NCBI RefSeq assembly: GCF_030848495.1
Contig: NZ_JAVDDT010000001.1
Coordinates: forward strand, 248,001-312,000
Origin: Natronospira bacteriovora
GTDB taxonomy: Bacteria; Pseudomonadota; Gammaproteobacteria; Natronospirales; Natronospiraceae
Direction of reading: 5' to 3'
Length of the DNA stretch: 64,000 bases
The notes under the pieces were generated by a model. The model worked only from the letters and a program-made list of their open reading frames with translations, did no database searches and had not been told where the DNA came from. Position 1 is the first letter of the stretch; the number at the start of each line of letters is the position of its first letter. This document shows positions 1-64,000 of this stretch, one piece after another. The position numbers and the translations under genes were made by a program.

Positions 1-331
1 TGGTGGTGTTGCTTTCACGACTGGAGTTGGTGCTGGCCGACTTGCTGGCGTCGGTCCGTTCCACCAGGCGTATGGTGAGAATGTCACCCACCCGGCGCGC
101 CCGGCGATCCTCCACCAGAGAACCGGCGTATTCGGGCTGGAAGATGCTGCCACTGACGCGCTGGGCCTGCTGCGGCTCCAGCGGCATCACCGGCTCATAG
201 CTGCGATCCTCGTCCCGCGGCGCGTAGCCGCCACCGCAGGCACTCAGGCCGGCGAGGATGATCAGGCTTGCCAGGGCGGCAAACAGTTGCCGCCCCTTGC
301 CTGCCCAGTCGTTCGATGCGTTCATTTTCAT
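1..331 (-). CDS. flgH: Flagellar L-ring protein FlgH, partial (N-terminal part only)
   Basis: FlgH forms the outer-membrane L ring around the flagellar rod. About 110 residues are visible and the rest lies beyond the left edge of the window. A lipoprotein signal ends in LAGLSAC, placing the lipidated Cys at residue 32. The following stretch, with RRVGDILTIRLVERT and then SKSAST, is typical of the family. The ATG at 331 is chosen because it lies 24 bases after the flgG stop and is preceded by GGGG at ribosome-binding distance; a second in-frame ATG lies two codons later. It is the last visible gene of the flgB-flgH run, and flgI and flgJ are expected outside the window. Confidence 0.93.
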   Translation of the reverse strand, partial: MKMNASNDWAGKGRQLFAALASLIILAGLSACGGGYAPRDEDRSYEPVMPLEPQQAQRVSGSIFQPEYAGSLVEDRRARRVGDILTIRLVERTDASKSASTNSSRESNTT

Positions 332-355
332 GGCGCTACCCCATGTCCTCTCGGC

Positions 356-1141
356 TTACAGCGTCTGGTTGGTGAACTGCAGCATCTGGTCGGCGCTGGA
401 GATGGCCTTGGAATTGATCTCGTAGGCCCGCTGGGTCTCGATCATGTTCACCAGCTCCTCCACCACGTTGACGTTGGAGCTTTCCAGCATCCCCTGCTGC
501 AGCATGCCCAGGCCGTCAAAACCCGGGGTACCGGGCTGCGGCGGGCCACTGGAGGCAGACTCCAGGTAGAGATTCTCGCCGCGCGGCTGCAGGCCACCCG
601 GGTTGATGAAACGGGTCAGCTGGATCTCGCCCAGCTGAACCACATCGGCCTGCCCGGGCAGCCTGGCACTGACGGTGCCGTCGGAACCGATGGTGACCCC
701 CTGGGCATCCGGGGGAATCTGAATACCCGGCTCAAGGGCATAGCCACTGGAGGTCACGACCTCGCCTTCCGAGTTGAGCTGGAAAGAGCCATCCCGTGTA
801 AAAGCCTGCGAGCCATCCGGAAGACGGATTTCAAAGAAACCATTGCCTTCGATGGCTATGTCCAGGGGATTCTCGGTCTGGATCATGTTGCCCTGGTTAA
901 ACATCTTTTCGGTGGAAACCACCTTGACGCCAGTACCCTTGCTCAAACCCGAGGGGCTCTGGGTTTCCTGGGTGGTCTGGCCGCCCACCTGACGCACGTT
1001 CTGGTACATCAGGTCCTCGAAGGCGGCACGACCGCGCTTGAAGGCCGTGGTATTGGAGTTGGCCAGGTTGTTGGACACCACATTCATGCGCGTCTGCTGC
1101 GCATCCAGTCCGGTCTTGGCGACCCACAGTGCTGAATTCAT
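356..1141 (-). CDS. flgG: Flagellar distal rod protein FlgG
   Basis: FlgG builds the distal rod of the flagellar basal body, in the periplasm, after export by the flagellar type III apparatus. The 261 residues match the usual family length (about 260). The N-terminus has the rod/hook signature NNLANSNTTAFKR, and the C-terminus has SNVNVVEELVNMIETQRAYE, the paired helices shared by axial proteins. GGAGGA lies 10 bases before the ATG. It has its own leader of about 50 nt behind a strong sigma-54 promoter match, so it may begin a separate transcript with flgH. Confidence 0.98.
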   Translation of the reverse strand: MNSALWVAKTGLDAQQTRMNVVSNNLANSNTTAFKRGRAAFEDLMYQNVRQVGGQTTQETQSPSGLSKGTGVKVVSTEKMFNQGNMIQTENPLDIAIEGNGFFEIRLPDGSQAFTRDGSFQLNSEGEVVTSSGYALEPGIQIPPDAQGVTIGSDGTVSARLPGQADVVQLGEIQLTRFINPGGLQPRGENLYLESASSGPPQPGTPGFDGLGMLQQGMLESSNVNVVEELVNMIETQRAYEINSKAISSADQMLQFTNQTL

Positions 1142-1160
1142 CGTTCTCTCTCCTCCGGGC

Positions 1161-1180
1161 GGTGACGGTGATCGGTCACC
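1161..1180 (-). other. Small hairpin in the flgG leader
   Basis: An inverted repeat GGTGAC/GTCACC lies between the sigma-54 promoter and the flgG ribosome-binding site. It would form a 6-bp stem in the leader RNA. Whether it has a role is unknown; there is no U-run, so it is not a terminator. Confidence 0.4.
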
Positions 1181-1200
1181 GGCGCCTCATCAATATTCGC

Positions 1201-1216
1201 TGCAAGATCAGTGCCA
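1201..1216 (-). promoter_or_regulatory. Sigma-54 (RpoN) promoter before flgG
   Basis: On the minus strand this reads TGGCAC-N5-TTGCA, an exact match to the -24/-12 consensus with the required 10 bases between GG and GC. It lies just after the flgF stop and about 60 bases before the flgG start, so initiation would be near 1190. This suggests that flgG and flgH can be transcribed independently of flgB-flgF. In polar flagellates such promoters are driven by a FleQ/FlrA-FlrC type activator; none is encoded in this window. Confidence 0.85.
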
Positions 1217-1220
1217 GTTC

Positions 1221-1964
1221 CTAGGCCTGGCTACGCAACAGCTGTGACGCCGAACGGGCATTCTCGTCGGCGTTCTGAATCATCTTGACCTGGGTCTCGT
1301 ACTGCCGGGCCAGCTGGATCATGTTCACCATGGCGGTGGTGATGTTGACGTTGCTGCCCTCCAGCACTCCGCTGGCCAGCCGTACACCGGCATCCGCTTC
1401 CGCTTCCAGGCCATCGGCCATGCGGATCAGTCCGTCCATGCCCTTCTCCATTTGCTCCAGATCCGGGTTGACCAGCTTGATACGATCCACCACCGCCATG
1501 GCCTGGGCTTCCTGACCCTGGGGCACGATGCTGATGGTGCCGTCGTTGCCGATCATCATCTTGTCGTGGGGCGGCACGGCTACCGGGCCGCCGTCTCCGA
1601 TGACGGGATGCCCGGTGCCGGTCACCAGGTTGCCGTTGGCGGTGAGGCGAAGATCACCCGCCCGGGTGTAGGCCTCGCCACCATCGGGCGCCTGCACGGC
1701 AATCCAGCCCTGACCCTGTACCGCGACATCCATTTCGCGGCCGGTGGTCTGCATGGTGCCGGGGGTGAAATCCACCCCCAGGCCCCGGCTCACGGCGTTG
1801 ACGCGACTGGCATAGCCCGGCCCCCGCACCGGCTCCGGCGCGAAGGCATGCAGATCCGCCCGGAAACCCGCCGTATTGGCATTGGCCAGGTTGTGGCTGT
1901 TGGCGGCCTGGGCCTGCATGGTCTGCTTGGCCCCGGTCATCCCCAGATAGATCATGCGGTCCAT
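1221..1964 (-). CDS. flgF: Flagellar proximal rod protein FlgF
   Basis: FlgF is one of the proximal rod proteins of the basal body. At 247 residues it has the usual length. It carries the axial-protein signature NLANANTAGFRADLHAF near the N-terminus and SNVNITTAMVNMIQLARQYE near the C-terminus. It starts at ATG 1964, 30 bases after flgE ends, inside the flgBCDEF run. FlgF and FlgG are paralogs; the order of genes and the shorter, more divergent N-terminus assign this one as FlgF. Confidence 0.97.
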   Translation of the reverse strand: MDRMIYLGMTGAKQTMQAQAANSHNLANANTAGFRADLHAFAPEPVRGPGYASRVNAVSRGLGVDFTPGTMQTTGREMDVAVQGQGWIAVQAPDGGEAYTRAGDLRLTANGNLVTGTGHPVIGDGGPVAVPPHDKMMIGNDGTISIVPQGQEAQAMAVVDRIKLVNPDLEQMEKGMDGLIRMADGLEAEADAGVRLASGVLEGSNVNITTAMVNMIQLARQYETQVKMIQNADENARSASQLLRSQA

Positions 1965-1994
1965 GTCAGTACTCCTGCGTCAATGCCGCGTGGC

Positions 1995-3212
1995 TTAGCG
2001 GATGTTGATGATGGTCTGGGTGACGGCGTCACTGGTGGAGATCATCTGCGCGTTGGCCTGGAAGTTGCGCTGCGCGGTGATCATTTCCACCAGTTCGGCG
2101 GTGAGATCCACGTTGGCGCCCTCCAGGGCACCGGCCTGGATGCCACCAAACCCCGACATGCCGGCCTCGCCCAACTGGGCATCACCCGCCTGGAAGGTCT
2201 CGCCCCAACGGGTATCACCCAGCTTCTGCAGCCCCTGGGGGTTGTCGAAGTTGGTCAATGCCAGCTTGCCCAGAGTCTCGGCCTGACCGTTGGAAAAGCG
2301 GGCCGAAACCACACCATCGGGATCAATGTCGAAGCCGGTCAGGCGGCCGGTGGCAAAGCCGTCCTGGGACAGCTGGGTAACACCAAAATTGCCACCGTAC
2401 TGAGTTGTGCCGCTGTAGTTGATGGTGATGTCCAGGTCTTCCGCGCCGTTGGCCGGATCAAAAGCCCCGTAGTCGATCAGACCATTGGCGGGATCGACCA
2501 GCTGGCCACTGGCGTTGAACTCCAGGGTGTCCGGCCCGCCCACCAACTGGTCATTGATGTAGAAATGGGTCTCCCATTCATTGGGGGTGCCCGTCTTGAC
2601 GTAGTAGAAGGTGGCGTCATGACGATTGCCCAGGGAGTCATAGATGGTCACCGAGCGACTGTTGTTGAAGCTGAGCGGATCTTCCGGGTCAAAGGGCGCG
2701 TTGACCGGCTCTTCCGCGTCGGCCGGCAAATTCAGTTCAGCGCGGATTTCGCCCGTGGCCTGCGGAGCACTTTCCCCGGTAATCAGCTGCAGATCGTTGA
2801 GCTGGCCGGTATTGAAACTGCCGTCACCGGCTGGCGGATACACCTGCAGCCGCTCATTGCGGTTGTTCTGGACAAAACCATCGCGATCCACCGAGAAATT
2901 GCCGGCCCGGGTATACACCCGGCCTTCATCACCCTGCAGGGTGAAGAAGCCCTCACCGCTCAGGGCCAGATCCAGGTTGTTCTCGGTGAAATCGATGTTG
3001 CCCTGGGTGAACTGCTGGGCAACCCGCTGCATGCGAACACCGTTGCCGGTGGCCACATCACCGATGTCACCACTGCTGACGGCAAACAGGTCGGCAAACT
3101 CCGCCCGGGAACGCTTAAAGCCCGTGGTATTGACGTTGGATATGTTGTTGGCGGTCACGTTGAGGTGACCGGATGCGGCGTTAAGGCCACTCAGTGCGAT
3201 ACGAAAAGGCAT
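1995..3212 (-). CDS. flgE: Flagellar hook protein FlgE
   Basis: FlgE polymerises into the hook that joins rod and filament. The protein has 405 residues, close to the roughly 400 of E. coli. The N-terminal NNISNVNTTGFKRSRAEF and the C-terminal SNVDLT-like segment (GANVDLTAELVEMITAQRNF) are the conserved coiled-coil ends. The middle, rich in Asp, Gly and Asn, corresponds to the variable surface domains. AGGAGAAT precedes the ATG. It lies between flgD and flgF in the standard order. Confidence 0.98.
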   Translation of the reverse strand: MPFRIALSGLNAASGHLNVTANNISNVNTTGFKRSRAEFADLFAVSSGDIGDVATGNGVRMQRVAQQFTQGNIDFTENNLDLALSGEGFFTLQGDEGRVYTRAGNFSVDRDGFVQNNRNERLQVYPPAGDGSFNTGQLNDLQLITGESAPQATGEIRAELNLPADAEEPVNAPFDPEDPLSFNNSRSVTIYDSLGNRHDATFYYVKTGTPNEWETHFYINDQLVGGPDTLEFNASGQLVDPANGLIDYGAFDPANGAEDLDITINYSGTTQYGGNFGVTQLSQDGFATGRLTGFDIDPDGVVSARFSNGQAETLGKLALTNFDNPQGLQKLGDTRWGETFQAGDAQLGEAGMSGFGGIQAGALEGANVDLTAELVEMITAQRNFQANAQMISTSDAVTQTIINIR

Positions 3213-3282
3213 GATTCATTCTCCTCTGCCCTGCCGATGATTCGGCGACTCTCCAGTCCGGCGTGACACCGGACCCCGCTAT

Positions 3283-3960
3283 TTACAGAAACTCGTGAAC
3301 ATCACCCAGACGGAAGCCACCGGCCGCCGTGTTGAGATTCACTCCACGGCCACCCCGATCCAGGGTGACGCTTTCCACCAGATGATTGATCAGCATCTGA
3401 CCGGATTCGCTTGTGCCTCCGCGAACCACACCCGCTTCGGCACTGTAGAGGCCGGGCTCAACCGCCTGCCCCTGGTCGTCCAGTCCATCCCAGTGAAAAC
3501 GGGCCAGGCCTTCGCTCTGGGGCCCCAGATGCAGGCGACGAACCCGTTCGCCGTTCTGATCCAGAATGTCCACGACGACATCATTGGCGCTGTTGTCGAG
3601 CTTGACCGCGCCCGACATGCCAATCTCGCTGTGCATGAAGCCCTGCCCGGCTTCCACCAGCACCGTGCTGCCCACCAGACCGGAAGCCTGCAGGGCCTGG
3701 CTGGACTGCATGGCCCCGGCCAGATCGAAGAAGCCGTCCTTGAGTTCATTGATCCCCGAAACCGTGCTGAACTGGGCCAGCTGCCCGAGGAATTCGCCGT
3801 TCTCCATGGGATCAAAGGGATCCTGGTTCTGGAACTGGGCAATCATCAGTTTCAGAAACTGTTCCTGCCCCAGTTCATTACTGCCGGTTCCGCTCCGGGC
3901 TTCACGATCGGTGCGCAGACCGAACTGCTCGAAGGGATTGCTGCCTGTCGATGGAATCAT
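3283..3960 (-). CDS. flgD: Hook capping (scaffold) protein FlgD
   Basis: FlgD sits at the tip of the growing hook and guides FlgE assembly, then is discarded. The 225 residues contain the conserved block LGQEQFLKLMIAQFQNQDP near residue 30, followed by the FlgD Ig-like and Tudor-like region with FHWDGLDDQGQAVEPGLYS. The ATG at 3960 begins MIPSTGSNPF. Its neighbours are flgC upstream (37-base gap) and flgE downstream. Confidence 0.97.
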   Translation of the reverse strand: MIPSTGSNPFEQFGLRTDREARSGTGSNELGQEQFLKLMIAQFQNQDPFDPMENGEFLGQLAQFSTVSGINELKDGFFDLAGAMQSSQALQASGLVGSTVLVEAGQGFMHSEIGMSGAVKLDNSANDVVVDILDQNGERVRRLHLGPQSEGLARFHWDGLDDQGQAVEPGLYSAEAGVVRGGTSESGQMLINHLVESVTLDRGGRGVNLNTAAGGFRLGDVHEFL

Positions 3961-3997
3961 GACCGTTTACCTCTGGCTGGAGTCTGTTTACAGCCCA

Positions 3998-4402
3998 TCA
4001 CTGACCCATCTGCAACGTGCGCTGCATCATTTCACGGGTCGTGGAGATGACTTCGATGTTGTTCTGGTATGCCCGGGAGGCCGACAACATGTTCACCATC
4101 TCCTCCACGGCATTGACGTTGGAGCCATACACATAGCCGTCGGCATCCGCTTCCGGATGCTCCGGCTGATAGCGCACCTCCACCGGTGCCCCGCTGCGAA
4201 CGATGTTATCGACCCCCACGCGCACCGATTCCGGGCGGTTCCAGTCGCTCATGACGGAACGGAAATGCGGGTGGCGGGCGCGATAGGCCGTCTCCGGGTC
4301 ACCGGTGACACTGTCGGCATTGGCCAGGTTGCTGGCGGTGGTGTTCAGGCGCAGTGACTGGGCACTCATGCCTGAACCGGCAATATCAAAGACGTTGAAC
4401 AT
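3998..4402 (-). CDS. flgC: Flagellar proximal rod protein FlgC
   Basis: FlgC is a small proximal rod subunit. At 134 residues it matches the E. coli protein in length. It begins MFNVFDIAGSGMSAQSLRLN and ends with SNVNAVEEMVNMLSASRAYQ, the axial-protein C-terminal motif. It starts six bases after the flgB stop, so the two are certainly co-transcribed. Confidence 0.97.
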   Translation of the reverse strand: MFNVFDIAGSGMSAQSLRLNTTASNLANADSVTGDPETAYRARHPHFRSVMSDWNRPESVRVGVDNIVRSGAPVEVRYQPEHPEADADGYVYGSNVNAVEEMVNMLSASRAYQNNIEVISTTREMMQRTLQMGQ

Positions 4403-4408
4403 GGCTGA

Positions 4409-4810
4409 TTACCTCTGCTGTCCGGTGATGGCGCTCTTGAGCGAACTGATGCGGCTGCTGGTGAACTGCAGTGCGGCCTGGTAACGGAGCACGTTCTCGG
4501 CCCAGGCGCTCATTTCCAGGTCCGGATCCACGGTGTTGCCATCCAGTGAAGGCTGGTTCGGCACCCGGTATTGGGCCTCGCCCCCGGGCAGGTCGCCGCC
4601 GCCACCGAAATGACGCGCGTGGGTTGCCTGCATGCCGGGAGCCCCGGGGCCGGACTGTTCGGCCAGAGCAGCACGGAAATCGATATCCCGCGCCTTGTAA
4701 CCAGGGGTGTCGGCATTGGCCAGGTTGGACGCCAGAATCTGGTGGCGACGCTGATACACCCGCAGGGCGTCCTGCTGCATCCCGATGGCCTTGTCGAATC
4801 CGATTGGCAT
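4409..4810 (-). CDS. flgB: Flagellar proximal rod protein FlgB
   Basis: FlgB is a proximal rod protein and the first gene of the rod-hook run. From the ATG at 4810 (MPIGFDKAIGMQQDALRVYQ) it has 133 residues, the usual family size. This start is preferred over an upstream in-frame ATG at 4891 because AAAGGAG lies just before it and because the upstream extension has no family counterpart and would run through the sigma-54 promoter. The signature NLANADTPGYKARDIDF is present. Confidence 0.97.
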   Translation of the reverse strand: MPIGFDKAIGMQQDALRVYQRRHQILASNLANADTPGYKARDIDFRAALAEQSGPGAPGMQATHARHFGGGGDLPGGEAQYRVPNQPSLDGNTVDPDLEMSAWAENVLRYQAALQFTSSRISSLKSAITGQQR

Positions 4811-4862
4811 GTCCCGCTCCTTTGTCGCTTTGCCCCGCCACACTGGGGCACGCCCTCCTTTC

Positions 4863-4878
4863 TGCAACCCGCATGCCA
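4863..4878 (-). promoter_or_regulatory. Sigma-54 promoter of the flgBCDEF operon
   Basis: The minus strand reads TGGCAT-N5-TTGCA, one base off the TGGCAC consensus, with the correct 10-base GG-to-GC spacing. Initiation would fall near 4851, about 40 bases before flgB. It faces away from the flgA promoter, giving a divergent pair of sigma-54 promoters in one 279-bp intergenic region. Confidence 0.78.
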
Positions 4879-4895
4879 TTTCTATTTTCACTTAA

Positions 4896-4915
4896 ATTTC
4901 ATAGATTTATGAAAT
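4896..4915. promoter_or_regulatory. Palindrome in the flgB-flgA intergenic region
   Basis: A perfect 8-bp inverted repeat, ATTTCATA and TATGAAAT, is separated by four bases in an unusually AT-rich patch. It lies 20 to 40 bases upstream of the flgB sigma-54 promoter, between the two divergent promoters. It could be an activator or repressor site for both. No known consensus was recognised. Confidence 0.4.
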
Positions 4916-5039
4916 AACGACCCGTAAGGGGCGGCATGCTTTTTCCGCTCTTGCCGCCTCGATTGCCGGCCCTTGCCGCCTGACAGCCGCCATCGCGCTC
5001 CAGAAACGCGGATCTGGCCGATCGGCGACGCACCGTGAC

Positions 5040-5055
5040 TGGCACGGGAATTGCT
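5040..5055 (+). promoter_or_regulatory. Sigma-54 promoter of flgA
   Basis: The plus strand reads TGGCAC-N5-TTGCT with 10 bases between GG and GC, matching the -24/-12 consensus. Initiation would be near 5067, about 20 bases before the chosen flgA start, so the flgA start must lie downstream of this point. This rules out a TTG start at 5051. Confidence 0.82.
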
Positions 5056-5089
5056 GCATGAATCCGGCGAACCCCAGGAGGTGGAAAAA

Positions 5090-5794
5090 GTGACGAGTTG
5101 CCGACGCATTCAAGCGCTGACCCTGATCGCAGGCCTGATGGCCGGCGTACCGGCGTGGGCGGAATGGCAGCCGCACCAGGACATTGCCGCGGCAGCGGAA
5201 GCCTTCGTCACGGGGCAGATGAGCCGCAACGCCGAAGTGACCGCCGTTGCAGGCGGCATCGACAACCGCCTGCGCCTGCGTCGATGCGAGGGCGAACTAG
5301 AGGCCTGGCTGCCCACCGGTCGCCGCCTGGAAGGCAGCTCGACCACCATTGGTGTTCGTTGCCCCGGGCCGGTGCAATGGCGGGTTTTCGTTCCGGTGTC
5401 ACTGCAGGTGATGTCGGCCGTTGTGGTGGCACAGGGGCCATTGCAGCGTGGCCAGGTCATCGGGCCGGAGGATATCGGCGTGGAGACCCGCAACACCGGC
5501 GCGCTGCGACGGGAATACTTCACCCGGCCGGAAGACCTCCTGGGGATGCGCCTGCGTCGACACGTGGCGCCGGGCTCGATACTTCAGGCGAATCACGTGG
5601 AAATTCAGCAGCTTGTCCGCCGCGGCCAGCGACTGATGCTGCTCGCTTCCAATGGCCGGGTGGAGATCAGCATGGCCGGGCGGGCCCTGCAGGACGGCGC
5701 CCGCGGGCAGCGAATCCGGGTGGAAAACCTGAGTTCGGGCAAGGAACTGGAAGGCATCGTGACCGGTGAGGGCACCGTCGAAATCCGTTTTTGA
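5090..5794 (+). CDS. flgA: Flagellar P-ring assembly chaperone FlgA
   Basis: FlgA is a periplasmic chaperone for assembly of the FlgI P ring. The GTG at 5090 is chosen because it follows AGGAGG by nine bases and lies downstream of the sigma-54 start site. It gives 234 residues beginning with a Sec signal peptide that probably ends at AWA (residue 24). The C-terminal SAF domain is visible in GPEDIGVETRNTGALRREYF and in the last strands ending EGTVEIRF. It is divergent from flgB and precedes flgM and flgN, the usual arrangement. Confidence 0.95.
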   Translation: MTSCRRIQALTLIAGLMAGVPAWAEWQPHQDIAAAAEAFVTGQMSRNAEVTAVAGGIDNRLRLRRCEGELEAWLPTGRRLEGSSTTIGVRCPGPVQWRVFVPVSLQVMSAVVVAQGPLQRGQVIGPEDIGVETRNTGALRREYFTRPEDLLGMRLRRHVAPGSILQANHVEIQQLVRRGQRLMLLASNGRVEISMAGRALQDGARGQRIRVENLSSGKELEGIVTGEGTVEIRF

Positions 5795-5904
5795 TGCCGG
5801 CGGGCGGGTGCAGGCCCGGCCCACCGGCGCAGAAACACAGGGAATGTTTTACAATCAGGGCGTTGCAGCCTGCGGCATTTTTTCGGGAAAAGCGGAAAAA
5901 CCCC

Positions 5905-5931
5905 TAAAGTTCTCCGCGCGGCCGCCGTTAA
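5905..5931 (+). promoter_or_regulatory. Sigma-28 (FliA) promoter of flgM
   Basis: The plus strand reads TAAAGTTC, then 11 bases, then GCCGTTAA. The FliA consensus is TAAAGTTT-N11-GCCGATAA, so 14 of 16 positions match with exact spacing. It lies 40 bases before flgM. A late-class promoter here lets FliA raise the level of its own antagonist. Confidence 0.85.
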
Positions 5932-5971
5932 CCGGAGCTGAAGAGAACACTCCGGGGGAGTAGAGGCAGAC

Positions 5972-6277
5972 ATGATTGACCGAGTGAACAACCTGATTCA
6001 GGGCCAGAACCAGCTCCAGAACGACCGTCGGAGCAACGGCCCGGAGTCGGCACGCCGCGGTGGCGAGCAGGCCCCGGCCGGGCGTCCCGAGGAAGACCGG
6101 GTCAGCCTGTCCGAGTCCAGCCTGCAGATGCAGGCGCTGGAGCAGCGGGTGGCCGATTCCAGCGGTGTTGACCAGCAACGCATTGCGGAACTGCGCGAGG
6201 CCATCGAACGCGGAGACTATGAGATCAGCGCGGAAGGCATTGCCGATGCCCTGATTCGCGAGAACCGCGAACTCTGA
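5972..6277 (+). CDS. flgM: Anti-sigma-28 factor FlgM
   Basis: FlgM binds and holds FliA (sigma-28) inactive until the hook is complete, then is exported. The 101-residue protein begins MIDRVNNLIQ and has a disordered, charged N-terminal half. The C-terminal half shows the family pattern, with VDQQRIAELREAIERGDYEISAE split over about 20 residues. Its stop overlaps the flgN start by one base. The FliA promoter and the flgA-flgM-flgN context make the call firm. Confidence 0.94.
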   Translation: MIDRVNNLIQGQNQLQNDRRSNGPESARRGGEQAPAGRPEEDRVSLSESSLQMQALEQRVADSSGVDQQRIAELREAIERGDYEISAEGIADALIRENREL

Positions 6278-6756
6278 TGGAGCCTGACGCCATGAGCGGG
6301 ATCGAATCCACACTGCAGCAGATTCGTGATCGGGCCGCCGCCTTCGAGGCCCTGCTCGAGCGCGAGGGCGAAACCCTGGCCAAGCGCGATACCGAAGGCA
6401 TGGAGTCCCTTGTGCGCGAAAAGCTGGATGGCGCCAATGCCATTGAGCAGCTGCACGCCCAGCTGCTGAGCGAAGTTTCCACCGCCGATGGTAAACAGGA
6501 TCCGGCGCAGTCACTCGCTGCCGCCCTGGCAAGGAACCCCTCTGCCGACAGACTCTGGCAGGAGGCCGAGAACACCCTGAAGCGTGTGCGGGGGCTCAAT
6601 CAGAAGAACGGGCATCAACTGATGCTACAACAGCGCCAGACCGACCAGGCACTGGCCATCATTCATGGTGGCGCGGATCATTCGGGCAACGCCACCTACG
6701 GGTCCGATGGCAAGCCCCGCAGCGACCGCGTCGGCCAGCGCCATGTGGAGGTCTGA
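6277..6756 (+). CDS. flgN: Flagellar export chaperone FlgN
   Basis: FlgN is the cytoplasmic chaperone for the hook-filament junction proteins FlgK and FlgL. The 159-residue product is mostly helical with heptad-like leucines, as expected, and contains FEALLEREGETLAKRD. The ATG at 6277 overlaps the flgM stop (TGATG); a second ATG five codons on (MSGIES) is an alternative. Sequence conservation in this family is low, so position after flgM carries much of the assignment. Confidence 0.88.
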   Translation: MEPDAMSGIESTLQQIRDRAAAFEALLEREGETLAKRDTEGMESLVREKLDGANAIEQLHAQLLSEVSTADGKQDPAQSLAAALARNPSADRLWQEAENTLKRVRGLNQKNGHQLMLQQRQTDQALAIIHGGADHSGNATYGSDGKPRSDRVGQRHVEV

Positions 6757-6946
6757 CCGGCCTTCCGCCTCCCCATTACCTTTCCCGCCTTGGTCCGTTT
6801 CACTCCGGCTTTTTCAGCCTGCCCGTACGCCAACACGCAAACCGCCAGCCGGCTTCAGTCAGGCAGGGTGAACCGTGCACTTGGGGCAGAGGCGTGTATG
6901 CACTATGATAGGCACAGGCATGAGTAAACTTTTAACATAAAATAAT

Positions 6947-7678
6947 ATGGCCGTGGCGAGAGACGATAAGGAAAACCCGGAATACGAGCCTCTGTCCGAG
7001 CGACAGACGGCCCGTATTCGCCAGTTGCTCATCCGCCTGCGTGATCAGCGCTCGCTGCTCAATGCCCGCTTTCAGGGGCGCCGGGAAAAATACGGCACCC
7101 TGCTCATCGACGCCGACCTGGAGAAAGGGGAACTGTTGTTCGATGAGCTCACACCAACGGATGGTGATCGCCTGGTGCGACTGCACGGCCGCTTCCAGGT
7201 CGTCGGGCATCTGGATGGGGCGGAAATTACCTTTCCGGTCAAAGTCATTCGCCGCGAAGTTCATGATGGCCTGGGCTGTTACCGCACGACCCTGCCAGAC
7301 ACCATCCGCTATCACCAGCGGCGCCGGGCGTTTCGGGTGGAAGTCCCTGCCCGTCCCCCAAGCCGGATCGTTCTGGCCACTCCTGAGGGTGCCTGGTTCG
7401 AAGGCCGCCTGGCCGATATTTCCATTACCGGCGCGGGCTTCCAGATCAATACCGACAAGGCCGATGAGTTGCCGGAAGGCACCCACTGCGAGTGTCATCT
7501 GGACCTGCCCAGCGGCACGGTGGAGACTCCCGCCGAAATCCGTTTCAACAAGCCCATCACGGACAGCAATCGCAGCCGCCTCGGCCTGCAGTTCACTCGC
7601 ATTCAGCCCGCCGATCGGCGACGGATCGAAAAATTCGTGGTTCAGCTGCAACGGCGCATGCTCAAGCAACAGCGGTGA
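6947..7678 (+). CDS. ycgR: PilZ-domain flagellar brake protein (YcgR type)
   Basis: YcgR proteins bind c-di-GMP and slow the flagellar motor. In 243 residues there is an N-terminal YcgR/PilZN domain (about 25-115) and a PilZ domain (about 122-238). The PilZ c-di-GMP motif is intact: RRRAFR at 125-130 and DISITG at 157-162. The start has no clear ribosome-binding site, only an AT-rich leader. It follows the flgAMN cluster and precedes a degenerate EAL-HDOD gene, which supports a role in motility. Confidence 0.9.
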   Translation: MAVARDDKENPEYEPLSERQTARIRQLLIRLRDQRSLLNARFQGRREKYGTLLIDADLEKGELLFDELTPTDGDRLVRLHGRFQVVGHLDGAEITFPVKVIRREVHDGLGCYRTTLPDTIRYHQRRRAFRVEVPARPPSRIVLATPEGAWFEGRLADISITGAGFQINTDKADELPEGTHCECHLDLPSGTVETPAEIRFNKPITDSNRSRLGLQFTRIQPADRRRIEKFVVQLQRRMLKQQR

Positions 7679-7811
7679 ATGCCCCGCTCACGCCCCGATA
7701 CGCACCGCTGACACGGCCCATGGGGTAAAATCCGGTGTCGGGACGGGACAAGGGCATGCCGCCTCTGGCATGCTGTCTGACGTCGGCAGCCACTGAAAAC
7801 AGGATGGCGAA

Positions 7812-9038
7812 ATGGCAGATCAGAGTGAAGCGACCAGGGAAGGCAATCAGGATCTTTACATCGCCCGGCAGCCCATCATGGACCGGGACAAGAAGGTCTT
7901 CGGATACGAGATCCTCTTCCGCGACAGCAAGCGCAATATTGCCTCGGTGTTCGACGGTGATCGGGCCACCTCTCAGGTCATTACCGACACCTTCCTCAAC
8001 ATCGGCCTTCAGAAACTGGTCGGGAACAAGTACGCCTTCTTCAACCTGACTCGCAACTTCCTGATCAATGATGCCGAATTTCCCCTGTCCAGTGCCAAGG
8101 TTGGCCTGGAGATCCTGGAATCGGTGGAAGTGGATGACAAACTGATCGAGTCGGTCGAACGCCTGGCCGAGCAGGGCTTCCGCATTGCCCTGGATGATTT
8201 CGAGCTCAATGAACAGACCGAGCAACTGCTGCCCCTGGCTCACATGGTCAAGATTGATGTGCTGGACAAGGATCAGGCCACGCTCGCCGCTCAGGTTCGC
8301 CAGGTGCGTCAGTACCCGGTACAGCTGGTGGCTGAACGGGTGGAGACCCCCGAGGCATTCGACCAGGCCGAGGCCCTCGGCTTCGATTTCTTCCAGGGTT
8401 ATTTCCTGTGCAAACCGGAGCTGCTGGAACGCAAGCGCCTTCCGGACAACAAGCTCAGTATCCTGCGCCTGCTGGCCAAGCTGCAGGATCCCGACGTCAG
8501 CCCGAAGGAACTGGAGAACATCATCAAGAATGATGTCACCCTCTCCTACAAGCTGCTGCGCTGCGTCAACTCCGCCTATTACGGCCTGTCACTGGAAATC
8601 AAGTCGATACACCATGCCATCGTCTATCTGGGCATGCCGGCCGTGCGCAACTGGGTTCGCCTGCTGGTGCTGGCCGGCCTGCAGGATCGCCCGCCCGAGC
8701 TCATTCGCATTGCCCTGACCCGGGCCAAGATGTGCGAAATCCTGTCGAAACATGCCCCAAACCTTTCCGAGGAAACGGCCTTCACCGTGGGTCTCTTCTC
8801 GGTTCTCGACGCCCTGCTCAATGCCCCGCTGGAAGAAATCCTGAAGCAGGTTTCCCTGACCGAGGAAATCGACCGCGCCCTGCTGCACGGCAAGGGCGCG
8901 TACGGTGTCCTGCTGGGCTTCGTCAAGGACTATGAGCAGGGCAACTGGGAAAACATCGAAGACGGCCCTTACGCGACCGAAGCGGTTCAGGCCGCCTATG
9001 TGGCAGCCCTGGAAGCCGCCGAGAAAGAACAGCCCTGA
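7812..9038 (+). CDS. EAL-HDOD signalling protein with a degenerate EAL domain
   Basis: This is a 408-residue protein with an EAL-like N-terminal half (about 14-205) and an HDOD domain (about 210-400), the YuxH/CdgJ architecture. The catalytic EAL triplet is replaced (GYEILFR at 31-37) and several metal ligands of active phosphodiesterases are absent, so it is probably not an enzyme. The HDOD half is recognised from LENIIKNDVTLSYKLLRCVN. Related proteins in Vibrio affect motility. It stands alone after ycgR, and a GC-rich hairpin follows it. Confidence 0.85.
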   Translation: MADQSEATREGNQDLYIARQPIMDRDKKVFGYEILFRDSKRNIASVFDGDRATSQVITDTFLNIGLQKLVGNKYAFFNLTRNFLINDAEFPLSSAKVGLEILESVEVDDKLIESVERLAEQGFRIALDDFELNEQTEQLLPLAHMVKIDVLDKDQATLAAQVRQVRQYPVQLVAERVETPEAFDQAEALGFDFFQGYFLCKPELLERKRLPDNKLSILRLLAKLQDPDVSPKELENIIKNDVTLSYKLLRCVNSAYYGLSLEIKSIHHAIVYLGMPAVRNWVRLLVLAGLQDRPPELIRIALTRAKMCEILSKHAPNLSEETAFTVGLFSVLDALLNAPLEEILKQVSLTEEIDRALLHGKGAYGVLLGFVKDYEQGNWENIEDGPYATEAVQAAYVAALEAAEKEQP

Positions 9039-9047
9039 TGCCTCCCG

Positions 9048-9070
9048 CCCCGGCGCCTCAGGCGCCGGGG
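9048..9070 (+). terminator. Perfect GC hairpin after the EAL-HDOD gene
   Basis: A 10-bp perfect stem (CCCCGGCGCC, loop TCA, and its complement) begins 10 bases after the stop codon. The run that follows is TTCCCC rather than a U-tract, so it is a weak intrinsic terminator at best. Confidence 0.5.
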
Positions 9071-9243
9071 TTCCCCAGAACCACCGTCCGTCACCCCACC
9101 GAAACCGCCCGAACAGGTAGCGGTTGCTGACCGCCTTCTCCTCTGGCTAAATCTTTTATGTAAAGACGACAGGTGCCCTGGCGGGCACCCCGAGAAGTCA
9201 GCGAGGATCCGGAGCGAATCTCCGGTCAGGAGCAGAGGGAACC

Positions 9244-9621
9244 ATGAGAAGAGCGACCATCTTCATTGCGCTGTTCGCCATTCTCCCATTCGCGGGTCAG
9301 GCCTGGGCGGCTTGCTCGGTCAGCGATTTCGGCGTCGACAACCTCGAAATCAGCATCGACCAGTGCCGTGGCCGCAACTGCCCGCGCCTGAACATCACCG
9401 GCACACTGGTCAATAACTGTGGTGCGGCCTCGGGGGCGCGAATCGAGATCGAAGCCCGCAACGGCAGTGGCCGCGTGGTGGACTCGGTTGACGGCTGGCC
9501 CGGGCGAACCAGCAACCTCAGCCCCGGCGAGCGCGTGGATTTCGACCTCTCGGGCATGATGAGCTTCGAGCGTTCCATGGAAGACTTCTCCGTCAGCATT
9601 GTCGAAGTCCGGGTCTGGTGA
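9244..9621 (+). CDS. Small secreted four-cysteine protein, paralog 1
   Basis: I do not recognise a named family. The 125-residue product has a Sec signal peptide (residues 1 to about 22, ending GQAWA) and a mature part of about 103 residues with four cysteines: ACS at the mature N-terminus, the pair QCRGRNC, and NNC. The mature part alternates short hydrophobic strands with polar turns (VDSVDGWPGRT), suggesting a small beta-sandwich, perhaps FxLYD-like. About two thirds of the mature residues are identical by eye to the gene at 9801-10178, including all cysteines. It has AGAGGGA before the ATG and its own terminator. Confidence 0.8.
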   Translation: MRRATIFIALFAILPFAGQAWAACSVSDFGVDNLEISIDQCRGRNCPRLNITGTLVNNCGAASGARIEIEARNGSGRVVDSVDGWPGRTSNLSPGERVDFDLSGMMSFERSMEDFSVSIVEVRVW

Positions 9622-9661
9622 ATTGATTCCCACCGCCTGCCACTCGTCAGCAATCTTCTGA

Positions 9662-9684
9662 GGGCTCCTTCGGGAGCCCTTTTC
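9662..9684 (+). terminator. Intrinsic terminator after secreted paralog 1
   Basis: GGGCTCC, the tetraloop TTCG, then GGAGCCC, followed by TTTTC: a textbook rho-independent terminator about 40 bases after the stop. It separates the two paralogs into distinct transcripts. Confidence 0.88.
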
Positions 9685-9800
9685 TCACGCCCGAAGACCG
9701 CAACGGGCTGCACCCCGAATTGGGAGGGAAACCGGCGGAGACCATCCGCTGGTCAAAGTACGCGTCGTTCCAAGGAAACCCACGAATCAAGGAGAAATTG

Positions 9801-10178
9801 ATGAAAGCAATCGCCATCCCCTTCACGATCCTCGCTGCCCTGCTGCTTTCGACCACCAGCTGGGCTGCCTGCTCCTCGTCCGACTTTGACATCGAGGGCC
9901 TGGAAATCAGTGTGGACAACTGCTCTGGGCGAAACTGCCCGCGTCTGGTGATCCGTGGCGAGCTGGTGAACCATTGCAGCGCACCCGCTGGTGCCCGTGT
10001 CGAAATCGAAGCCCTGGATGACAGCGGCCGAAAGGTGGACAGCGTCGACGGCTGGCCCGCCCGCACTGCCAACATCGAGGCGGGTGGCCGCGCCGAATTC
10101 GATTTCACGGCCATGATGCGCTTTCGTCGCAACATGAGTGATTTTGCCGTTTCCATTGTGGAATCGCGGAATTGGTGA
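9801..10178 (+). CDS. Small secreted four-cysteine protein, paralog 2
   Basis: This is a tandem duplicate of the gene at 9244-9621, also 125 residues, with a signal peptide ending SWA and the same four cysteines (ACS, NCSGRNC, NHC). The ATG at 9801 is used because AAGGAG lies nine bases before it and it aligns exactly with the paralog; an upstream in-frame ATG would add a stretch without a signal peptide. It ends with its own terminator. The function is unknown; export to the periplasm or cell surface with two disulfides is an inference. Confidence 0.8.
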   Translation: MKAIAIPFTILAALLLSTTSWAACSSSDFDIEGLEISVDNCSGRNCPRLVIRGELVNHCSAPAGARVEIEALDDSGRKVDSVDGWPARTANIEAGGRAEFDFTAMMRFRRNMSDFAVSIVESRNW

Positions 10179-10263
10179 GGGACAAGTTGGGAGTGAGGCA
10201 TGAGGCGACCAGGATCGTTGCCGGGCCCTGTCCTTGAGCTTATGCCGTCACGTTGACTTCTGG

Positions 10264-10295
10264 AAGCCCGCTTGCGGACGCAAGCGGGCTTTCTT
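10264..10295 (+). terminator. Intrinsic terminator after secreted paralog 2
   Basis: An 11-12 bp stem (AAGCCCGCTTG and its complement around a short loop) is followed by TTTCTT. It lies about 85 bases after the stop codon of paralog 2. Confidence 0.85.
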
Positions 10296-10366
10296 ATTGC
10301 CCGGAACCCCTGCGGATGAAAAAGCTTCATGGCGGTAAGACGGGGAGGCATCTGGGTCGGGTTGCC

Positions 10367-10408
10367 AGGGCGGCGCACAGGGAAGTGCGCCGTGCCACCT
10401 TCGACCAT
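10367..10408 (-). repeat. Dispersed copy of the tRNA-Arg array core
   Basis: This 42-bp stretch matches 32212-32253, inside each 194-bp unit behind tRNA-Arg, at 40 of 42 positions. Its centre is the hairpin GGCGCAC/GTGCGCC. Like the array, it lies on the downstream (3') side of a tRNA gene, here tRNA-Lys. An adjacent plus-strand piece, GAGGTTCGAATCCCC at 10416-10430, looks like the T-arm of a tRNA and may be a remnant. The rest of the 308-bp gap 10179-10486 holds two terminators and no gene. Confidence 0.75.
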
Positions 10409-10433
10409 TAATAATGAGGTTCGAATCCCCTAG

Positions 10434-10476
10434 CTAAAACGACAGAGCCCGAACGGGGCAATCCCGTCCGGGCTCT
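10434..10476 (-). terminator. Terminator downstream of tRNA-Lys
   Basis: On the minus strand an 8-bp outer stem (AGAGCCCG/CGGGCTCT) encloses a second 5-bp stem and is followed by GTCGTTTTAG. It begins about 10 bases after the CCA end of tRNA-Lys. Confidence 0.75.
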
Positions 10477-10486
10477 GGCACAAAAC

Positions 10487-10562
10487 TGGTGGGTCGTGAA
10501 GGATTCGAACCTTCGACCAGCGGATTAAAAGTCCGATGCTCTACCAACTGAGCTAACGACCC
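10487..10562 (-). tRNA. tRNA-Lys (anticodon UUU)
   Basis: A complete 76-nt cloverleaf is readable on the minus strand. The acceptor stem GGGTCGT pairs with ACGACCC, the D-arm is GCTCAGTTGGTAGAGC, the anticodon loop is CTTTTAA (anticodon TTT), and the T-arm GAAGG-TTCGAAT-CCTTC is followed by the encoded ACCA. It decodes AAA and AAG. Confidence 0.98.
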
Positions 10563-10646
10563 GTAAAGCCGGCCATTATAGAAGTTTTTTTCGGGCGAGA
10601 AAAGGCCAAGGCCGACATCCTCTACAGTTTTTTCCGCCCGACAGGG

Positions 10647-11324
10647 TCAGGCCTGATAAACGGTCGGGTCTTCAACACCGGCCTGCTCGAACCCCTGACG
10701 TCGGAAGCGGCAGGCATCGCAGCGCCCGCAGGCACGGCCTTCCTGATCAGCCTGATAGCAACTGACCGTCAGGCCGTAATCAACGCCCAGAGCCAGGCCA
10801 CGGCGAATGATCTCGGCCTTGGGAAGATCAATCAGGGGAGTTCTGATCTCCGGCGCCCGCCCCTCCAGGCCCTGGCGGGTAGCCACCCGGGCCAAAGCCT
10901 GGAACCGCTCGATGAAGGCGGGACGGCAATCCGGGTAGCCACTGTAATCCACGGCATTGACGCCAATATAGATGGCGCGGGCGTCCATGATCTCCGCCCA
11001 TCCCATGGCCACGGACAGAAAGACCGTGTTGCGAGCCGGCACATAGGTGACCGGGATACCTTCACCCGCCTCTTCCGGCACACGGAGGCTGGCATCGGTG
11101 AGGGCTGAACCTCCCAGGCTACCGATATCCAGACGCACCAGACGGTGACTGGCAGCACCCAGGGCGGCGGCCACTCGCTCCGAGGCCCTCAGCTCAGCAT
11201 CGTGGCGCTGGCCGTACTGGAAACTCAGGGCATGCGCTTCGAAACCGTCCGCCCGGGCCTGGGCGAGCACGGTGGCGGAATCCAGTCCACCGGAGAGAAG
11301 GATGACGGCCTTTTCCTGCTTCAT
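10647..11324 (-). CDS. queC: 7-cyano-7-deazaguanine (preQ0) synthase QueC
   Basis: QueC converts 7-carboxy-7-deazaguanine to preQ0 in queuosine biosynthesis, using ATP and ammonia. The 225 residues begin with the PP-loop motif [10 protein letters not shown] (residues 11-20). The zinc-binding cysteines lie near the C-terminus in [19 protein letters not shown]. It lies 20 bases after queE, and together they form the tail of the long tol-pal transcript direction. Confidence 0.97.
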
Positions 11325-11344
11325 GAAATGCCTTCAATTCACGG

Positions 11345-12037
11345 CTAACGCCCGGGAACGTCGCCCCAGATGTACTTGTGGAGCTGAACCTGGAAACGGA
11401 CCGGGAGACGGTCTTCCAGGACCCAGTCGGCAAGAGCCGAGGGCTGCATGCGCTGGTGCTCGGGAGAAAACAGCACCTCACATCGCTCATTCAGGGCTTC
11501 CCGCTGCAGCAGTTCACGGCTCCATTCGTAGTCCGCCCGGTCGCAGATGACGAACTTGATCTGATCCTGAGGGCGCAGCAGCGTCAGGTTCTCCCAGCGG
11601 TTGCGCTCCACCTCCCCGGAACCGGGTGTCTTGATGTCCATGACCCGTACAATGCGCTCATCCAGGACACTGATGTCCATGGCACCGCTGGTCTCCACCG
11701 AGACCTCATGACCGGCATCCGCCAGGGCATGAATCAGGCGATCGGCATTGAACTGGGCGAGCGGCTCGCCCCCGGTGACGGTAACGTGCCGGGCACCATA
11801 AGCGGCCACGGTGTCGCAGACCGCGCCCAGGGAAAGCCATTCCCCACCGTGAAAGGCGTATTCCGTGTCACAGTAGACGCAGCGCAAGGGACAACCCGTC
11901 AGGCGCACGAAAACCGTGGGCAGCCCCACGGTTCTCGATTCGCCCTGAAGGGAATGGAAGATCTCGGTAATACGGACGCGGTCGGCCCGATCCGTGCGTA
12001 CCGAGTCCATTCTTTCCAGCGGTACTTCCGAGGCCAT
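11345..12037 (-). CDS. queE: 7-carboxy-7-deazaguanine synthase QueE
   Basis: QueE is a radical SAM enzyme that makes 7-carboxy-7-deazaguanine from 6-carboxytetrahydropterin. Here it has 230 residues with the cluster motif CPLRCVYC (Cys49, Cys53, Cys56), the usual CxxxCxxC, followed by the SAM-binding TGGEPL. The ATG overlaps the cpoB stop. The first 20 residues are extra relative to shorter homologs, so a start at residue 10 (MDSVRT) is possible. It pairs with queC; queD and queF are not in the window. Confidence 0.95.
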   Translation of the reverse strand: MASEVPLERMDSVRTDRADRVRITEIFHSLQGESRTVGLPTVFVRLTGCPLRCVYCDTEYAFHGGEWLSLGAVCDTVAAYGARHVTVTGGEPLAQFNADRLIHALADAGHEVSVETSGAMDISVLDERIVRVMDIKTPGSGEVERNRWENLTLLRPQDQIKFVICDRADYEWSRELLQREALNERCEVLFSPEHQRMQPSALADWVLEDRLPVRFQVQLHKYIWGDVPGR

Positions 12038-12819
12038 CAGCGCCCTTCGTCCGCCATGCGGTTAAGGCGATTGTTGGCCAGCCGCGCCGCCGAGCTGTCC
12101 GGATGCTCACTGCGCACGGCCTCGAGTTCGGCACGTGCCTCGTCCCAGCGCTGCAGCTCATAATAGGCAAACCCGAGCTTGAGGCGCGCATCCGCCACCT
12201 TGCCGGAACCGGGATGATCATCCAGTACCCGCTGGAACTCCGCCGCGGCCTGCTCGAAATCCCGGGTCACGTAGTGAACCTCACCAAGCCAGTAACGGGC
12301 ATTGGCGGACAGCTCGCTATCATGGTGGCGATCGAGGAAGGCCTCGAAGGCTTCACCGGCCGCATCGTAACGTCCTTCACGCAACAGGCCGAAGGCCTCG
12401 TCATAGGCTTCCCGCGGTTCGCCATCCACCCGTCGCGGCATGGGATCATCCTCGAGGGAAACGTCCGGTACCACATCACCACCGGGCCCGCCCACCTCGA
12501 GTCGCCTCAGGCGGCGATCCACGTCGAGATAGATTTCGCGCTGGCGTTCGCGGACACCACCCAACTCGTACTGCAGGGTCTCGATCTCGCCGCGAAGACC
12601 CCGGATCTCGGACTGGACCTCATCCAGCTGGGCGGCCAGATCCACCAGACTGTCGCTTTCGACGAGACGCTCCACCTGTTCCAGGCGGGATTCAATCCGG
12701 TCCAGACGATCCACGGTCTCGTCGTCCCGGGTCTCGAAGGCGGCGCAGCCACCGAGCATCAGAGTGGAGGCAAGCCCAATGCCCGCCAATGCTTGAATAC
12801 CTTGCAGTCGCAATGCCAT
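12037..12819 (-). CDS. cpoB: Tol-Pal associated TPR protein CpoB (YbgF), predicted lipoprotein form
   Basis: CpoB couples Tol-Pal action to peptidoglycan synthesis during division. From ATG 12819 it has 260 residues: a signal with the lipobox-like LMLGGC (Cys25), a coiled coil (about 40-115) and three TPR repeats (about 145-255, with NARYWLGEVHY and ADARLKLGFAYYEL). The start is preferred to one 30 codons upstream because it gives a proper signal sequence and lies four bases after the pal stop. E. coli CpoB is soluble and periplasmic, so the lipobox is a possible difference. Confidence 0.93.
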   Translation of the reverse strand: MALRLQGIQALAGIGLASTLMLGGCAAFETRDDETVDRLDRIESRLEQVERLVESDSLVDLAAQLDEVQSEIRGLRGEIETLQYELGGVRERQREIYLDVDRRLRRLEVGGPGGDVVPDVSLEDDPMPRRVDGEPREAYDEAFGLLREGRYDAAGEAFEAFLDRHHDSELSANARYWLGEVHYVTRDFEQAAAEFQRVLDDHPGSGKVADARLKLGFAYYELQRWDEARAELEAVRSEHPDSSAARLANNRLNRMADEGR

Positions 12820-12823
12820 ATCG

Positions 12824-13366
12824 TCACCGAATGTAATCGAGTTCAACGCGACGGTTCCTGGCCCAGGCTTCCTCGTTGCTCTCGGCAACGGCCGGGCGCT
12901 CCTCGCCATAACTCACGGTACGGATCTGACCTTCGGACACGCCATTGAGCACGAGGACGCGCTTGACGGCCTGTGCCCGTCGATCACCCAGACCAATATT
13001 GTACTCCCGTGAGCCGCGCTCGTCCGTATGACCTTCCAGACGGACGGTCAGACGTGCGTTGTTGCGCAGATAGGTCGCGTGTTCACGCAGCATCTCACGG
13101 TATTCGGATTTGACGTCGTAACGGTCGAAATCGAAATAGACGATGCGATCGGCCAGCGGACTGTCCGGATCATCCAGCTCCCGGAATTCGGCCATTTCAT
13201 CGTCTCGCAGGCCGTCAATTTCGGCCCATTCATCCCGATCCCGGCGTTCGGCCTCACGGGCCTCCCGTTCGGCGGCTTCCTCGTCCGGGACTTCCTGCGT
13301 GGTGCCACAGGCCGCCAGCAGAATGGCCATGACGAGTACGGCGAGCACTGAATATATCCTGTTCAT
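12824..13366 (-). CDS. pal: Peptidoglycan-associated lipoprotein Pal
   Basis: Pal is an outer-membrane lipoprotein that binds peptidoglycan and TolB. The 180 residues start with a lipobox ILLAAC (Cys20), followed by a very acidic and Arg-rich linker of about 35 residues. The OmpA-like domain has GHTDERGSREYNIGLGDRR. It follows tolB by about 75 bases. The charged linker is longer than in E. coli Pal (173 residues in total there) but is otherwise ordinary. Confidence 0.97.
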   Translation of the reverse strand: MNRIYSVLAVLVMAILLAACGTTQEVPDEEAAEREAREAERRDRDEWAEIDGLRDDEMAEFRELDDPDSPLADRIVYFDFDRYDVKSEYREMLREHATYLRNNARLTVRLEGHTDERGSREYNIGLGDRRAQAVKRVLVLNGVSEGQIRTVSYGEERPAVAESNEEAWARNRRVELDYIR

Positions 13367-13440
13367 GACGATCGTTCCCCTGTGTTGAATGGTGTCAAGG
13401 TACCCCCCCGACAGAAACGGTTCGACGATTCGGGCGCCGA

Positions 13441-14766
13441 TCAGTTCATCGCTGAACGATCCACGGCATCAAGACGCGGTGACCAGGCCGGGTCGCGCAC
13501 CGTATCGGTCTCCGTCTCCAGGGCCTGCCGGACTCGCCCGTCGGTGGAAACGGCGGCCAGCACGCCCCGGAAACCACGGCGCGCCGCATAGATGATCATG
13601 GCCCCGTTGGGGGCAAAACTGGGTGATTCGTCGTTGTTGCCCTCGCCCAGTACCCGCAGGCTGCGTCGCTCCAGGTCCTGCACGGCGATGCGGAAGCCAC
13701 CCTGCTGTCCACGATGAATCATCGCCATGGAGCGTCCGTCGGCGGAGATGCTGGGGCGGGCATTGTAATTGCCGTCGAAAGTCATTCGGCGAACATCGCT
13801 ACCGTCTATCCGGGCGGAATAGATCTGCGGTGCCCCGCCACGATCCGAGGTAAACGCAATCCGATCACCGTCCGGAAACCAGGTCGGTTCGGTATCGATG
13901 GCCCGGCTGCGCGTCACCCGCCGCAGCTCGCCGCTGTCGAGCTCCAGGATGTGAATATCCGGCCCGCCCTCGCCCGTGGTTAGGGTCATGGCCAGGTATC
14001 GACCATCCGGGGAGAAGGACGGCGCCCCGTTGATGCCGTCGCGGGCGGAGACAGAACGGCGCTCTCCCGTACGCACGTTCTGAATGAAAATCTCCGAACG
14101 CCGGTTCTCGAAGGAGACATAGGCCAGCTGTTCGGCATCCGGCGACCAGTTCGGCGACATGATCGGTTGCGGGGAACTGAGGATACGACGCGGGTCATGG
14201 CCGTCAGAATCGGCCACTATCAGGTGGAATCGTTCGCGTCCATTGCGGCGTTCGGCCTGCACATAGGCCAGACGTGTGTTGAAGGCACCCGGCTCGCCAC
14301 TGAGGCGTTCATAAATCATGTCACTAATCTGATGGGCCGCACGCCGAATCCGGTCCGGGCGCGTCGGCACGCTGTAACCGAGCAGCTGTTCTCCCCGGTG
14401 TACGTCAAAGACACGAAAACGCAGTTCCAGTCGATCCCCGCGCTCACGCATTTCGCCGACCACCAGATTATCCGCGCCGGCCTCACGCCAGGCGGCAAAA
14501 TCCGGGGTGCGATCCATGTGGGGTTGCTCCGGCAGTGCCCCCCTTTCCAGGGGGCGATAGCGTCCACTCCGCTCCAGGTTGGCGGCGATGATGGCCGCCA
14601 CGTCTTCCGGAGCCTCCCCCGGCCCCTGCCAGATGAAGGGCGCCACCGCGACCGGTTCGGCGGCATCCACCCCGCTGGTGATGTCCACGCGCAGAACATC
14701 CGCTCGTGCCGGCAGCGCAAGCCCGATGAGCAGAATGAGCCAGAGTAATCGAATGACAGGCGACAT
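13441..14766 (-). CDS. tolB: Tol-Pal periplasmic beta-propeller protein TolB
   Basis: TolB is the periplasmic partner linking Pal to the TolQRA complex. It has 441 residues: a signal peptide ending ALPARA, an N-terminal domain to about 165, then a six-bladed WD40-like propeller with repeats such as SPNWSPDAEQLAYVSFE and PSFSPDGRYLAM. The stop of tolA overlaps its ATG by one base. The length matches the family (about 430). Confidence 0.97.
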   Translation of the reverse strand: MSPVIRLLWLILLIGLALPARADVLRVDITSGVDAAEPVAVAPFIWQGPGEAPEDVAAIIAANLERSGRYRPLERGALPEQPHMDRTPDFAAWREAGADNLVVGEMRERGDRLELRFRVFDVHRGEQLLGYSVPTRPDRIRRAAHQISDMIYERLSGEPGAFNTRLAYVQAERRNGRERFHLIVADSDGHDPRRILSSPQPIMSPNWSPDAEQLAYVSFENRRSEIFIQNVRTGERRSVSARDGINGAPSFSPDGRYLAMTLTTGEGGPDIHILELDSGELRRVTRSRAIDTEPTWFPDGDRIAFTSDRGGAPQIYSARIDGSDVRRMTFDGNYNARPSISADGRSMAMIHRGQQGGFRIAVQDLERRSLRVLGEGNNDESPSFAPNGAMIIYAARRGFRGVLAAVSTDGRVRQALETETDTVRDPAWSPRLDAVDRSAMN

Positions 14767-15661
14767 CAGCGTGCATCTCCCCTGAAGGTAAACTGAATGG
14801 TCTGACGGAATATCTCTTCTTCCGGCGGCGGTGGCAGTGGCGAGGCCCGGTAGACGGCTGTTTCGATGGAGCGCACCACCGAGGCCGGGGCATTGCAGTC
14901 ACGAACCCGCACGTCAACCACCTCGCCACCGGGAATCTGCCGGGCAACCACCACACAGGAAAGATCATCGGGCACATCGGACGGACGAATCCAGTGGCGC
15001 TCCACATGGGCGCGAATTTCCTGGGCATAACGGGCCTCCAGGGAGGCGAGCCGGCGCTGGCGTTCGGCTTCGGCCCGCTGCCTCGCCTCTTCTTCGGCGG
15101 CGCGCTGCATGGCCTCCTCGGCCTCACGCTGCCGGCGTTCCTCCTCGGCCCGGCGCTGGCGCTCGGCTTCTTCCTGACGCCGCCGTTCGGCCTCTTCCTC
15201 GGCCCGACGGCGTTCTTCCTCCTCCGCCCGGCGACGGGCCTCTTCGGCTTCGCGGCGGCGCTGTTCCTCGGCCTCCTGGCGGCGACGTTCTTCTTCGGCG
15301 CGCTGACGCGCCTGTTCCGCCTGGCGGCGGCGCTCGGCCTCTTCGGCTTCCCGCTGGCGCTGGGCCTCGGCGGCCTGTCGGGCCTGCTCCTGCTCACGGG
15401 CCCGACGCTCGGCCTCCTGCCGCGCCTGGCGGGCTGCCGCTTCCCGCTGACGCTCCCGCTCGGCGAGGGTCTCCCGGGCCGCATCAAGCTCGGCCGCATC
15501 CACGGCCCGGGCCTGAATAACCTCTCCGGGCTCGTCGTCCACCGCGACCTCCAGGGGCCGATCCCGCTCCAGGGAAATCAGCAGGGGTACCGCCACCAAC
15601 AGGTGCAGCACCAGCGACCAGGCGACGGGGCCGCGCCAGACCCGCTTCGCCTCCACGTCCA

Positions 15662-15662
<1 letters not shown>
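14766..15662 (-). CDS. tolA: Cell envelope integrity protein TolA
   Basis: TolA spans the periplasm and transmits proton-motive force from TolQR to the outer membrane. It has 298 residues: a cytoplasmic stub, one membrane helix (about 13-31), then a long Ala/Glu/Arg/Gln-rich helical segment (about 55-205), and a C-terminal domain beginning near EIRAHVERHWIRPSD. The repetitive middle is encoded by highly biased codons and opens several spurious reading frames on the other strand. It shares its start with the tolR stop. Confidence 0.96.
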
Positions 15663-16808
<1,146 letters not shown>

Positions 16809-16812
<4 letters not shown>

Positions 16813-17216
16813 TGAAACAGAATCCTTTGCATTTCCTCGGGAATGGGACGGGGACGGAAGGTTTCGGCATCGAGGCAGGCGACGCGAATCAGTCCATCGG
16901 TGAGATGCCGGTCATCGGCCGGGCGATAGACGGTCTGTTCGAAGCTCATGCGGGATCGGCCCTTGTCCGTCACCCTGGCGGTAACATGCAGCAGATCATT
17001 GAAGCGCGCCGGCGCCCGATAACGGATCTCCGCGGACGCCACGGCAAACAGCACACCCTGTTCGCGGATCAGAACATCCTGCTCGAATCCCCGGCTGCGC
17101 AACCATTCGGTTCGAGCGCGTTCCATGAACTTCAGGTAGTTGGCGTAGAAGACGACACCGCCCACATCGGTGTCCTCGTAATAGACCCGAACGGGCCACT
17201 CGAATGTATCAGTCAA
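16809..17216 (-). CDS. ybgC: Acyl-CoA thioesterase YbgC
   Basis: YbgC is a hotdog-fold thioesterase acting on acyl-CoAs and commonly heads the tol-pal operon. With a TTG start at 17216 it has 135 residues beginning MTDTFEWPVRVYYEDTDVGG, aligning end to end with E. coli YbgC (134 residues). The catalytic Asp lies in EDTDVGGVV. TTG is chosen because GGGGGAAAG precedes it and no ATG or GTG gives a comparable N-terminus; the open frame extends 37 codons further upstream without family similarity. Confidence 0.93.
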
Positions 17217-17357
17217 TGGCTTTCCCCCATTGGCTTGGCGGTTTCCCTCAGGCGACGCTGGAATGAGACAGCAAACCGCCGTGCGGATTCCCCATTGGAA
17301 CAAAATCCGCGAAAAAAGCGAGGCCATTTTCCATAAAGCAGACAGGCACTTGGCGAA

Positions 17358-18398
17358 TCAATCCTCGTCGGCGAAAAGATCTTCGCCAGGGCGGTGGCCG
17401 GGCGGCTGCAACCCGAAATGCAGCCAGGCGGAAGAGGTGGCCATGCGGCCCCGGGCCGTGCGTTTCATGAAGCCCTGCTGGATCAGGAATGGCTCAATGA
17501 CGTCCTCGATGGTTCCCCGCTCCTCACCGATGGCGGCTGCCAGGCTGTCCACTCCCACCGGGCCTCCATCGAACTTCTCGATGATGGAGAGCATCAGCTT
17601 GCGATCCATGAGGTCAAAGCCGTTGGGATCGACCTTGAGCATGTCCATGGCTTTCTTCGCCACCGTCTCGGTAACGCGTCCATCCGCCCTCACCTCGGCA
17701 TAGTCACGCACGCGGCGCAGCAGCCGATTGGCAATCCTCGGAGTGCCCCTTGAACGCCGCGCAATCTGATTCGCACCAGCGTCATCCACTGGCAGATTGA
17801 GAATGTCGGCCGAGCGCCGGACGATAAAGCTCAGATCCTGCTCATTGTAGAACTCCAGGCGCTGGACAATGCCGAAGCGCGCACGCAGGGGCGAGGTCAA
17901 CAGGCCGGCCCGGGTCGTGGCGCCCACCAGCGTGAACGGTGGCAAATCCAGTTTGATGGAGCGAGCCGCCGGGCCCTCCCCGATGACGATATCCAGCTGA
18001 AAATCCTCCATGGCCGGATACAGCACCTCTTCCACCACCGGGCTGAGGCGGTGAATCTCGTCCACGAAGAGCACGTCACCCGGCTCGAGGTTGGTGAGAA
18101 TGGCCGCCAGGTCACCCGGCCGTTCCAGTACCGGTCCGGAAGTCTGGCGCAGGTTGGCGCCCATCTCTTCTGCAATGATATTGGCGAGCGTGGTCTTGCC
18201 GAGGCCCGGTGGTCCGAAGATCAGGGTATGGTCGAGGGCATCACCACGTTTGCGCGCGGCCTCGATGAAGATTTCCATCTGTTCGCGAACCGCCGGCTGC
18301 CCGCGATAGTCGCTCAGTGTCCGTGGCCGGATGGCGCGATCGAAACGGTCGTCCTCACCCCGGTTCTCCGGACTGATCAATCGATCCTGTTCACTCAT
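17358..18398 (-). CDS. ruvB: Holliday junction helicase motor RuvB
   Basis: RuvB is the AAA+ motor that drives branch migration together with RuvA. The 346 residues carry the Walker A motif [11 protein letters not shown] (about 62-72), Walker B DEIH, and the C-terminal winged helix with [14 protein letters not shown]. The length equals the family norm (about 340). It starts 17 bases after ruvA, in the order ruvC-ruvA-ruvB. Confidence 0.98.
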
Positions 18399-18414
18399 GA
18401 ACGGGCCTCCGGTG

Positions 18415-19017
18415 CTACTGGCGTGCGGCCCCTCTCAAGGCCTGACGAATGATCTCTTCACTGTTGAGCTCACGATGATCCACGGCGGCCACCATGCGCG
18501 AGGCTTCCCTGGGCTTGTAGCCCAGCGCCACCAGTGCATCGAATGCCTCATCAGCCGGCTGTGCCGGCGTGCTTGCCTGCTGGCTGCCGGGGTGTTCCGC
18601 GGATGCGTCAACCGCCCCTTCCAGGCGATCCCGCATTTCCACCACCAACCGCTCCGCCGTTTTCTTGCCGATGCCGGGCAGCCTGGTCAGGCGCGTGGTG
18701 TCCCCTTCCCGGACGCAAACGGCAAACTCGGATGCGGATATCCCCGACAGGACGCCAAGGGCCATCTTCGCCCCCACACCACTGACCTTGATGAGATTCC
18801 TGAACAGCTTGCGCTCGGAATGGGTAAGAAAACCGAAAAGAATATGGGCATCGTCACGAACCACCAGGTGCGTGAGCAACTCCACTTCACTGCCCGTCTC
18901 GGGCAGATTGTAGAACGTGGACATGGGGGCTTCGACTTCATAACCGACACCCCCCACGTCGATCAGCAATTGCGGCGGCTGCTTCACGGCAAGACGCCCA
19001 CGCAGAAATCCGATCAT
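18415..19017 (-). CDS. ruvA: Holliday junction branch migration protein RuvA
   Basis: RuvA is the tetrameric junction-binding subunit of RuvABC. It has 200 residues with the N-terminal OB fold, the helix-hairpin-helix [18 protein letters not shown], and a C-terminal RuvB-binding domain [16 protein letters not shown] after a Ala/Gln-rich linker. Its ATG overlaps the ruvC stop. Confidence 0.98.
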
Positions 19018-19559
19018 GCACGTCTCCCTCGACGACTTCGGGTTACCACGGTTCGCTGGGCCATGGCGATGGGTGAGGCACGGGTATGGGCATGGCAGAT
19101 GGCCACGGCGAGGGCATCCGCCTGATCCGCCTGCAGAGTCTCGCGCAGGCTGAGCAACAGACCCACCATGTGCTGAACCTGTTCCTTGGCTGCCCGGCCG
19201 CTACCCACCACAGCCTGCTTGATCTCCGTGGGTGAATACTCCGACACCGGCAGTGCCGACCGCAGAGCGCCACAGATGGCGGCACCCCGTGCCTGGCCCA
19301 GCTTGATGGCCGAATCCGCATTCTGGGCCACGAATACCCGTTCAACGGCCACTTCGGCCGGTGCCAGACGATCCACCACATCGCTGATACCGTCGAAGAT
19401 CAGCCGCAGACGATCCGTGAAAGCGCCGTTACCCGCGGCAATGCGGCCACTTTCCAGATGCCGGAGGCGACTGCCGAGGGCTTCGATGACAGCGTAACCG
19501 GTATTCACCGAACCCGGGTCGATACCCAGGATGCGACAGGGTTCGCCGCCAGCGGCCAC
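19014..19559 (-). CDS. ruvC: Holliday junction resolvase RuvC
   Basis: RuvC cuts Holliday junctions. The 181 residues have the first catalytic Asp in ILGIDPGSVNTGYAV, a Glu in VERVFVAQNADSA, and the closing Asp pair in QADQADALAVAICHAH. The GTG at 19559 follows the yebC stop directly (TGAGTG), so translation is probably coupled. Confidence 0.98.
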   Translation of the reverse strand: MAAGGEPCRILGIDPGSVNTGYAVIEALGSRLRHLESGRIAAGNGAFTDRLRLIFDGISDVVDRLAPAEVAVERVFVAQNADSAIKLGQARGAAICGALRSALPVSEYSPTEIKQAVVGSGRAAKEQVQHMVGLLLSLRETLQADQADALAVAICHAHTRASPIAMAQRTVVTRSRRGRRA

Positions 19560-20309
19560 TCAGCTGGCCTCGTCTTCCCGGAACAGTTCTTCCGGAAAAT
19601 CGGCATTTGAATACACGGTCTGAACATCGTCCAGATCCTCAAGACGATCCAGCAGCTTGAGAACCTTCTCGCCTTCTTCCAGGGACAAGGGGATGGAAGT
19701 GGACGGCCGCATGGTCACTTCCGATTCGGCCGGCTCCAGGCCTTGGGAAACCATGGTTTCCCTGACCGCTTCATAATCTTCCGGCGTCGTCACCAGCTCG
19801 ATGCTGCCATCTTCATTGTTGACGATGTCCTCGGCACCGGCTTCCAGGGCCGCTTCCATGACCTTGTCCTCGCCGGTCCCGGCGGGATAGCTCAGCACAC
19901 CCTGCTTGGAAAAGAGATAGGCCACGGAACCGTCTTCCCCCAGATTCCCGCCATGCTTGGAAAAGGCATGACGCACTTCCGAGACGGTGCGATTACGGTT
20001 ATCGGTCATGCAGTCCACCATCACGGCCACACCACCGGGCGCATAGCCCTCGTAGCGGATCTCGATCAACTCGTCGCCGCCATCCTCACCCGTACCCTTG
20101 GCAATGGCCTTCTCGATCTTGTCTTTGGGCATGTTGGCGGACAGTGCCTTGTCAATGGCCAGGCGCAGGCGGGGGTTGGCCGCCGGATCACCGCCCTCTC
20201 GTGCGGCAACGGTGATTTCCCGGATGAGACGGGTGAAGATCTTGGCCCGCTTGGCATCCTGTGCGCCCTTGCGGTGCTTGATGTTGGACCATTTGCTGTG
20301 ACCTGCCAT
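19560..20309 (-). CDS. yebC: YebC/PmpR family protein
   Basis: This family was named as DNA-binding regulators, and some members help ribosomes through difficult motifs. The protein has 249 residues with the signature MAGHSKWSNIKHRK at the N-terminus and the three-domain YebC fold. It is the usual neighbour of ruvC in proteobacteria and abuts it here. Its own function in this organism is not evident from sequence. Confidence 0.96.
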   Translation of the reverse strand: MAGHSKWSNIKHRKGAQDAKRAKIFTRLIREITVAAREGGDPAANPRLRLAIDKALSANMPKDKIEKAIAKGTGEDGGDELIEIRYEGYAPGGVAVMVDCMTDNRNRTVSEVRHAFSKHGGNLGEDGSVAYLFSKQGVLSYPAGTGEDKVMEAALEAGAEDIVNNEDGSIELVTTPEDYEAVRETMVSQGLEPAESEVTMRPSTSIPLSLEEGEKVLKLLDRLEDLDDVQTVYSNADFPEELFREDEAS

Positions 20310-20327
20310 GAAAACTCCGGAAGTCGA

Positions 20328-20894
20328 TCAGAAATTCAGACGCAGACCGGCGTGAAGGCCGGACTCCAGGGTAACGGCACCACCGCCGAAATCAGGACGC
20401 ACCCGACGATAACCGATATAGATGTTGGCCTGGCGAAGTACCTGGTACTCGCCACGGATGGCCCACTGGGTATAGCGCTCCAGGTCACCACCGGAGACGA
20501 TGGAGGGGGCATGGTAAAGCTCACCACCAATACCGAGGCGATTCATGGTGGGGATGGTGTAGCGGAAATAACCACCCACCCCGAGGGCCACGCCGTCCAG
20601 CGGCCCGGTGGGGTCGACGAACATGAGGCGGCCGCCGATACCCACGTCCAGATTGGGGCCGCCCGGATTGGCGTCATCCACCATGTGCAGCCCCACACTC
20701 ACCACGTCACCATTATCCTGTTCGTGCAGCCAGTTGAATTCCGTCTGCAGCATGCCGCCTCGGCCCGTACGGGCGAACTTGAACTCGGCCGCATCATCAC
20801 TCAGATTCAATCCCACGGTCAGGGCCCGAGCCTCGGGCACGGTCAGACTCAGACCGAAAGATGCAAACACGATGGCAATCAGTAACTTGGGCAT
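20328..20894 (-). CDS. YfaZ-like outer-membrane beta-barrel protein
   Basis: The 188-residue product has a signal peptide (about 1-24, ending EARA) followed by alternating strands rich in Gly and aromatic residues and ending in LNF, typical of a small outer-membrane barrel. The pattern GVALGVGGYFRYTIP and the ending GLHAGLRLNF fit the YfaZ family. The ATG at 20894 follows AAGGAGAG. It lies 18 bases upstream of yebC on the same strand. Its role is unknown. Confidence 0.75.
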   Translation of the reverse strand: MPKLLIAIVFASFGLSLTVPEARALTVGLNLSDDAAEFKFARTGRGGMLQTEFNWLHEQDNGDVVSVGLHMVDDANPGGPNLDVGIGGRLMFVDPTGPLDGVALGVGGYFRYTIPTMNRLGIGGELYHAPSIVSGGDLERYTQWAIRGEYQVLRQANIYIGYRRVRPDFGGGAVTLESGLHAGLRLNF

Positions 20895-20936
20895 TCCCGC
20901 ACTCTCCTTATTCGGCGGTTTCATCATCAGGGGCGT

Positions 20937-23129
20937 ATGATAACGGTTTTGGGCCCTGAGAGCATCGTGGAGTCTCGGAACCGAATCATGAGCCGTAGAC
21001 CAGACCCTTTACCCACCCCGGCAGCCGGCAGCACCCGGCCGGCCGATTCCCCCGTTCTGGAGCAGGCGTGGAAGCTGTTGGCGGCCAGTGATGCCGACTC
21101 CGATCGTTCACGCGGCATCGCGGACATTCTCGGCGAACTGGATCTGGATCCGGAGCTGGAAGTCGCCGGAATTCTCTTTCCCGCGGTCGAATCGGGCAAG
21201 CTCTCGCTCGCCACCGTGGGCGAGGCCTTCTCCGAGACCGTTGTCACGCTGGTGGACGACATGACACGCATGCCGGGCTTTTCCGATCTCGGCCACGGGG
21301 AACAGGAGGAAGGCCTGTCCGAAAGCCAGGCCGAGGCCCTGCGCCAGATGCTGCTGGCCATGGCCCGGGACATCCGGGTGGTGGTGCTTCGCCTGGCCGA
21401 CCAACTCCATGTCATGCGCCATCTACGCAAGGCGCCGGACGCCGAGCGCCGGCGTGCCGCCCTGGCCACCCGCGAACTCTACGCACCGCTGGCCAACCGC
21501 CTCGGTATCTGGCAGCTGAAGTGGGAGCTGGAAGACCTCAGCCTTCGCTTTCTGGATCCGGACAGCTATCACCAGATCGCGCGACAACTGCGTGAAACCC
21601 GCGCGGAACGCGAGCGCTACATCGCAAGCGTGGTCGACCGTATTCGCGAGGAAATGAGCAAGGCCGGCATCGAGGCGGAAGTACAGGGGCGACCCAAGCA
21701 TATCTACAGCATCTGGAAGAAAATGCGGCGCAAGGGAATCTCCTTCGAGGATCTCTTCGATGTCCGTGCGGTACGCATTCTCGTGAACACCGTACCCGAA
21801 TGCTATGCCGCCCTCGGGGTCGTGCACGGCCTGTGGCGTCACATCGCCCACGAGTTCGATGACTACATCGCCAACCCCAAGGAAAATGACTACCGTTCCC
21901 TGCATACGGCCGTCTTCGGCCCGGAAGACCGGCCTCTGGAAATCCAGATCCGGACCTGGGACATGCATCGGCACTCGGAACTCGGTGTGGCCGCACACTG
22001 GCGCTACAAGGAAGGCGGCGGCCGCAGCGACCCCGCGCTGGAGCAGCGCATCGCCTGGTTGCGACAGCTGCTGGAACCCGCCGAGGGCGGCGAGCGTTCC
22101 GAGGATCTGCTGGATCGTTTCCGCTCGGAGGCCTTCGAGGACCGCATCTACGCCCTCACCCCACACGGCGACATCATCGACCTGCCGGCCCACGCCACCC
22201 CGGTGGATTTTGCCTACCATGTCCACACCCAGGTCGGACACCGCTGCCGCGGAGCCAAGGTCAACGGGCGCATCGTTCCACTGGATCATCAACTGAGCAA
22301 TGGCGACAGGGTCGAGATACTCACAGGCAAGAACGAACGCCCAAGTCGCGACTGGCTCGCGCCCCGTCTGGGCTACACCGTCAGCAACCGGGCCCGCAGC
22401 AAGATTCGCCTCTGGTTCCGTCAGCAGAACCAGGAGGACAGTCGCGAACAGGGAGCGCAGGTCCTCGAGCGTGAGATCCGCCGCCTGGGAATGGACAGGG
22501 CAGATCGGGAACGGCTGGTCCAGGACTTCAAGTACCAGTCACTGGATGAGCTGCTCATGGCCATCGGCCGGGGCGATCTCACCGGTGATCAGGTCAGCCG
22601 CCGGCTCAGTCGCCAGCTGGAACCCGCCGATCTGACCGTCGATCAGGTTCGCACCCGGGCCAGCCGGGCGGCCCAGGGGGGCGTCCGTGTCCTGGGTGTC
22701 GGTGAACTCGCCACCACCATGTCTCGATGCTGCCACCCGGTTCCCGGTGATCCCATTATCGGATTCATCACCCGGGGGCGAGGCGTGAGCATCCATCGCC
22801 GTGATTGCCGCAATCTGCTCAACCTGGCCGAAGACCAGAATGAACGCCTGATCGATGTCAGCTGGGACAGCGGATCCGACAAGGGCTACGCGGCCGGAAT
22901 CACTGTCACCGCCTGGGATCGCCATGGCCTGCTTCGAGACATTACCACGCTGCTTGGCAATGAAGGCGTGAACATCACTGATGTGCGAACCCAGACCAAT
23001 CCTCGTGAGAATCAGGCCAATGTACGGCTCACGGTGGAACTCAAGCACGTGGATCAGCTCAGTCAGGTGCTACAGAAACTCAATCAGCTCAGTAATGTCA
23101 TTGATGCCAGACGTGAGGTGAACAGTTGA
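20937..23129 (+). CDS. relA: (p)ppGpp synthetase RelA
   Basis: RelA makes (p)ppGpp on stalled ribosomes. The 730 residues contain a pseudo-hydrolase domain, a synthetase domain, TGS, and a C-terminal ACT. RelA rather than SpoT is indicated by loss of the HD hydrolase motif (AGILFPAVESG at 77-87) and by the EFDD motif at 306-309, the RelA form of the ExDD/RxKD switch. A zinc-finger-like CCHPVPGDPI lies before the ACT domain. The ATG at 20937 is used; an ATG 17 codons later is possible. It is divergent from the yfaZ-like gene. Confidence 0.96.
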   Translation: MITVLGPESIVESRNRIMSRRPDPLPTPAAGSTRPADSPVLEQAWKLLAASDADSDRSRGIADILGELDLDPELEVAGILFPAVESGKLSLATVGEAFSETVVTLVDDMTRMPGFSDLGHGEQEEGLSESQAEALRQMLLAMARDIRVVVLRLADQLHVMRHLRKAPDAERRRAALATRELYAPLANRLGIWQLKWELEDLSLRFLDPDSYHQIARQLRETRAERERYIASVVDRIREEMSKAGIEAEVQGRPKHIYSIWKKMRRKGISFEDLFDVRAVRILVNTVPECYAALGVVHGLWRHIAHEFDDYIANPKENDYRSLHTAVFGPEDRPLEIQIRTWDMHRHSELGVAAHWRYKEGGGRSDPALEQRIAWLRQLLEPAEGGERSEDLLDRFRSEAFEDRIYALTPHGDIIDLPAHATPVDFAYHVHTQVGHRCRGAKVNGRIVPLDHQLSNGDRVEILTGKNERPSRDWLAPRLGYTVSNRARSKIRLWFRQQNQEDSREQGAQVLEREIRRLGMDRADRERLVQDFKYQSLDELLMAIGRGDLTGDQVSRRLSRQLEPADLTVDQVRTRASRAAQGGVRVLGVGELATTMSRCCHPVPGDPIIGFITRGRGVSIHRRDCRNLLNLAEDQNERLIDVSWDSGSDKGYAAGITVTAWDRHGLLRDITTLLGNEGVNITDVRTQTNPRENQANVRLTVELKHVDQLSQVLQKLNQLSNVIDARREVNS

Positions 23130-23335
23130 GTGACATTCAGAAGCTTCTCATTGCCGTCGGGGCCATATTGATCGCCATCGGGTTTCTCTGGCCCCTGATC
23201 GATCGGTTCGGACTGGGCCGCCTGCCGGGCGACATTGTCATCGAGCGCGAGAACCTTCACCTGTATTTCCCCTTGACCACCATGATTCTGATCAGCATCG
23301 TGATCAGCGTGCTGATCTGGCTGTTCCGACGCTGA
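23126..23335 (+). CDS. DUF2905 family small membrane protein
   Basis: The 69-residue protein has two membrane helices (about 6-24 and 46-66) joined by a short polar loop with GRLPGDIVIERENLHLYFPL, the diagnostic DUF2905 segment. It uses a TTG start that overlaps the relA stop, so it is probably translationally coupled to relA. The family has no assigned function. Confidence 0.88.
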   Translation: MSDIQKLLIAVGAILIAIGFLWPLIDRFGLGRLPGDIVIERENLHLYFPLTTMILISIVISVLIWLFRR

Positions 23336-23367
23336 AACCCTTTACCATGACAACACAAGGAATGAAC

Positions 23368-24297
23368 ATGAGCGAACACAGTACGCGGGATCGGTTCCTG
23401 CGAACGGTGCTCCCACTGACCCCCATTGCACTTGCCTTGTTCGTGATCTGGCTGCTCCCGCGCATCGCAGAGCCACCCACGCTGGTCGATGTCCGTGCCA
23501 CTCCGGATCCGATCGTGGCCCATTCTCCAGAGGAACTCCAGACCCTGTTCGCGGCCCGGGATTTTCACTGGCCGCCCGAACAGACGATCCCACCCGTGTC
23601 TGTACAGCGGTTTCCGGACGGACTGGAAGACCTGCGGGTGGATGAGAGAAAGTCCCTCTTCTTCAGGACGTTACTGCCACTGGTTCTGCTCGAGAATGAG
23701 CGCATCCTGGCCAAACGTGACGTCATCCTGTCCATCCACCAGCGCCTGAGCGATGACCCGGCTGCGGAACTCGACAGCCGCGAGGAAGCACTGCTGGATC
23801 ACGTCTGGGAACGCTACCGCATGGAGGGTGATTTTCGAGACGGAGCCAATCGGGAGCGGCTGTTGCGACGGCTGGATGTCATTCCACCCTCTCTTGCGCT
23901 GGCACAGGCCGCCAATGAAAGTGGCTGGGGGACTTCTCGCTTCACCCGGGAAGCGAACAACCTGTTCGGCGAATGGACGTGGGATGAAAACGTCGGCCTG
24001 TTACCCCGACAGCGCAGGGAAGGGGCGACTCATTTCGTCCGCGTCTTCCCGGACCTGCACAGCTCGGTACGCTCCTATGTGCACAACCTCAATATCGGTC
24101 ACGCCTACACCCTGTTCCGGCAGATGCGCGCGGAAATTCGACAGGAAGGGCGCACCCCGGACGGTCTCACCCTGGCCGCCGGTCTGGAACGCTATTCAGA
24201 GCGGGGCCAGGACTACATCCGCGAAGTTCGTGCCATGATCCGTCAGAACGAACTGCAGGATCTGCCCGAAGAGCTGCGTCTTTCCAGTGACCAGTAA
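23368..24297 (+). CDS. Bax-like membrane-anchored glucosaminidase
   Basis: The 309-residue product has an N-terminal membrane anchor (about 11-30) and a C-terminal glucosaminidase (Bax/FlgJ-like) domain. The catalytic Glu is in LAQAANESGWGTSRFTREAN, followed by NLFGEWTW. It would cleave peptidoglycan glycan strands in the periplasm. The ATG at 23368 is preferred because AAGGA lies about eight bases before it; in-frame ATGs at 23347 and 23362 are alternatives. It is convergent with the deacetylase gene that follows (15-base gap). Confidence 0.85.
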   Translation: MSEHSTRDRFLRTVLPLTPIALALFVIWLLPRIAEPPTLVDVRATPDPIVAHSPEELQTLFAARDFHWPPEQTIPPVSVQRFPDGLEDLRVDERKSLFFRTLLPLVLLENERILAKRDVILSIHQRLSDDPAAELDSREEALLDHVWERYRMEGDFRDGANRERLLRRLDVIPPSLALAQAANESGWGTSRFTREANNLFGEWTWDENVGLLPRQRREGATHFVRVFPDLHSSVRSYVHNLNIGHAYTLFRQMRAEIRQEGRTPDGLTLAAGLERYSERGQDYIREVRAMIRQNELQDLPEELRLSSDQ

Positions 24298-24312
24298 GCA
24301 CCACCAGGCACT

Positions 24313-25464
24313 TCAGAGACGCCCCTTCACCCACTGGAAGCTGAACCAGTGAAAACCGCCCCCCTGGGCCGGAGCCGTGCAATTGTAGCGGCTTCGGCCC
24401 TCCGCCAGCGGCCCATCGGCACGCACCGAGAGAATCCGCGGTGATTCCGACACCCACGCCAGCTCCACGCCCCGGCCCGAGGCAAAACAGTTGATACGGT
24501 CCAGGGCGATTTCCGTCTCGGCAAACTCCAGCTTCAGTTCCGGCGGATTCTCCTGATCAATGGCCGTGGGATCCTTCGGAGAAACACGAACAATCGGAAA
24601 CGGACGGGTATTCACGCGAAGGCGGAAATCATCCGGGTCGGCATAATTTTCTGCCATGGCAAAACGCGGCAGGGCAAGCCGATCCGAATGGTGCCCAACT
24701 GGGCCCGAGTGCTGACCAAAGGCCACATAGCCCATTTCTTCCACCAGGGATTGCAGGGCGCTGTCGTATTCGCCATAAGGATAGGCATGCAGGCGAGGGG
24801 AATCCGGAACATGATCACCCACCTCTTCCTGCAGGCGGCGCTCGGCTTTCTCGATATCCGCACGAACCCGCCGGCGCCAGTCATGCTCGTTCTCACCCTC
24901 CCGGCGAGTCACCAGATAGTCATGCGTGGCGGAGTGATTGGCAAAGCTGACGCGACTGTTCTCAGCCATCTCACGCATCTGATCCCAGCTCATGTAGCTG
25001 CCACCACTGTCGGCGCCATCCGTATTAACAAACACCAGGTAAGGCCAGTCCCGCTCCTTGAGCAAAGGATAGGCTTCTTCATAAATGGAGCGGTAGGCAT
25101 CATCAATGGTGATGGCTACGGTGCGTGAAGGAAAGGTCTTCCCTTCCAGGAGGTACTCGACAACCCGTTCCACCGGCCAGACATTGAAATCATTGTCGTC
25201 CAGATACTCCAGATGAAAACGAAACTGTTCCATTCGCACGCTGGTGGACGGAAAGCGATCCTCGCCAAAACGGTGATACATCAACACCACGGCCCCGTCC
25301 TCCCCGGCCGCCGCCGGCGCCCTGCGTTCCGAGCGCTCATTGCCCGAGGCATTCGACGCCTGCTGCACTTGCTCACCATTGCCGTTACCGGCCTCACACC
25401 CCGGCATGAACAGCAGCAACGAAACGAACAGACTGATAATGACAACACGGGCATTGACGAACAT
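24313..25464 (-). CDS. Polysaccharide deacetylase family lipoprotein
   Basis: The product has 383 residues with a lipoprotein signal ending FMPGC (Cys23) and a NodB-type deacetylase domain (about 58-270). The metal-binding motifs are visible as TIDDA (first Asp motif) and NHSATH (the HxxxH motif). A C-terminal region of about 110 residues is not assigned. The arrangement resembles IcaB and the deacetylase half of PgaB, which act on surface poly-N-acetylglucosamine, but no synthase genes lie nearby. GAGGAGC precedes the ATG at 25464. Confidence 0.82.
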   Translation of the reverse strand: MFVNARVVIISLFVSLLLFMPGCEAGNGNGEQVQQASNASGNERSERRAPAAAGEDGAVVLMYHRFGEDRFPSTSVRMEQFRFHLEYLDDNDFNVWPVERVVEYLLEGKTFPSRTVAITIDDAYRSIYEEAYPLLKERDWPYLVFVNTDGADSGGSYMSWDQMREMAENSRVSFANHSATHDYLVTRREGENEHDWRRRVRADIEKAERRLQEEVGDHVPDSPRLHAYPYGEYDSALQSLVEEMGYVAFGQHSGPVGHHSDRLALPRFAMAENYADPDDFRLRVNTRPFPIVRVSPKDPTAIDQENPPELKLEFAETEIALDRINCFASGRGVELAWVSESPRILSVRADGPLAEGRSRYNCTAPAQGGGFHWFSFQWVKGRL

Positions 25465-25624
25465 CACAGCTCCTCTCAAGGGCGACATTGGCCTCTAGTC
25501 TAGTCAAAAACAATGCGCCACCCAATACAACGTGGCGGACAAGCAGACCTCTTAACGTCGGAGCCCCGGTAACCTTGGCCCGGGCGAAACCACAAAGCGA
25601 TCGGCTGCCCCACAACATTAAAGA

Positions 25625-25998
25625 GGGTCTTGGTGGCCCTGACCAGAACCGTGGGAAACAGGGATGTTTCCGGGAATCTCTGAGGTCTGCTTGCGCACCC
25701 GCAGTTGATGCTGAGAGCCGCTGATTCAAGGCGCAGCGCGCCGCACAGTAGCCTCTGTGCTACGGGCCAGCGCTGCAACGCCGAAGCAGCGGCTCTCAGC
25801 ATCAACCCTTCGGGCCAACGCGATTTTGCCTCTCGACATCGTCGCTCCTCACTTATGTAGCACAGAGGCTACACCGCGTTCGTCGCGCCTCGCGAGACAC
25901 AAAATCGCGTTGGCTGCGGGCGCGCAAACAGGCCTCAGAGATTCCAAAGCCTACCGGGACGTATTCACGGCGTGTTCTGGTCAGGGCCACCAAGACCC
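25625..25998. repeat. 374-bp non-coding element of nested inverted repeats
   Basis: The ends are perfect 25-bp inverted repeats (25625-25649 and 25974-25998). Inside are a second pair matching at 29 of 32 positions (25673-25704 with 25914-25945), a perfect 15-bp pair (25814-25828 with 25900-25914), a perfect 19-bp hairpin (25705-25723 with 25787-25805) and a perfect 16-bp pair GTAGCCTCTGTGCTAC (25748-25763) with its complement at 25857-25872. No convincing gene is present. The flanks 25465-25624 and 25999-26037 hold nothing I recognise. It looks like a MITE-like or cruciform element. Confidence 0.85.
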
Positions 25999-26037
25999 GC
26001 CACGGCACCAAACCCCACCCAACCCACGGCACCACAC

Positions 26038-26066
26038 AAAAAAAGGGGCGCACAAGGCGCCCCTTT
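26038..26066 (-). terminator. Terminator of the sucA-sucB-lpd operon
   Basis: On the minus strand GGGGCGC, a five-base loop, and GCGCCCC are followed by seven Ts. It begins about 25 bases after the lpd stop. Confidence 0.92.
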
Positions 26067-26088
26067 CTTCTACACGATGCCCGCTGGA

Positions 26089-27519
26089 TCAGCGATTGAC
26101 GCCGTGCAGAGCCTTCTTGTCCACGGCCAGGGCGGCTTCGTGGATCACCTCACCCAGGGCCGGGTGGGCATGAATGGTCAGCTGGATGTCTTCCGCACTG
26201 GCACGGAACTCCATGGCAACCACGGCCTCGGCGATCAACTCCGACGCCATCGGACCCACGATGTGCACACCCAGAATCTCGTCGCTTTCCTTGTGAGCCA
26301 GCATCTTCACCATGCCACTGGCCTGATTCATGGCCTGAGCTCGACCGTTGGCGCCGAAGCCAAAGGTACCCACCTTGTAGGGCACCTTCTCCTCCTTGAG
26401 CTGCTCTTCGGTCTTGCCGACCCAGGCCAGCTCGGGTGCGGTGTAGATGATTGAGGGAATGGTGTCGTGATTCATTTCCGCCGTCTTGCCGGCAATCAGA
26501 TCGGCGACCACCACGCCCTCTTCGGAGGCCTTGTGTGCCAGCATCGGGCCGGGGGCGCAGTCACCCACCGCCCAGACATTCTTCTGATCGGTACGGTTCT
26601 GCTTGTCGATCTTGATGAAACCACGATCATCGGTCTTCACCTGACAACCGTCACCGAACAACCCATCGGTATAAGGGCGACGACCGACGCTGATCAGCAG
26701 CTTGTCGAAGGTAGCTTCATGCTTGCCGTCCTTGTCTTCATAGACAACCTTCACATCTTTCTTGCCGGCCTTTGCATCCACCAGCTTGGCGCCCAGCTTG
26801 ATATCCAGACCCTGCTTCTTGAACTGACGCTGGGCATCCTTGGCAATCTGCTGATCAGCCATGAACAGGAACTTGTCCTGGGCCTCGATCATGGTGACTT
26901 CGGAACCCAGGCGGCTCCAGACACTGCCAAGCTCCAGACCGATGACACCCGCACCAATCACACCGAAGCGCTTGGGCACCTCATCAAACTCGAGGGCATC
27001 CCAGGAATCCACGATGCGCTCCCCGTCGAACTTCGCGAAGGGCAGTTCCACCGGGGTGGAACCGGTGGCCAGGATCACGTGCTTGGCCTCCAGGGTTTCC
27101 TTCTTGCCACCATCCAGCGGCGTGACCTCCACCTTGTTGCCCTTGAGCAGTTTGCCCGTACCGGCGATGCCTTCCACCTTGTTGGCCTTGAACAACTGGG
27201 CAATGCCACCCGTGAACTGCTTCACGATACCGGCTTTGCGATCCAGCATGGCCTTGAGATCCAGCTCGGGCTTGCTCACCTTGATACCGTGCTGGTCAAA
27301 TTCGTGACCGGCCCGATGGTACAGTTCCGAGGACTCCAGGACCGCCTTGGACGGAATACAGCCCGCATTCAGACAGGTGCCACCGAAGGCATGCTTGTCA
27401 TCCCGGTTCGTCCAATTATCCACACAGGCGGTCTTGAGACCGTTCTGTGCTGCGCGAATGGCGGCCACATAACCACCGGGACCACCGCCGATGACTACCA
27501 CGTCGAAAGACTTGCTCAT
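26089..27519 (-). CDS. lpd: Dihydrolipoyl dehydrogenase (E3)
   Basis: E3 reoxidises dihydrolipoamide in 2-oxo acid dehydrogenase complexes, using FAD and NAD+. The 476 residues show the FAD motif VVIGGGPGGYVAA, the redox disulfide GGTCLNAGCIPSK, the NAD-binding GAGVIGLELGS, and the catalytic His-Glu near HAHPALGEVIHEA. It is the third gene of the sucA-sucB-lpd operon, so it most likely serves 2-oxoglutarate dehydrogenase and perhaps other complexes. Confidence 0.97.
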   Translation of the reverse strand: MSKSFDVVVIGGGPGGYVAAIRAAQNGLKTACVDNWTNRDDKHAFGGTCLNAGCIPSKAVLESSELYHRAGHEFDQHGIKVSKPELDLKAMLDRKAGIVKQFTGGIAQLFKANKVEGIAGTGKLLKGNKVEVTPLDGGKKETLEAKHVILATGSTPVELPFAKFDGERIVDSWDALEFDEVPKRFGVIGAGVIGLELGSVWSRLGSEVTMIEAQDKFLFMADQQIAKDAQRQFKKQGLDIKLGAKLVDAKAGKKDVKVVYEDKDGKHEATFDKLLISVGRRPYTDGLFGDGCQVKTDDRGFIKIDKQNRTDQKNVWAVGDCAPGPMLAHKASEEGVVVADLIAGKTAEMNHDTIPSIIYTAPELAWVGKTEEQLKEEKVPYKVGTFGFGANGRAQAMNQASGMVKMLAHKESDEILGVHIVGPMASELIAEAVVAMEFRASAEDIQLTIHAHPALGEVIHEAALAVDKKALHGVNR

Positions 27520-27592
27520 GGGTACCCCTTGAAAATCCGGTTCTGAATTCAGTAAAACGCCGGGGCCGTCGATGCGACCCCGGCTCGATCAA

Positions 27593-28831
27593 TCAGATCT
27601 GGAGCATCAGGCGCGCGGGATCTTCCAATGCGTCCTTGATGGCCACCAGGAACTGCACCGCATCCTTTCCATCAATGATGCGGTGATCATAGGTCAGAGC
27701 GATGTACATCATGGAGCGGGCCTTGATCTCACCGTCCACGACCATGGGGCGCTCCTGAATCTTGTGCATGCCCAGGATGGCGCTCTGGGGCGGATTGATG
27801 ATGGGCGTGGAAATCAGGGAGCCGAAGACACCGCCATTGGTAATGGTGAATGTGCCACCCGTCAGATCATCCATGCCAAGACCACCCTTACGCGCCTTGG
27901 TGGCGTAATCCATGATGTCCTGCTCGACCTGGGCGAAACCTTTCTGATCGCAGTCGCGAACCACAGGCACCACCAGGCCCTTGTCGCTGGACACGGCAAT
28001 GCCGATATCCCAGTAATCGTGGTAGACGATGTCATTGCCTTCCACGGAAGCATTGATGATCGGGTGCTTTTTGAGCGCTTCCACGGCGGCCTTGACGAAG
28101 AAGGACATGAAGCCCAGGCGAACACCGTGTTCCTTCTCGAAGGTTTCCTTGTAGCGCTTGCGCAGGGCCATGACCTCAGTCAGATCCACTTCATTGAAGG
28201 AGGTCAGCATGGCCGCATTGGACTGGGATTCCACCATGCGTTCGGCAATGCGGGCACGCATGCGGCTCATGGGCACGCGCCGGTCTTCACGGGCACCACT
28301 GACCACGGCCGGGCTGCTGCTCGGCTTGCCATTACCCGCCGCTGGCTTGCTTTCCTTCTTCTTCCCACCACCGTCAATGAAGGCCAGCACATCCGCCTTG
28401 GTCAAGCGACCACCCTTTCCGCTGCCTTCAATGTCAGCGGGCTCCAGGTCATGTTCCTCGATCAGGCGACGGACGGAAGGCGACAGCTTGTCGGCTGCCG
28501 ACTTGTCGGCGGATTCATCCTGTTCACTGCCAGCATTCGCCTCATCACCCGCATCATCGGACTCCGGCTCATCCTTGCCCTCATCGGCCGGGGCCGCACC
28601 GACTTCCACGATGGCGATGACATCACCACTGGTAACAGTGCCTTCTTCGACCTTGATCTCCTTGAGAACGCCGTCAGCGGGCGCCGGCACTTCCAGCACG
28701 ACCTTGTCGGTCTCAAGATCGGCCAGATTCTCATCACGCTTGATGGCGTCGCCGGCTTTCTTGTGCCAGGCAACCAGTGTAGCGTCGGAAACGGATTCCG
28801 GTAGCTGCGGTACTTTGACTTCAGTGCTCAT
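27593..28831 (-). CDS. sucB: 2-Oxoglutarate dehydrogenase E2, dihydrolipoyl succinyltransferase
   Basis: E2 transfers succinyl from lipoamide to CoA. The 412 residues comprise one lipoyl domain (about 2-77, lipoylated Lys in ETDKVVLEV), an acidic linker, an E1/E3-binding domain ([19 protein letters not shown], about 130-165), and the catalytic core with [15 protein letters not shown]. The ATG overlaps the sucA stop (ATGA). A 73-base gap separates it from lpd. Confidence 0.97.
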
Positions 28832-31779
28832 GCTTTCTCCGAGGATTTCTTATTGCTGGATTTTTTGCGGGAAGAGGCAGCCGTGCCCTTCTTCTTGCTG
28901 GCTGCCTTCTTGCTTGTCTTTTTCTTGCCGCCACCGGCTCCGGCCCGTGCCGCATCCGAACCGGCGGAAAGTGCCGACTCGATCACTTCCTGCTGCTGTT
29001 TCAAATGAAGCTTGAAATAACCGGCGGCTGTTGAAGCAGCCGTGGCCCGGCCGACATATCGCAGGCTGTGTTTCTCGCCAAGCGGAGCCTGCAGGCGATG
29101 GCGAATGTTGTACCAGGCACCCTGATTCTTCGGCTCTTCCTGACACCAGACGATTTCGGTGGCGTTGGCGTAGGTCTTGATGATTTCCCGGTAAGCCTTC
29201 TGCGGGAAGGGATAAAGCTGTTCGATGCGAACAACCGCCACATCATCGATCTCATCCTTGCGACGAGCCTCCAGCAGATCATAGTAGACCTTACCGGAAC
29301 AGAAGACGATACGCCGCACCTTCTTCGCGTCCAGTTTGTCCACTTCGGGAATGACCGTGTGGAACCTGCCCTTTTCCAGATCGCTGATCGGCGAGGTCGA
29401 GAGCTTGTGCCGAAGCAGACTCTTGGGAGTCAGCACGATCAGCGGCTTGCGGAACTTGCGCACCATCTGGCGACGAAGCATATGGAACATCTGAGCCGGC
29501 GTGGACGGTACGCAGACCTGCATGTTGTGCTGACCACAGAGCTGCAGATAGCGCTCAAGACGTGCCGAGGAGTGCTCCGGCCCCTGCCCCTCATAGCCAT
29601 GAGGCAGGAACATTACCAGACCACAGTAACGCCCCCACTTGGCTTCGCCTGAACTGATGAACTGGTCAATGATGACCTGGGCACCATTGGCGAAGTCGCC
29701 GAATTGGGCCTCCCAGATCACAAGCGTATCGGGATTGGTGGTGGAATAGCCGTATTCGAAGCCGACCACACCCTGTTCAGACAGCAGGGAATCATAGACG
29801 TAGAACGGCTGCTGATCATCACTCAGGTGCTGCAAAGGAATATGCGGCGCATTGTCTTCCTGGTTGAGCAGGCGGGCATGACGATGGAAAAAGGTGCCAC
29901 GGCCACTGTCCTGGCCGGCGATACGCACTGCGTAACCGTCGGTGAGCAGGCTCGCATGGGCCATGGTCTCGGCAAAACCCCAGTCCATGGGCAAATCGCC
30001 CTTGCCCATCTTGACTCGGTCATCAATGATGCGCTGAACACGGCTGTGCAGCTTGAAGTTCTCCGGCACACGGGTGATACCGTCCACCAGGGCCTTTACC
30101 CGCTCCCCGTCGATCGTGGTATCAACCGGCTCATCCCAGTCCTTGAGGTTATAGCCGCTCCAGTCAACCGTGTATTCATTGCCGATCAGGCCACGGCTTT
30201 TTGGGGCCACCATCTTGCCGGCATCCAGTCGCGAACGGTAGTCGTCCAGCATCTTCTGGGGCTCTTCCTGGGTCACCACACCGGATTCAGACAGCTGTTC
30301 CGCATAGATCTCACGGGCGCTGGGACGGGATCGAATGATGCCGTACATTTCCGGCTGGGTGACGGCCGGCTCGTCCGCCTCGTTATGGCCGTGGCGTCGA
30401 TAGCAGACCAGATCGATCATCACGTCCTTGTGGAAACGCTGGCGGTATTCCAGGGCCAGGCGGGTAGCGTGGATGACGGCCTCCGGATCATCCGCATTCA
30501 CGTGCAGAATCGGCGCTTCGATCATCTTGGCCACGTCGGTGGCGTAAGGAGTCGAACGGGCATCACGGGGATGACTGGTGGTGAAGCCCACCTGGTTATT
30601 AACCGTAATGTGTACCGTTCCTCCGGTATAGAAGCCCCGGGCCTGGGACATCTGCAGGGTTTCCTGAACGATGCCCTGACCGGCAAAGGAGGCATCACCG
30701 TGGATCAGTACCGGCATCACGGTCTTGCCCGCATCATCACCCCGGCGATCCTGACGGGCGCGCACCGAACCTTCCACCACCGCATTGACGAACTCCAGAT
30801 GCGAAGGGTTGAAGGCCAGGGCAACGTGTACATCACCACCGGGCGTCTGCAGATCGGACGAGAAGCCCATGTGGTACTTCACATCCCCGGAACGATCCTC
30901 GATGTCATCGTCGTAAATGCCCTCGAATTCCGAGAACAGCTCCTCCGGACTCTTGCCGAGCACATTGATCAGCACGTTGATGCGGCCGCGGTGGGCCATG
31001 CCCACCACGATCTCTTCCAGCCCGTCTTCACCGCCCCGCTGGATCAGGTCATCCAGCATGGGGATGAGCGCCTCGCCCCCTTCCAGGGAGAAGCGCTTCT
31101 GCCCCACATACTTCTTGTGCAGATAGCGCTCGATCCCTTCAGCGCCCGTGAGCTGCAGCAACAGCGTCTTGCGTTCCTGGTCAGTCAGGGCCGCATTCGC
31201 CACACCGCGTTCGAAGCGCTCCTGCAGCCAGCGGCGCTCTTCCGGATCGGTAACATGCATGTACTCAAAGCCGATCGAGCCTGTGTACAGGCGCTGAAGC
31301 TGGGCGATGATGTCGCGCAGCTTCATGAAATCCTGGGCGAACAGACCGGCCGTGCTGAATTCGGTATCCAGATCGGCCTCGCCCAGACCGTGGAAGGAAA
31401 GCTGCAGCTCATCCAGCTCCGGCTTCTCGCGCAGGCCGAGCGGGTCGATATCCGCCACCCGATGACCACGGCCGCGGTAGGCCTGGATCATTCGTGCCAC
31501 ACCGGCCTGTTTCTCGGCCAGCGCCGGGTCAAAACCGCCACCGCCACTCGCGGCGCGACGTGGCGCCCTTGCGCGATCGGCCATTTCCTCGATGATCGGC
31601 CCGTGACGAACATCCTGGGCACCCCCCTGCCCTTCCAGGAAGCCACGGAAGTAATTCCGCCACTCTTCCGGCACGGAGTCCGGATCCTCCAGGAATTTCT
31701 CGTAAATATCCAGCAGAAAGGGGGCATTGGCCCCGAATAGGTGAGAACTGGCGTACTTCTGCTCGAGGCTTTCAGTCAT
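28828..31779 (-). CDS. sucA: 2-Oxoglutarate dehydrogenase E1 with a lysine-rich C-terminal tail
   Basis: E1 is the thiamine-diphosphate enzyme that decarboxylates 2-oxoglutarate in the TCA cycle. The protein has 983 residues, against about 933 in E. coli. Conserved blocks include [33 protein letters not shown] and [13 protein letters not shown]. The extra length is a tail at 938-983, beyond the usual family end, in which the last 32 residues contain 13 Lys plus Ser and Ala, like histone H1-type tails. There is no frameshift; the tail reads directly into the sucB start. Upstream, 360 bp have no gene. Confidence 0.96.
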
Positions 31780-32081
31780 CGGTTTCCGTCACTGGGTCAA
31801 GTGCGAGGAAGGGTTGCCCGGTACTGGCGAGATCAGGCGCTGCCGGGCGATGAGGATGTTGCAGGCATGGGCGACACGTTCGGGCTGGGGAAGCCCGTCC
31901 ATCAACTTGCAGGGAAGCGTAATGCGCCGCATCCTGGGTGCCGCTCCAAAGTGGGTTCGCAACGGCGCCGTAGTGTAACGGATTTGGACGCGGGAAGAAA
32001 CCGCCAGCGTGGCAAAATTCCTGTCGGAATCCGTAGTTGGCGCCCCGCTTCCCGCCCGTCCGAAGGGCAGGAAAATCGTCG
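31780..32081. other. Intergenic region upstream of sucA
   Basis: These roughly 300 bp between sucA and the tRNA-Arg repeat array hold no gene I can support. The sucA promoter is presumably here, but I cannot place a convincing -35/-10 pair. Reading frames running through it are continuations of frames from the array. Confidence 0.5.
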
Positions 32082-32102
32082 AACGGTGTCACCGACACCG
32101 TT
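32082..32102 (-). terminator. Hairpin at the end of the tRNA-Arg array
   Basis: A perfect 9-bp stem, AACGGTGTC and GACACCGTT around a three-base loop, lies about 40 bases beyond the last repeat unit in the tRNA's direction of transcription. TTTT follows six bases after the stem. It is a plausible end for a long tRNA-plus-repeats transcript. Confidence 0.55.
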
Positions 32103-32139
32103 TCACAGCAGAACGCCGGTGGGTAGCATGATCGGTAAA

Positions 32140-32721
32140 TGGTGCCCCGGGCAGGAGTCGACAAATCGCCCGGAGCGATTTGGCGTGGGCGGGCTCCGCC
32201 CGACCACCCGGAGGGCGGCGCACAGGGAAGTGCGCCGCGCCACCTGCGACCATCGAACAATGCGCAGGTGAGACGGGCGGTGTCCGCAATCAGACAATGT
32301 GGGCAATACCACTGAAGAACCGCCATGGGAAAATGGTGCCCCGGGCAGGAGTCGACAAATCGCCCGGAGCGATTTGGCGTGGGCGGGCTCCGCCCGACCA
32401 CCCGGAGGGCGGCGCACAGGGAAGTGCGCCGCGCCACCTGCGACCATCAAACAATGCGCAGGTGAGACGGGCGGTGTCCGCAATCAGACAATGTGGGCAA
32501 TACCACTGAAGAACCGCCATGGGAAAATGGTGCCCCGGGCAGGAGTCGACAAATCGCCCGGAGCGATTTGGCGTGGGCGGGCTCCGCCCGACCACCCGGA
32601 GGGCGGCGCACAGGGAAGTGCGCCGCGCCACCTGCGACCATCAAACAATGCGCAGGTGAGACGGGCGGTGTCCGCAATCAGACAATGTGGGCAATACCAC
32701 TGAAGAACCGCCATGGGAAAA
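32140..32721 (-). repeat. Three tandem 194-bp units, each carrying the tRNA-Arg 3' end
   Basis: Units lie at 32140-32333, 32334-32527 and 32528-32721 and run without a break into the tRNA-Arg gene. I see one difference among them (G at 32254 in the first unit, A in the other two). In the tRNA's direction each unit is a 172-nt spacer followed by the last 22 nt of the tRNA, from within the T-loop to the CCA. Each spacer contains three inverted repeats: GGGCGG/CCGCCC, GGCGCAC/GTGCGCC and CACCTGCG/CGCAGGTG. The layout is like the 178-bp repeats behind E. coli tyrT (rtT). Confidence 0.92.
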
Positions 32722-32798
32722 TGGTGCCCCGGGCAGGAGTCGAACCTGCGACCTGCCGCTTAGGAGGCGGCTGCTCTATCCTGCTGAGCTACCGGGGC
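32722..32798 (-). tRNA. tRNA-Arg (anticodon CCU)
   Basis: A complete 77-nt cloverleaf is readable on the minus strand: acceptor GCCCCGG with CCGGGGC, D-arm GCTCAGCAGGATAGAGC, anticodon arm GCCGC-CTCCTAA-GCGGC (anticodon CCT), T-arm GCAGG-TTCGACT-CCTGC, and an encoded ACCA. It decodes the rare AGG codon. It is immediately followed by the 194-bp repeats that duplicate its 3' end. Confidence 0.97.
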
Positions 32799-32801
32799 TT
32801 G

Positions 32802-33089
32802 GGGTCTGGTGTTGGGGTGGAACCGCTCCCTTCGAAACCCTCAACACCAATCCAAAAAACGATTACTGATCCGAATGCTTCGGGGGTGACCAGCGTACCC
32901 GCTCAAGGCCGCTTCAGCCCATGAATGACCGGCGCTCCTTGATCTTCGCTCGGCACATGGCCCGCCATCCACCTCGCTCCAGATCCGCGGTGCGGCGGCC
33001 ATTCATGAACTGAATCAGCCTTGCCCCACCCCAACACCAGACCCACGGGCCATGGGGTGGAACCGCTCCCTTCGAAACCCTCGACACCA
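32802..33089. repeat. Inverted and direct repeats upstream of tRNA-Arg
   Basis: Within the 341-bp gap upstream of tRNA-Arg, a perfect 19-bp inverted pair lies at 32802-32820 and 33026-33044. A 36-bp direct repeat with one mismatch lies at 32814-32849 and 33054-33089, containing CCCTTCGAAACCCTC. The first direct copy can also close an 8-bp hairpin (TGGTGTTG/CAACACCA). No gene is seen here; the tRNA promoter must lie in or next to the first copy. Confidence 0.75.
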
Positions 33090-33139
33090 GAAATCCGGGG
33101 GCATTGTAGCCTGATCGAATATCCCGATCACCCCCCGGC

Positions 33140-34120
33140 TCAGGCGCGATCCCAGGAGAAGGTCAGCACGGACTGGATATCGGGCTGCCCAAGCGCCAGC
33201 GCAAACAGTCGATCCAGACCAAGCGCCACGCCGGCACAATCGGGCAAGCCGGCATCCAGCGCGGCCAGAAGATTTTCATCCATGGCCACGGTCGGTAAGC
33301 CCCGATCCCGGCGGCGAGCGGCTTCGGCCTCGAATCGTGCGCGTTGCTCGGCCGCATCGGCGAGCTCATGAAAGCCGTTGGCCAGTTCCACTCCGGCCAG
33401 AAAGACTTCAAAACGGGCGGCGGTGGGAGGGTCACCCGGTCTTAGCCGCGCCAGGGCTGCCTGATCCGCCGGGAAATCCGTGACCACGGTGATTCGTCCC
33501 TGCCCCAGCGCCGGAAACACGCGGGTACTGCCAAGCAGATCGAGCCAGTCGGCTCGCGACCAGTCACTGGGCCCGCCACAAGCTGTCGCCTGTATCGTCG
33601 CCTCCGCCACCGTTTCATCGCTGTCCATGGCCGGATCAACCCCCGCATGATGGCGGAAGGCATCCCGGTAAGTGAGCCACTCGGTTGCCGCCAGGTGCCG
33701 GGGCGCCGCCCCCCGCTGCATCACGGCCTGAATGAGCTCACAGACCTCCAGTGCCAGCTCACGTTCATCGAGACCCAGCCGGTACCATTCCAGCAGGGTG
33801 AACTCGGGGTTATGCCACTGGCCGACTTCGCCATCCCGGAATACTGGGCAGATCTGATAGATGTCCCCCATGCCGGCCGCCAGCAGCCGTTTCATCGGGA
33901 ATTCCGGTGAGGTATGCAGCCAGGCCGGCCCGCCCAGCGTGGTTGCCGGCACACTGGGGATATTGGGATCGGGAATGCCGGCGCGTGACAGCACTGGCGT
34001 TGTGACTTCGGTCACGCCGCGCTGCAAGAAGAAGGCCCGAACCTCGCTCATCAGCGCGGCCCGGGCCTTGAGAACGTCGGGGGCGGCATCCGGCCCCCAA
34101 TCATGCCGTGACTGGCTCAT
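33140..34120 (-). CDS. epmA: EF-P lysine ligase EpmA (PoxA/GenX)
   Basis: EpmA attaches (R)-beta-lysine to EF-P. It is a shortened class II lysyl-tRNA-synthetase-like enzyme lacking the anticodon-binding domain, and the 326 residues match E. coli EpmA (325). Class II motifs are visible: motif 2 region [20 protein letters not shown] with [20 protein letters not shown], and motif 3 [14 protein letters not shown]. Its ATG overlaps the efp stop, so ligase and substrate are co-translated. Confidence 0.96.
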
Positions 34121-34686
34121 TCCTTGACGCGGGAGACGTACTCGGCCTTGCGGGTATCCACCCGGATCATCTCGCCCTCGTCAATGAACAGGGGCACGCG
34201 AACCACGGCACCGGTTTCCAGCGTGGCCGGCTTGCCACCCCCGCCCGAGGTATCACCACGCACACCCGGGTCCGTTTCGACGATCTTGAGTTCGGTAAAG
34301 GGCGGTGGCTCAACGGAGAGCGGTGAACCCCCGTACAGGGTCACCTTGCAGACATCCTGCTCCTTGATCCACTTGGCGGCTTCGCCCATGGCTTCCGGGG
34401 AGGCCTGATGCTGCTCGAAGGTATCAGGCACCATGAAATGGTAGAACTCGCCATCCGTGTAGAGATACTGCATGTCCATCTCGAACACGTCGGCCGCTTC
34501 CACGGTTTCACCGGACTTGAAGGTGCGATCGATCACACGGCCGGTCTTCAGGTTGCGAACCTTGACCCGGTTGAAGGCCTGGCCCTTGCCCGGCTTCACG
34601 AATTCATTCTCGACGATGTTGTAAGGGTCGCCGTCCAGCATGATCTTGAGCCCGCCACGGAACTCGTTGGTGCTGTAAGTCGCCAT
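34117..34686 (-). CDS. efp: Translation elongation factor P
   Basis: EF-P rescues ribosomes stalled at polyproline. The 189 residues have the KOW-like N-terminal domain and two OB folds. The modified lysine is Lys34 in [10 protein letters not shown], the lysine type that EpmA and EpmB act on. It is followed by epmA with a four-base overlap and is divergent from epmB, with about 107 bases between starts that must hold both promoters. Confidence 0.98.
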
Positions 34687-34793
34687 TTATGAACCTCGGT
34701 TTTCGGTGCAGAATGGGCGTTCCGATTTGCCGCCAGCGCGCCCGGGTACAATTCCGGGGCCCGGCCTGATGCCAAACAGGATTGCAGTCGCAC

Positions 34794-35861
34794 ATGATAA
34801 CCGCTAGCAGGACCCATAGTCAGCCCGGCGAGCAGGGAAAAAACTGGCAGCGTGAGCTGGCAGAGGGCTATCGAGACCCGGCAGCCTTGCTTCGCGACCT
34901 GGGACTGTCAGCGCAGGTCATCGCCCTGGCCGGGGAAGGCAGACAGGCATTCCCCATGCGCGTACCCCGCTGTTTTGCCGCCCGAATGGAAAGGGGCAAT
35001 CCGGCCGACCCCCTGCTGCGCCAGGTACTACCACTGGCCGAGGAAGACAGGCCGGCGAACGGTTTCGTCATGGATCCGGTGGGCGATATGGGCTTTCGCC
35101 GCGGCGGCGGCGTTCTGAAGAAGTATCGCGGCCGCGCCCTCCTGATCACCACCGGCGCCTGCGCCATCCATTGCCGTTACTGCTTTCGTCGCCATTTCCC
35201 CTATGCCGAGGAACACGCTGGCAAGGGCGCCTGGCAGCTCGCCCTGGATACCATCGCCCGGGACAGCGACATCCGGGAAGTGATTCTCAGTGGTGGTGAC
35301 CCCTTGAGCCTGTCCGATGACAAGCTCGCCCCCCTGCTTCAGGGACTTGCGGCCATTCCGCATGTACACCGCCTCCGGATCCACACCCGCCTGCCGGTGG
35401 TGCTACCGAATCGTGTCACGAAGGCGCTTCAGGACATGCTGGCGGCATTTCCGGGGCCGGTGACGGTGGTGCTGCACGCCAATCACGGCCACGAGATTGA
35501 CGACGGCGTGGGCGATGCCGTCGCTGCGCTGCGGAGCACTGGTGCCCTGCTGCTCAACCAGGCCGTGCTGCTGAAGGGTATCAACGACAGCGCAGGCGCC
35601 CAGACCGGCCTGTCCGATGCCCTCACCGCCATCGGGGTGGCGCCTTATTATCTGCATCAGCTCGACCCGGTTGCCGGTGCCGGGCATTTCCAGGTCAGTG
35701 ACGAGACGGCGCGACAGCTGATGGCGGAACTGCGCGAGGCCTTGCCGGGTTACATGCTGCCGAGGCTGGTTCGGGAAATCCCCGGCGAAGCCTCCAAGAC
35801 CCCCTTGCAGGACAAAGCACGGCGCGTATCGTCAAGGCCGTTGATAAACACTGGAAAATAA
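34794..35861 (+). CDS. epmB: EF-P lysine 2,3-aminomutase EpmB
   Basis: EpmB converts (S)-alpha-lysine to (R)-beta-lysine for EF-P modification. It is a radical SAM protein; in 355 residues the cluster motif is CAIHCRYC (Cys123, Cys127, Cys130) followed by FRRHFPYAEEH, and SGGDPLSL follows for SAM binding. The ATG at 34794 is preferred to a TTG 12 bases upstream. It lacks the long C-terminal part of catabolic lysine 2,3-aminomutases, consistent with EpmB. Confidence 0.96.
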   Translation: MITASRTHSQPGEQGKNWQRELAEGYRDPAALLRDLGLSAQVIALAGEGRQAFPMRVPRCFAARMERGNPADPLLRQVLPLAEEDRPANGFVMDPVGDMGFRRGGGVLKKYRGRALLITTGACAIHCRYCFRRHFPYAEEHAGKGAWQLALDTIARDSDIREVILSGGDPLSLSDDKLAPLLQGLAAIPHVHRLRIHTRLPVVLPNRVTKALQDMLAAFPGPVTVVLHANHGHEIDDGVGDAVAALRSTGALLLNQAVLLKGINDSAGAQTGLSDALTAIGVAPYYLHQLDPVAGAGHFQVSDETARQLMAELREALPGYMLPRLVREIPGEASKTPLQDKARRVSSRPLINTGK

Positions 35862-35930
35862 AGCCGGTTTCAGTTACAAGTGGCCGCTGCCGCGACCATT
35901 TTCTTCTCCACCAGGGAAGCCAAAACAGCG

Positions 35931-38003
35931 ATGAAACGAAGCTATCTGCCCGCATTGGTTCTGACCCAGTCACAAGATGACGCGGAAGTCCTGAATCGCC
36001 TGCTGCGCAATGCGGGCCACGCCGTGCGCCCGAAATGGATCAGCCGCTTTGAGGATCTGGAAAAGGAGCTGGCGGCCGAGGAGCCGGATCTCATCGTTTC
36101 CTACACCAAGGGTGCCGGTGCCGGATTGTCCAAGGTGATCGAGCTGCGCGATCGCCACGCCCCCCTGGTGCCGGTCATTGCCATCAGCGACGAAGTCAGC
36201 GAGGAGGCCGTGGCCAAGGCCATCCAGAACGGCGCCCGTGACCTGGTGAGCCTGGACAAGACCGAACGCCTGGTGGCCGTGGTGGCGCGGGAACTGGACG
36301 TACTCGGCCAGGCCCGCTCCCTTCAGGCGGCGCGGGAGAAGCTGCGGGAGTATGAAGAACGCTTCGAGGGCATCGTCAGTGAATCCGCCGATGCCCTGGC
36401 CTATATCCAGGAAGGCATCCATGTCAGCGCCAACCCGGCCTACATCGAATTGTTCGGGTTCGAAGACGCCGACGATGTGGAAGGCATGCCGGTGATGGAT
36501 TTCTTCGACAAGGCGTCCCAGGATCCGATCCGTACGGCCATCAAGAATGCCCTCAAGGGCAAGGCCATCGACGGCGAGGTCACCCTGACCGGCCGCAAGG
36601 CGGATGGGGAGACATTCGACGTCAAGGCCGAGATGCGAGCACTGGAGTATGACGGCGAACCGGCGGTTCAACTGGCCATCCGCAGCGAAGGCGGCGGTGA
36701 CTCGGCGGAGTATGAGCGCCAGCTGGCCGAACTGGAACGGCGCGACAGTCTGACCGGGCTCTTCAACCGCCAATATTTCAATCAGATTCTCACCCAGCGC
36801 TTCCAGACCCGTCAGGACGACAACCGTGCCCGCTGCCTGATGCTGCTGGAACCGGACAAATTCGACTCCATTCGCGAAAAAATCGGCGCCGTGGCCTCCG
36901 ACGACGTACTCAAGGGCCTCGGGGCAATGCTCCGGGATCACGTGGAAGACGGCGACATCCCCGGCCGACTGGAGAACACTACCCTGACGGTACTACTGGA
37001 ACGCCCCACCCGGGAGGCGGTGACCCAGTGGGCCGACGCGTTGAACAAGAAGATTGCCGCCCATGTCTTTGAGGCAGGCGGGCAATCCACCGCCATGACT
37101 GCCACCATTGGCATCGCCGCCATGGACGAGCACGTGGAAACCGCCGATGACGTGCTCAGAAATGCCCAGGAGGCCATGGCCCAGGGCAAGAAGGCTGGCC
37201 CCGGAAGCGCCGTGTTCTACGAGCCACCGGAAACCGACGCCGAGGGGCGCCTTTCCGATCACGCCTGGAGCAAGCGCATCCGCGCCGGCGTGGAACAGGA
37301 CCTGTTCCAGCTCGTCCATCAGCCCATTGCCGATCTGACCGGTGGCGACTCCGACCTGGTGGACATCCTGGTGCAGCTCAAGGATGAGGAAGGCGAGGAA
37401 CATCCGGCCAATGAATTCATGCCAGCCGCCGAGCGTGCCAAACTGGTGGGCATTGTGGATCACTGGGTGATCGACAATGCGGTGAACGTCCTCAAGGAGA
37501 AAGTGGACAAGGGGCAATCCGACCGTTACTTCATCCGCATCTCCCACCAGACCCTGGCCGACCCGAAGCTGGTCAAATGGGTGCTCACCAAGGTCAAGAA
37601 CTCGGGCGTCCCGGCCAAACATGTCGTCTTCGAGGTGTCGGAGAACTCAGTGGACAAGCGGCTCAAGGAGGCCAAGGCCTTTGCCACGGAAGCACGCAAG
37701 ATGGGTTGCGGCTTTGCCGTGGAACACTTCGGCGTGGGACTCAACTCCATGCAGACCCTGCAACACCTGGACATGGATTTTCTGAAGATCGACGGTTCCT
37801 TCATGCAGGGCATTGACGGTGATGATGCCAAACGCGAACAGGTGGAACAGTTCATCGAGGCCGCCAAGGCCCGCAACATCGCAACCGTCGCCGAGCGGGT
37901 GGAAGACGCCAACACCATGGCCGTACTGTTCCAGCTGGGCGTGGCCTACATTCAGGGCAACTACGTGCAGGAACCGGAAGTGGTGATGGCGGATCAAGGC
38001 TAA
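35931..38003 (+). CDS. FimX-like protein: degenerate REC-PAS-GGDEF-EAL
   Basis: The 690-residue protein has a receiver-like domain (about 5-125) lacking the phospho-acceptor Asp (PDLIVSYTKG), a PAS domain (about 145-255), a GGDEF-like domain (about 265-435) whose signature is replaced (RLENTTLTVLL), and an EAL-like domain (about 445-690) with DILVQL instead of EAL and EHFGVGL instead of DDFG. This is the architecture of FimX, a c-di-GMP receptor for type IV pili that binds but does not cleave the nucleotide. A start at 35931 gives MKRSYLPALVLTQS; a GTG 17 codons upstream is possible. No pilus genes lie nearby. Confidence 0.85.
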   Translation: MKRSYLPALVLTQSQDDAEVLNRLLRNAGHAVRPKWISRFEDLEKELAAEEPDLIVSYTKGAGAGLSKVIELRDRHAPLVPVIAISDEVSEEAVAKAIQNGARDLVSLDKTERLVAVVARELDVLGQARSLQAAREKLREYEERFEGIVSESADALAYIQEGIHVSANPAYIELFGFEDADDVEGMPVMDFFDKASQDPIRTAIKNALKGKAIDGEVTLTGRKADGETFDVKAEMRALEYDGEPAVQLAIRSEGGGDSAEYERQLAELERRDSLTGLFNRQYFNQILTQRFQTRQDDNRARCLMLLEPDKFDSIREKIGAVASDDVLKGLGAMLRDHVEDGDIPGRLENTTLTVLLERPTREAVTQWADALNKKIAAHVFEAGGQSTAMTATIGIAAMDEHVETADDVLRNAQEAMAQGKKAGPGSAVFYEPPETDAEGRLSDHAWSKRIRAGVEQDLFQLVHQPIADLTGGDSDLVDILVQLKDEEGEEHPANEFMPAAERAKLVGIVDHWVIDNAVNVLKEKVDKGQSDRYFIRISHQTLADPKLVKWVLTKVKNSGVPAKHVVFEVSENSVDKRLKEAKAFATEARKMGCGFAVEHFGVGLNSMQTLQHLDMDFLKIDGSFMQGIDGDDAKREQVEQFIEAAKARNIATVAERVEDANTMAVLFQLGVAYIQGNYVQEPEVVMADQG

Positions 38004-38039
38004 GGCACCAATCTCTCCGCGCCAAGAGCCCTCGCAGTC

Positions 38040-38114
38040 GTAATCGTAGTCGTAGTCGTAATCGGCATTTGGAAGGCTGCCTGAAAACCCGATTACGATT
38101 ACGACTACGATTAC
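38040..38114. repeat. Inverted arrays of a GATTAC-type hexanucleotide
   Basis: Four hexamers at 38040-38063 (GTAATC, GTAGTC, GTAGTC, GTAATC) face four at 38091-38114 (GATTAC, GATTAC, GACTAC, GATTAC). They form an imperfect 24-bp stem with a 27-base loop, placed between the stop of the FimX-like gene and the bidirectional terminator. Confidence 0.88.
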
Positions 38115-38115
38115 G

Positions 38116-38155
38116 AAAAAAGCCGGCATCCCTTTGGGGTCTGCCGGCTTTTTTT
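38116..38155. terminator. Bidirectional terminator between the FimX-like gene and htpX
   Basis: Six As, GCCGGCA, a 13-base loop, TGCCGGC and seven Ts form a stem with A- and T-runs on both sides. It serves two convergent genes. Confidence 0.92.
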
Positions 38156-38173
38156 GCTGGGCTCGTGGCGCGA

Positions 38174-39055
38174 TCACACAGCCTTGCGCTGCAGGGCCTC
38201 GATCCGTTCTTCCAGGGGCGGATGCGTCATGAACAGGCGCTTGATGCCCTGCCCCGGACGGCCAAAGATACCGAAGGCCGCCATCTGGTCCGGCAGTTCC
38301 TCGTTGCGGCGGCCGCCGAGACGACGCAGGGCGGAAACCATCTTGTCCTTGCCGGCCAGTCGGGCACCGCCCTCGTCCGCCCGGAACTCGCGGTAGCGCG
38401 AGAACCAGAACACGATGGTGCTGGCCAGAATCCCCAGTACCATCTGGGCGATGAAGGCGGTCACGAAAAAGCCAATGCCGTGCCCGCTCTCGTTCTTGAA
38501 GATCAGCCGATCCACCAGATGGCCGATGATCCGGGAGAAGAAGATCACAAAGGTATTGACCACGCCCTGCACCAGGGCCAGCGTCACCATGTCGCCATTG
38601 GCCACATGACTCACCTCATGGCCCAGCACGGCTTCCACTTCATCCCGGCTCATGTTGCGCAGCAGGCCGACACTCACCGCCACCAGGGCGTTGTTCTTGT
38701 TCATGCCGGTGGCGAAGGCATTCATTTCCTCGCCCGGGTAGATCGCCACTTCCGGCATCTTGATGCCGGCCTGGCGTGCCTGATTCTCCACCACCCGCAG
38801 CAGCCAGGCTTCGGTTTCATTACGCGGCTGCCCGATCACCTGGGCGCCCGTCATCTTCTTCGCCGACCATTTGGAAATGGCCAGGGAGATGAAAGAGCCA
38901 CCCATGCCAAGGATGAAGGAGAAGATCAGCAGAGCCTGGAAATTGATGGCGCCGTGTTCATCCAGGTAGCGATCCACCCCGAGGATGGAGGCCACGATGA
39001 ACAGCACGGCGATGATCGCCAGGTTGGTAAGAAGGAAAAGTCCAACTCGCTTCAT
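38174..39055 (-). CDS. htpX: Membrane zinc metalloprotease HtpX
   Basis: HtpX is an inner-membrane protease for quality control of membrane proteins. The 293 residues match E. coli HtpX (293). The zinc motif HEVSH is at about 144-148, with a third ligand Glu in [14 protein letters not shown]. Membrane helices lie at about 5-25, 36-56, 160-180 and 195-215. It lies alone between the terminator and parC on the same strand, with a gap of about 138 bases. Confidence 0.97.
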
Positions 39056-39193
39056 GGTTGTTCGCTCTCCGAGCCGTCTGAACCGATCATGGATATGGGG
39101 ACCCTGCCCTGAATCTCAAGGCAAGCGCCGCTGGGCCCCAGGGATTGACCGTGGCGCCGCCCCAAGGTTCGGCGCCACGGCTTCACAATCCGT

Positions 39194-41464
39194 CTATGAC
39201 TTCGAAGGCAGGCGTGACTGGGGCACCAGGGCATCCACCTTGCGCCAGCCCTGGGGCAGCTTGTAGCCCCGGCGCCCGCGCTCACCCACATACTCGTCCA
39301 GTTCCGAGGGCGTCAGCCGCTTGTAGCGCTGGCCGCTGAAGAGCACCAGGCTGTCAGCTTCATCGAAGGCAGTGGCGGCCACCACGTTCTCCTCTCCGGT
39401 CTTGAGCTTCTTCGGCGGGATGCCCATCAGCTTGTTGCCCTTGCCACGACTCAGCTCCGGCAACTCCTCCAGAGGGAAGGTCAGGAAATGACCCTCGCTG
39501 CCGGCCACCGCAATCCAGTCACTGGTCGGGTCCACCACCGGAGTGGGCGGCAACACACGGGCGCCTTTGGGCACGGTCAGTACCGCCTTGCCCTTGCGAT
39601 TACGGCTGTACATATCACCCAGACGGCAGACGAAACCATGCCCCTGGTCGGTTACCAGCAGCCAGCGGTCGTCCTCACCGCCAATCATGACGCCGGCAAA
39701 GGTGGCGCCGTCCGGCGGATTGACGCGAGCGGACAGAGGTTCGCCCTGGCCCCGGGCGGAAGGCAGGGTATGCGCGGGAATGGTGTAAGTACGTCCCGTG
39801 GAATCAAGAAAGACCGCCAGCTGGTTGCTGCGGCCCTGGGCGGAGGCAAGGTAACCATCCCCCGACTTGTAGTTGAGGCTGACCGGATCCACCTCGTGCC
39901 CCTTGGCCGCGCGGGCCAGGCCACGCTTGGACAGCACGACGGTGACCGGCTCGGAAGGCACCAGTTCGGTCTCGTCCAGGGGCCTCGCCGCACTGCGACT
40001 GACGATGGGCGAGCGACGCTCGTCGCCGAAGCGCTCGGCATCCGCCAGAATCTCCTTCTTGATCAGGGTCTTGAGGCGCTGCTGTGAACCCAGGGTCTTT
40101 TCCAGCTGCTGGCGCTCTTTCTCCAGTTCTTCCTGCTCACCCCGGATCTTCATCTCTTCGAGCCGGGCCAGGTGACGCAGCTTGAGTTCCAGGATGGCCT
40201 CGGCCTGGTCATCACTGAGGCCGAAGCGTTTCATCAGCACCGGCTTGGGCCTGTCTTCCTCGCGGATGATGCGGATTACCTCGTCAATGTTGAGATAGGC
40301 GATCAGCAGGCCTTCCAGCACATGCAGACGGGCCAGAACCTTGTCCAGGCGATGCTGCAAGCGGCGGGTCACCGTGGTCATGCGGTAACTCAGCCATTCG
40401 CTCAGCATGTCCTTGAGGTTGTGCACCCGCGGACGGCCATCCAGGCCGATGACATTCAGGTTCACCCGGTAATTGCGCTCCAGATCGGTGGTGGCAAACA
40501 GATGGTTCATGAGCTGTTCACAGTCCACCCGGTTGGAGCGGGGCACGATGACCAGGCGCACGGGGTTCTCGTGATCAGACTCGTCCCGCAGATCGGCCAC
40601 CAGGGGCAGTTTCTTCTGGCGCATCTGCTCGGCAATCTGCTCCAGCACCTTGCTGCCGGAGGTGTGGTGCGGCAGGCCGGTGATGACGATCTCACCGTCC
40701 TCCCGCTGCCAGGCAGCACGCATGCGGATGCTGCCGTTTCCGGTCTCGTAGATGCGGCGAATCTCCTCCCGGGGGGTGATGATCTCCGCTTCCGTGGGGT
40801 AATCCGGCCCCTGGATGTGTTCGCACAGTTCGGCCAGGGGCGTGCGACTGTTTTCCAGCAGGCGCACGCAGGCCGATGCCACTTCCCGCAGGTTGTGGGG
40901 CGGAATGTCCGTGGCCATGCCCACGGCGATCCCCGTGGTGCCATTGAGCAGCACGTTGGGCAGGCGGGCCGGCAGGGTGACGGGTTCTTTCAGGGTGCCG
41001 TCGAAGTTGGCGCCCCAGTCCACCGTGCCCTGCCCCAGCTCGGACAGCAGCACACCGGCGTAGGGGGTCAGACGCGCCTCGGTATAACGCATGGCGGCGA
41101 AGGACTTGGGGTCATCCGGCGAACCCCAGTTGCCCTGCCCGTCCACCAGCGGATAACGGTAGCCGAAGGGCTGCGCCATGATGACCATGGCCTCGTAACA
41201 GGCGGAATCCCCGTGGGGATGGTATTTGCCCAGCACATCACCGATGGTGCGCGCCGATTTCTTCGGCTTGGCGGCCGCGGTGAGGCCCAGCTCGGACATG
41301 GCATAGACAATCCGGCGCTGCACCGGCTTGAGACCATCCCCCACGTGGGGCAGGGCCCGATCCAGCACCACGTACATGGAATAGTCGAGATAGGCCTTTT
41401 CGGTGAAATCCTTGAGCGCCTGTTTCTCGAACGGTTCGTACTCGCTGTTGCTGATATCCGTCAT
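39194..41464 (-). CDS. parC: DNA topoisomerase IV subunit A
   Basis: ParC is the DNA-cutting subunit of topoisomerase IV, which unlinks daughter chromosomes. The 756 residues match E. coli ParC (752). The active-site Tyr is in [10 protein letters not shown]. The quinolone-determining stretch [13 protein letters not shown] keeps the wild-type Ser and Glu. The C-terminal beta-pinwheel ends near residue 745. It starts 12 bases after parE. Confidence 0.97.
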
Positions 41465-41476
41465 TCAGGAAATCCT

Positions 41477-43408
<1,932 letters not shown>

Positions 43409-43529
43409 CTAAACGACTGCCCCGACAGACAACAGGCCTTGACTCGCCGACCTTTTGGCGCTTTCCCCAGCCAAGGCTGCCCCCTGCAGCCGGGATCAAA
43501 GCCTTGTTCGTCTCTCCCGCCAAAAGACA

Positions 43530-43556
43530 ACGCCCGGGACCAAAGGCACCGGGCGT
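43530..43556 (-). terminator. Terminator of the RND efflux operon
   Basis: ACGCCCGG and CCGGGCGT enclose an 11-base loop; on the minus strand the stem is followed by TGTCTTTT. It begins about 27 bases after the tolC stop. Confidence 0.75.
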
Positions 43557-43582
43557 CGCTGCCAGATAATCAACAGGGGAGC

Positions 43583-44962
43583 CTAATCCAGAAACAAGGC
43601 CGCGAGCTGGCGCAGGTCATCCGCATCAAGCTGCCCGACGGCCCGGCGAAGACGCAGGCTGTCGATCAGGTAAGCATAGCGGACTTCGCTCAGGCGGGCC
43701 CGGGCATCCGCCAGCTCACGGCGCGCATTGAGCAGATCCACGGTGCTGCGGGTGCCGACTTCCACCCCCACTTCCGTCGCTTCCACGGCCGTCTCGCTGG
43801 AACGAACGGCCTGCCTCAGCGCGGCCACCTGTGCCACCCCGGCCCGGACACCGAGGAAGGCATCCCGGGTGCTCCGGCGCACTTCCCGGGTGGCCAGATC
43901 CACCCCGGACCAGGCCTCCCGCTCCGCGGCCCTTGCCTCGCGCACGCGGGAGTTGTTCTCGCCGCCGGTGAACAGGGGCACCGTCAGTTGCAGGCCGATC
44001 TGATCATTCACGGTGTCCTGATTCTGAAAGGGGTTATCGCCGGAACGATCCACCCAGCGCCGGGACGCCACCAGATCCACGGTGGGGTATCGACCCGCCC
44101 TCGCCTGCCGCACGCGATCGCCCGACGCTTCCGCCACGAAGCGCGCGGCATTGAGTTCGGGATTGTGCTCGAAGGCCCGTTCCACCCAGAAATCGATGTC
44201 CGCCGGCTCCGGCATGGCCGGCTCGATCTCGCCCCGCGGCCGGGACACCATCGGGAAGTGACGCCCGGTGATCTCGTAGAGGCGTTCGCGGGCGAGCTCC
44301 AGCTGACGCTCGGCTCCAATTTCGTCGGCCAGGGCGCGGTCATGGGCCGCCCGTGCTTCCTCCACATCCGTGCGGGAGGCCACGCCCACTTCACGGGAAA
44401 ACTCGGCCCGCTCCAGTTCCACCTCGAAGGCCTCGCGGGTGATCACGCGGGTTTCCAGGTTCTCCGCCGCCAGCAGCAGGTCGAAATAGGCCTGGGCCAC
44501 CCGAATGAGCAGATCCTGCAGGGCACCATCGTACTGGGCCTCGGCCTCGGCCACCCTGGCCTCGGCTTCGCTCAACCCCACCCAGGCATCCCATCGGAAC
44601 AGGGTCTGGCGCACTTCCAGTCCGTAACTGGTGGTTTCGGTATTGGACTCAAAGTCCACCAGGCCCACTTCCTGGGTCGCCGGGTCGAAACCGATCTGCT
44701 CCCCGTCCACCCAGCTTTCGTCCATCTGGCCGGACAGGGAAACCGTCGGCAGGAGCCGTGCCCGGGCCTGGGGACGCGCCTCATTGAGGCGATCCAGACG
44801 GGCCCGTGCCTGATGGATGCGGGGGTCATTTTCCATCGCCAGCTCGTAGACGGTGAGCAGGTCCGGGGGTCGCTGCGCCGGCCCGGCAATGCTGCCGAGG
44901 CTGACGGCAAACAGAGACGTGGCTACGACAAGGAGCTTGGCACTGTGCTTGATGATCATCAT
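43583..44962 (-). CDS. tolC: TolC-family outer-membrane efflux protein
   Basis: The 459-residue product has a signal peptide (about 1-26) and two repeated outer-membrane-efflux domains with long helices, as in TolC. Recognisable blocks are LEVRQTLFRWDAWVGLSEAE and its counterpart QLTVPLFTGGENNSRVREAR in the second repeat, and SEVRYAYLIDSLRLRRAVGQ near the end. It is the last gene of the tetR-MFP-RND-tolC operon and forms the exit duct of that pump. Confidence 0.94.
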   Translation of the reverse strand: MMIIKHSAKLLVVATSLFAVSLGSIAGPAQRPPDLLTVYELAMENDPRIHQARARLDRLNEARPQARARLLPTVSLSGQMDESWVDGEQIGFDPATQEVGLVDFESNTETTSYGLEVRQTLFRWDAWVGLSEAEARVAEAEAQYDGALQDLLIRVAQAYFDLLLAAENLETRVITREAFEVELERAEFSREVGVASRTDVEEARAAHDRALADEIGAERQLELARERLYEITGRHFPMVSRPRGEIEPAMPEPADIDFWVERAFEHNPELNAARFVAEASGDRVRQARAGRYPTVDLVASRRWVDRSGDNPFQNQDTVNDQIGLQLTVPLFTGGENNSRVREARAAEREAWSGVDLATREVRRSTRDAFLGVRAGVAQVAALRQAVRSSETAVEATEVGVEVGTRSTVDLLNARRELADARARLSEVRYAYLIDSLRLRRAVGQLDADDLRQLAALFLD

Positions 44963-44971
44963 ATCCCCCGA

Positions 44972-47900
44972 TCAGGCATCGCCTGCATGTGCGCCAACCG
45001 GCCGGCTTCGGGCCAGTCGATTTTCAACCAGTGAATAGGCGCTGGGAATCACCACCAGCGTCAGCAGGGTGGATGCCATCATCCCGAAGATGATGGACAC
45101 CCCCAGAGCCGTATTGCCCTGCGCCCCCGGACCGGTATCCAGGGCAGCCGGCACCATGGCCAGAATCAGCGTCAGCGAGGTCATCAGAACCGGTCGCAGA
45201 CGAATGGGGCAGGCCTCCTTGAGCGCATCATCGACGGACAGACCCCGTTTGTCACGATACTGGTTGGTCAGGTCGATCAGCAGAATGGAGTTCTTGGTCA
45301 CCACCCCGATGAGCAGGACCATGCCGATCATGGAGAAGATATTAAGGCTCTGCCCGGTAATGAACAGGCCCACAAAGGCACCCGTAATGGCCAGCGGCAT
45401 GGCCAGCATCACGATCACCGGCTGAATGAAGGAATTGAACTGACTCCCCAGCACCATGTAAACGAGAATGATGGCCACGGCAAAGACAAACAGGATGGCC
45501 GTGATGGTGCGCTGGAATTCACGCGCCTGCCCGGTGATGGCAATGCTGTAGCCCAGGGGCAGGAATTCTTCACCGAGACGCTCTACCCGATCAACGGCAT
45601 CACCCAGGGGCACCTCCGGATCCACGAAGAAGGCGGCACTGTACTCCAGGTTGAAACGGCTGATCACCGCCGGACCGATGTCTTCTTCAAGGCTGGCCAC
45701 CTCATCCAGGCGAACCAGTTCGCCGTTGGCGGCCCGAAGCTGAACACGCTCGATATCCTCGATGACACGGAACTGGTCTTCACGCCCCTTGAGCCGGATG
45801 TCATAGCGTTCACCGCCCCCGAAATCATCATCGTAACGGGCAACGTCAATGCCGCCGACCAGCACGTTCACGCTTCGCGCCACGTCAAAGGTTGACAGCC
45901 CCACCAGACGCGCCGCATCCCGGTCCACGTTGAGGCGAAGCTCCGGCTGATCCAGGCGCAGGTCCAGGTCCACCCGGCCCATGCCGGGCTCGTCGTTCAA
46001 GCGAACCTCGAACTCCCGGGCGAGACGAGCCACTTCATCCACGTCCGGCCCCTGCAGGAAGAACTGCAGCGGTTCACCCCGCTGCCCGCCGATCAGACTG
46101 GGCGGGGCGGCAAAGGCCCGCACCCCACTGAGTGCCTGGAAACGCTCGGACACCCGGGCCATGACCTCCTGCTGAGTGGCCTCACGATCGGCATAGTCTT
46201 TCAGGCGCACGAAGAGGATGCCCTGATTGACCTGCCCACCGCCCTGGCCCAGGCCAATGGCAGCAAAGAAGCGATCCACCTCGGGCTGCTCGGCAATGAT
46301 GGCTTCGATTTCCTGCAGCTTGCGGTCGCTGTACTCGATGCTTGAACCCAGCGGCACCCGATAGCTGACCACGAACTGACCTTCGTCTTCGTCGGGGGCA
46401 AACTCGCCACCCAGGGATCCGGCCAGGTAAAAGGAAGGCAGCACCAGGGCGAGGGCAATCAGCAGCACACTGACCCGATGCCGCAGGGCCAGCGCCAGAC
46501 TGGCCCGGTAGAAACCGTCCATCCGCCTGAAGGCGTTCTCAAGCACCCAGTACGTCTTGCCGTGGGCCCTGGGCACGTGCAGAAAACGGGCACAGAGCAT
46601 GGGAATCAGCGTCAGTGCCACGAAGGTGGAGGCAATGATGCCGAACACCACCACCACGGCGAAGGACTCGAAGAATCGCCCGATGATGCCCTCCATGAAG
46701 ATCACCGGACCAAAAATCGACACCAGGGACAGTGACGAGGCAATGATGGCAAAAAAGACCTGATTGGAACCCTCGACGGCGGCCACGACAGGATCGTCGG
46801 TTCCGGTTTCCCGGTGTCGATAGACGTTCTCCAGCACCACGATGGCATCGTCCACCACCACCCCGATCAGGAGCAGGATGGCGAGCATGGTCATGGAGTT
46901 GAGGGTGTAACCGAAGAAATAGATCACCGCCACCACGGCCAGCAGGGACACCGGAATGGAGGCCGCGATGATCAGGGTGGAGCGGATACTCTTGAGAAAG
47001 ACCCACATCACCAGTGCCGCCAGGATGATGGCGATGATGAGGGTACGCTCCAGGTTGTCGATCAGGTTGTTGATGAAGATGGACTGGTCGGAGGAAACGG
47101 TCAGGCGCATCCCCGGGGGCAACTGGGGCCGGATTTCCTCATCCACCCGCTTGCGCACTTCATTGACGATCTCCACCGTATTGGTACCGGCGATCTTGAC
47201 CACGCCGATACCGATGGTGGGTTCCTTGTTGAAGCGTGCCAGGCGCCGGTAATCCTCCAGGCCATCAATGATCTCGGCCACATCGTTCAGGCGCACCAGG
47301 TGCCCTTCCCGACTGGCGATGATCATTTGACCAAGCGCGTCAGGGTCATCGAACTCCATGTCGAGCTTGATCAGATGCTCACGCTGGTCACCCACCAGAA
47401 AACCACCCGGCAGCTGGAAATGTTCCGCCTGGAAGGCGTTGACCACGTCCTGGACCGTCAGGCGTTCGGCGGCCAGCGCCACTACATCCAGCTCCACCCG
47501 AATGTTGCGCTCGCGGCCACCGCCGATGATTACATCCCCCACACCCGAGATGGTTTCCAGACGCCGCCGGATGTTGTTATCGGCGTAATCCGAAAGCTGC
47601 TGCAGTGTGCGGTCACCCTGCAACGACAGCCACATCACTGGCGAGGCATCGGCCTCCACCTTCTGGATGATGGGGTCCTCGGCATCGGCAGGCAGACGGT
47701 TCACCACTTCCCGGACCTTGGCCTGCACCTCGTTGAAGGCCACGTCAATATCCGCATCCAGGTTGAAGACGATGGTGACAACCGACGTGCCGGGGGAGGA
47801 CGTGGACTGGAGATCATCGATGCCGGGCACGGTATTCACCGCCCGCTCGATTTCCCGGGTCACGCTGGCATCGATAATGTCGGGATCGGCCCCCGGCATC

Positions 47901-48049
47901 ACCGTCACCACTGAAATGATGGGAAAGTCGATGTCCGGCAGGCGGTCGGTGCCGATATCGTTGTAGCCAATGAGACCAAAGAGCACCAGCACGGCGCTCA
48001 TCATGAAGGCCATCACATGGCGCTTGACGGAAAACTCGGGCAAGGTCAT
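44972..48049 (-). CDS. RND multidrug efflux transporter, inner-membrane pump
   Basis: The 1025-residue protein has the standard HAE-1 RND layout: 12 membrane helices in two halves and two large periplasmic loops (about 35-335 and 560-860). The proton-relay Asp pair is in IGVVVDDAIVVLENVYRH. The C-terminal block MIGMVLLIGVVTKNSILLID is also typical. The substrate cannot be read from sequence. Its ATG lies one base after the membrane-fusion gene ends; tolC follows within nine bases. Confidence 0.95.
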   Translation of the reverse strand: MTLPEFSVKRHVMAFMMSAVLVLFGLIGYNDIGTDRLPDIDFPIISVVTVMPGADPDIIDASVTREIERAVNTVPGIDDLQSTSSPGTSVVTIVFNLDADIDVAFNEVQAKVREVVNRLPADAEDPIIQKVEADASPVMWLSLQGDRTLQQLSDYADNNIRRRLETISGVGDVIIGGGRERNIRVELDVVALAAERLTVQDVVNAFQAEHFQLPGGFLVGDQREHLIKLDMEFDDPDALGQMIIASREGHLVRLNDVAEIIDGLEDYRRLARFNKEPTIGIGVVKIAGTNTVEIVNEVRKRVDEEIRPQLPPGMRLTVSSDQSIFINNLIDNLERTLIIAIILAALVMWVFLKSIRSTLIIAASIPVSLLAVVAVIYFFGYTLNSMTMLAILLLIGVVVDDAIVVLENVYRHRETGTDDPVVAAVEGSNQVFFAIIASSLSLVSIFGPVIFMEGIIGRFFESFAVVVVFGIIASTFVALTLIPMLCARFLHVPRAHGKTYWVLENAFRRMDGFYRASLALALRHRVSVLLIALALVLPSFYLAGSLGGEFAPDEDEGQFVVSYRVPLGSSIEYSDRKLQEIEAIIAEQPEVDRFFAAIGLGQGGGQVNQGILFVRLKDYADREATQQEVMARVSERFQALSGVRAFAAPPSLIGGQRGEPLQFFLQGPDVDEVARLAREFEVRLNDEPGMGRVDLDLRLDQPELRLNVDRDAARLVGLSTFDVARSVNVLVGGIDVARYDDDFGGGERYDIRLKGREDQFRVIEDIERVQLRAANGELVRLDEVASLEEDIGPAVISRFNLEYSAAFFVDPEVPLGDAVDRVERLGEEFLPLGYSIAITGQAREFQRTITAILFVFAVAIILVYMVLGSQFNSFIQPVIVMLAMPLAITGAFVGLFITGQSLNIFSMIGMVLLIGVVTKNSILLIDLTNQYRDKRGLSVDDALKEACPIRLRPVLMTSLTLILAMVPAALDTGPGAQGNTALGVSIIFGMMASTLLTLVVIPSAYSLVENRLARSRPVGAHAGDA

Positions 48050-48050
48050 G

Positions 48051-49157
48051 TCAGTCTTCCTCCCGAATCCGTACGCGGGCTCCGTCCGACAGGAAGGCGG
48101 CGCCTTCGCTCACCACTTTTTCATCACCACTGAGTCCGGAAAGTATCTCCACCCATTCCGCGGCGCGCACACCGATTTCCACCACCTGCTCCCGCACTTC
48201 ATTCTCCTCGACCACATACACCACCCGGCCTGCCGGACGCTGTACCAGACTGATGGCCGGCACACGCATGGCCTCTTCGCGCACGTCGAGGATCACGCGG
48301 GCTTCCACCGTCATGCCCGGACGCCAGTTGCCCGGATTGTCGAATTCCACGAAGACCTGCAAGGACCGTGAACCGGGATGCACGGCCGGGCGCAGCCGGG
48401 TGATCTGTCCGCGCACTTCACCCTCGCGCCCCCCGCGGGGCAGAAGGCGAACAGTCATTCCCGTCTCCAGGCGATCTCCCACCCGCTCCGGGAAGGAGAT
48501 GACGGCTCTAAAGCGATCCATGGGCTGGAGACGGAAGGCCGGGTTGCCCGCGGCAATGAAGCCCCCTTCGGAGATCATGCGCTCATCCACCAGCCCGCCC
48601 ACGGGGGCCACGATGTCCGTCAGGCGCAGATCCCGCTCGGCCCGGCGAAGCTGGTTGCGGGCGCTTTCCAGCTGCTGACGGGTGGCATCGAGTTCGGCGG
48701 CAACCGCGTCCATGTCCTGTTCGGTGGCGTACTCCCGTTCGGAGAGTCGCTGCAGGCGCTGAAGGTCCAGCTCCAGCTGGCGCTGACGCGCTTCAAGGCG
48801 GCCGACTTCGGCGGCGGCCACGGCGCGGCCGATCTCGAAGGGCTCGCGATCGATGCGGGCCAGCACATCACCTTCACTGACCTCGTCACCCACATCCTTT
48901 TCGATCAGACGAACCCGCCCGGAAACTTCCGCCGCAACGACCGGCTGGGTAAAGGTTTCAACCGTGCCCACGGAGCGCTCCAGCTCTTCCACCGTCGCCC
49001 GCTCCACGGCCACCACCTGCACCGGCGTTCCGTCACTGAGTTCTTCAGCGGCCTCTTCTTCCGCGTCCTCGCCTGCACAGGCTGTCAGCAGAACGGCCAG
49101 CACCAGAACAAGGGGAAAGAGGTAGCGCCCGTTTTCCATACGCTGAAGATTATTCAT
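48051..49157 (-). CDS. RND efflux periplasmic adaptor (membrane-fusion) lipoprotein
   Basis: The 368-residue product has a lipoprotein signal ending LLTAC (Cys27) and an acidic linker. The biotinyl-lipoyl halves are visible as AAEVSGRVRLIEKDVGDEVS and TDIVAPVGGLVDERMISEG, around a coiled-coil hairpin (about 125-185). Beta-barrel and membrane-proximal domains complete the fold. The ATG at 49157 overlaps the tetR stop and follows AAAAGGA; an upstream in-frame ATG is inside tetR. Confidence 0.94.
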   Translation of the reverse strand: MNNLQRMENGRYLFPLVLVLAVLLTACAGEDAEEEAAEELSDGTPVQVVAVERATVEELERSVGTVETFTQPVVAAEVSGRVRLIEKDVGDEVSEGDVLARIDREPFEIGRAVAAAEVGRLEARQRQLELDLQRLQRLSEREYATEQDMDAVAAELDATRQQLESARNQLRRAERDLRLTDIVAPVGGLVDERMISEGGFIAAGNPAFRLQPMDRFRAVISFPERVGDRLETGMTVRLLPRGGREGEVRGQITRLRPAVHPGSRSLQVFVEFDNPGNWRPGMTVEARVILDVREEAMRVPAISLVQRPAGRVVYVVEENEVREQVVEIGVRAAEWVEILSGLSGDEKVVSEGAAFLSDGARVRIREED

Positions 49158-49837
49158 TGCTGATCCTTTTGACTCGCTGGGGAAAGGGGAACACCGGCGG
49201 CTGTCGGGCCGGAACCCGGGGCACACAGACAGCCACGGCTCAAGAGCTCCGCCATTCGGTGGCTGAACACATCCGGATCGCGGAGTACTTCCAGGCCGGT
49301 AATCAGGGGCAGGACAACCTTGCCCTCATGAAAGCGCACACCGCTATCCATCAGCATCCATGCCAGTAAAGCGGTATCCACCTCGCTGGACAGCTCACCG
49401 GTACGCACCCGCTCCTCCAGGTGGGCCTGCAGCCGCTGAAAGGGGCGGCTGAAGATATCCGACATCAGCGCCGCGGCGTCCGGACCGGCCTGAAGCAGCT
49501 CCCGTCGCACCAGGCGCAGAAGCTCGTCCCCCTCTTCCAACTGGGCAATCTGCTGGCGAATGAAACCGCGCATGCAATCCACCAGCGTGCCATCCCGCCA
49601 GGACTGATCCTCCACCAACCAGATGGCCCGCTCTGCCACCTGCCAGAGTACGGCCTGATAGAGCGCGTCCTTGCTGGGAAAATGATGAAAGATGGTGGCC
49701 TTGCCCACACCCGCCTCACGGGCAATCTGGGCGATGGAAATACCATCCACGCCATGGTCCGCGAACAGGCGACTGGCCACCTCCAGGATGCGCTGGGCGC
49801 CCTGGGGCCGTTTCGATTGTTCAAGCTGCTGTGCCAA
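49154..49837 (-). CDS. TetR-family repressor of the efflux operon
   Basis: The 227-residue protein has an N-terminal helix-turn-helix (about 12-58) with ISIAQIAREAGVGKATIFHH and a variable ligand-binding domain. It heads the operon and overlaps the adaptor gene by four bases, so it probably represses itself and the pump in response to a pump substrate. A 16-bp perfect palindrome 28 bases upstream is the likely operator. Confidence 0.93.
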   Translation of the reverse strand: MAQQLEQSKRPQGAQRILEVASRLFADHGVDGISIAQIAREAGVGKATIFHHFPSKDALYQAVLWQVAERAIWLVEDQSWRDGTLVDCMRGFIRQQIAQLEEGDELLRLVRRELLQAGPDAAALMSDIFSRPFQRLQAHLEERVRTGELSSEVDTALLAWMLMDSGVRFHEGKVVLPLITGLEVLRDPDVFSHRMAELLSRGCLCAPGSGPTAAGVPLSPASQKDQQ

Positions 49838-49864
49838 CGCTTCTCACTCCACGCTTCCGACCGA

Positions 49865-49880
49865 CCGACCGATCGGTCGG
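49865..49880. promoter_or_regulatory. Candidate operator of the TetR-family repressor
   Basis: CCGACCGATCGGTCGG is a perfect 16-bp palindrome, preceded by a further CCGA step. It lies upstream of the tetR start in the 158-bp gap shared with xseB, where the operon promoter must be. Position and symmetry fit a TetR-family autorepression site. Confidence 0.72.
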
Positions 49881-49995
49881 GATGGCGACGCAGTATACTC
49901 GGCCCTCGCGCAATGTCCAGCCCTGCTTCGGCGCTGTACAATGACGGACGGCAGAGCTCTTTCGAACCAGGACACAGACAACGGGGAAGTGTTAC

Positions 49996-50250
49996 ATGGC
50001 CGAAAAGAAAGGCGGAAGCCGGGACTTCGAGAAATCCCTGGCCGAACTGGAACAGATCGTCGACCGCCTCGAGGGCGGCGAACTCAGCCTGGAGGAATCC
50101 CTCAAGGCCTTCGAATCCGGCGTGGCCCTCACCCGCCAGTGCCGGGATGCCCTGGAAAAGGCCGAACAGAAGGTCAGCAAGCTGATCGGGGACGACGAAC
50201 AGGGCGGCCTGGCCCCCTTCGATGCCGACGGCAATGGCGCAAACGGCTGA
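49996..50250 (+). CDS. xseB: Exodeoxyribonuclease VII small subunit
   Basis: XseB is the small subunit of the single-strand nuclease exonuclease VII. The 84 residues contain [20 protein letters not shown] and [20 protein letters not shown], the two family helices. It precedes ispA and dxs, the xseB-ispA-dxs order found in many gammaproteobacteria, and its 3' end overlaps ispA. Confidence 0.96.
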
Positions 50251-51124
50251 GGCCGCCACCGGCATGGACGCATTGCGCGAGCGGATTGAGCAACGCCTGG
50301 CCGACAGCCTGCCCCGTGATGGCGAGCCCCGGCTGGTGGAGGCCATGCGCTATGCCCTGACCGGCGGCGGCAAGCGCCTGCGCCCCCTGCTGGTCTACCA
50401 CGCCGGCCAGCTGGCGGGGGCCCCGCTGGAACGCCTGGACCACGCCGCCGTGGCGGTGGAAATGATCCACGCCTACTCCCTGGTGCATGATGACCTGCCC
50501 GCCATGGACGACGACGAACTGCGTCGCGGCCACCCCACCTGCCATATCGCCTTCGATGAAGCCACCGCCATCCTGGCCGGCGATGCCCTGCAGACCCTGG
50601 CCTTCCAGCACCTGGCCGCCATGCCCCACCCGTCGCCGGCACGCCTGCTGCAGATGATCCGCACCCTGGGCACCGCCGCCGGCGCGGCCGGCATGGCCGG
50701 TGGCCAGGCCATGGACCTGGCCCTGACCGGACAGGACTGCGACCTCAATACACTGGAACGGCTGCATCGCCTGAAGACCGGCGCCCTGATCGAAGCCGCC
50801 CTGCAACTGGGCCTGCTCAGCGCCGAATCCCCACCCGACACCGTGGGCGCTGCCCTGGACACCGTCGGCCAGAACCTCGGCCTCGCCTTCCAGATCCAGG
50901 ACGACGTCCTCGACGTCACCAGCGACACCCACACCCTCGGCAAGGCCCAGGGCGCCGACGCCGCCCGCAACCAGCCCACCTTCGCCTCCCTCATGGGCAT
51001 CGACGCCGCCACCAAACGCTACCAGTCACAATACGACGAAGCACTGGAGCAGCTGGCGGAATTTGGCAAATCAGCTGACGGACTGAGGAAGCTAATCCTG
51101 CAGATTCGGGATCGTAAAAACTGA
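50222..51124 (+). CDS. ispA: Farnesyl/geranyl diphosphate synthase IspA
   Basis: IspA condenses isopentenyl diphosphate with allylic diphosphates to make farnesyl diphosphate for ubiquinone and cell-wall lipid carriers. The first Asp-rich motif is [14 protein letters not shown] and the second is QIQDDVLDV. From 50222 it has 300 residues; ATGs at 50234 and 50264 are alternatives, and the last gives the N-terminus closest to E. coli. It overlaps xseB by at least a few bases, which suggests coupling. Confidence 0.95.
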
Positions 51125-51234
51125 TCACTGCCAAATTTGAACCGGCCCGGAAAGCGGCACACCGGTGATCGGTACCTTGATACAGGCGCCCGACAGGCGG
51201 ATAATTTGCCCTCATTCCTCAGATTGCCGGACCG

Positions 51235-53154
51235 ATGCCCCAGAACGCGCCCCAATTTCCGCTGCTTTCCCGAATTGACTGCCCCGCCGACCTGCGCGGG
51301 CTCGCGCGTGCCGAGCTGCCTCAGGTGGCGCGGGAGCTGCGGGAGTTCATGATCCAGACTCTGAGCGAGAGCGGGGGCCACTTTGCCGCCGGGCTGGGGA
51401 CGGTGGAGCTGACCCTGGCACTCCACTATGTCTATCAGACGCCGGTTGACCGCATCGTCTGGGATGTGGGGCACCAGGCCTACCCCCACAAGATCCTGAC
51501 CGGACGGCGGGAGCAACTGGCCACCATCCGCAAGGCCGGTGGTCTGGCGCCCTTCCCCAAGCGGGAGGAAAGCGAGTACGACACCTTCGGGGTGGGGCAT
51601 TCCAGCACTTCGGTGAGCGCGGCCCTGGGCATGGCCCTAGCCAATCGCCGCCTGGGCGGTGACCGCCGGGTGGCGGCCGTGATCGGCGACGGGGCCATGA
51701 CCGCGGGCATGGCCTTCGAGGCCCTCAATCACGCCGGCTCCACCAAGGCCGACATGCTGGTCATTCTCAATGACAATGACATGTCCATCTCGGAAAACGT
51801 GGGCGCCCTCTCCAATTACTTCTCGCGGGTGCTGTCCAGCCGCCTCTACGGGGGCTTCCGCGAGGGCAGCAAGAAGGCCCTGGAAATGGTGCCGCCGCTG
51901 CGGGAACTGGTGCGCAAGTCCGAGGAGCATTTCAAGGGCATGGTGGCGCCGGCCACCCTGTTCGAGGAGCTGGGCCTGAACTACGTGGGCCCGGTGGACG
52001 GGCACGACGTGGACACCCTGGTGGAAACCCTGGCCAATCTGCGCGAGCGCCCCGGCCCGCAGTTCCTGCACATTGTTACCCGCAAGGGCAAGGGCTATGG
52101 CCCGGCGGAGCTGGATCCCATCACCTGGCACGGCCCGGGCAAGTTCGACCCGGCGGCCGGCAAGCTGGCCCCCAAGAAGCCGGCGGGCCCCAGCTACTCC
52201 CAGGTGTTCGGCCAGTGGGCCTGCGACCTGGCCGCGCAGGACGAGCGCCTGGTCTGCATCACCCCGGCCATGCGCGAGGGCTCCGGACTGGTGGAGTTCC
52301 ACAAGCGCTTCCCGGACCGCTATTACGATGTGGGCATCGCCGAACAGCACTCGGTGACCGTGGCCGCGGGCCTGGCCTGCGAGGGCATCAAGCCGGTGGT
52401 GGCGATCTACTCCACCTTCCTGCAGCGGGCCTACGACCAGGCCATCCACGATGTGGCCGTGCAGAATCTGCCCGTGCTGTTTGCCATCGACCGCGCCGGC
52501 CCGGTGGGCGGTGACGGGGCCACTCACGCCGGCAGCTTCGACATCAGCTTCCTGCGTTGCCTGCCCAATATGGCGGTACTGGCTCCGTCCGACGAAAACG
52601 AATGCCGCCAGATGCTCTACACCTCCTATCAGCACGAGGGCCCCGCCGCCGTGCGTTACCCGCGGGGCCAAGGGCCCGGCGTGAACATCGAACAGGAAAT
52701 GCAGGCCCTGCCCTGGGGCAAGGCGCGGGAGGTTCGCCAGCGCAAGGCCCAGGGGGGCAAGAAGGGAATCGCCATTCTGTCCTTCGGGGCGCTGCTGGAT
52801 CGGGCCCGGGAAGCCGCCGAAGAACTGGATGCGGCCCTGTGGGACATGCGATTTGTGAAACCCCTCGACCTGGACACGGTCGAAGCGGTTGCTGCCCGGC
52901 ATGAAGGCATTGTCACCATTGAGGACAATACCGTGCTGGGCGGTGCGGGTAGTGGGGTACTGGAAGCCCTGTCGGAGATGAACATCACGATCCCGACCCT
53001 GGTCATTGGTCTGCCGGACCAATACCTGGGACACGGTTCGAGGGACGATGTCCTGGAGGAAGCCGGACTGACCAGCGAGGCCATCAAGGCGAGGATCGAG
53101 CGCTGGTGGAACGAGCAGGACAAGACAGGCAGTGGCAAGCGCCTGGTGTCATGA
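51235..53154 (+). CDS. dxs: 1-Deoxy-D-xylulose-5-phosphate synthase
   Basis: Dxs makes DXP from pyruvate and glyceraldehyde 3-phosphate, the first step of the MEP isoprenoid pathway and a precursor for thiamine and pyridoxal. The 639 residues show [13 protein letters not shown], the thiamine-diphosphate motif [18 protein letters not shown], and the transketolase central block [17 protein letters not shown]. It supplies the pathway that IspA continues. Confidence 0.97.
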
Positions 53155-53215
53155 GGGCGCGGCCCTGCGGCCGTGATCGGGAACAACGAGACAATCCGAT
53201 TCGAGGACGAACAGC

Positions 53216-54040
53216 ATGAGCAGCAAGCAGACCGGACAGGCATCCGTGACCACCATTGACGACGTTCAGGGCAGCGCGGATACGCGCCGCATTCCCATCA
53301 ACAAGGTGGGCATCAAGGACATCCGTCATCCCGTGCGGGTGCGTGATCGCTCGGGCGGCGAGCAGCACACCATTGCCAACTTCAACATGTATGTGGATCT
53401 GCCCCACAACTTCAAGGGTACCCACATGTCACGCTTCGTGCAGATCCTGGAGAATCAGGAACGGGAAATCTCCGTCGCCTCCTTCAAGGACATGCTGGGC
53501 GGCATGACAGAACTGCTGGAAGCGGACTCCGGGCACATCGAGATGCGCTTCCCCTATTTCGTCAACAAGAAGGCGCCGGTGTCCGGGGTCGAGAGCCTGA
53601 TGGATTACGAAGTCACCTTCATCGGTGAGCGCATCAACGGCAAGAACCAGATGACGGTGGAAGTGGTGGTTCCGGTCACCAGCCTGTGCCCCTGCTCCAA
53701 GAAGATCTCGGACTATGGTGCCCACAATCAGCGCTCGCATGTCACCGTGCGCGCCCGCACTCGAGACTTTGTCTGGATCGAGGAGCTGATTGACCTGGTG
53801 GAAGCCGAGGCCTCCTGTGAGCTGTACGGTCTGCTCAAGCGGCCGGATGAGAAGTATGTCACCGAGCGCGCCTACGATAACCCCAAGTTCGTGGAAGACA
53901 TCGTGCGGGACATTGCCGTGGCCCTGAACCGGGACGAGCGGATTGCGGCCTATACCGTGGCTTCCGAGAACTTCGAATCCATTCACAATCATTCGGCCTA
54001 TGCCCTGATTGAGAAGGACAAGGAAGCCGAGGAAGGTTGA
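53216..54040 (+). CDS. folE2: GTP cyclohydrolase FolE2 (type IB)
   Basis: FolE2 converts GTP to dihydroneopterin triphosphate for folate and is often used when zinc is scarce. The 274 residues contain the metal-site segment [20 protein letters not shown], with a Glu-rich helix downstream, as in other type IB enzymes. The ATG at 53216 follows GAGGACGA. No Zur-like site was recognised upstream. Queuosine genes elsewhere in the window use the same product. Confidence 0.96.
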
Positions 54041-54075
54041 TCCTTGCTGGATCCTGTCTTGGCAGGGTCGAAGCC

Positions 54076-54099
54076 GATTACGATTACGATTACGATTAC
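54076..54099 (+). repeat. Four GATTAC hexamers upstream of arfB
   Basis: Four perfect GATTAC units lie just after the folE2 stop. The flank is AAGCC on the left. An identical array with the same AAGCC flank lies at 54716-54739, so the pair brackets arfB. Confidence 0.9.
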
Positions 54100-54109
54100 G
54101 CGGATTATG

Positions 54110-54143
54110 GGCCGGTGGCTTCCTGGAAGTTGCCGGCCTTTTT
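54110..54143 (+). terminator. Terminator of folE2
   Basis: GGCCGG and CCGGCC enclose a 17-base region and are followed by TTTTTC. It lies about 70 bases after the folE2 stop and 20 bases before arfB. Confidence 0.75.
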
Positions 54144-54161
54144 CATTGCCGGGGACAGCTC

Positions 54162-54578
54162 ATGTTGAAGATATCCAATTCAGTGGAGATTCCCGATGAG
54201 GAAATCGAGCTGACGGCGATCCGTTCCCGGGGTGCCGGCGGGCAGAACGTGAACAAGGTGGCCACGGCCATTCAGCTGCGATTCGATATTGCGGCGTCTT
54301 CCCTGCCGGATTTCTACAAGGAACGTCTGCTGGCCCTGAGTGACCACCGCATCACCAAGAGCGGACTTGTGGTGATCAAGGCTGACGAGACCCGCAGCCA
54401 GGAAGACAACCGCGCCGCCGCCCTCGCCCGCCTCCAGCAATTGATCCGGAGCGTGGCCGTCACGCGAAAGAAACGCGTCCCAACCCGCCCGAGCAAGCGT
54501 GCCAAGGCCAAGCGAGTGGATCAGAAGACCCAGCGGGGGAAGAACAAGCGTCTGCGGAAGCCGCCTTCGATGGAGTGA
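54162..54578 (+). CDS. arfB: Alternative ribosome-rescue hydrolase ArfB (YaeJ)
   Basis: ArfB hydrolyses peptidyl-tRNA on ribosomes stalled without a stop codon. The 138 residues have the GGQ motif (residues 26-28 in RGAGGQNVNKV) and a long basic C-terminal tail (about 105-138, rich in Lys and Arg) that probes the empty mRNA channel. The ATG at 54162 is chosen by alignment to YaeJ (140 residues in E. coli); the longer open frame upstream reads through the GATTAC array and is not coding. Confidence 0.96.
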   Translation: MLKISNSVEIPDEEIELTAIRSRGAGGQNVNKVATAIQLRFDIAASSLPDFYKERLLALSDHRITKSGLVVIKADETRSQEDNRAAALARLQQLIRSVAVTRKKRVPTRPSKRAKAKRVDQKTQRGKNKRLRKPPSME

Positions 54579-54620
54579 GTGAATTGGGTAGTGAAACAGG
54601 AGCTGGGTGAAAGGCTTTTT

Positions 54621-54660
54621 TAGCCACAGATGAACACAGATGGACACAGATGGACACAGA
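54621..54660. repeat. Four 10-bp units of a CACAGA repeat
   Basis: Successive decamers TAGCCACAGA, TGAACACAGA, TGGACACAGA and TGGACACAGA lie in the 242-bp gap between arfB and the kinase gene. Repeats of this type occur in many bacterial genomes between genes; the role is unknown. Confidence 0.8.
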
Positions 54661-54715
54661 TTGTTTTGGGGGGCGGGGGCGGTAGGCGGGCTGGATCAGG
54701 GAAGATTGAAAAGCC

Positions 54716-54739
54716 GATTACGATTACGATTACGATTAC
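54716..54739 (+). repeat. Four GATTAC hexamers downstream of arfB
   Basis: Perfect GATTAC x4 with the same AAGCC left flank as the array at 54076-54099. The 30-bp direct repeats are 640 bp apart in the same orientation. No inverted partner was found nearby, unlike the array at 38040-38114. Confidence 0.9.
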
Positions 54740-54820
54740 GAGCGGCAGTTTGGTGGTGGTGGCGGGATGGGGCAATCGAAGGCAGCGCACGCAATCCTTC
54801 GTGGCCAGGCTTTTCGCGGC

Positions 54821-56116
54821 TCAGCTGCTGAGGCGGGTGAGAATCATGCGCAGGAACTGGCGCATGAAACGAAGCTGACATGCGGTTGAACAGCGTTCGA
54901 TGGCCGTGGCCGTGAGTCGCAGGGCCTGCACCTCTTCGTCCGCGAAAATGCTGCTGTCGCGCTGCTGCCCTTCCAGGTATCCCGCTTCACCGAAACAGCT
55001 GCCTTCCCGGAGCTTGCCCACCACCGTCTGGCCGCGCTGGATATTGACCCGGCCACTGACCAGAATGAAAAAGCTCTCATCCAGATCCCCTTCACGAACC
55101 AGTGCCTCACCTTCCCGGTAGGTCTCCCAGGAACCGGCGTTGAGCAATTCCCAGATGTCCGGGTAGGCGAAATCCCGGAAGAAATCCAGGTGCCGTAGCT
55201 GGCTGAATCGCTCCTGCTCCACCGTCTGCTGGCGCAGCCGGGCGGCCTGCTGAAAGGCCTGGGACAGGTCGGCGGCGAAATCCAGTGCGGAGCGGTATCG
55301 GCGGGCGGGCTGCTTTTCCAGTGCCCGGTTGACGATGCGCTCCAGCTCCGGGGGGACATCATCCCGCAGACGGTGAACCGGCACCGGCGAGGCGTACATG
55401 ACCTGCTGCTTGAGCCGCTCCAGGCTGTCGCCATAAAAGGGGCGCTTGCCGGTGAGCAGTTCGTAAAGCACCACGCCCAGGGCATAGAGATCGGTTTCCC
55501 TGGTGGCAATGTGCTTGCCCAGCTGCTCGGGGGCCATGTAGCTGGGTGAGCCGATCAGGCCCCGCACCTTGTCCAGACCACCGATGGCCGTTCGCGCCAC
55601 GCCGAAGTCCACCAGGCGCACATCGCCGCTCTCGGTGAGAAGGATATTGCCGGGCTTGATGTCACGATGAATGACCCCCTGACGATGGGCATAGGCCAGG
55701 GCCCGGGCGCACTTGAAGGCCACTTCCACGCACTTGTTCACCGGCAACAGGTGTTCGGCCTCGGTGTAGTCACTCAGGGGCCGGGCACCCGGAATGAACT
55801 CCATGACGATGTAGCGGGCATCGTCCAGCTCGCCGGCATCGAGAATGGGGAGAATATTGGGGTGATCGAGCATGCCCGCCATCTGCGCTTCATTGAAGAA
55901 CAGGCGCCGGCGGACTTCCGCTTCCTCGGGGCTCAGATCCTGATCGGAATGGTAAAGCTTCACCGCCACATCGCGGCCGCGATAGGCGTCATGGCAAAGG
56001 TAGACCGTGCTGGTACTGCCACGACCCAGCTCACGCGCCACCACATACTTGCCAATGCGGCGCGGCTCGGGCCGGTTCAGAACCACCACCGGTTTTGACT
56101 TGCCTCCTGAATCCAT
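54821..56116 (-). CDS. Serine/threonine protein kinase fused to a cyclic-nucleotide-binding domain
   Basis: The 431-residue protein has a Hanks-type kinase (about 23-290) with a complete catalytic set: GRGSTSTVY glycine loop, Lys53, HRDIKPGN at 150-157, DFG at 170-172 and APE at 195-197. A second domain (about 315-410) is of the cNMP/CAP effector type, with the phosphate-binding cassette FGEAGYLEGQQRDSS. No membrane helix is seen, so it is probably cytoplasmic. The ATG at 56116 follows GGGGAAGAGG. It lies 49 bases downstream of pgpA and is last in the rib-nusB-thiL-pgpA direction. Its substrates are unknown. Confidence 0.9.
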   Translation of the reverse strand: MDSGGKSKPVVVLNRPEPRRIGKYVVARELGRGSTSTVYLCHDAYRGRDVAVKLYHSDQDLSPEEAEVRRRLFFNEAQMAGMLDHPNILPILDAGELDDARYIVMEFIPGARPLSDYTEAEHLLPVNKCVEVAFKCARALAYAHRQGVIHRDIKPGNILLTESGDVRLVDFGVARTAIGGLDKVRGLIGSPSYMAPEQLGKHIATRETDLYALGVVLYELLTGKRPFYGDSLERLKQQVMYASPVPVHRLRDDVPPELERIVNRALEKQPARRYRSALDFAADLSQAFQQAARLRQQTVEQERFSQLRHLDFFRDFAYPDIWELLNAGSWETYREGEALVREGDLDESFFILVSGRVNIQRGQTVVGKLREGSCFGEAGYLEGQQRDSSIFADEEVQALRLTATAIERCSTACQLRFMRQFLRMILTRLSS

Positions 56117-56165
56117 CGTCAGCGGACCTCTTCCCCCCAAAGCCCAGGACGGGGCCGGCCAATGC

Positions 56166-56666
56166 TCACAACAGCCAGCCTGCCCCACTATAACCCAGGT
56201 AGAGCAACACTGCCGCCATGACACCGGCCAGCACGTCATCCATCATGATGCCGGCACCCCCATGCAGATGGCGATCCAGCCAGCTGATGGGCCAGGGCTT
56301 GAGGATGTCAAAGAGGCGAAAGAGCAGGAAACCGGCAATCAGGGTGGTCAGGGTGACCGGCACCACCAGCATGGTGATCATCCAGCCGGCGATCTCGTCC
56401 CAGACGATGCCGGGATGATCATGGCTCTGCAGCCGGCGGGCACTGATGCCGCAGATGGCAATCCCGCCCACGGTGACCAGGAGGACCAGAAGCAGCTGCG
56501 CCCACAGGGGCCAGGCGGCCGACAGCAGGATGAACGGCAGTGCGGCCAGGGTGCCGACGGTGCCGGGCGCCCGCCGGGACAGGCCGAGGCCAAAACCGAA
56601 GGCCAGGAAATGTACCGGATCACCGAACACGGTACGGGCCGGGGGCATGGGGGCATGCTTACGCAT
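56166..56666 (-). CDS. pgpA: Phosphatidylglycerophosphatase A
   Basis: PgpA dephosphorylates phosphatidylglycerophosphate in the inner membrane. The 166 residues contain the family motifs GLGLSRRAPGTVGTLAALP and VWDEIAGWMI, with four membrane helices. The ATG at 56666 follows TTGGAG and overlaps the end of thiL by eight bases. The nusB-thiL-pgpA order is widely conserved. Confidence 0.96.
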   Translation of the reverse strand: MRKHAPMPPARTVFGDPVHFLAFGFGLGLSRRAPGTVGTLAALPFILLSAAWPLWAQLLLVLLVTVGGIAICGISARRLQSHDHPGIVWDEIAGWMITMLVVPVTLTTLIAGFLLFRLFDILKPWPISWLDRHLHGGAGIMMDDVLAGVMAAVLLYLGYSGAGWLL

Positions 56667-57624
56667 CGTGATCTCCAAAATGCCGAAAACTGCCCGGCAG
56701 CGGTTCCGGCTCCCCGGCTTCATCCAGTACGCGCAGCTCCTTGTCGTCGGTGACCCGGCCGATGCGTGTCAGACTTACCCCGGCGGCCGCGGCCGCGGCC
56801 ATGAAGGCTTCCCGCTGCCCGGGGTCGACGGCACAGACGATCTCGTAATCATCCCCCCCAGCCAGTGCCAGGCGCCTGGCCTCCTCCGGGGCGTGCGCCG
56901 CGAGCGCCTCCGACAGGGGTAACTCGGCCAGTGACAGCTCGGCGCCGACACCGCTGGCCTCGAGCATGTGGGAGAGATCGGCGCAGAGTCCATCTGAGAG
57001 GTCCAGGGCGGCGTGCGCATAGCGGGGCAGCAGGGGCGCCAGGGCAAGGCGCGGCGCCGGGTAGAGATAGCGATTGAGCAGGAAGGCCTCCGCCCCGTCG
57101 GCCGGTGCACCGTCTCCCAGGGCAATGTCCAGCCCGGCCCGGGCGTCGCCCAGGGTGCCGGAGACGAGAATGTCATCCCCCACGCGGGCGCCGGCGCGGG
57201 TCACGGCCCGGCCGTGCAGCGGTCCCAGCAGGGTCACGGTGGCCGCCAGCGGCCCGCGGGTCAGATCACCGCCGGCGAGAACACAGCCGGCCTCCCCGGC
57301 CAGACGGAAGAAACCGTCACAGAAATCATCCAGCCAGGCTTCCTCGGCGACCGGCAGGGTCAGAGCCAGCAGGGCCCAGCGAGGATCGGCGCCCATGGCC
57401 ACCATGTCGCTGAGATTCACCGCCAGAACCCGGTGGCCCACCACATGGGCGGGCGCGTCTTCGGGAAAGTGCACACCGCTGTTGATGGTATCCACCACCC
57501 AGGCCAGTTCCCCGGCGGCTTTGACCACGGCACCGTCGTCACCGATGCCCAGCAGCAGGTCTTCCCGCTGGCCGGCGCGGCGACGGAAGTAATCCCGAAT
57601 GATGTCGAATTCGCCCCGGCTCAT
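56659..57624 (-). CDS. thiL: Thiamine-monophosphate kinase
   Basis: ThiL phosphorylates thiamine monophosphate to the active diphosphate. The 321 residues carry the typical start MSRGEFDIIRDYFRR and the Asp-rich metal sites GIGDDGAVV and AVNLSDMVAMGADPRW. Its ATG overlaps the DUF2889 stop (ATGA) and its end overlaps pgpA. Confidence 0.97.
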   Translation of the reverse strand: MSRGEFDIIRDYFRRRAGQREDLLLGIGDDGAVVKAAGELAWVVDTINSGVHFPEDAPAHVVGHRVLAVNLSDMVAMGADPRWALLALTLPVAEEAWLDDFCDGFFRLAGEAGCVLAGGDLTRGPLAATVTLLGPLHGRAVTRAGARVGDDILVSGTLGDARAGLDIALGDGAPADGAEAFLLNRYLYPAPRLALAPLLPRYAHAALDLSDGLCADLSHMLEASGVGAELSLAELPLSEALAAHAPEEARRLALAGGDDYEIVCAVDPGQREAFMAAAAAAGVSLTRIGRVTDDKELRVLDEAGEPEPLPGSFRHFGDHDA

Positions 57625-58187
57625 GAGTCGCCGCTGACTTCCCCGTCGCGGTACCAGCGGGGGTAGTGCTCCCGCACCACGGGGCCATCGGAGCGCAGGG
57701 CGTGACAGGAATCGATGTGGCGCGGCTTGCCGCGGCTCTCGACGGTGGGGTCCTTCTTCTTCAGCGGAGCAATGGTCTGGAAGGCCACGATGGCCAGATT
57801 GTCCAGCAGGGTCACCAGATGGGTGCAGCCCTGCACGCCCCCCACCCGTTCACGCATGGCCCGGCTCCAGCCCGGCTTGACCACCAGGCCTTCCACCCGG
57901 CGAAAGGCGGCAGTAATCTCGGGGCAGACCCCGAAGGGGTGATGGCTCATGACCGCTTCGACCCGGTGGATGAGGAAATCATCATCCAGGGTCATGCGCA
58001 GGCCCATGCGATGGATGTAGTCCCCGGGCTCGATCACGCCCCGGTACTGGTTTTCGAAAGGATAGGTCTTCTCGTCGGTCAGACGCCCCTCGATGTCCCA
58101 GAGACCGTCGTCCCGCTGGAACCCCTCGCAGATGATGCGCCGTTCGTGGATCTTGCGGCGCCCGACGGATTCGCTCAGCTCAGTCAC
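57621..58187 (-). CDS. DUF2889 family protein of unknown function
   Basis: The 188-residue product begins with GTG at 58187, overlapping the nusB stop. Conserved-looking features are KIHERRIICEGFQRDDGLWD near residue 14, a central GDYIHRMGLRMTLDDD, and GCTHLVTLLDNLAIVAFQ in the last third. These fit DUF2889. Motifs such as HxR, two Cys and the GCTHL block suggest metal or nucleotide handling, but no function is known. It sits between nusB and thiL with overlaps at both ends, so it is translated with them. Confidence 0.85.
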   Translation of the reverse strand: MTELSESVGRRKIHERRIICEGFQRDDGLWDIEGRLTDEKTYPFENQYRGVIEPGDYIHRMGLRMTLDDDFLIHRVEAVMSHHPFGVCPEITAAFRRVEGLVVKPGWSRAMRERVGGVQGCTHLVTLLDNLAIVAFQTIAPLKKKDPTVESRGKPRHIDSCHALRSDGPVVREHYPRWYRDGEVSGDS

Positions 58188-58636
58188 GATTTTCCAGCTG
58201 CCTTGCGTTCCACGGCGCGCAGCTCCACCGAGGCCTTGTCCAGCACCGCGTTGATGAAACGGTGGCTGTCCTCGGCCCCGAAGCGATGGGCCAGGGAGAC
58301 GGCCTCGTCCAGCACCACCCGCCAGGGCACATCCAGGCGCTCGCGCATCTCCCAGGTACCCACCAGCAGGATGGCCCGCTCCACCGGGTCCAGCTGGACT
58401 TCCGGGCGATCCAGGAAGGCGTCGAAGATGCCCTTCAGGGCAGCGGTATCCGCCAGGCAGCCACGGATGATGGCGTCGAAATACTCGCCCTCGGCCTTGG
58501 CCATGCCCTCGTCCTGATGGAACTGGGCCAGCAGATCGGCACTGTCGGTGTCGGATATCTGCCACTGGTAAAGGGCCTGCACCGCCAGGTGCCGGGCCTT
58601 GCTGCGGCGCTGTGCAATTTCCCGGGAATCCATCAT
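58184..58636 (-). CDS. nusB: Transcription antitermination factor NusB
   Basis: NusB with NusE binds boxA RNA to support antitermination of rRNA operons. The 150 residues contain [16 protein letters not shown] at the N-terminus and a C-terminal [20 protein letters not shown] followed by FINAVLDK. The length is slightly above E. coli NusB (139). It overlaps ribH at its start. Confidence 0.97.
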
Positions 58637-59112
58637 TTGCCGTCGATCTTGCGCAGAACGTTGACCATCTCGATAGCTGCCGTGGCCGCCTCGACGCCCT
58701 TGTTGCCGGCCTTGGTGCCCGACCGTTCCACCGCCTGTTCGATGGTATCCACCGTGAGCACGCCGAAGCTCACCGGCAGGCCGCTGTCATCCGATACCCG
58801 ACCCAGGCCGCGGGCACATTCACCGCAGACATAATCGAAATGGGGCGTGGCGCCACGGATCACGCAGCCCAGGGCGATGATGGCGTCATGCTTGCCCGCC
58901 CGGGCCACATGATGCGCCGCCACCGGCAGCTCCCAGGCCCCCGGCACGCGAATCACCTCGATATCCGACTCGGCGGCTCCATGACGCTTGAGGGCATCCA
59001 CGGCTCCTTCCAGCAGGCGCTCCACCAGGAAGCCGTTGAAGCGGGCCACGAGTATGGCGAAGCGGGCCTTGCTGATGACCATGTCACCTTCGATGGTTTT
59101 GATGTCATTCAT
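58633..59112 (-). CDS. ribH: Lumazine synthase RibH
   Basis: RibH joins 5-amino-6-ribitylaminouracil with dihydroxybutanone phosphate to form 6,7-dimethyl-8-ribityllumazine. The 159 residues contain [23 protein letters not shown] and the active-site loop [17 protein letters not shown] 277-bp gap with hexanucleotide arrays separates it from ribB upstream, unusual within this otherwise tight operon. Confidence 0.97.
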
Positions 59113-59202
59113 TGTCGTTGTTTCCAGTCAGTACGCTGTTTTCCTGTTGCCCTTAAGGATACAGGGCTGGTCGGTTTTTGCAGAACCGGCAGTCCACTCG
59201 AT

Positions 59203-59365
<163 letters not shown>

Positions 59366-59389
59366 GAAAAAATCCGTGGGGGCGCTCTA

Positions 59390-60505
59390 TTACTTGTCGC
59401 CCACGCCAACATACTCCACCACCTCCAGCCCGAAGCCGGAGATCCCCTGCATCCGTTTGGGGGCAGAGAGCACTTTCATCTTCTTCACGCCCAGGTCGGC
59501 GAGGATCTGGGCGCCGATGCCATAGGTTCGCAGCACGGTGGCGCCGTCCTCGCCCGGGGCTTCGTCCGGTTCCGGCATGTCGGGGCCGTGCTGAAGGCGC
59601 TCGATCAGATCCCGGGGGTTGTCCTCCGGGCGCAGGATGACCAGCACGCCGCCGTCGTCGGCGATCCGGCGCATGGCATTGCGCAGGGGCCAGCCCATGG
59701 ATTTCCACTGGATGCCCACCACATCCCCCAGGGTGTCCTGGAGGTGCACACGCACCGGGGTCGGCGTGTCCGGGCGGATGTCGCCCCGGGTCAGGGCCAC
59801 ATGCACGGTCTTGTGCAGGTGGTCTTCATAGGCGTGCAGATCGAACTCGCCAAACTCGGTGGGTACCTTGCGGCTGTAGATTCGCTCCACCGTGTGTTCG
59901 ATATCCATGCGATGGCGAATGAGATCGGCAATGGTGCCGATCTTGAGGCCGTGTTCGGCGGCGAACTTCTCCAGATCCGGCCGGCGGGCCATGGTGCCGT
60001 CTTCGTTGAGAATCTCGACAATGGTGCAGGAAGGAATGCCGCCAGCCAGGCGCCCCAGGTCACAGCCGGCCTCGGTATGACCGGCGCGGGTCAGCACGCC
60101 ACCGGGCTGGGCCATGATGGGAAAGATGTGGCCGGGCTGGACCAGGTCTTCCGGGCGTGATTCCGGGTCCACAGCCACCTGTACGGTGCGGGCACGATCA
60201 TGGGCGGAGATGCCCGTGGTCACGCCTTCGGCGGCCTCGATGGAGACGGTGAAGTTGGTGCCGAAGGAGGCATCGTTCTCACTCACCATCAGTGGCAGAC
60301 GCAGTTGCTGGCAGCGCTCCCGGGTCATGGTCACGCAGATCAGCCCCCGGCCGTAGCGGGCCATGAAGTTGATGTCCTCGGAGCTAACCTTTTCCGAGAG
60401 CATCATCAGGTCGCCCTCGTTCTCCCGGTCTTCGTCATCCACCATGATGACCATCTTGCCGGCACGCAGATCATCAATGATCTCTTCGATGCTGTTGAAA
60501 GCCAT
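59390..60505 (-). CDS. ribB: 3,4-Dihydroxy-2-butanone-4-phosphate synthase with a degenerate RibA-like domain (RibBX type)
   Basis: The N-terminal 200 residues are an intact RibB, with [12 protein letters not shown] at 23-34 and a downstream GHTEAGCDL. The C-terminal part (about 205-371) has the fold of GTP cyclohydrolase II, but the zinc-cysteine segment is lost: [19 protein letters not shown] stands where active enzymes have three Cys. It should therefore not open GTP. Such RibB-X fusions are known in proteobacteria; a separate active ribA is expected elsewhere. Confidence 0.9.
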
Positions 60506-60511
60506 GTCGTC

Positions 60512-61171
60512 TCAGCCCTTGCTGTCTTTACCGTTCCCGGCGAGCAGGTCCATGCGCAGGCCGCCGTCCGGCCCCCGCATGTCCAGGCCCATGAGGCGCT
60601 CGAGATAACGCGCCACCAGGTCGATCTCGATGTTTACCCGGCTCCCCACCTGGCAGCGATCCAGATTGGTGCGCTCCAGGGTATGGGGAATGATGTTGAC
60701 CTCGAACCGCGGTCCGCTGACGGCATTCACGGTCAGGCTGATGCCATCAATGGCAATCGAGCCCTTGCGGGCCACATAACGGCTCAGCCCCTCCGGCAAC
60801 TCGAAGGCGAAGCGCCAGGACCCGCCATCACGCCGACGCTCCACGCAGCGGGCCATGCCATCCACATGCCCGGTCACGAAATGCCCGCCCATGCGCGTGG
60901 ACGGGGTCAGGGAGCGCTCCAGATTCACCGCGTCACCCTGACCCAGGTCGCCCAGGGTGGTCAGGGACAGGGTCTCGGCCGAGACATCCGCCTCGAAACC
61001 CGCCGGTTCGGGCCGGATCGCGGTGAGACAGACGCCGTTGATGGCGATGCTGTCACCCTCTGCCACATCGTCATAACCCAGGCCTCGGGTATCAATGGCC
61101 AGGCGGGCATCCCGACCCTGCCGCTGCAGGCGGCTGATGCAGCCCTGACCTTCGATGAGTCCGGTGAACAT
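60512..61171 (-). CDS. ribE: Riboflavin synthase alpha subunit
   Basis: Riboflavin synthase dismutates two lumazines into riboflavin. The 219 residues begin MFTGLIEGQG, the invariant family start, and show the internal duplication (first barrel SIAINGVCLTA, second SIAIDGISLTVNA). The ATG at 61171 lies four bases after the ribD stop. An upstream open extension is inside ribD and is not used. Confidence 0.97.
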   Translation of the reverse strand: MFTGLIEGQGCISRLQRQGRDARLAIDTRGLGYDDVAEGDSIAINGVCLTAIRPEPAGFEADVSAETLSLTTLGDLGQGDAVNLERSLTPSTRMGGHFVTGHVDGMARCVERRRDGGSWRFAFELPEGLSRYVARKGSIAIDGISLTVNAVSGPRFEVNIIPHTLERTNLDRCQVGSRVNIEIDLVARYLERLMGLDMRGPDGGLRMDLLAGNGKDSKG

Positions 61172-61175
61172 GCCC

Positions 61176-62294
61176 TCATTCTCCTTGCTGTGCGATCGGC
61201 GCCAGGCGTAGTCGCAGATCCTCGCCCAGTTGGCGGACATCCAGAAGCCGCAGGCCGAGCCGGTCCTGCATGTGCTCCAGGCCCGGCAGGCTAAACAGGC
61301 CGCGGGCCGCATCCCCCATCAGATGGGGCGCCAGATACAGGCAGATTTCGTCGACCAGCCCGGCCTGCAACAGGCTGCCGGCGAGGACCGGCCCCGCCTC
61401 CACCAGCACCTCATTGCAGTCCCGCTCGCGGGCCAGCCAGCTCAACACGGTGGCCGGATCGGGCCGTTCGCCCGGCAGGTGCAGAATCTCGGCACCGGCT
61501 CCTTCCAGAGCGGCCGCCCGGTCCGCCGGCGCGTGCTCGGCGGCCACCAGCAATACGGGTGATTCAAGCTGCAGCAGCGCCGCCGTGGGCGGTGTGCGCA
61601 ACTGGCTGTCAAGGATTACCCGGCCGGGCTGGCGCTCCAGACCCGGCAGACGGGCATTGAGCTTCGGGTCATCCGCCAGCACCGTGCCGATGCCGCTCAT
61701 CACCACGCTGGCGGCGGCCCGCTGGCGATGCACGTCCAGCCGGGCCGCTTCGCCACTGATCCAGCGGCTCTCGCCACTGGCCATGGCGGTGCGACCATCC
61801 AGACTGGCGGCCAGCTTCACCGTGACCCATGGCCGTCCGCGCTGCATCCGACTGACAAAGCCCCGGTTTAGTGCCCGCGCCTCGCCGGCCAGCAGACCGC
61901 TGGCCACCACGATGCCCTGTTCCCGCAAATAGGCCAGCCCGCCACCATTCACCAGGGGGTTGGAGTCATCCATGGCGGCGATCACCCGCGCCACGCCCGC
62001 CTCCGCCAGGGCCACGCAGCAGGGGCCGGTCCGGCCCTGGTGGGCGCAGGGCTCCAGGGTCACATAGGCAGTCGCCCCCCTGGCCCGATCACCGGCTGCC
62101 GCCAGGGCATGAACCTCGGCATGGGCTTCGCCCGGTCGCTCGTGCCAGCCTTCACCCACGACTTCACCGTCGCGGACAATGACGCAGCCCACCCGGGGAT
62201 TGGGATCGGTACTGAATCGCCCCCGCGCCGCCAGCGACAGGGCACGACGCATGTGGCGCAGGTCATCGGCTGTAAAGACCTGATTATCAGTCAC
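61176..62294 (-). CDS. ribD: Bifunctional riboflavin deaminase-reductase RibD
   Basis: RibD deaminates and then reduces the pyrimidine intermediate of riboflavin synthesis. From GTG 62294 it has 372 residues. The deaminase zinc site is HAEVHAL with [12 protein letters not shown], and the reductase begins near [16 protein letters not shown]. The GTG overlaps the nrdR stop (GTGA), the same coupling seen elsewhere in this operon. A longer open frame upstream lies inside nrdR. Confidence 0.96.
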
Positions 62295-62818
62295 TTCTTG
62301 CGCCTTCGGCCCTTGCCGTCGGCCTCGGGCAGGAGGGTCATCTGCTGACGTTTCAACGCCGGATCCGGCGTTGAGCGCAGACGCCGGATTTCCTCGCTGA
62401 AGGCATCCACATCCTGGAAGCTGCGATAGACCGAGGCAAAGCGCACATAGGCGACTTCGTCCAGGGCGCGCAGCTCTTCCATCACCCACTCACCGATCTG
62501 GCGGGAAGCCACCTCCCGCTCACCGGTGGCCCGGATGTTCTGCATGATGCGGGCCAGGCCGGCGTCCACCGCCTCGGTGTCCACCGGGCGCTTTTCCAGT
62601 GCCCGGGTGATGCCCGCCCGCAGCTTTTCCTCGTCGAACGGCACCCGGGAGCCGTCCTGCTTGACCACCCTCGGCATGACCAGCTCGGCCGACTCGAAGG
62701 TGGTGAAGCGCTCTCCGCAGCGGGCGCATTCCCGGCGACGCCGCACCTGACTGCCCTCCCCGGCCAGGCGGGAATCGATGACCCGGGTGTCGTCGTGACT
62801 GCAGAAGGGACAGTGCAT
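62291..62818 (-). CDS. nrdR: Transcriptional repressor NrdR
   Basis: NrdR represses ribonucleotide reductase genes in response to ATP/dATP. The 175 residues have an N-terminal zinc ribbon ([13 protein letters not shown] with [10 protein letters not shown]) and an ATP-cone domain ([20 protein letters not shown]). It lies 18 bases after glyA and overlaps ribD. No NrdR boxes were identified in this window. Confidence 0.97.
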
Positions 62819-62836
62819 GGGACGCCCGGTCTCGGA

Positions 62837-64000
62837 TCAGGCCCCGCCGTCGCCGTAGACGGGGAAACGGGCGCACAGCTCGGTGACTTCCTGGCGCACG
62901 GCCTCGATGCGTTTCTCGTCTTCCACATCGTCCAGGATCCGCGAAATCCAGGCGGCGAGCTGCTTCATTTCCGTCTCGCCCATGCCACGGGTGGTCACCG
63001 CCGGCGTACCGATGCGCAGGCCACTGGTCACGAAGGGCGAACGCGGATCGTTGGGCACGGTGTTCTTGTTCACCGTAATGTGGGCGCGTCCCAGCGCAGC
63101 GTCCGCGTCCTTGCCGCTGATGCCCTTGTCGATGAGGTCGAGCAGGAAGAGGTGGTTGTCCGTGCCGCCGGAGACGATCTTGTGGCCCTGCCCGGCCAGG
63201 CTGTCGGCCAGGGTGCGGGCGTTGTTCAGTACCTGCTGCTGGTAGGTTTTGAACTCTGGCTGCAGGGCCTCCAGGAAGGCCACCGCCTTGGCGGCAATCA
63301 CATGCATGAAGGGCCCGCCCTGGGTGCCGGGGAAGATCAGGGACTGCAGCTTCTTGGTGATTTCCTCGTTTTCGCGCGCCAGGATGATGCCACCGCGCGG
63401 GCCGCGCAGGGTCTTGTGAGTGGTGCTGGTGACCACGTCCGCATAGGGCACGGGATTGGGGTACAGGCCGGCCGCCACGAGACCCGAGACATGGGCCATG
63501 TCCACCACCAGGTAGGCGCCCACACTGTCGGCGATGTCACGGAAACGGGCCCAGTCCATGATCCGGGAATAGGCGGAGAAGCCGGCCACGATGACCTTGG
63601 GCTTCTGCTTTTTGGCCAGCTCGGCCACCTGCTCGTAATCCACTTCACCGGTCGCGGGGTCAAGGCCGTACTGCTCCACCTGGAACAGCTTGCCGGAGAA
63701 GTTGGGCTTGGCACCGTGGGTAAGGTGGCCGCCGTGATCCAGACTCATGCCCAGCAGACCGTCCCCCGGCTTCATCAGGGCCAGATAGGCGGCGGCGTTG
63801 GCCTGGGAGCCCGAATGGGGCTGCACATTGGCGTAATCGGCGCCGAACAGCTTCTTGACCCGTTCAATGGCCAGGTTCTCGGCCACGTCCACATGCTCGC
63901 AGCCACCGTAATAGCGCTTGCCCGGATAGCCTTCGGCGTACTTGTTGGTCAGCACCGAACCCTGGGCCGCCATGACCCGCGGACTGGTGTAGTTCTCGGA
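62837..64000 (-). CDS. glyA: Serine hydroxymethyltransferase, N-terminus cut by the window edge
   Basis: GlyA interconverts serine and glycine with tetrahydrofolate. About 388 residues are visible, starting at [19 protein letters not shown], which in E. coli lies near residue 35; the true start is to the right of the window. The PLP lysine is in [13 protein letters not shown]. An internal ATG at 63973 is not the start. It heads the visible glyA-nrdR-rib direction. Confidence 0.97.

Follow-up and report, generated by a model that had tools for sequence, protein, structure and literature searches.

The locus lies within a window of 64,000 nucleotides from Natronospira bacteriovora, and it consists of tRNA-Arg(CCU), whose anticodon no other of the 43 tRNA genes detected in the genome carries, followed on the same strand by a tandem array of three repeat units (Table 1). 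Judged by their translations, the neighbouring genes are sucA to one side of the locus and, to the other, epmA, efp, and epmB; the interval between epmA and the tRNA also contains a 37-bp direct repeat (32813-32849 and 33053-33089, 97% alike, 240 bp apart) that includes CTTCGAAACC. TRF reported a period of 194 with 3.1 copies and a 99% match over 32137-32743, and this result, together with the sequence, bears out the first-pass annotation, which had described three units of exactly 194 bp abutting the tRNA and each carrying its 3' 22 nt. The only base difference that it had counted was also found, at unit position 79, where units 1, 2, and 3 read T, T, and C on the minus strand (window position 32255). 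The 3' end of the units, TCGACTCCTGCCCGGGGCACCA, matches the last 22 nt of the tRNA (positions 56-77) at 22/22 in all three cases.

Table 1. Features of the tRNA-Arg(CCU) array and of one related unit; coordinates are those of the window, and R1 is the covariance model of the hairpin element.
Feature	Coordinates	Strand	Basis
tRNA-Arg(CCU)	32722..32798	-	ARAGORN; Rfam tRNA 70.5 bits
Repeat unit 1, 194 bp, begins directly past the tRNA CCA	32528..32721	-	100% match to unit 2
Repeat unit 2, 194 bp	32334..32527	-	pairwise match to unit 1 100%
Repeat unit 3, 194 bp, one substitution at 32255	32140..32333	-	sequence
Copy of the tRNA last 22 nt, unit 1, CCA at end	32528..32549	-	identical to tRNA 56-77
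Copy of the tRNA last 22 nt, unit 2	32334..32355	-	sequence
Copy of the tRNA last 22 nt, unit 3	32140..32161	-	sequence
Multi-hairpin element, unit 1, in T-loop of partial tRNA copy	32545..32631	+ (R1 orientation)	R1 58.5 bits, E 7e-14 (unit 1 was among the sequences behind R1)
Multi-hairpin element, unit 2	32351..32437	+ (R1 orientation)	R1
Multi-hairpin element, unit 3	32157..32243	+ (R1 orientation)	R1
Sense variable-loop/T-stem 5' strand copy GGTCGCAGGT, units 1, 2, 3	32630..32639, 32436-32445, 32242-32251	-	identical to tRNA
Antisense T-stem copy CACCTGCG, units 1, 2, 3	32651..32658, 32457-32464, 32263-32270	-	sequence
Decayed family unit behind tRNA-Lys(UUU), no tRNA 3' end left	10369..10428	-	93% over 45 nt to Arg unit

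Read on the tRNA strand, each unit contains in order a spacer, CACCTGCG, a short loop, GGTCGCAGGT, a series of hairpins (GGCGCAC/GTGCGCC, one of the GGGCGGGC type, and CAAATCG/CGATTTG), and TCGACTCCTGCCCGGGGCACCA. Because a sense T-stem strand precedes the hairpins and the tRNA 3' end follows them, the hairpins fill the T-loop of a tRNA copy that is truncated at its 5' end. The antisense copy CACCTGCG pairs with the sense copy GGTCGCAGGT to give a hairpin in both the RNA and the DNA folds; it is only 8 nt long and, taken alone, it is not above chance in the alignment test described below. The RNA fold of unit 2 reaches -98.4 versus -78.5 kcal/mol (z -4.1) and beats all 200 shuffles, and the DNA fold of the unit is also stabler than its shuffles (z -3.8). 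The minus strand shows no terminator-like site from the tRNA to the far end of the array; the first one is at 32015-32001, and the number of such sites found is at chance level; since the array is on the transcribed strand of the tRNA with no such site before it, the two are probably co-transcribed.

Regarding the other tRNAs of the genus, all tRNA loci were taken from three genomes, the present one and two congeners (G001 and G002), and an own-end copy was called when the last 19 nt of a tRNA recurred downstream with at least 15/19 matches. Own-end copies follow 11 of the 43 tRNA genes of N. bacteriovora, seven of them exact, 8 of 38 in G001, and 5 of 43 in G002; the last figure is the program's count and includes a Val-GAC match (16/19, at +52) that is too near its tRNA to count as a unit, which leaves four certain units in G002. 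In these three genomes the copies sit at +140 to +365 past the tRNA, and the units are mostly 175-250 bp long. Upstream controls reached a maximum of 14/19, and the end of another tRNA, used in place of the proper one, reached at least 15/19 in 9 of about 620 trials, partly because related tRNAs have common ends. A whole-genome search with one Arg unit gave weak extra matches, several of them adjoining Lys, Ser, Gln, and Phe tRNAs, and a second tandem array was found at tRNA-Lys(CUU), with 2.5 copies of 213 bp at 100%. At the Arg(CCU) locus, G001 has one unit of 183 bp, 83% identical over the last 109 nt and with a tRNA end at 20/22; no tRNA-end copy was found there in G002, in which a stretch resembles, by eye, a remnant only. 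The recent amplification proposed earlier is supported by these counts and by the single difference across the three units. In the G001 draft, many tRNAs are near the ends of contigs (C16, C68, C79, C95, and C96), as if tRNA-linked repeats break assemblies.

The own-end loci have a common anatomy: the usual unit consists of a spacer or terminator, an antisense T-arm piece, a sense T-stem strand, a multi-hairpin element of ~80-95 bp, and the tRNA 3' end with CCA. The site of the element in the T-loop is TTCGA^A, and the element can be in tandem inside one T-loop, with three at Ser-UGA and two at Gln-CUG; in the Pro and Phe units (L122, L137, L164, and L179) a different hairpin element, of the GCTGCGAAATGCCACCGGCATTTCGGTCTCG type, occupies the same place. 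At several loci the direct repeat passes the CCA into the terminator, with identity over 32-50 nt. Apart from those of Arg(CCU), most units are preceded by an intrinsic terminator, and read-through at those loci may therefore be slight. The decayed unit behind tRNA-Lys(UUU) keeps the antisense and sense T-arm pieces along with the first hairpin of the element.

As for the antisense piece, it copies a part of its own tRNA, centred on the T-arm, and it is usually found between +46 and +92. The alignment score of the piece averaged 14.6, versus 9.7 for the ends of other tRNAs on the same DNA and 8.2 for tRNAs that have no unit; scores at single loci overlap the controls, and the piece, clear at most loci, falls short of significance at some. 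The piece before the element was also considered as half of a minihelix, made of the acceptor 5' strand and the T-stem 5' strand, a reading that fits some loci of the class, such as L262. The piece extends across the variable loop as far as the anticodon stem at Arg-ACG, Lys-CTT, and Thr-CGT, which makes antisense the better reading, and the minihelix was set aside. The sense T-stem strand, the antisense copy, the placement in the T-loop, and the recurrence behind many other tRNAs all go beyond the first-pass annotation.

The hairpin element was studied with an alignment of 21 copies (A1), in which 97.9% of the cells pair on a two-helix structure, versus 24-40% for slid structures. Double changes occur at 12 of the 14 pairs, with 81 double-change cells versus one single-change cell, a count that leans towards this structure since the latter was drawn from A1 itself. 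G-U pairs are nearly absent from the stems; the palindromes may thus be upheld at the DNA level as much as by RNA selection. R1 gave 30, 8, and 10 matches at E<=1 in the three genus genomes. The element is found in either orientation, and the T-loop TTCGA is always at its CAAATCG end. Dispersed copies with no tRNA end were also found: the non-tRNA sites of N. bacteriovora are eleven R1 matches at ten places, within stretches of CGACAA or CGATTA hexamers that are entered after CGA. The occurrence in both T-loops and hexamer stretches indicates a dispersed palindromic repeat that favours CGA, the T-loop TTCGA^A included. The window itself has CGATTA/CGACAA microsatellites at 54075-54098, 54715-54738, 59206-59253, and 59341-59364; elsewhere in the genome such runs harbour the element.

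Units of similar build were found in the congeners and in other gammaproteobacteria; a search of relatives for tandem arrays of tRNA 3' ends had been suggested in the first-pass annotation. Among 80 epmA neighbourhoods surveyed for tRNAs, a single tRNA lent itself to the comparison. R1 matched 12 of 19 genomes in the order (E<=1e-6), 122 of the 369 sampled gammaproteobacterial genomes (E<=1e-5), and 33 of 299 genomes in the phylum, the last being mostly Gammaproteobacteria. A tRNA was within 800 nt of the element at 54 of the 67 inspected loci, versus ~2% expected by position, a proximity inflated because R1 carries T-loop flanks and the inspected loci are the best matches; at these loci the element mostly starts 35-110 nt past the tRNA. 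At many loci of the class the own-tRNA end matches exactly (19/19), and tandem units occur at some, such as Arg-TCG (176 bp x 2). In other orders (L241, L244, and L260), tRNA copies next to an intact gene are split by the element, either as full-length copies or in the anticodon loop; at L241 and L260 the copies are of tRNA-Ser(CGA), with the intact gene adjoining, and the element sits in their anticodon loop at TCGA^A. In genome G053 (L017, 700-1600), tRNA-Ser(GCU) is accompanied by several partial tRNA copies, with hairpins breaking them in more than one place. In G004, from the same order (L032, 2100-3486), an insert of 1.3 kb lies between tRNA-Arg(CCU) and a second partial tRNA 3' half; the insert has a 364-aa ORF, presumably a P63C-domain protein, and it is an att-like event separate from the repeats.

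Regarding the upkeep of the tRNA-end copies, these fit the tRNA of their own species as well as or better than that of other species, and the Thr-CGU, Gln-CUG, and Arg-CCG copies differ between species in the expected direction. The flanks are more alike within genomes (0.74) than between genomes (0.61, p 0.017), a pattern in keeping with concerted change through recombination. The Ser-GCT end copy is 19/19 in all three species, and the 45 nt past its CCA are 45-61% alike between species and 48-60% alike within a genome; with exact ends and flanks that have diverged also within the genome, homogenisation has no obvious explanatory power here. Selection on the tRNA-like 3' end would be the simplest alternative, as suggested by this one tRNA, Ser-GCT.

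The E. coli 178-bp tyrT repeats and the RtT RNA have been a curiosity for decades. As at Arg(CCU), the tRNA of E. coli tyrT/tyrV is followed by tandem units of ~180 bp, each with the exact tRNA 3' end, and the parts of the tyrT unit come in the same order: antisense T-arm piece (at Arg(CCU), a putative one of 8 nt), sense AAGGTTCGA, hairpins, and AATCC...CCA; the K-12 repeats read ...GGGGAAGGATGAGAAGCTTCGACCAAGGTTCGA-hairpins-GAGTAATCCTTCCCCCACCACCA. E. coli differs in the tRNA involved and in its first hairpin, as CAAATCG...CGATTTG is replaced, whereas Natronospira has units behind many tRNAs. When R1, built from this genus only and without the E. coli repeats, was run on 50 kb of E. coli, the four RtT copies ranked at the top with 26.0, 25.1, 22.9, and 14.3 bits, above a background of at most 11.2 bits, and the matches were in register. 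The likeness to tyrT claimed in the first-pass annotation is therefore upheld, whereas its description as an independent case is not, given the common detailed anatomy and the recovery of the E. coli units in register by a model of this genus. In E. coli, the RttR annotation begins just past tyrV and stops at the CCA that closes the first repeat. The Rfam RtT model (RF00391) gave 133-138 bits on three E. coli copies, no match at E<=10 in 31950-32850, and, in the genus genomes, a best score of 21.3 bits (Ser-GCT unit) versus a gathering threshold of 45 bits; membership of RF00391 by score was rejected, since the scores are below this threshold throughout the genus. By anatomy, the own-tRNA 3' end with CCA is present in all three Arg(CCU) units, and so is a hairpin element, related to that of E. 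coli, between the sense T-stem/T-loop and the T-stem 3' strand; judged on its sequence, the array is built like RtT, though it is outside RF00391 by the Rfam cut-off.

The array is thus best explained, with fair probability, as an RtT-type tRNA-linked repeat in which the element was inserted in a partial tRNA copy, amplified by recombination, and is probably co-transcribed. It would have started with a partial copy of the tRNA 3' half downstream of the working gene; the palindromic dispersed element would have inserted in the T-loop of this copy at TTCGA^A, a step shown by the unit anatomy and by the element copies elsewhere. Unequal recombination between the direct repeats would then expand, contract, and homogenise the tandem copies, and this step is supported by the presence of three, one, and no units in the three species and by the near-identity of the copies. 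The transcript would be cut into RNAs of ~190 nt whose end, with its CCA, resembles that of a tRNA, as in the E. coli RttR annotation; both co-transcription and cutting probably take place at Arg(CCU) in this genome. Finally, the tRNA-like 3' end would be held by selection, to which the persistence of exact tRNA ends at orthologous loci with diverged flanks points, and an RNA function of the Arg(CCU) units is plausible. A broader proposal is that the copies of the own 3' strand behind many gammaproteobacterial tRNAs are selected as cognate-specific regulators of tRNA folding or processing, RtT being one of many; the copy could pair with the 5' acceptor strand of its tRNA in the precursor, which would allow such a role, and we regard this proposal as rather unlikely.

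The same arrangement could be selfish or neutral: a mobile palindrome would hit T-loops at TTCGA^A, with no RNA function, only the insertions beside an intact tRNA copy would survive, tandem duplication would come next, and the identity of the ends would reflect recency and homogenisation. The dispersal of the element at CGA sites in microsatellites, its own tandem duplication at Ser-UGA and Gln-CUG, the split tRNA copies beside intact genes in other orders, the greater likeness of flanks within genomes, and the scarcity of G-U pairs all agree with this account; it is harder to reconcile with the Ser-GCT ends, exact in three species next to paralogous flanks that are not homogenised, with the fixed register of 35-110 nt behind tRNAs across the class, and with RttR being an annotated RNA in E. 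coli. On this evidence a selfish or neutral origin is a possibility to be taken seriously, against which we incline. Accidental tandem duplication at one tRNA, with no wider meaning, would account for the near-identity of the copies; the occurrence of the same arrangement at about a quarter of the tRNAs of the genome and in many other gammaproteobacteria refutes it, leaving it a negligible probability.

The T-loop to CCA segment is a usual target of tyrosine integrases, and the first-pass annotation had offered, as a second reading, a tiny integrative satellite whose 22 bp would be the attP/attB of a small circle integrated three times. Such a circle would yield head-to-tail tandem copies, and the G004 insert behind tRNA-Arg(CCU), closed by a partial tRNA copy, would be a parallel. 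However, integrases are absent among the genes neighbouring the array and among the listed ORFs of the G004 insert, and about a dozen tRNAs have an own-end copy, each carrying its own end, so that there is no single attP; moreover, the identity continues beyond the CCA into the terminator at several loci, the insertion point is within the T-loop and not after the CCA, and dispersed copies of the element have no tRNA end. The satellite reading was abandoned as very improbable. Mobilization of REP/BIME elements by a RAYT (Y1 transposase) of the genome is highly doubtful as well: each genome has one or two RAYT-type genes and the element is a dispersed palindromic repeat, but the palindromes around the RAYT genes, compared by eye, are different (GTGGGAGAGGCTTTAGCC... 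and GTAGGAGCGAATTCATTCGC...).

In a literature search conducted mostly outside subscription journals, no paper was found on the T-loop insertion or on the many-tRNA pattern. Related RNAs have been described in other genera: in Actinobacillus pleuropneumoniae, RtT-family RNAs adjoin tRNA-Asn and tRNA-Lys and are expressed on northern blots, and these Pasteurellaceae RNAs differ from the present units in being described upstream of tRNA genes, as trans-acting sRNAs (PMC4986893). In Thioalkalivibrio, an RtT sRNA was reported to be up at low temperature (PMC8092127), and the rtT of enterobacteria is similar to BIME-borne elements (PMC2965389). The hairpin element resembles REP/BIME and other enterobacterial palindromic repeats in being a short dispersed palindrome, and it differs from them in its insertion at TTCGA^A in tRNA copies and in the sequence of the palindromes near the local RAYT genes. 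With tRNA-targeted integrative elements, the Arg(CCU)-type units have in common a direct repeat from the T-loop to the CCA, but they have no integrase, measure <400 bp, are specific for their own tRNA, and at several loci extend the repeat past the CCA; a repeated tRNA 3' end lying behind its gene does not, taken alone, constitute evidence of an integrated element. The placement of the element within a partial tRNA copy, at the T-loop, and its target, TTCGA^A in tRNA copies and CGA in microsatellites, open both the origin and the function of RtT to comparative tests. In conclusion, RtT joins an arrangement that involves about a quarter of the tRNA genes of one genome, with an element present in a third of the gammaproteobacterial genomes sampled; because the Arg(CCU) design recurs at this frequency and matches that of E. 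coli tyrT, the supposed oddity seems to be a single instance of a widespread kind of tRNA-linked repeat.
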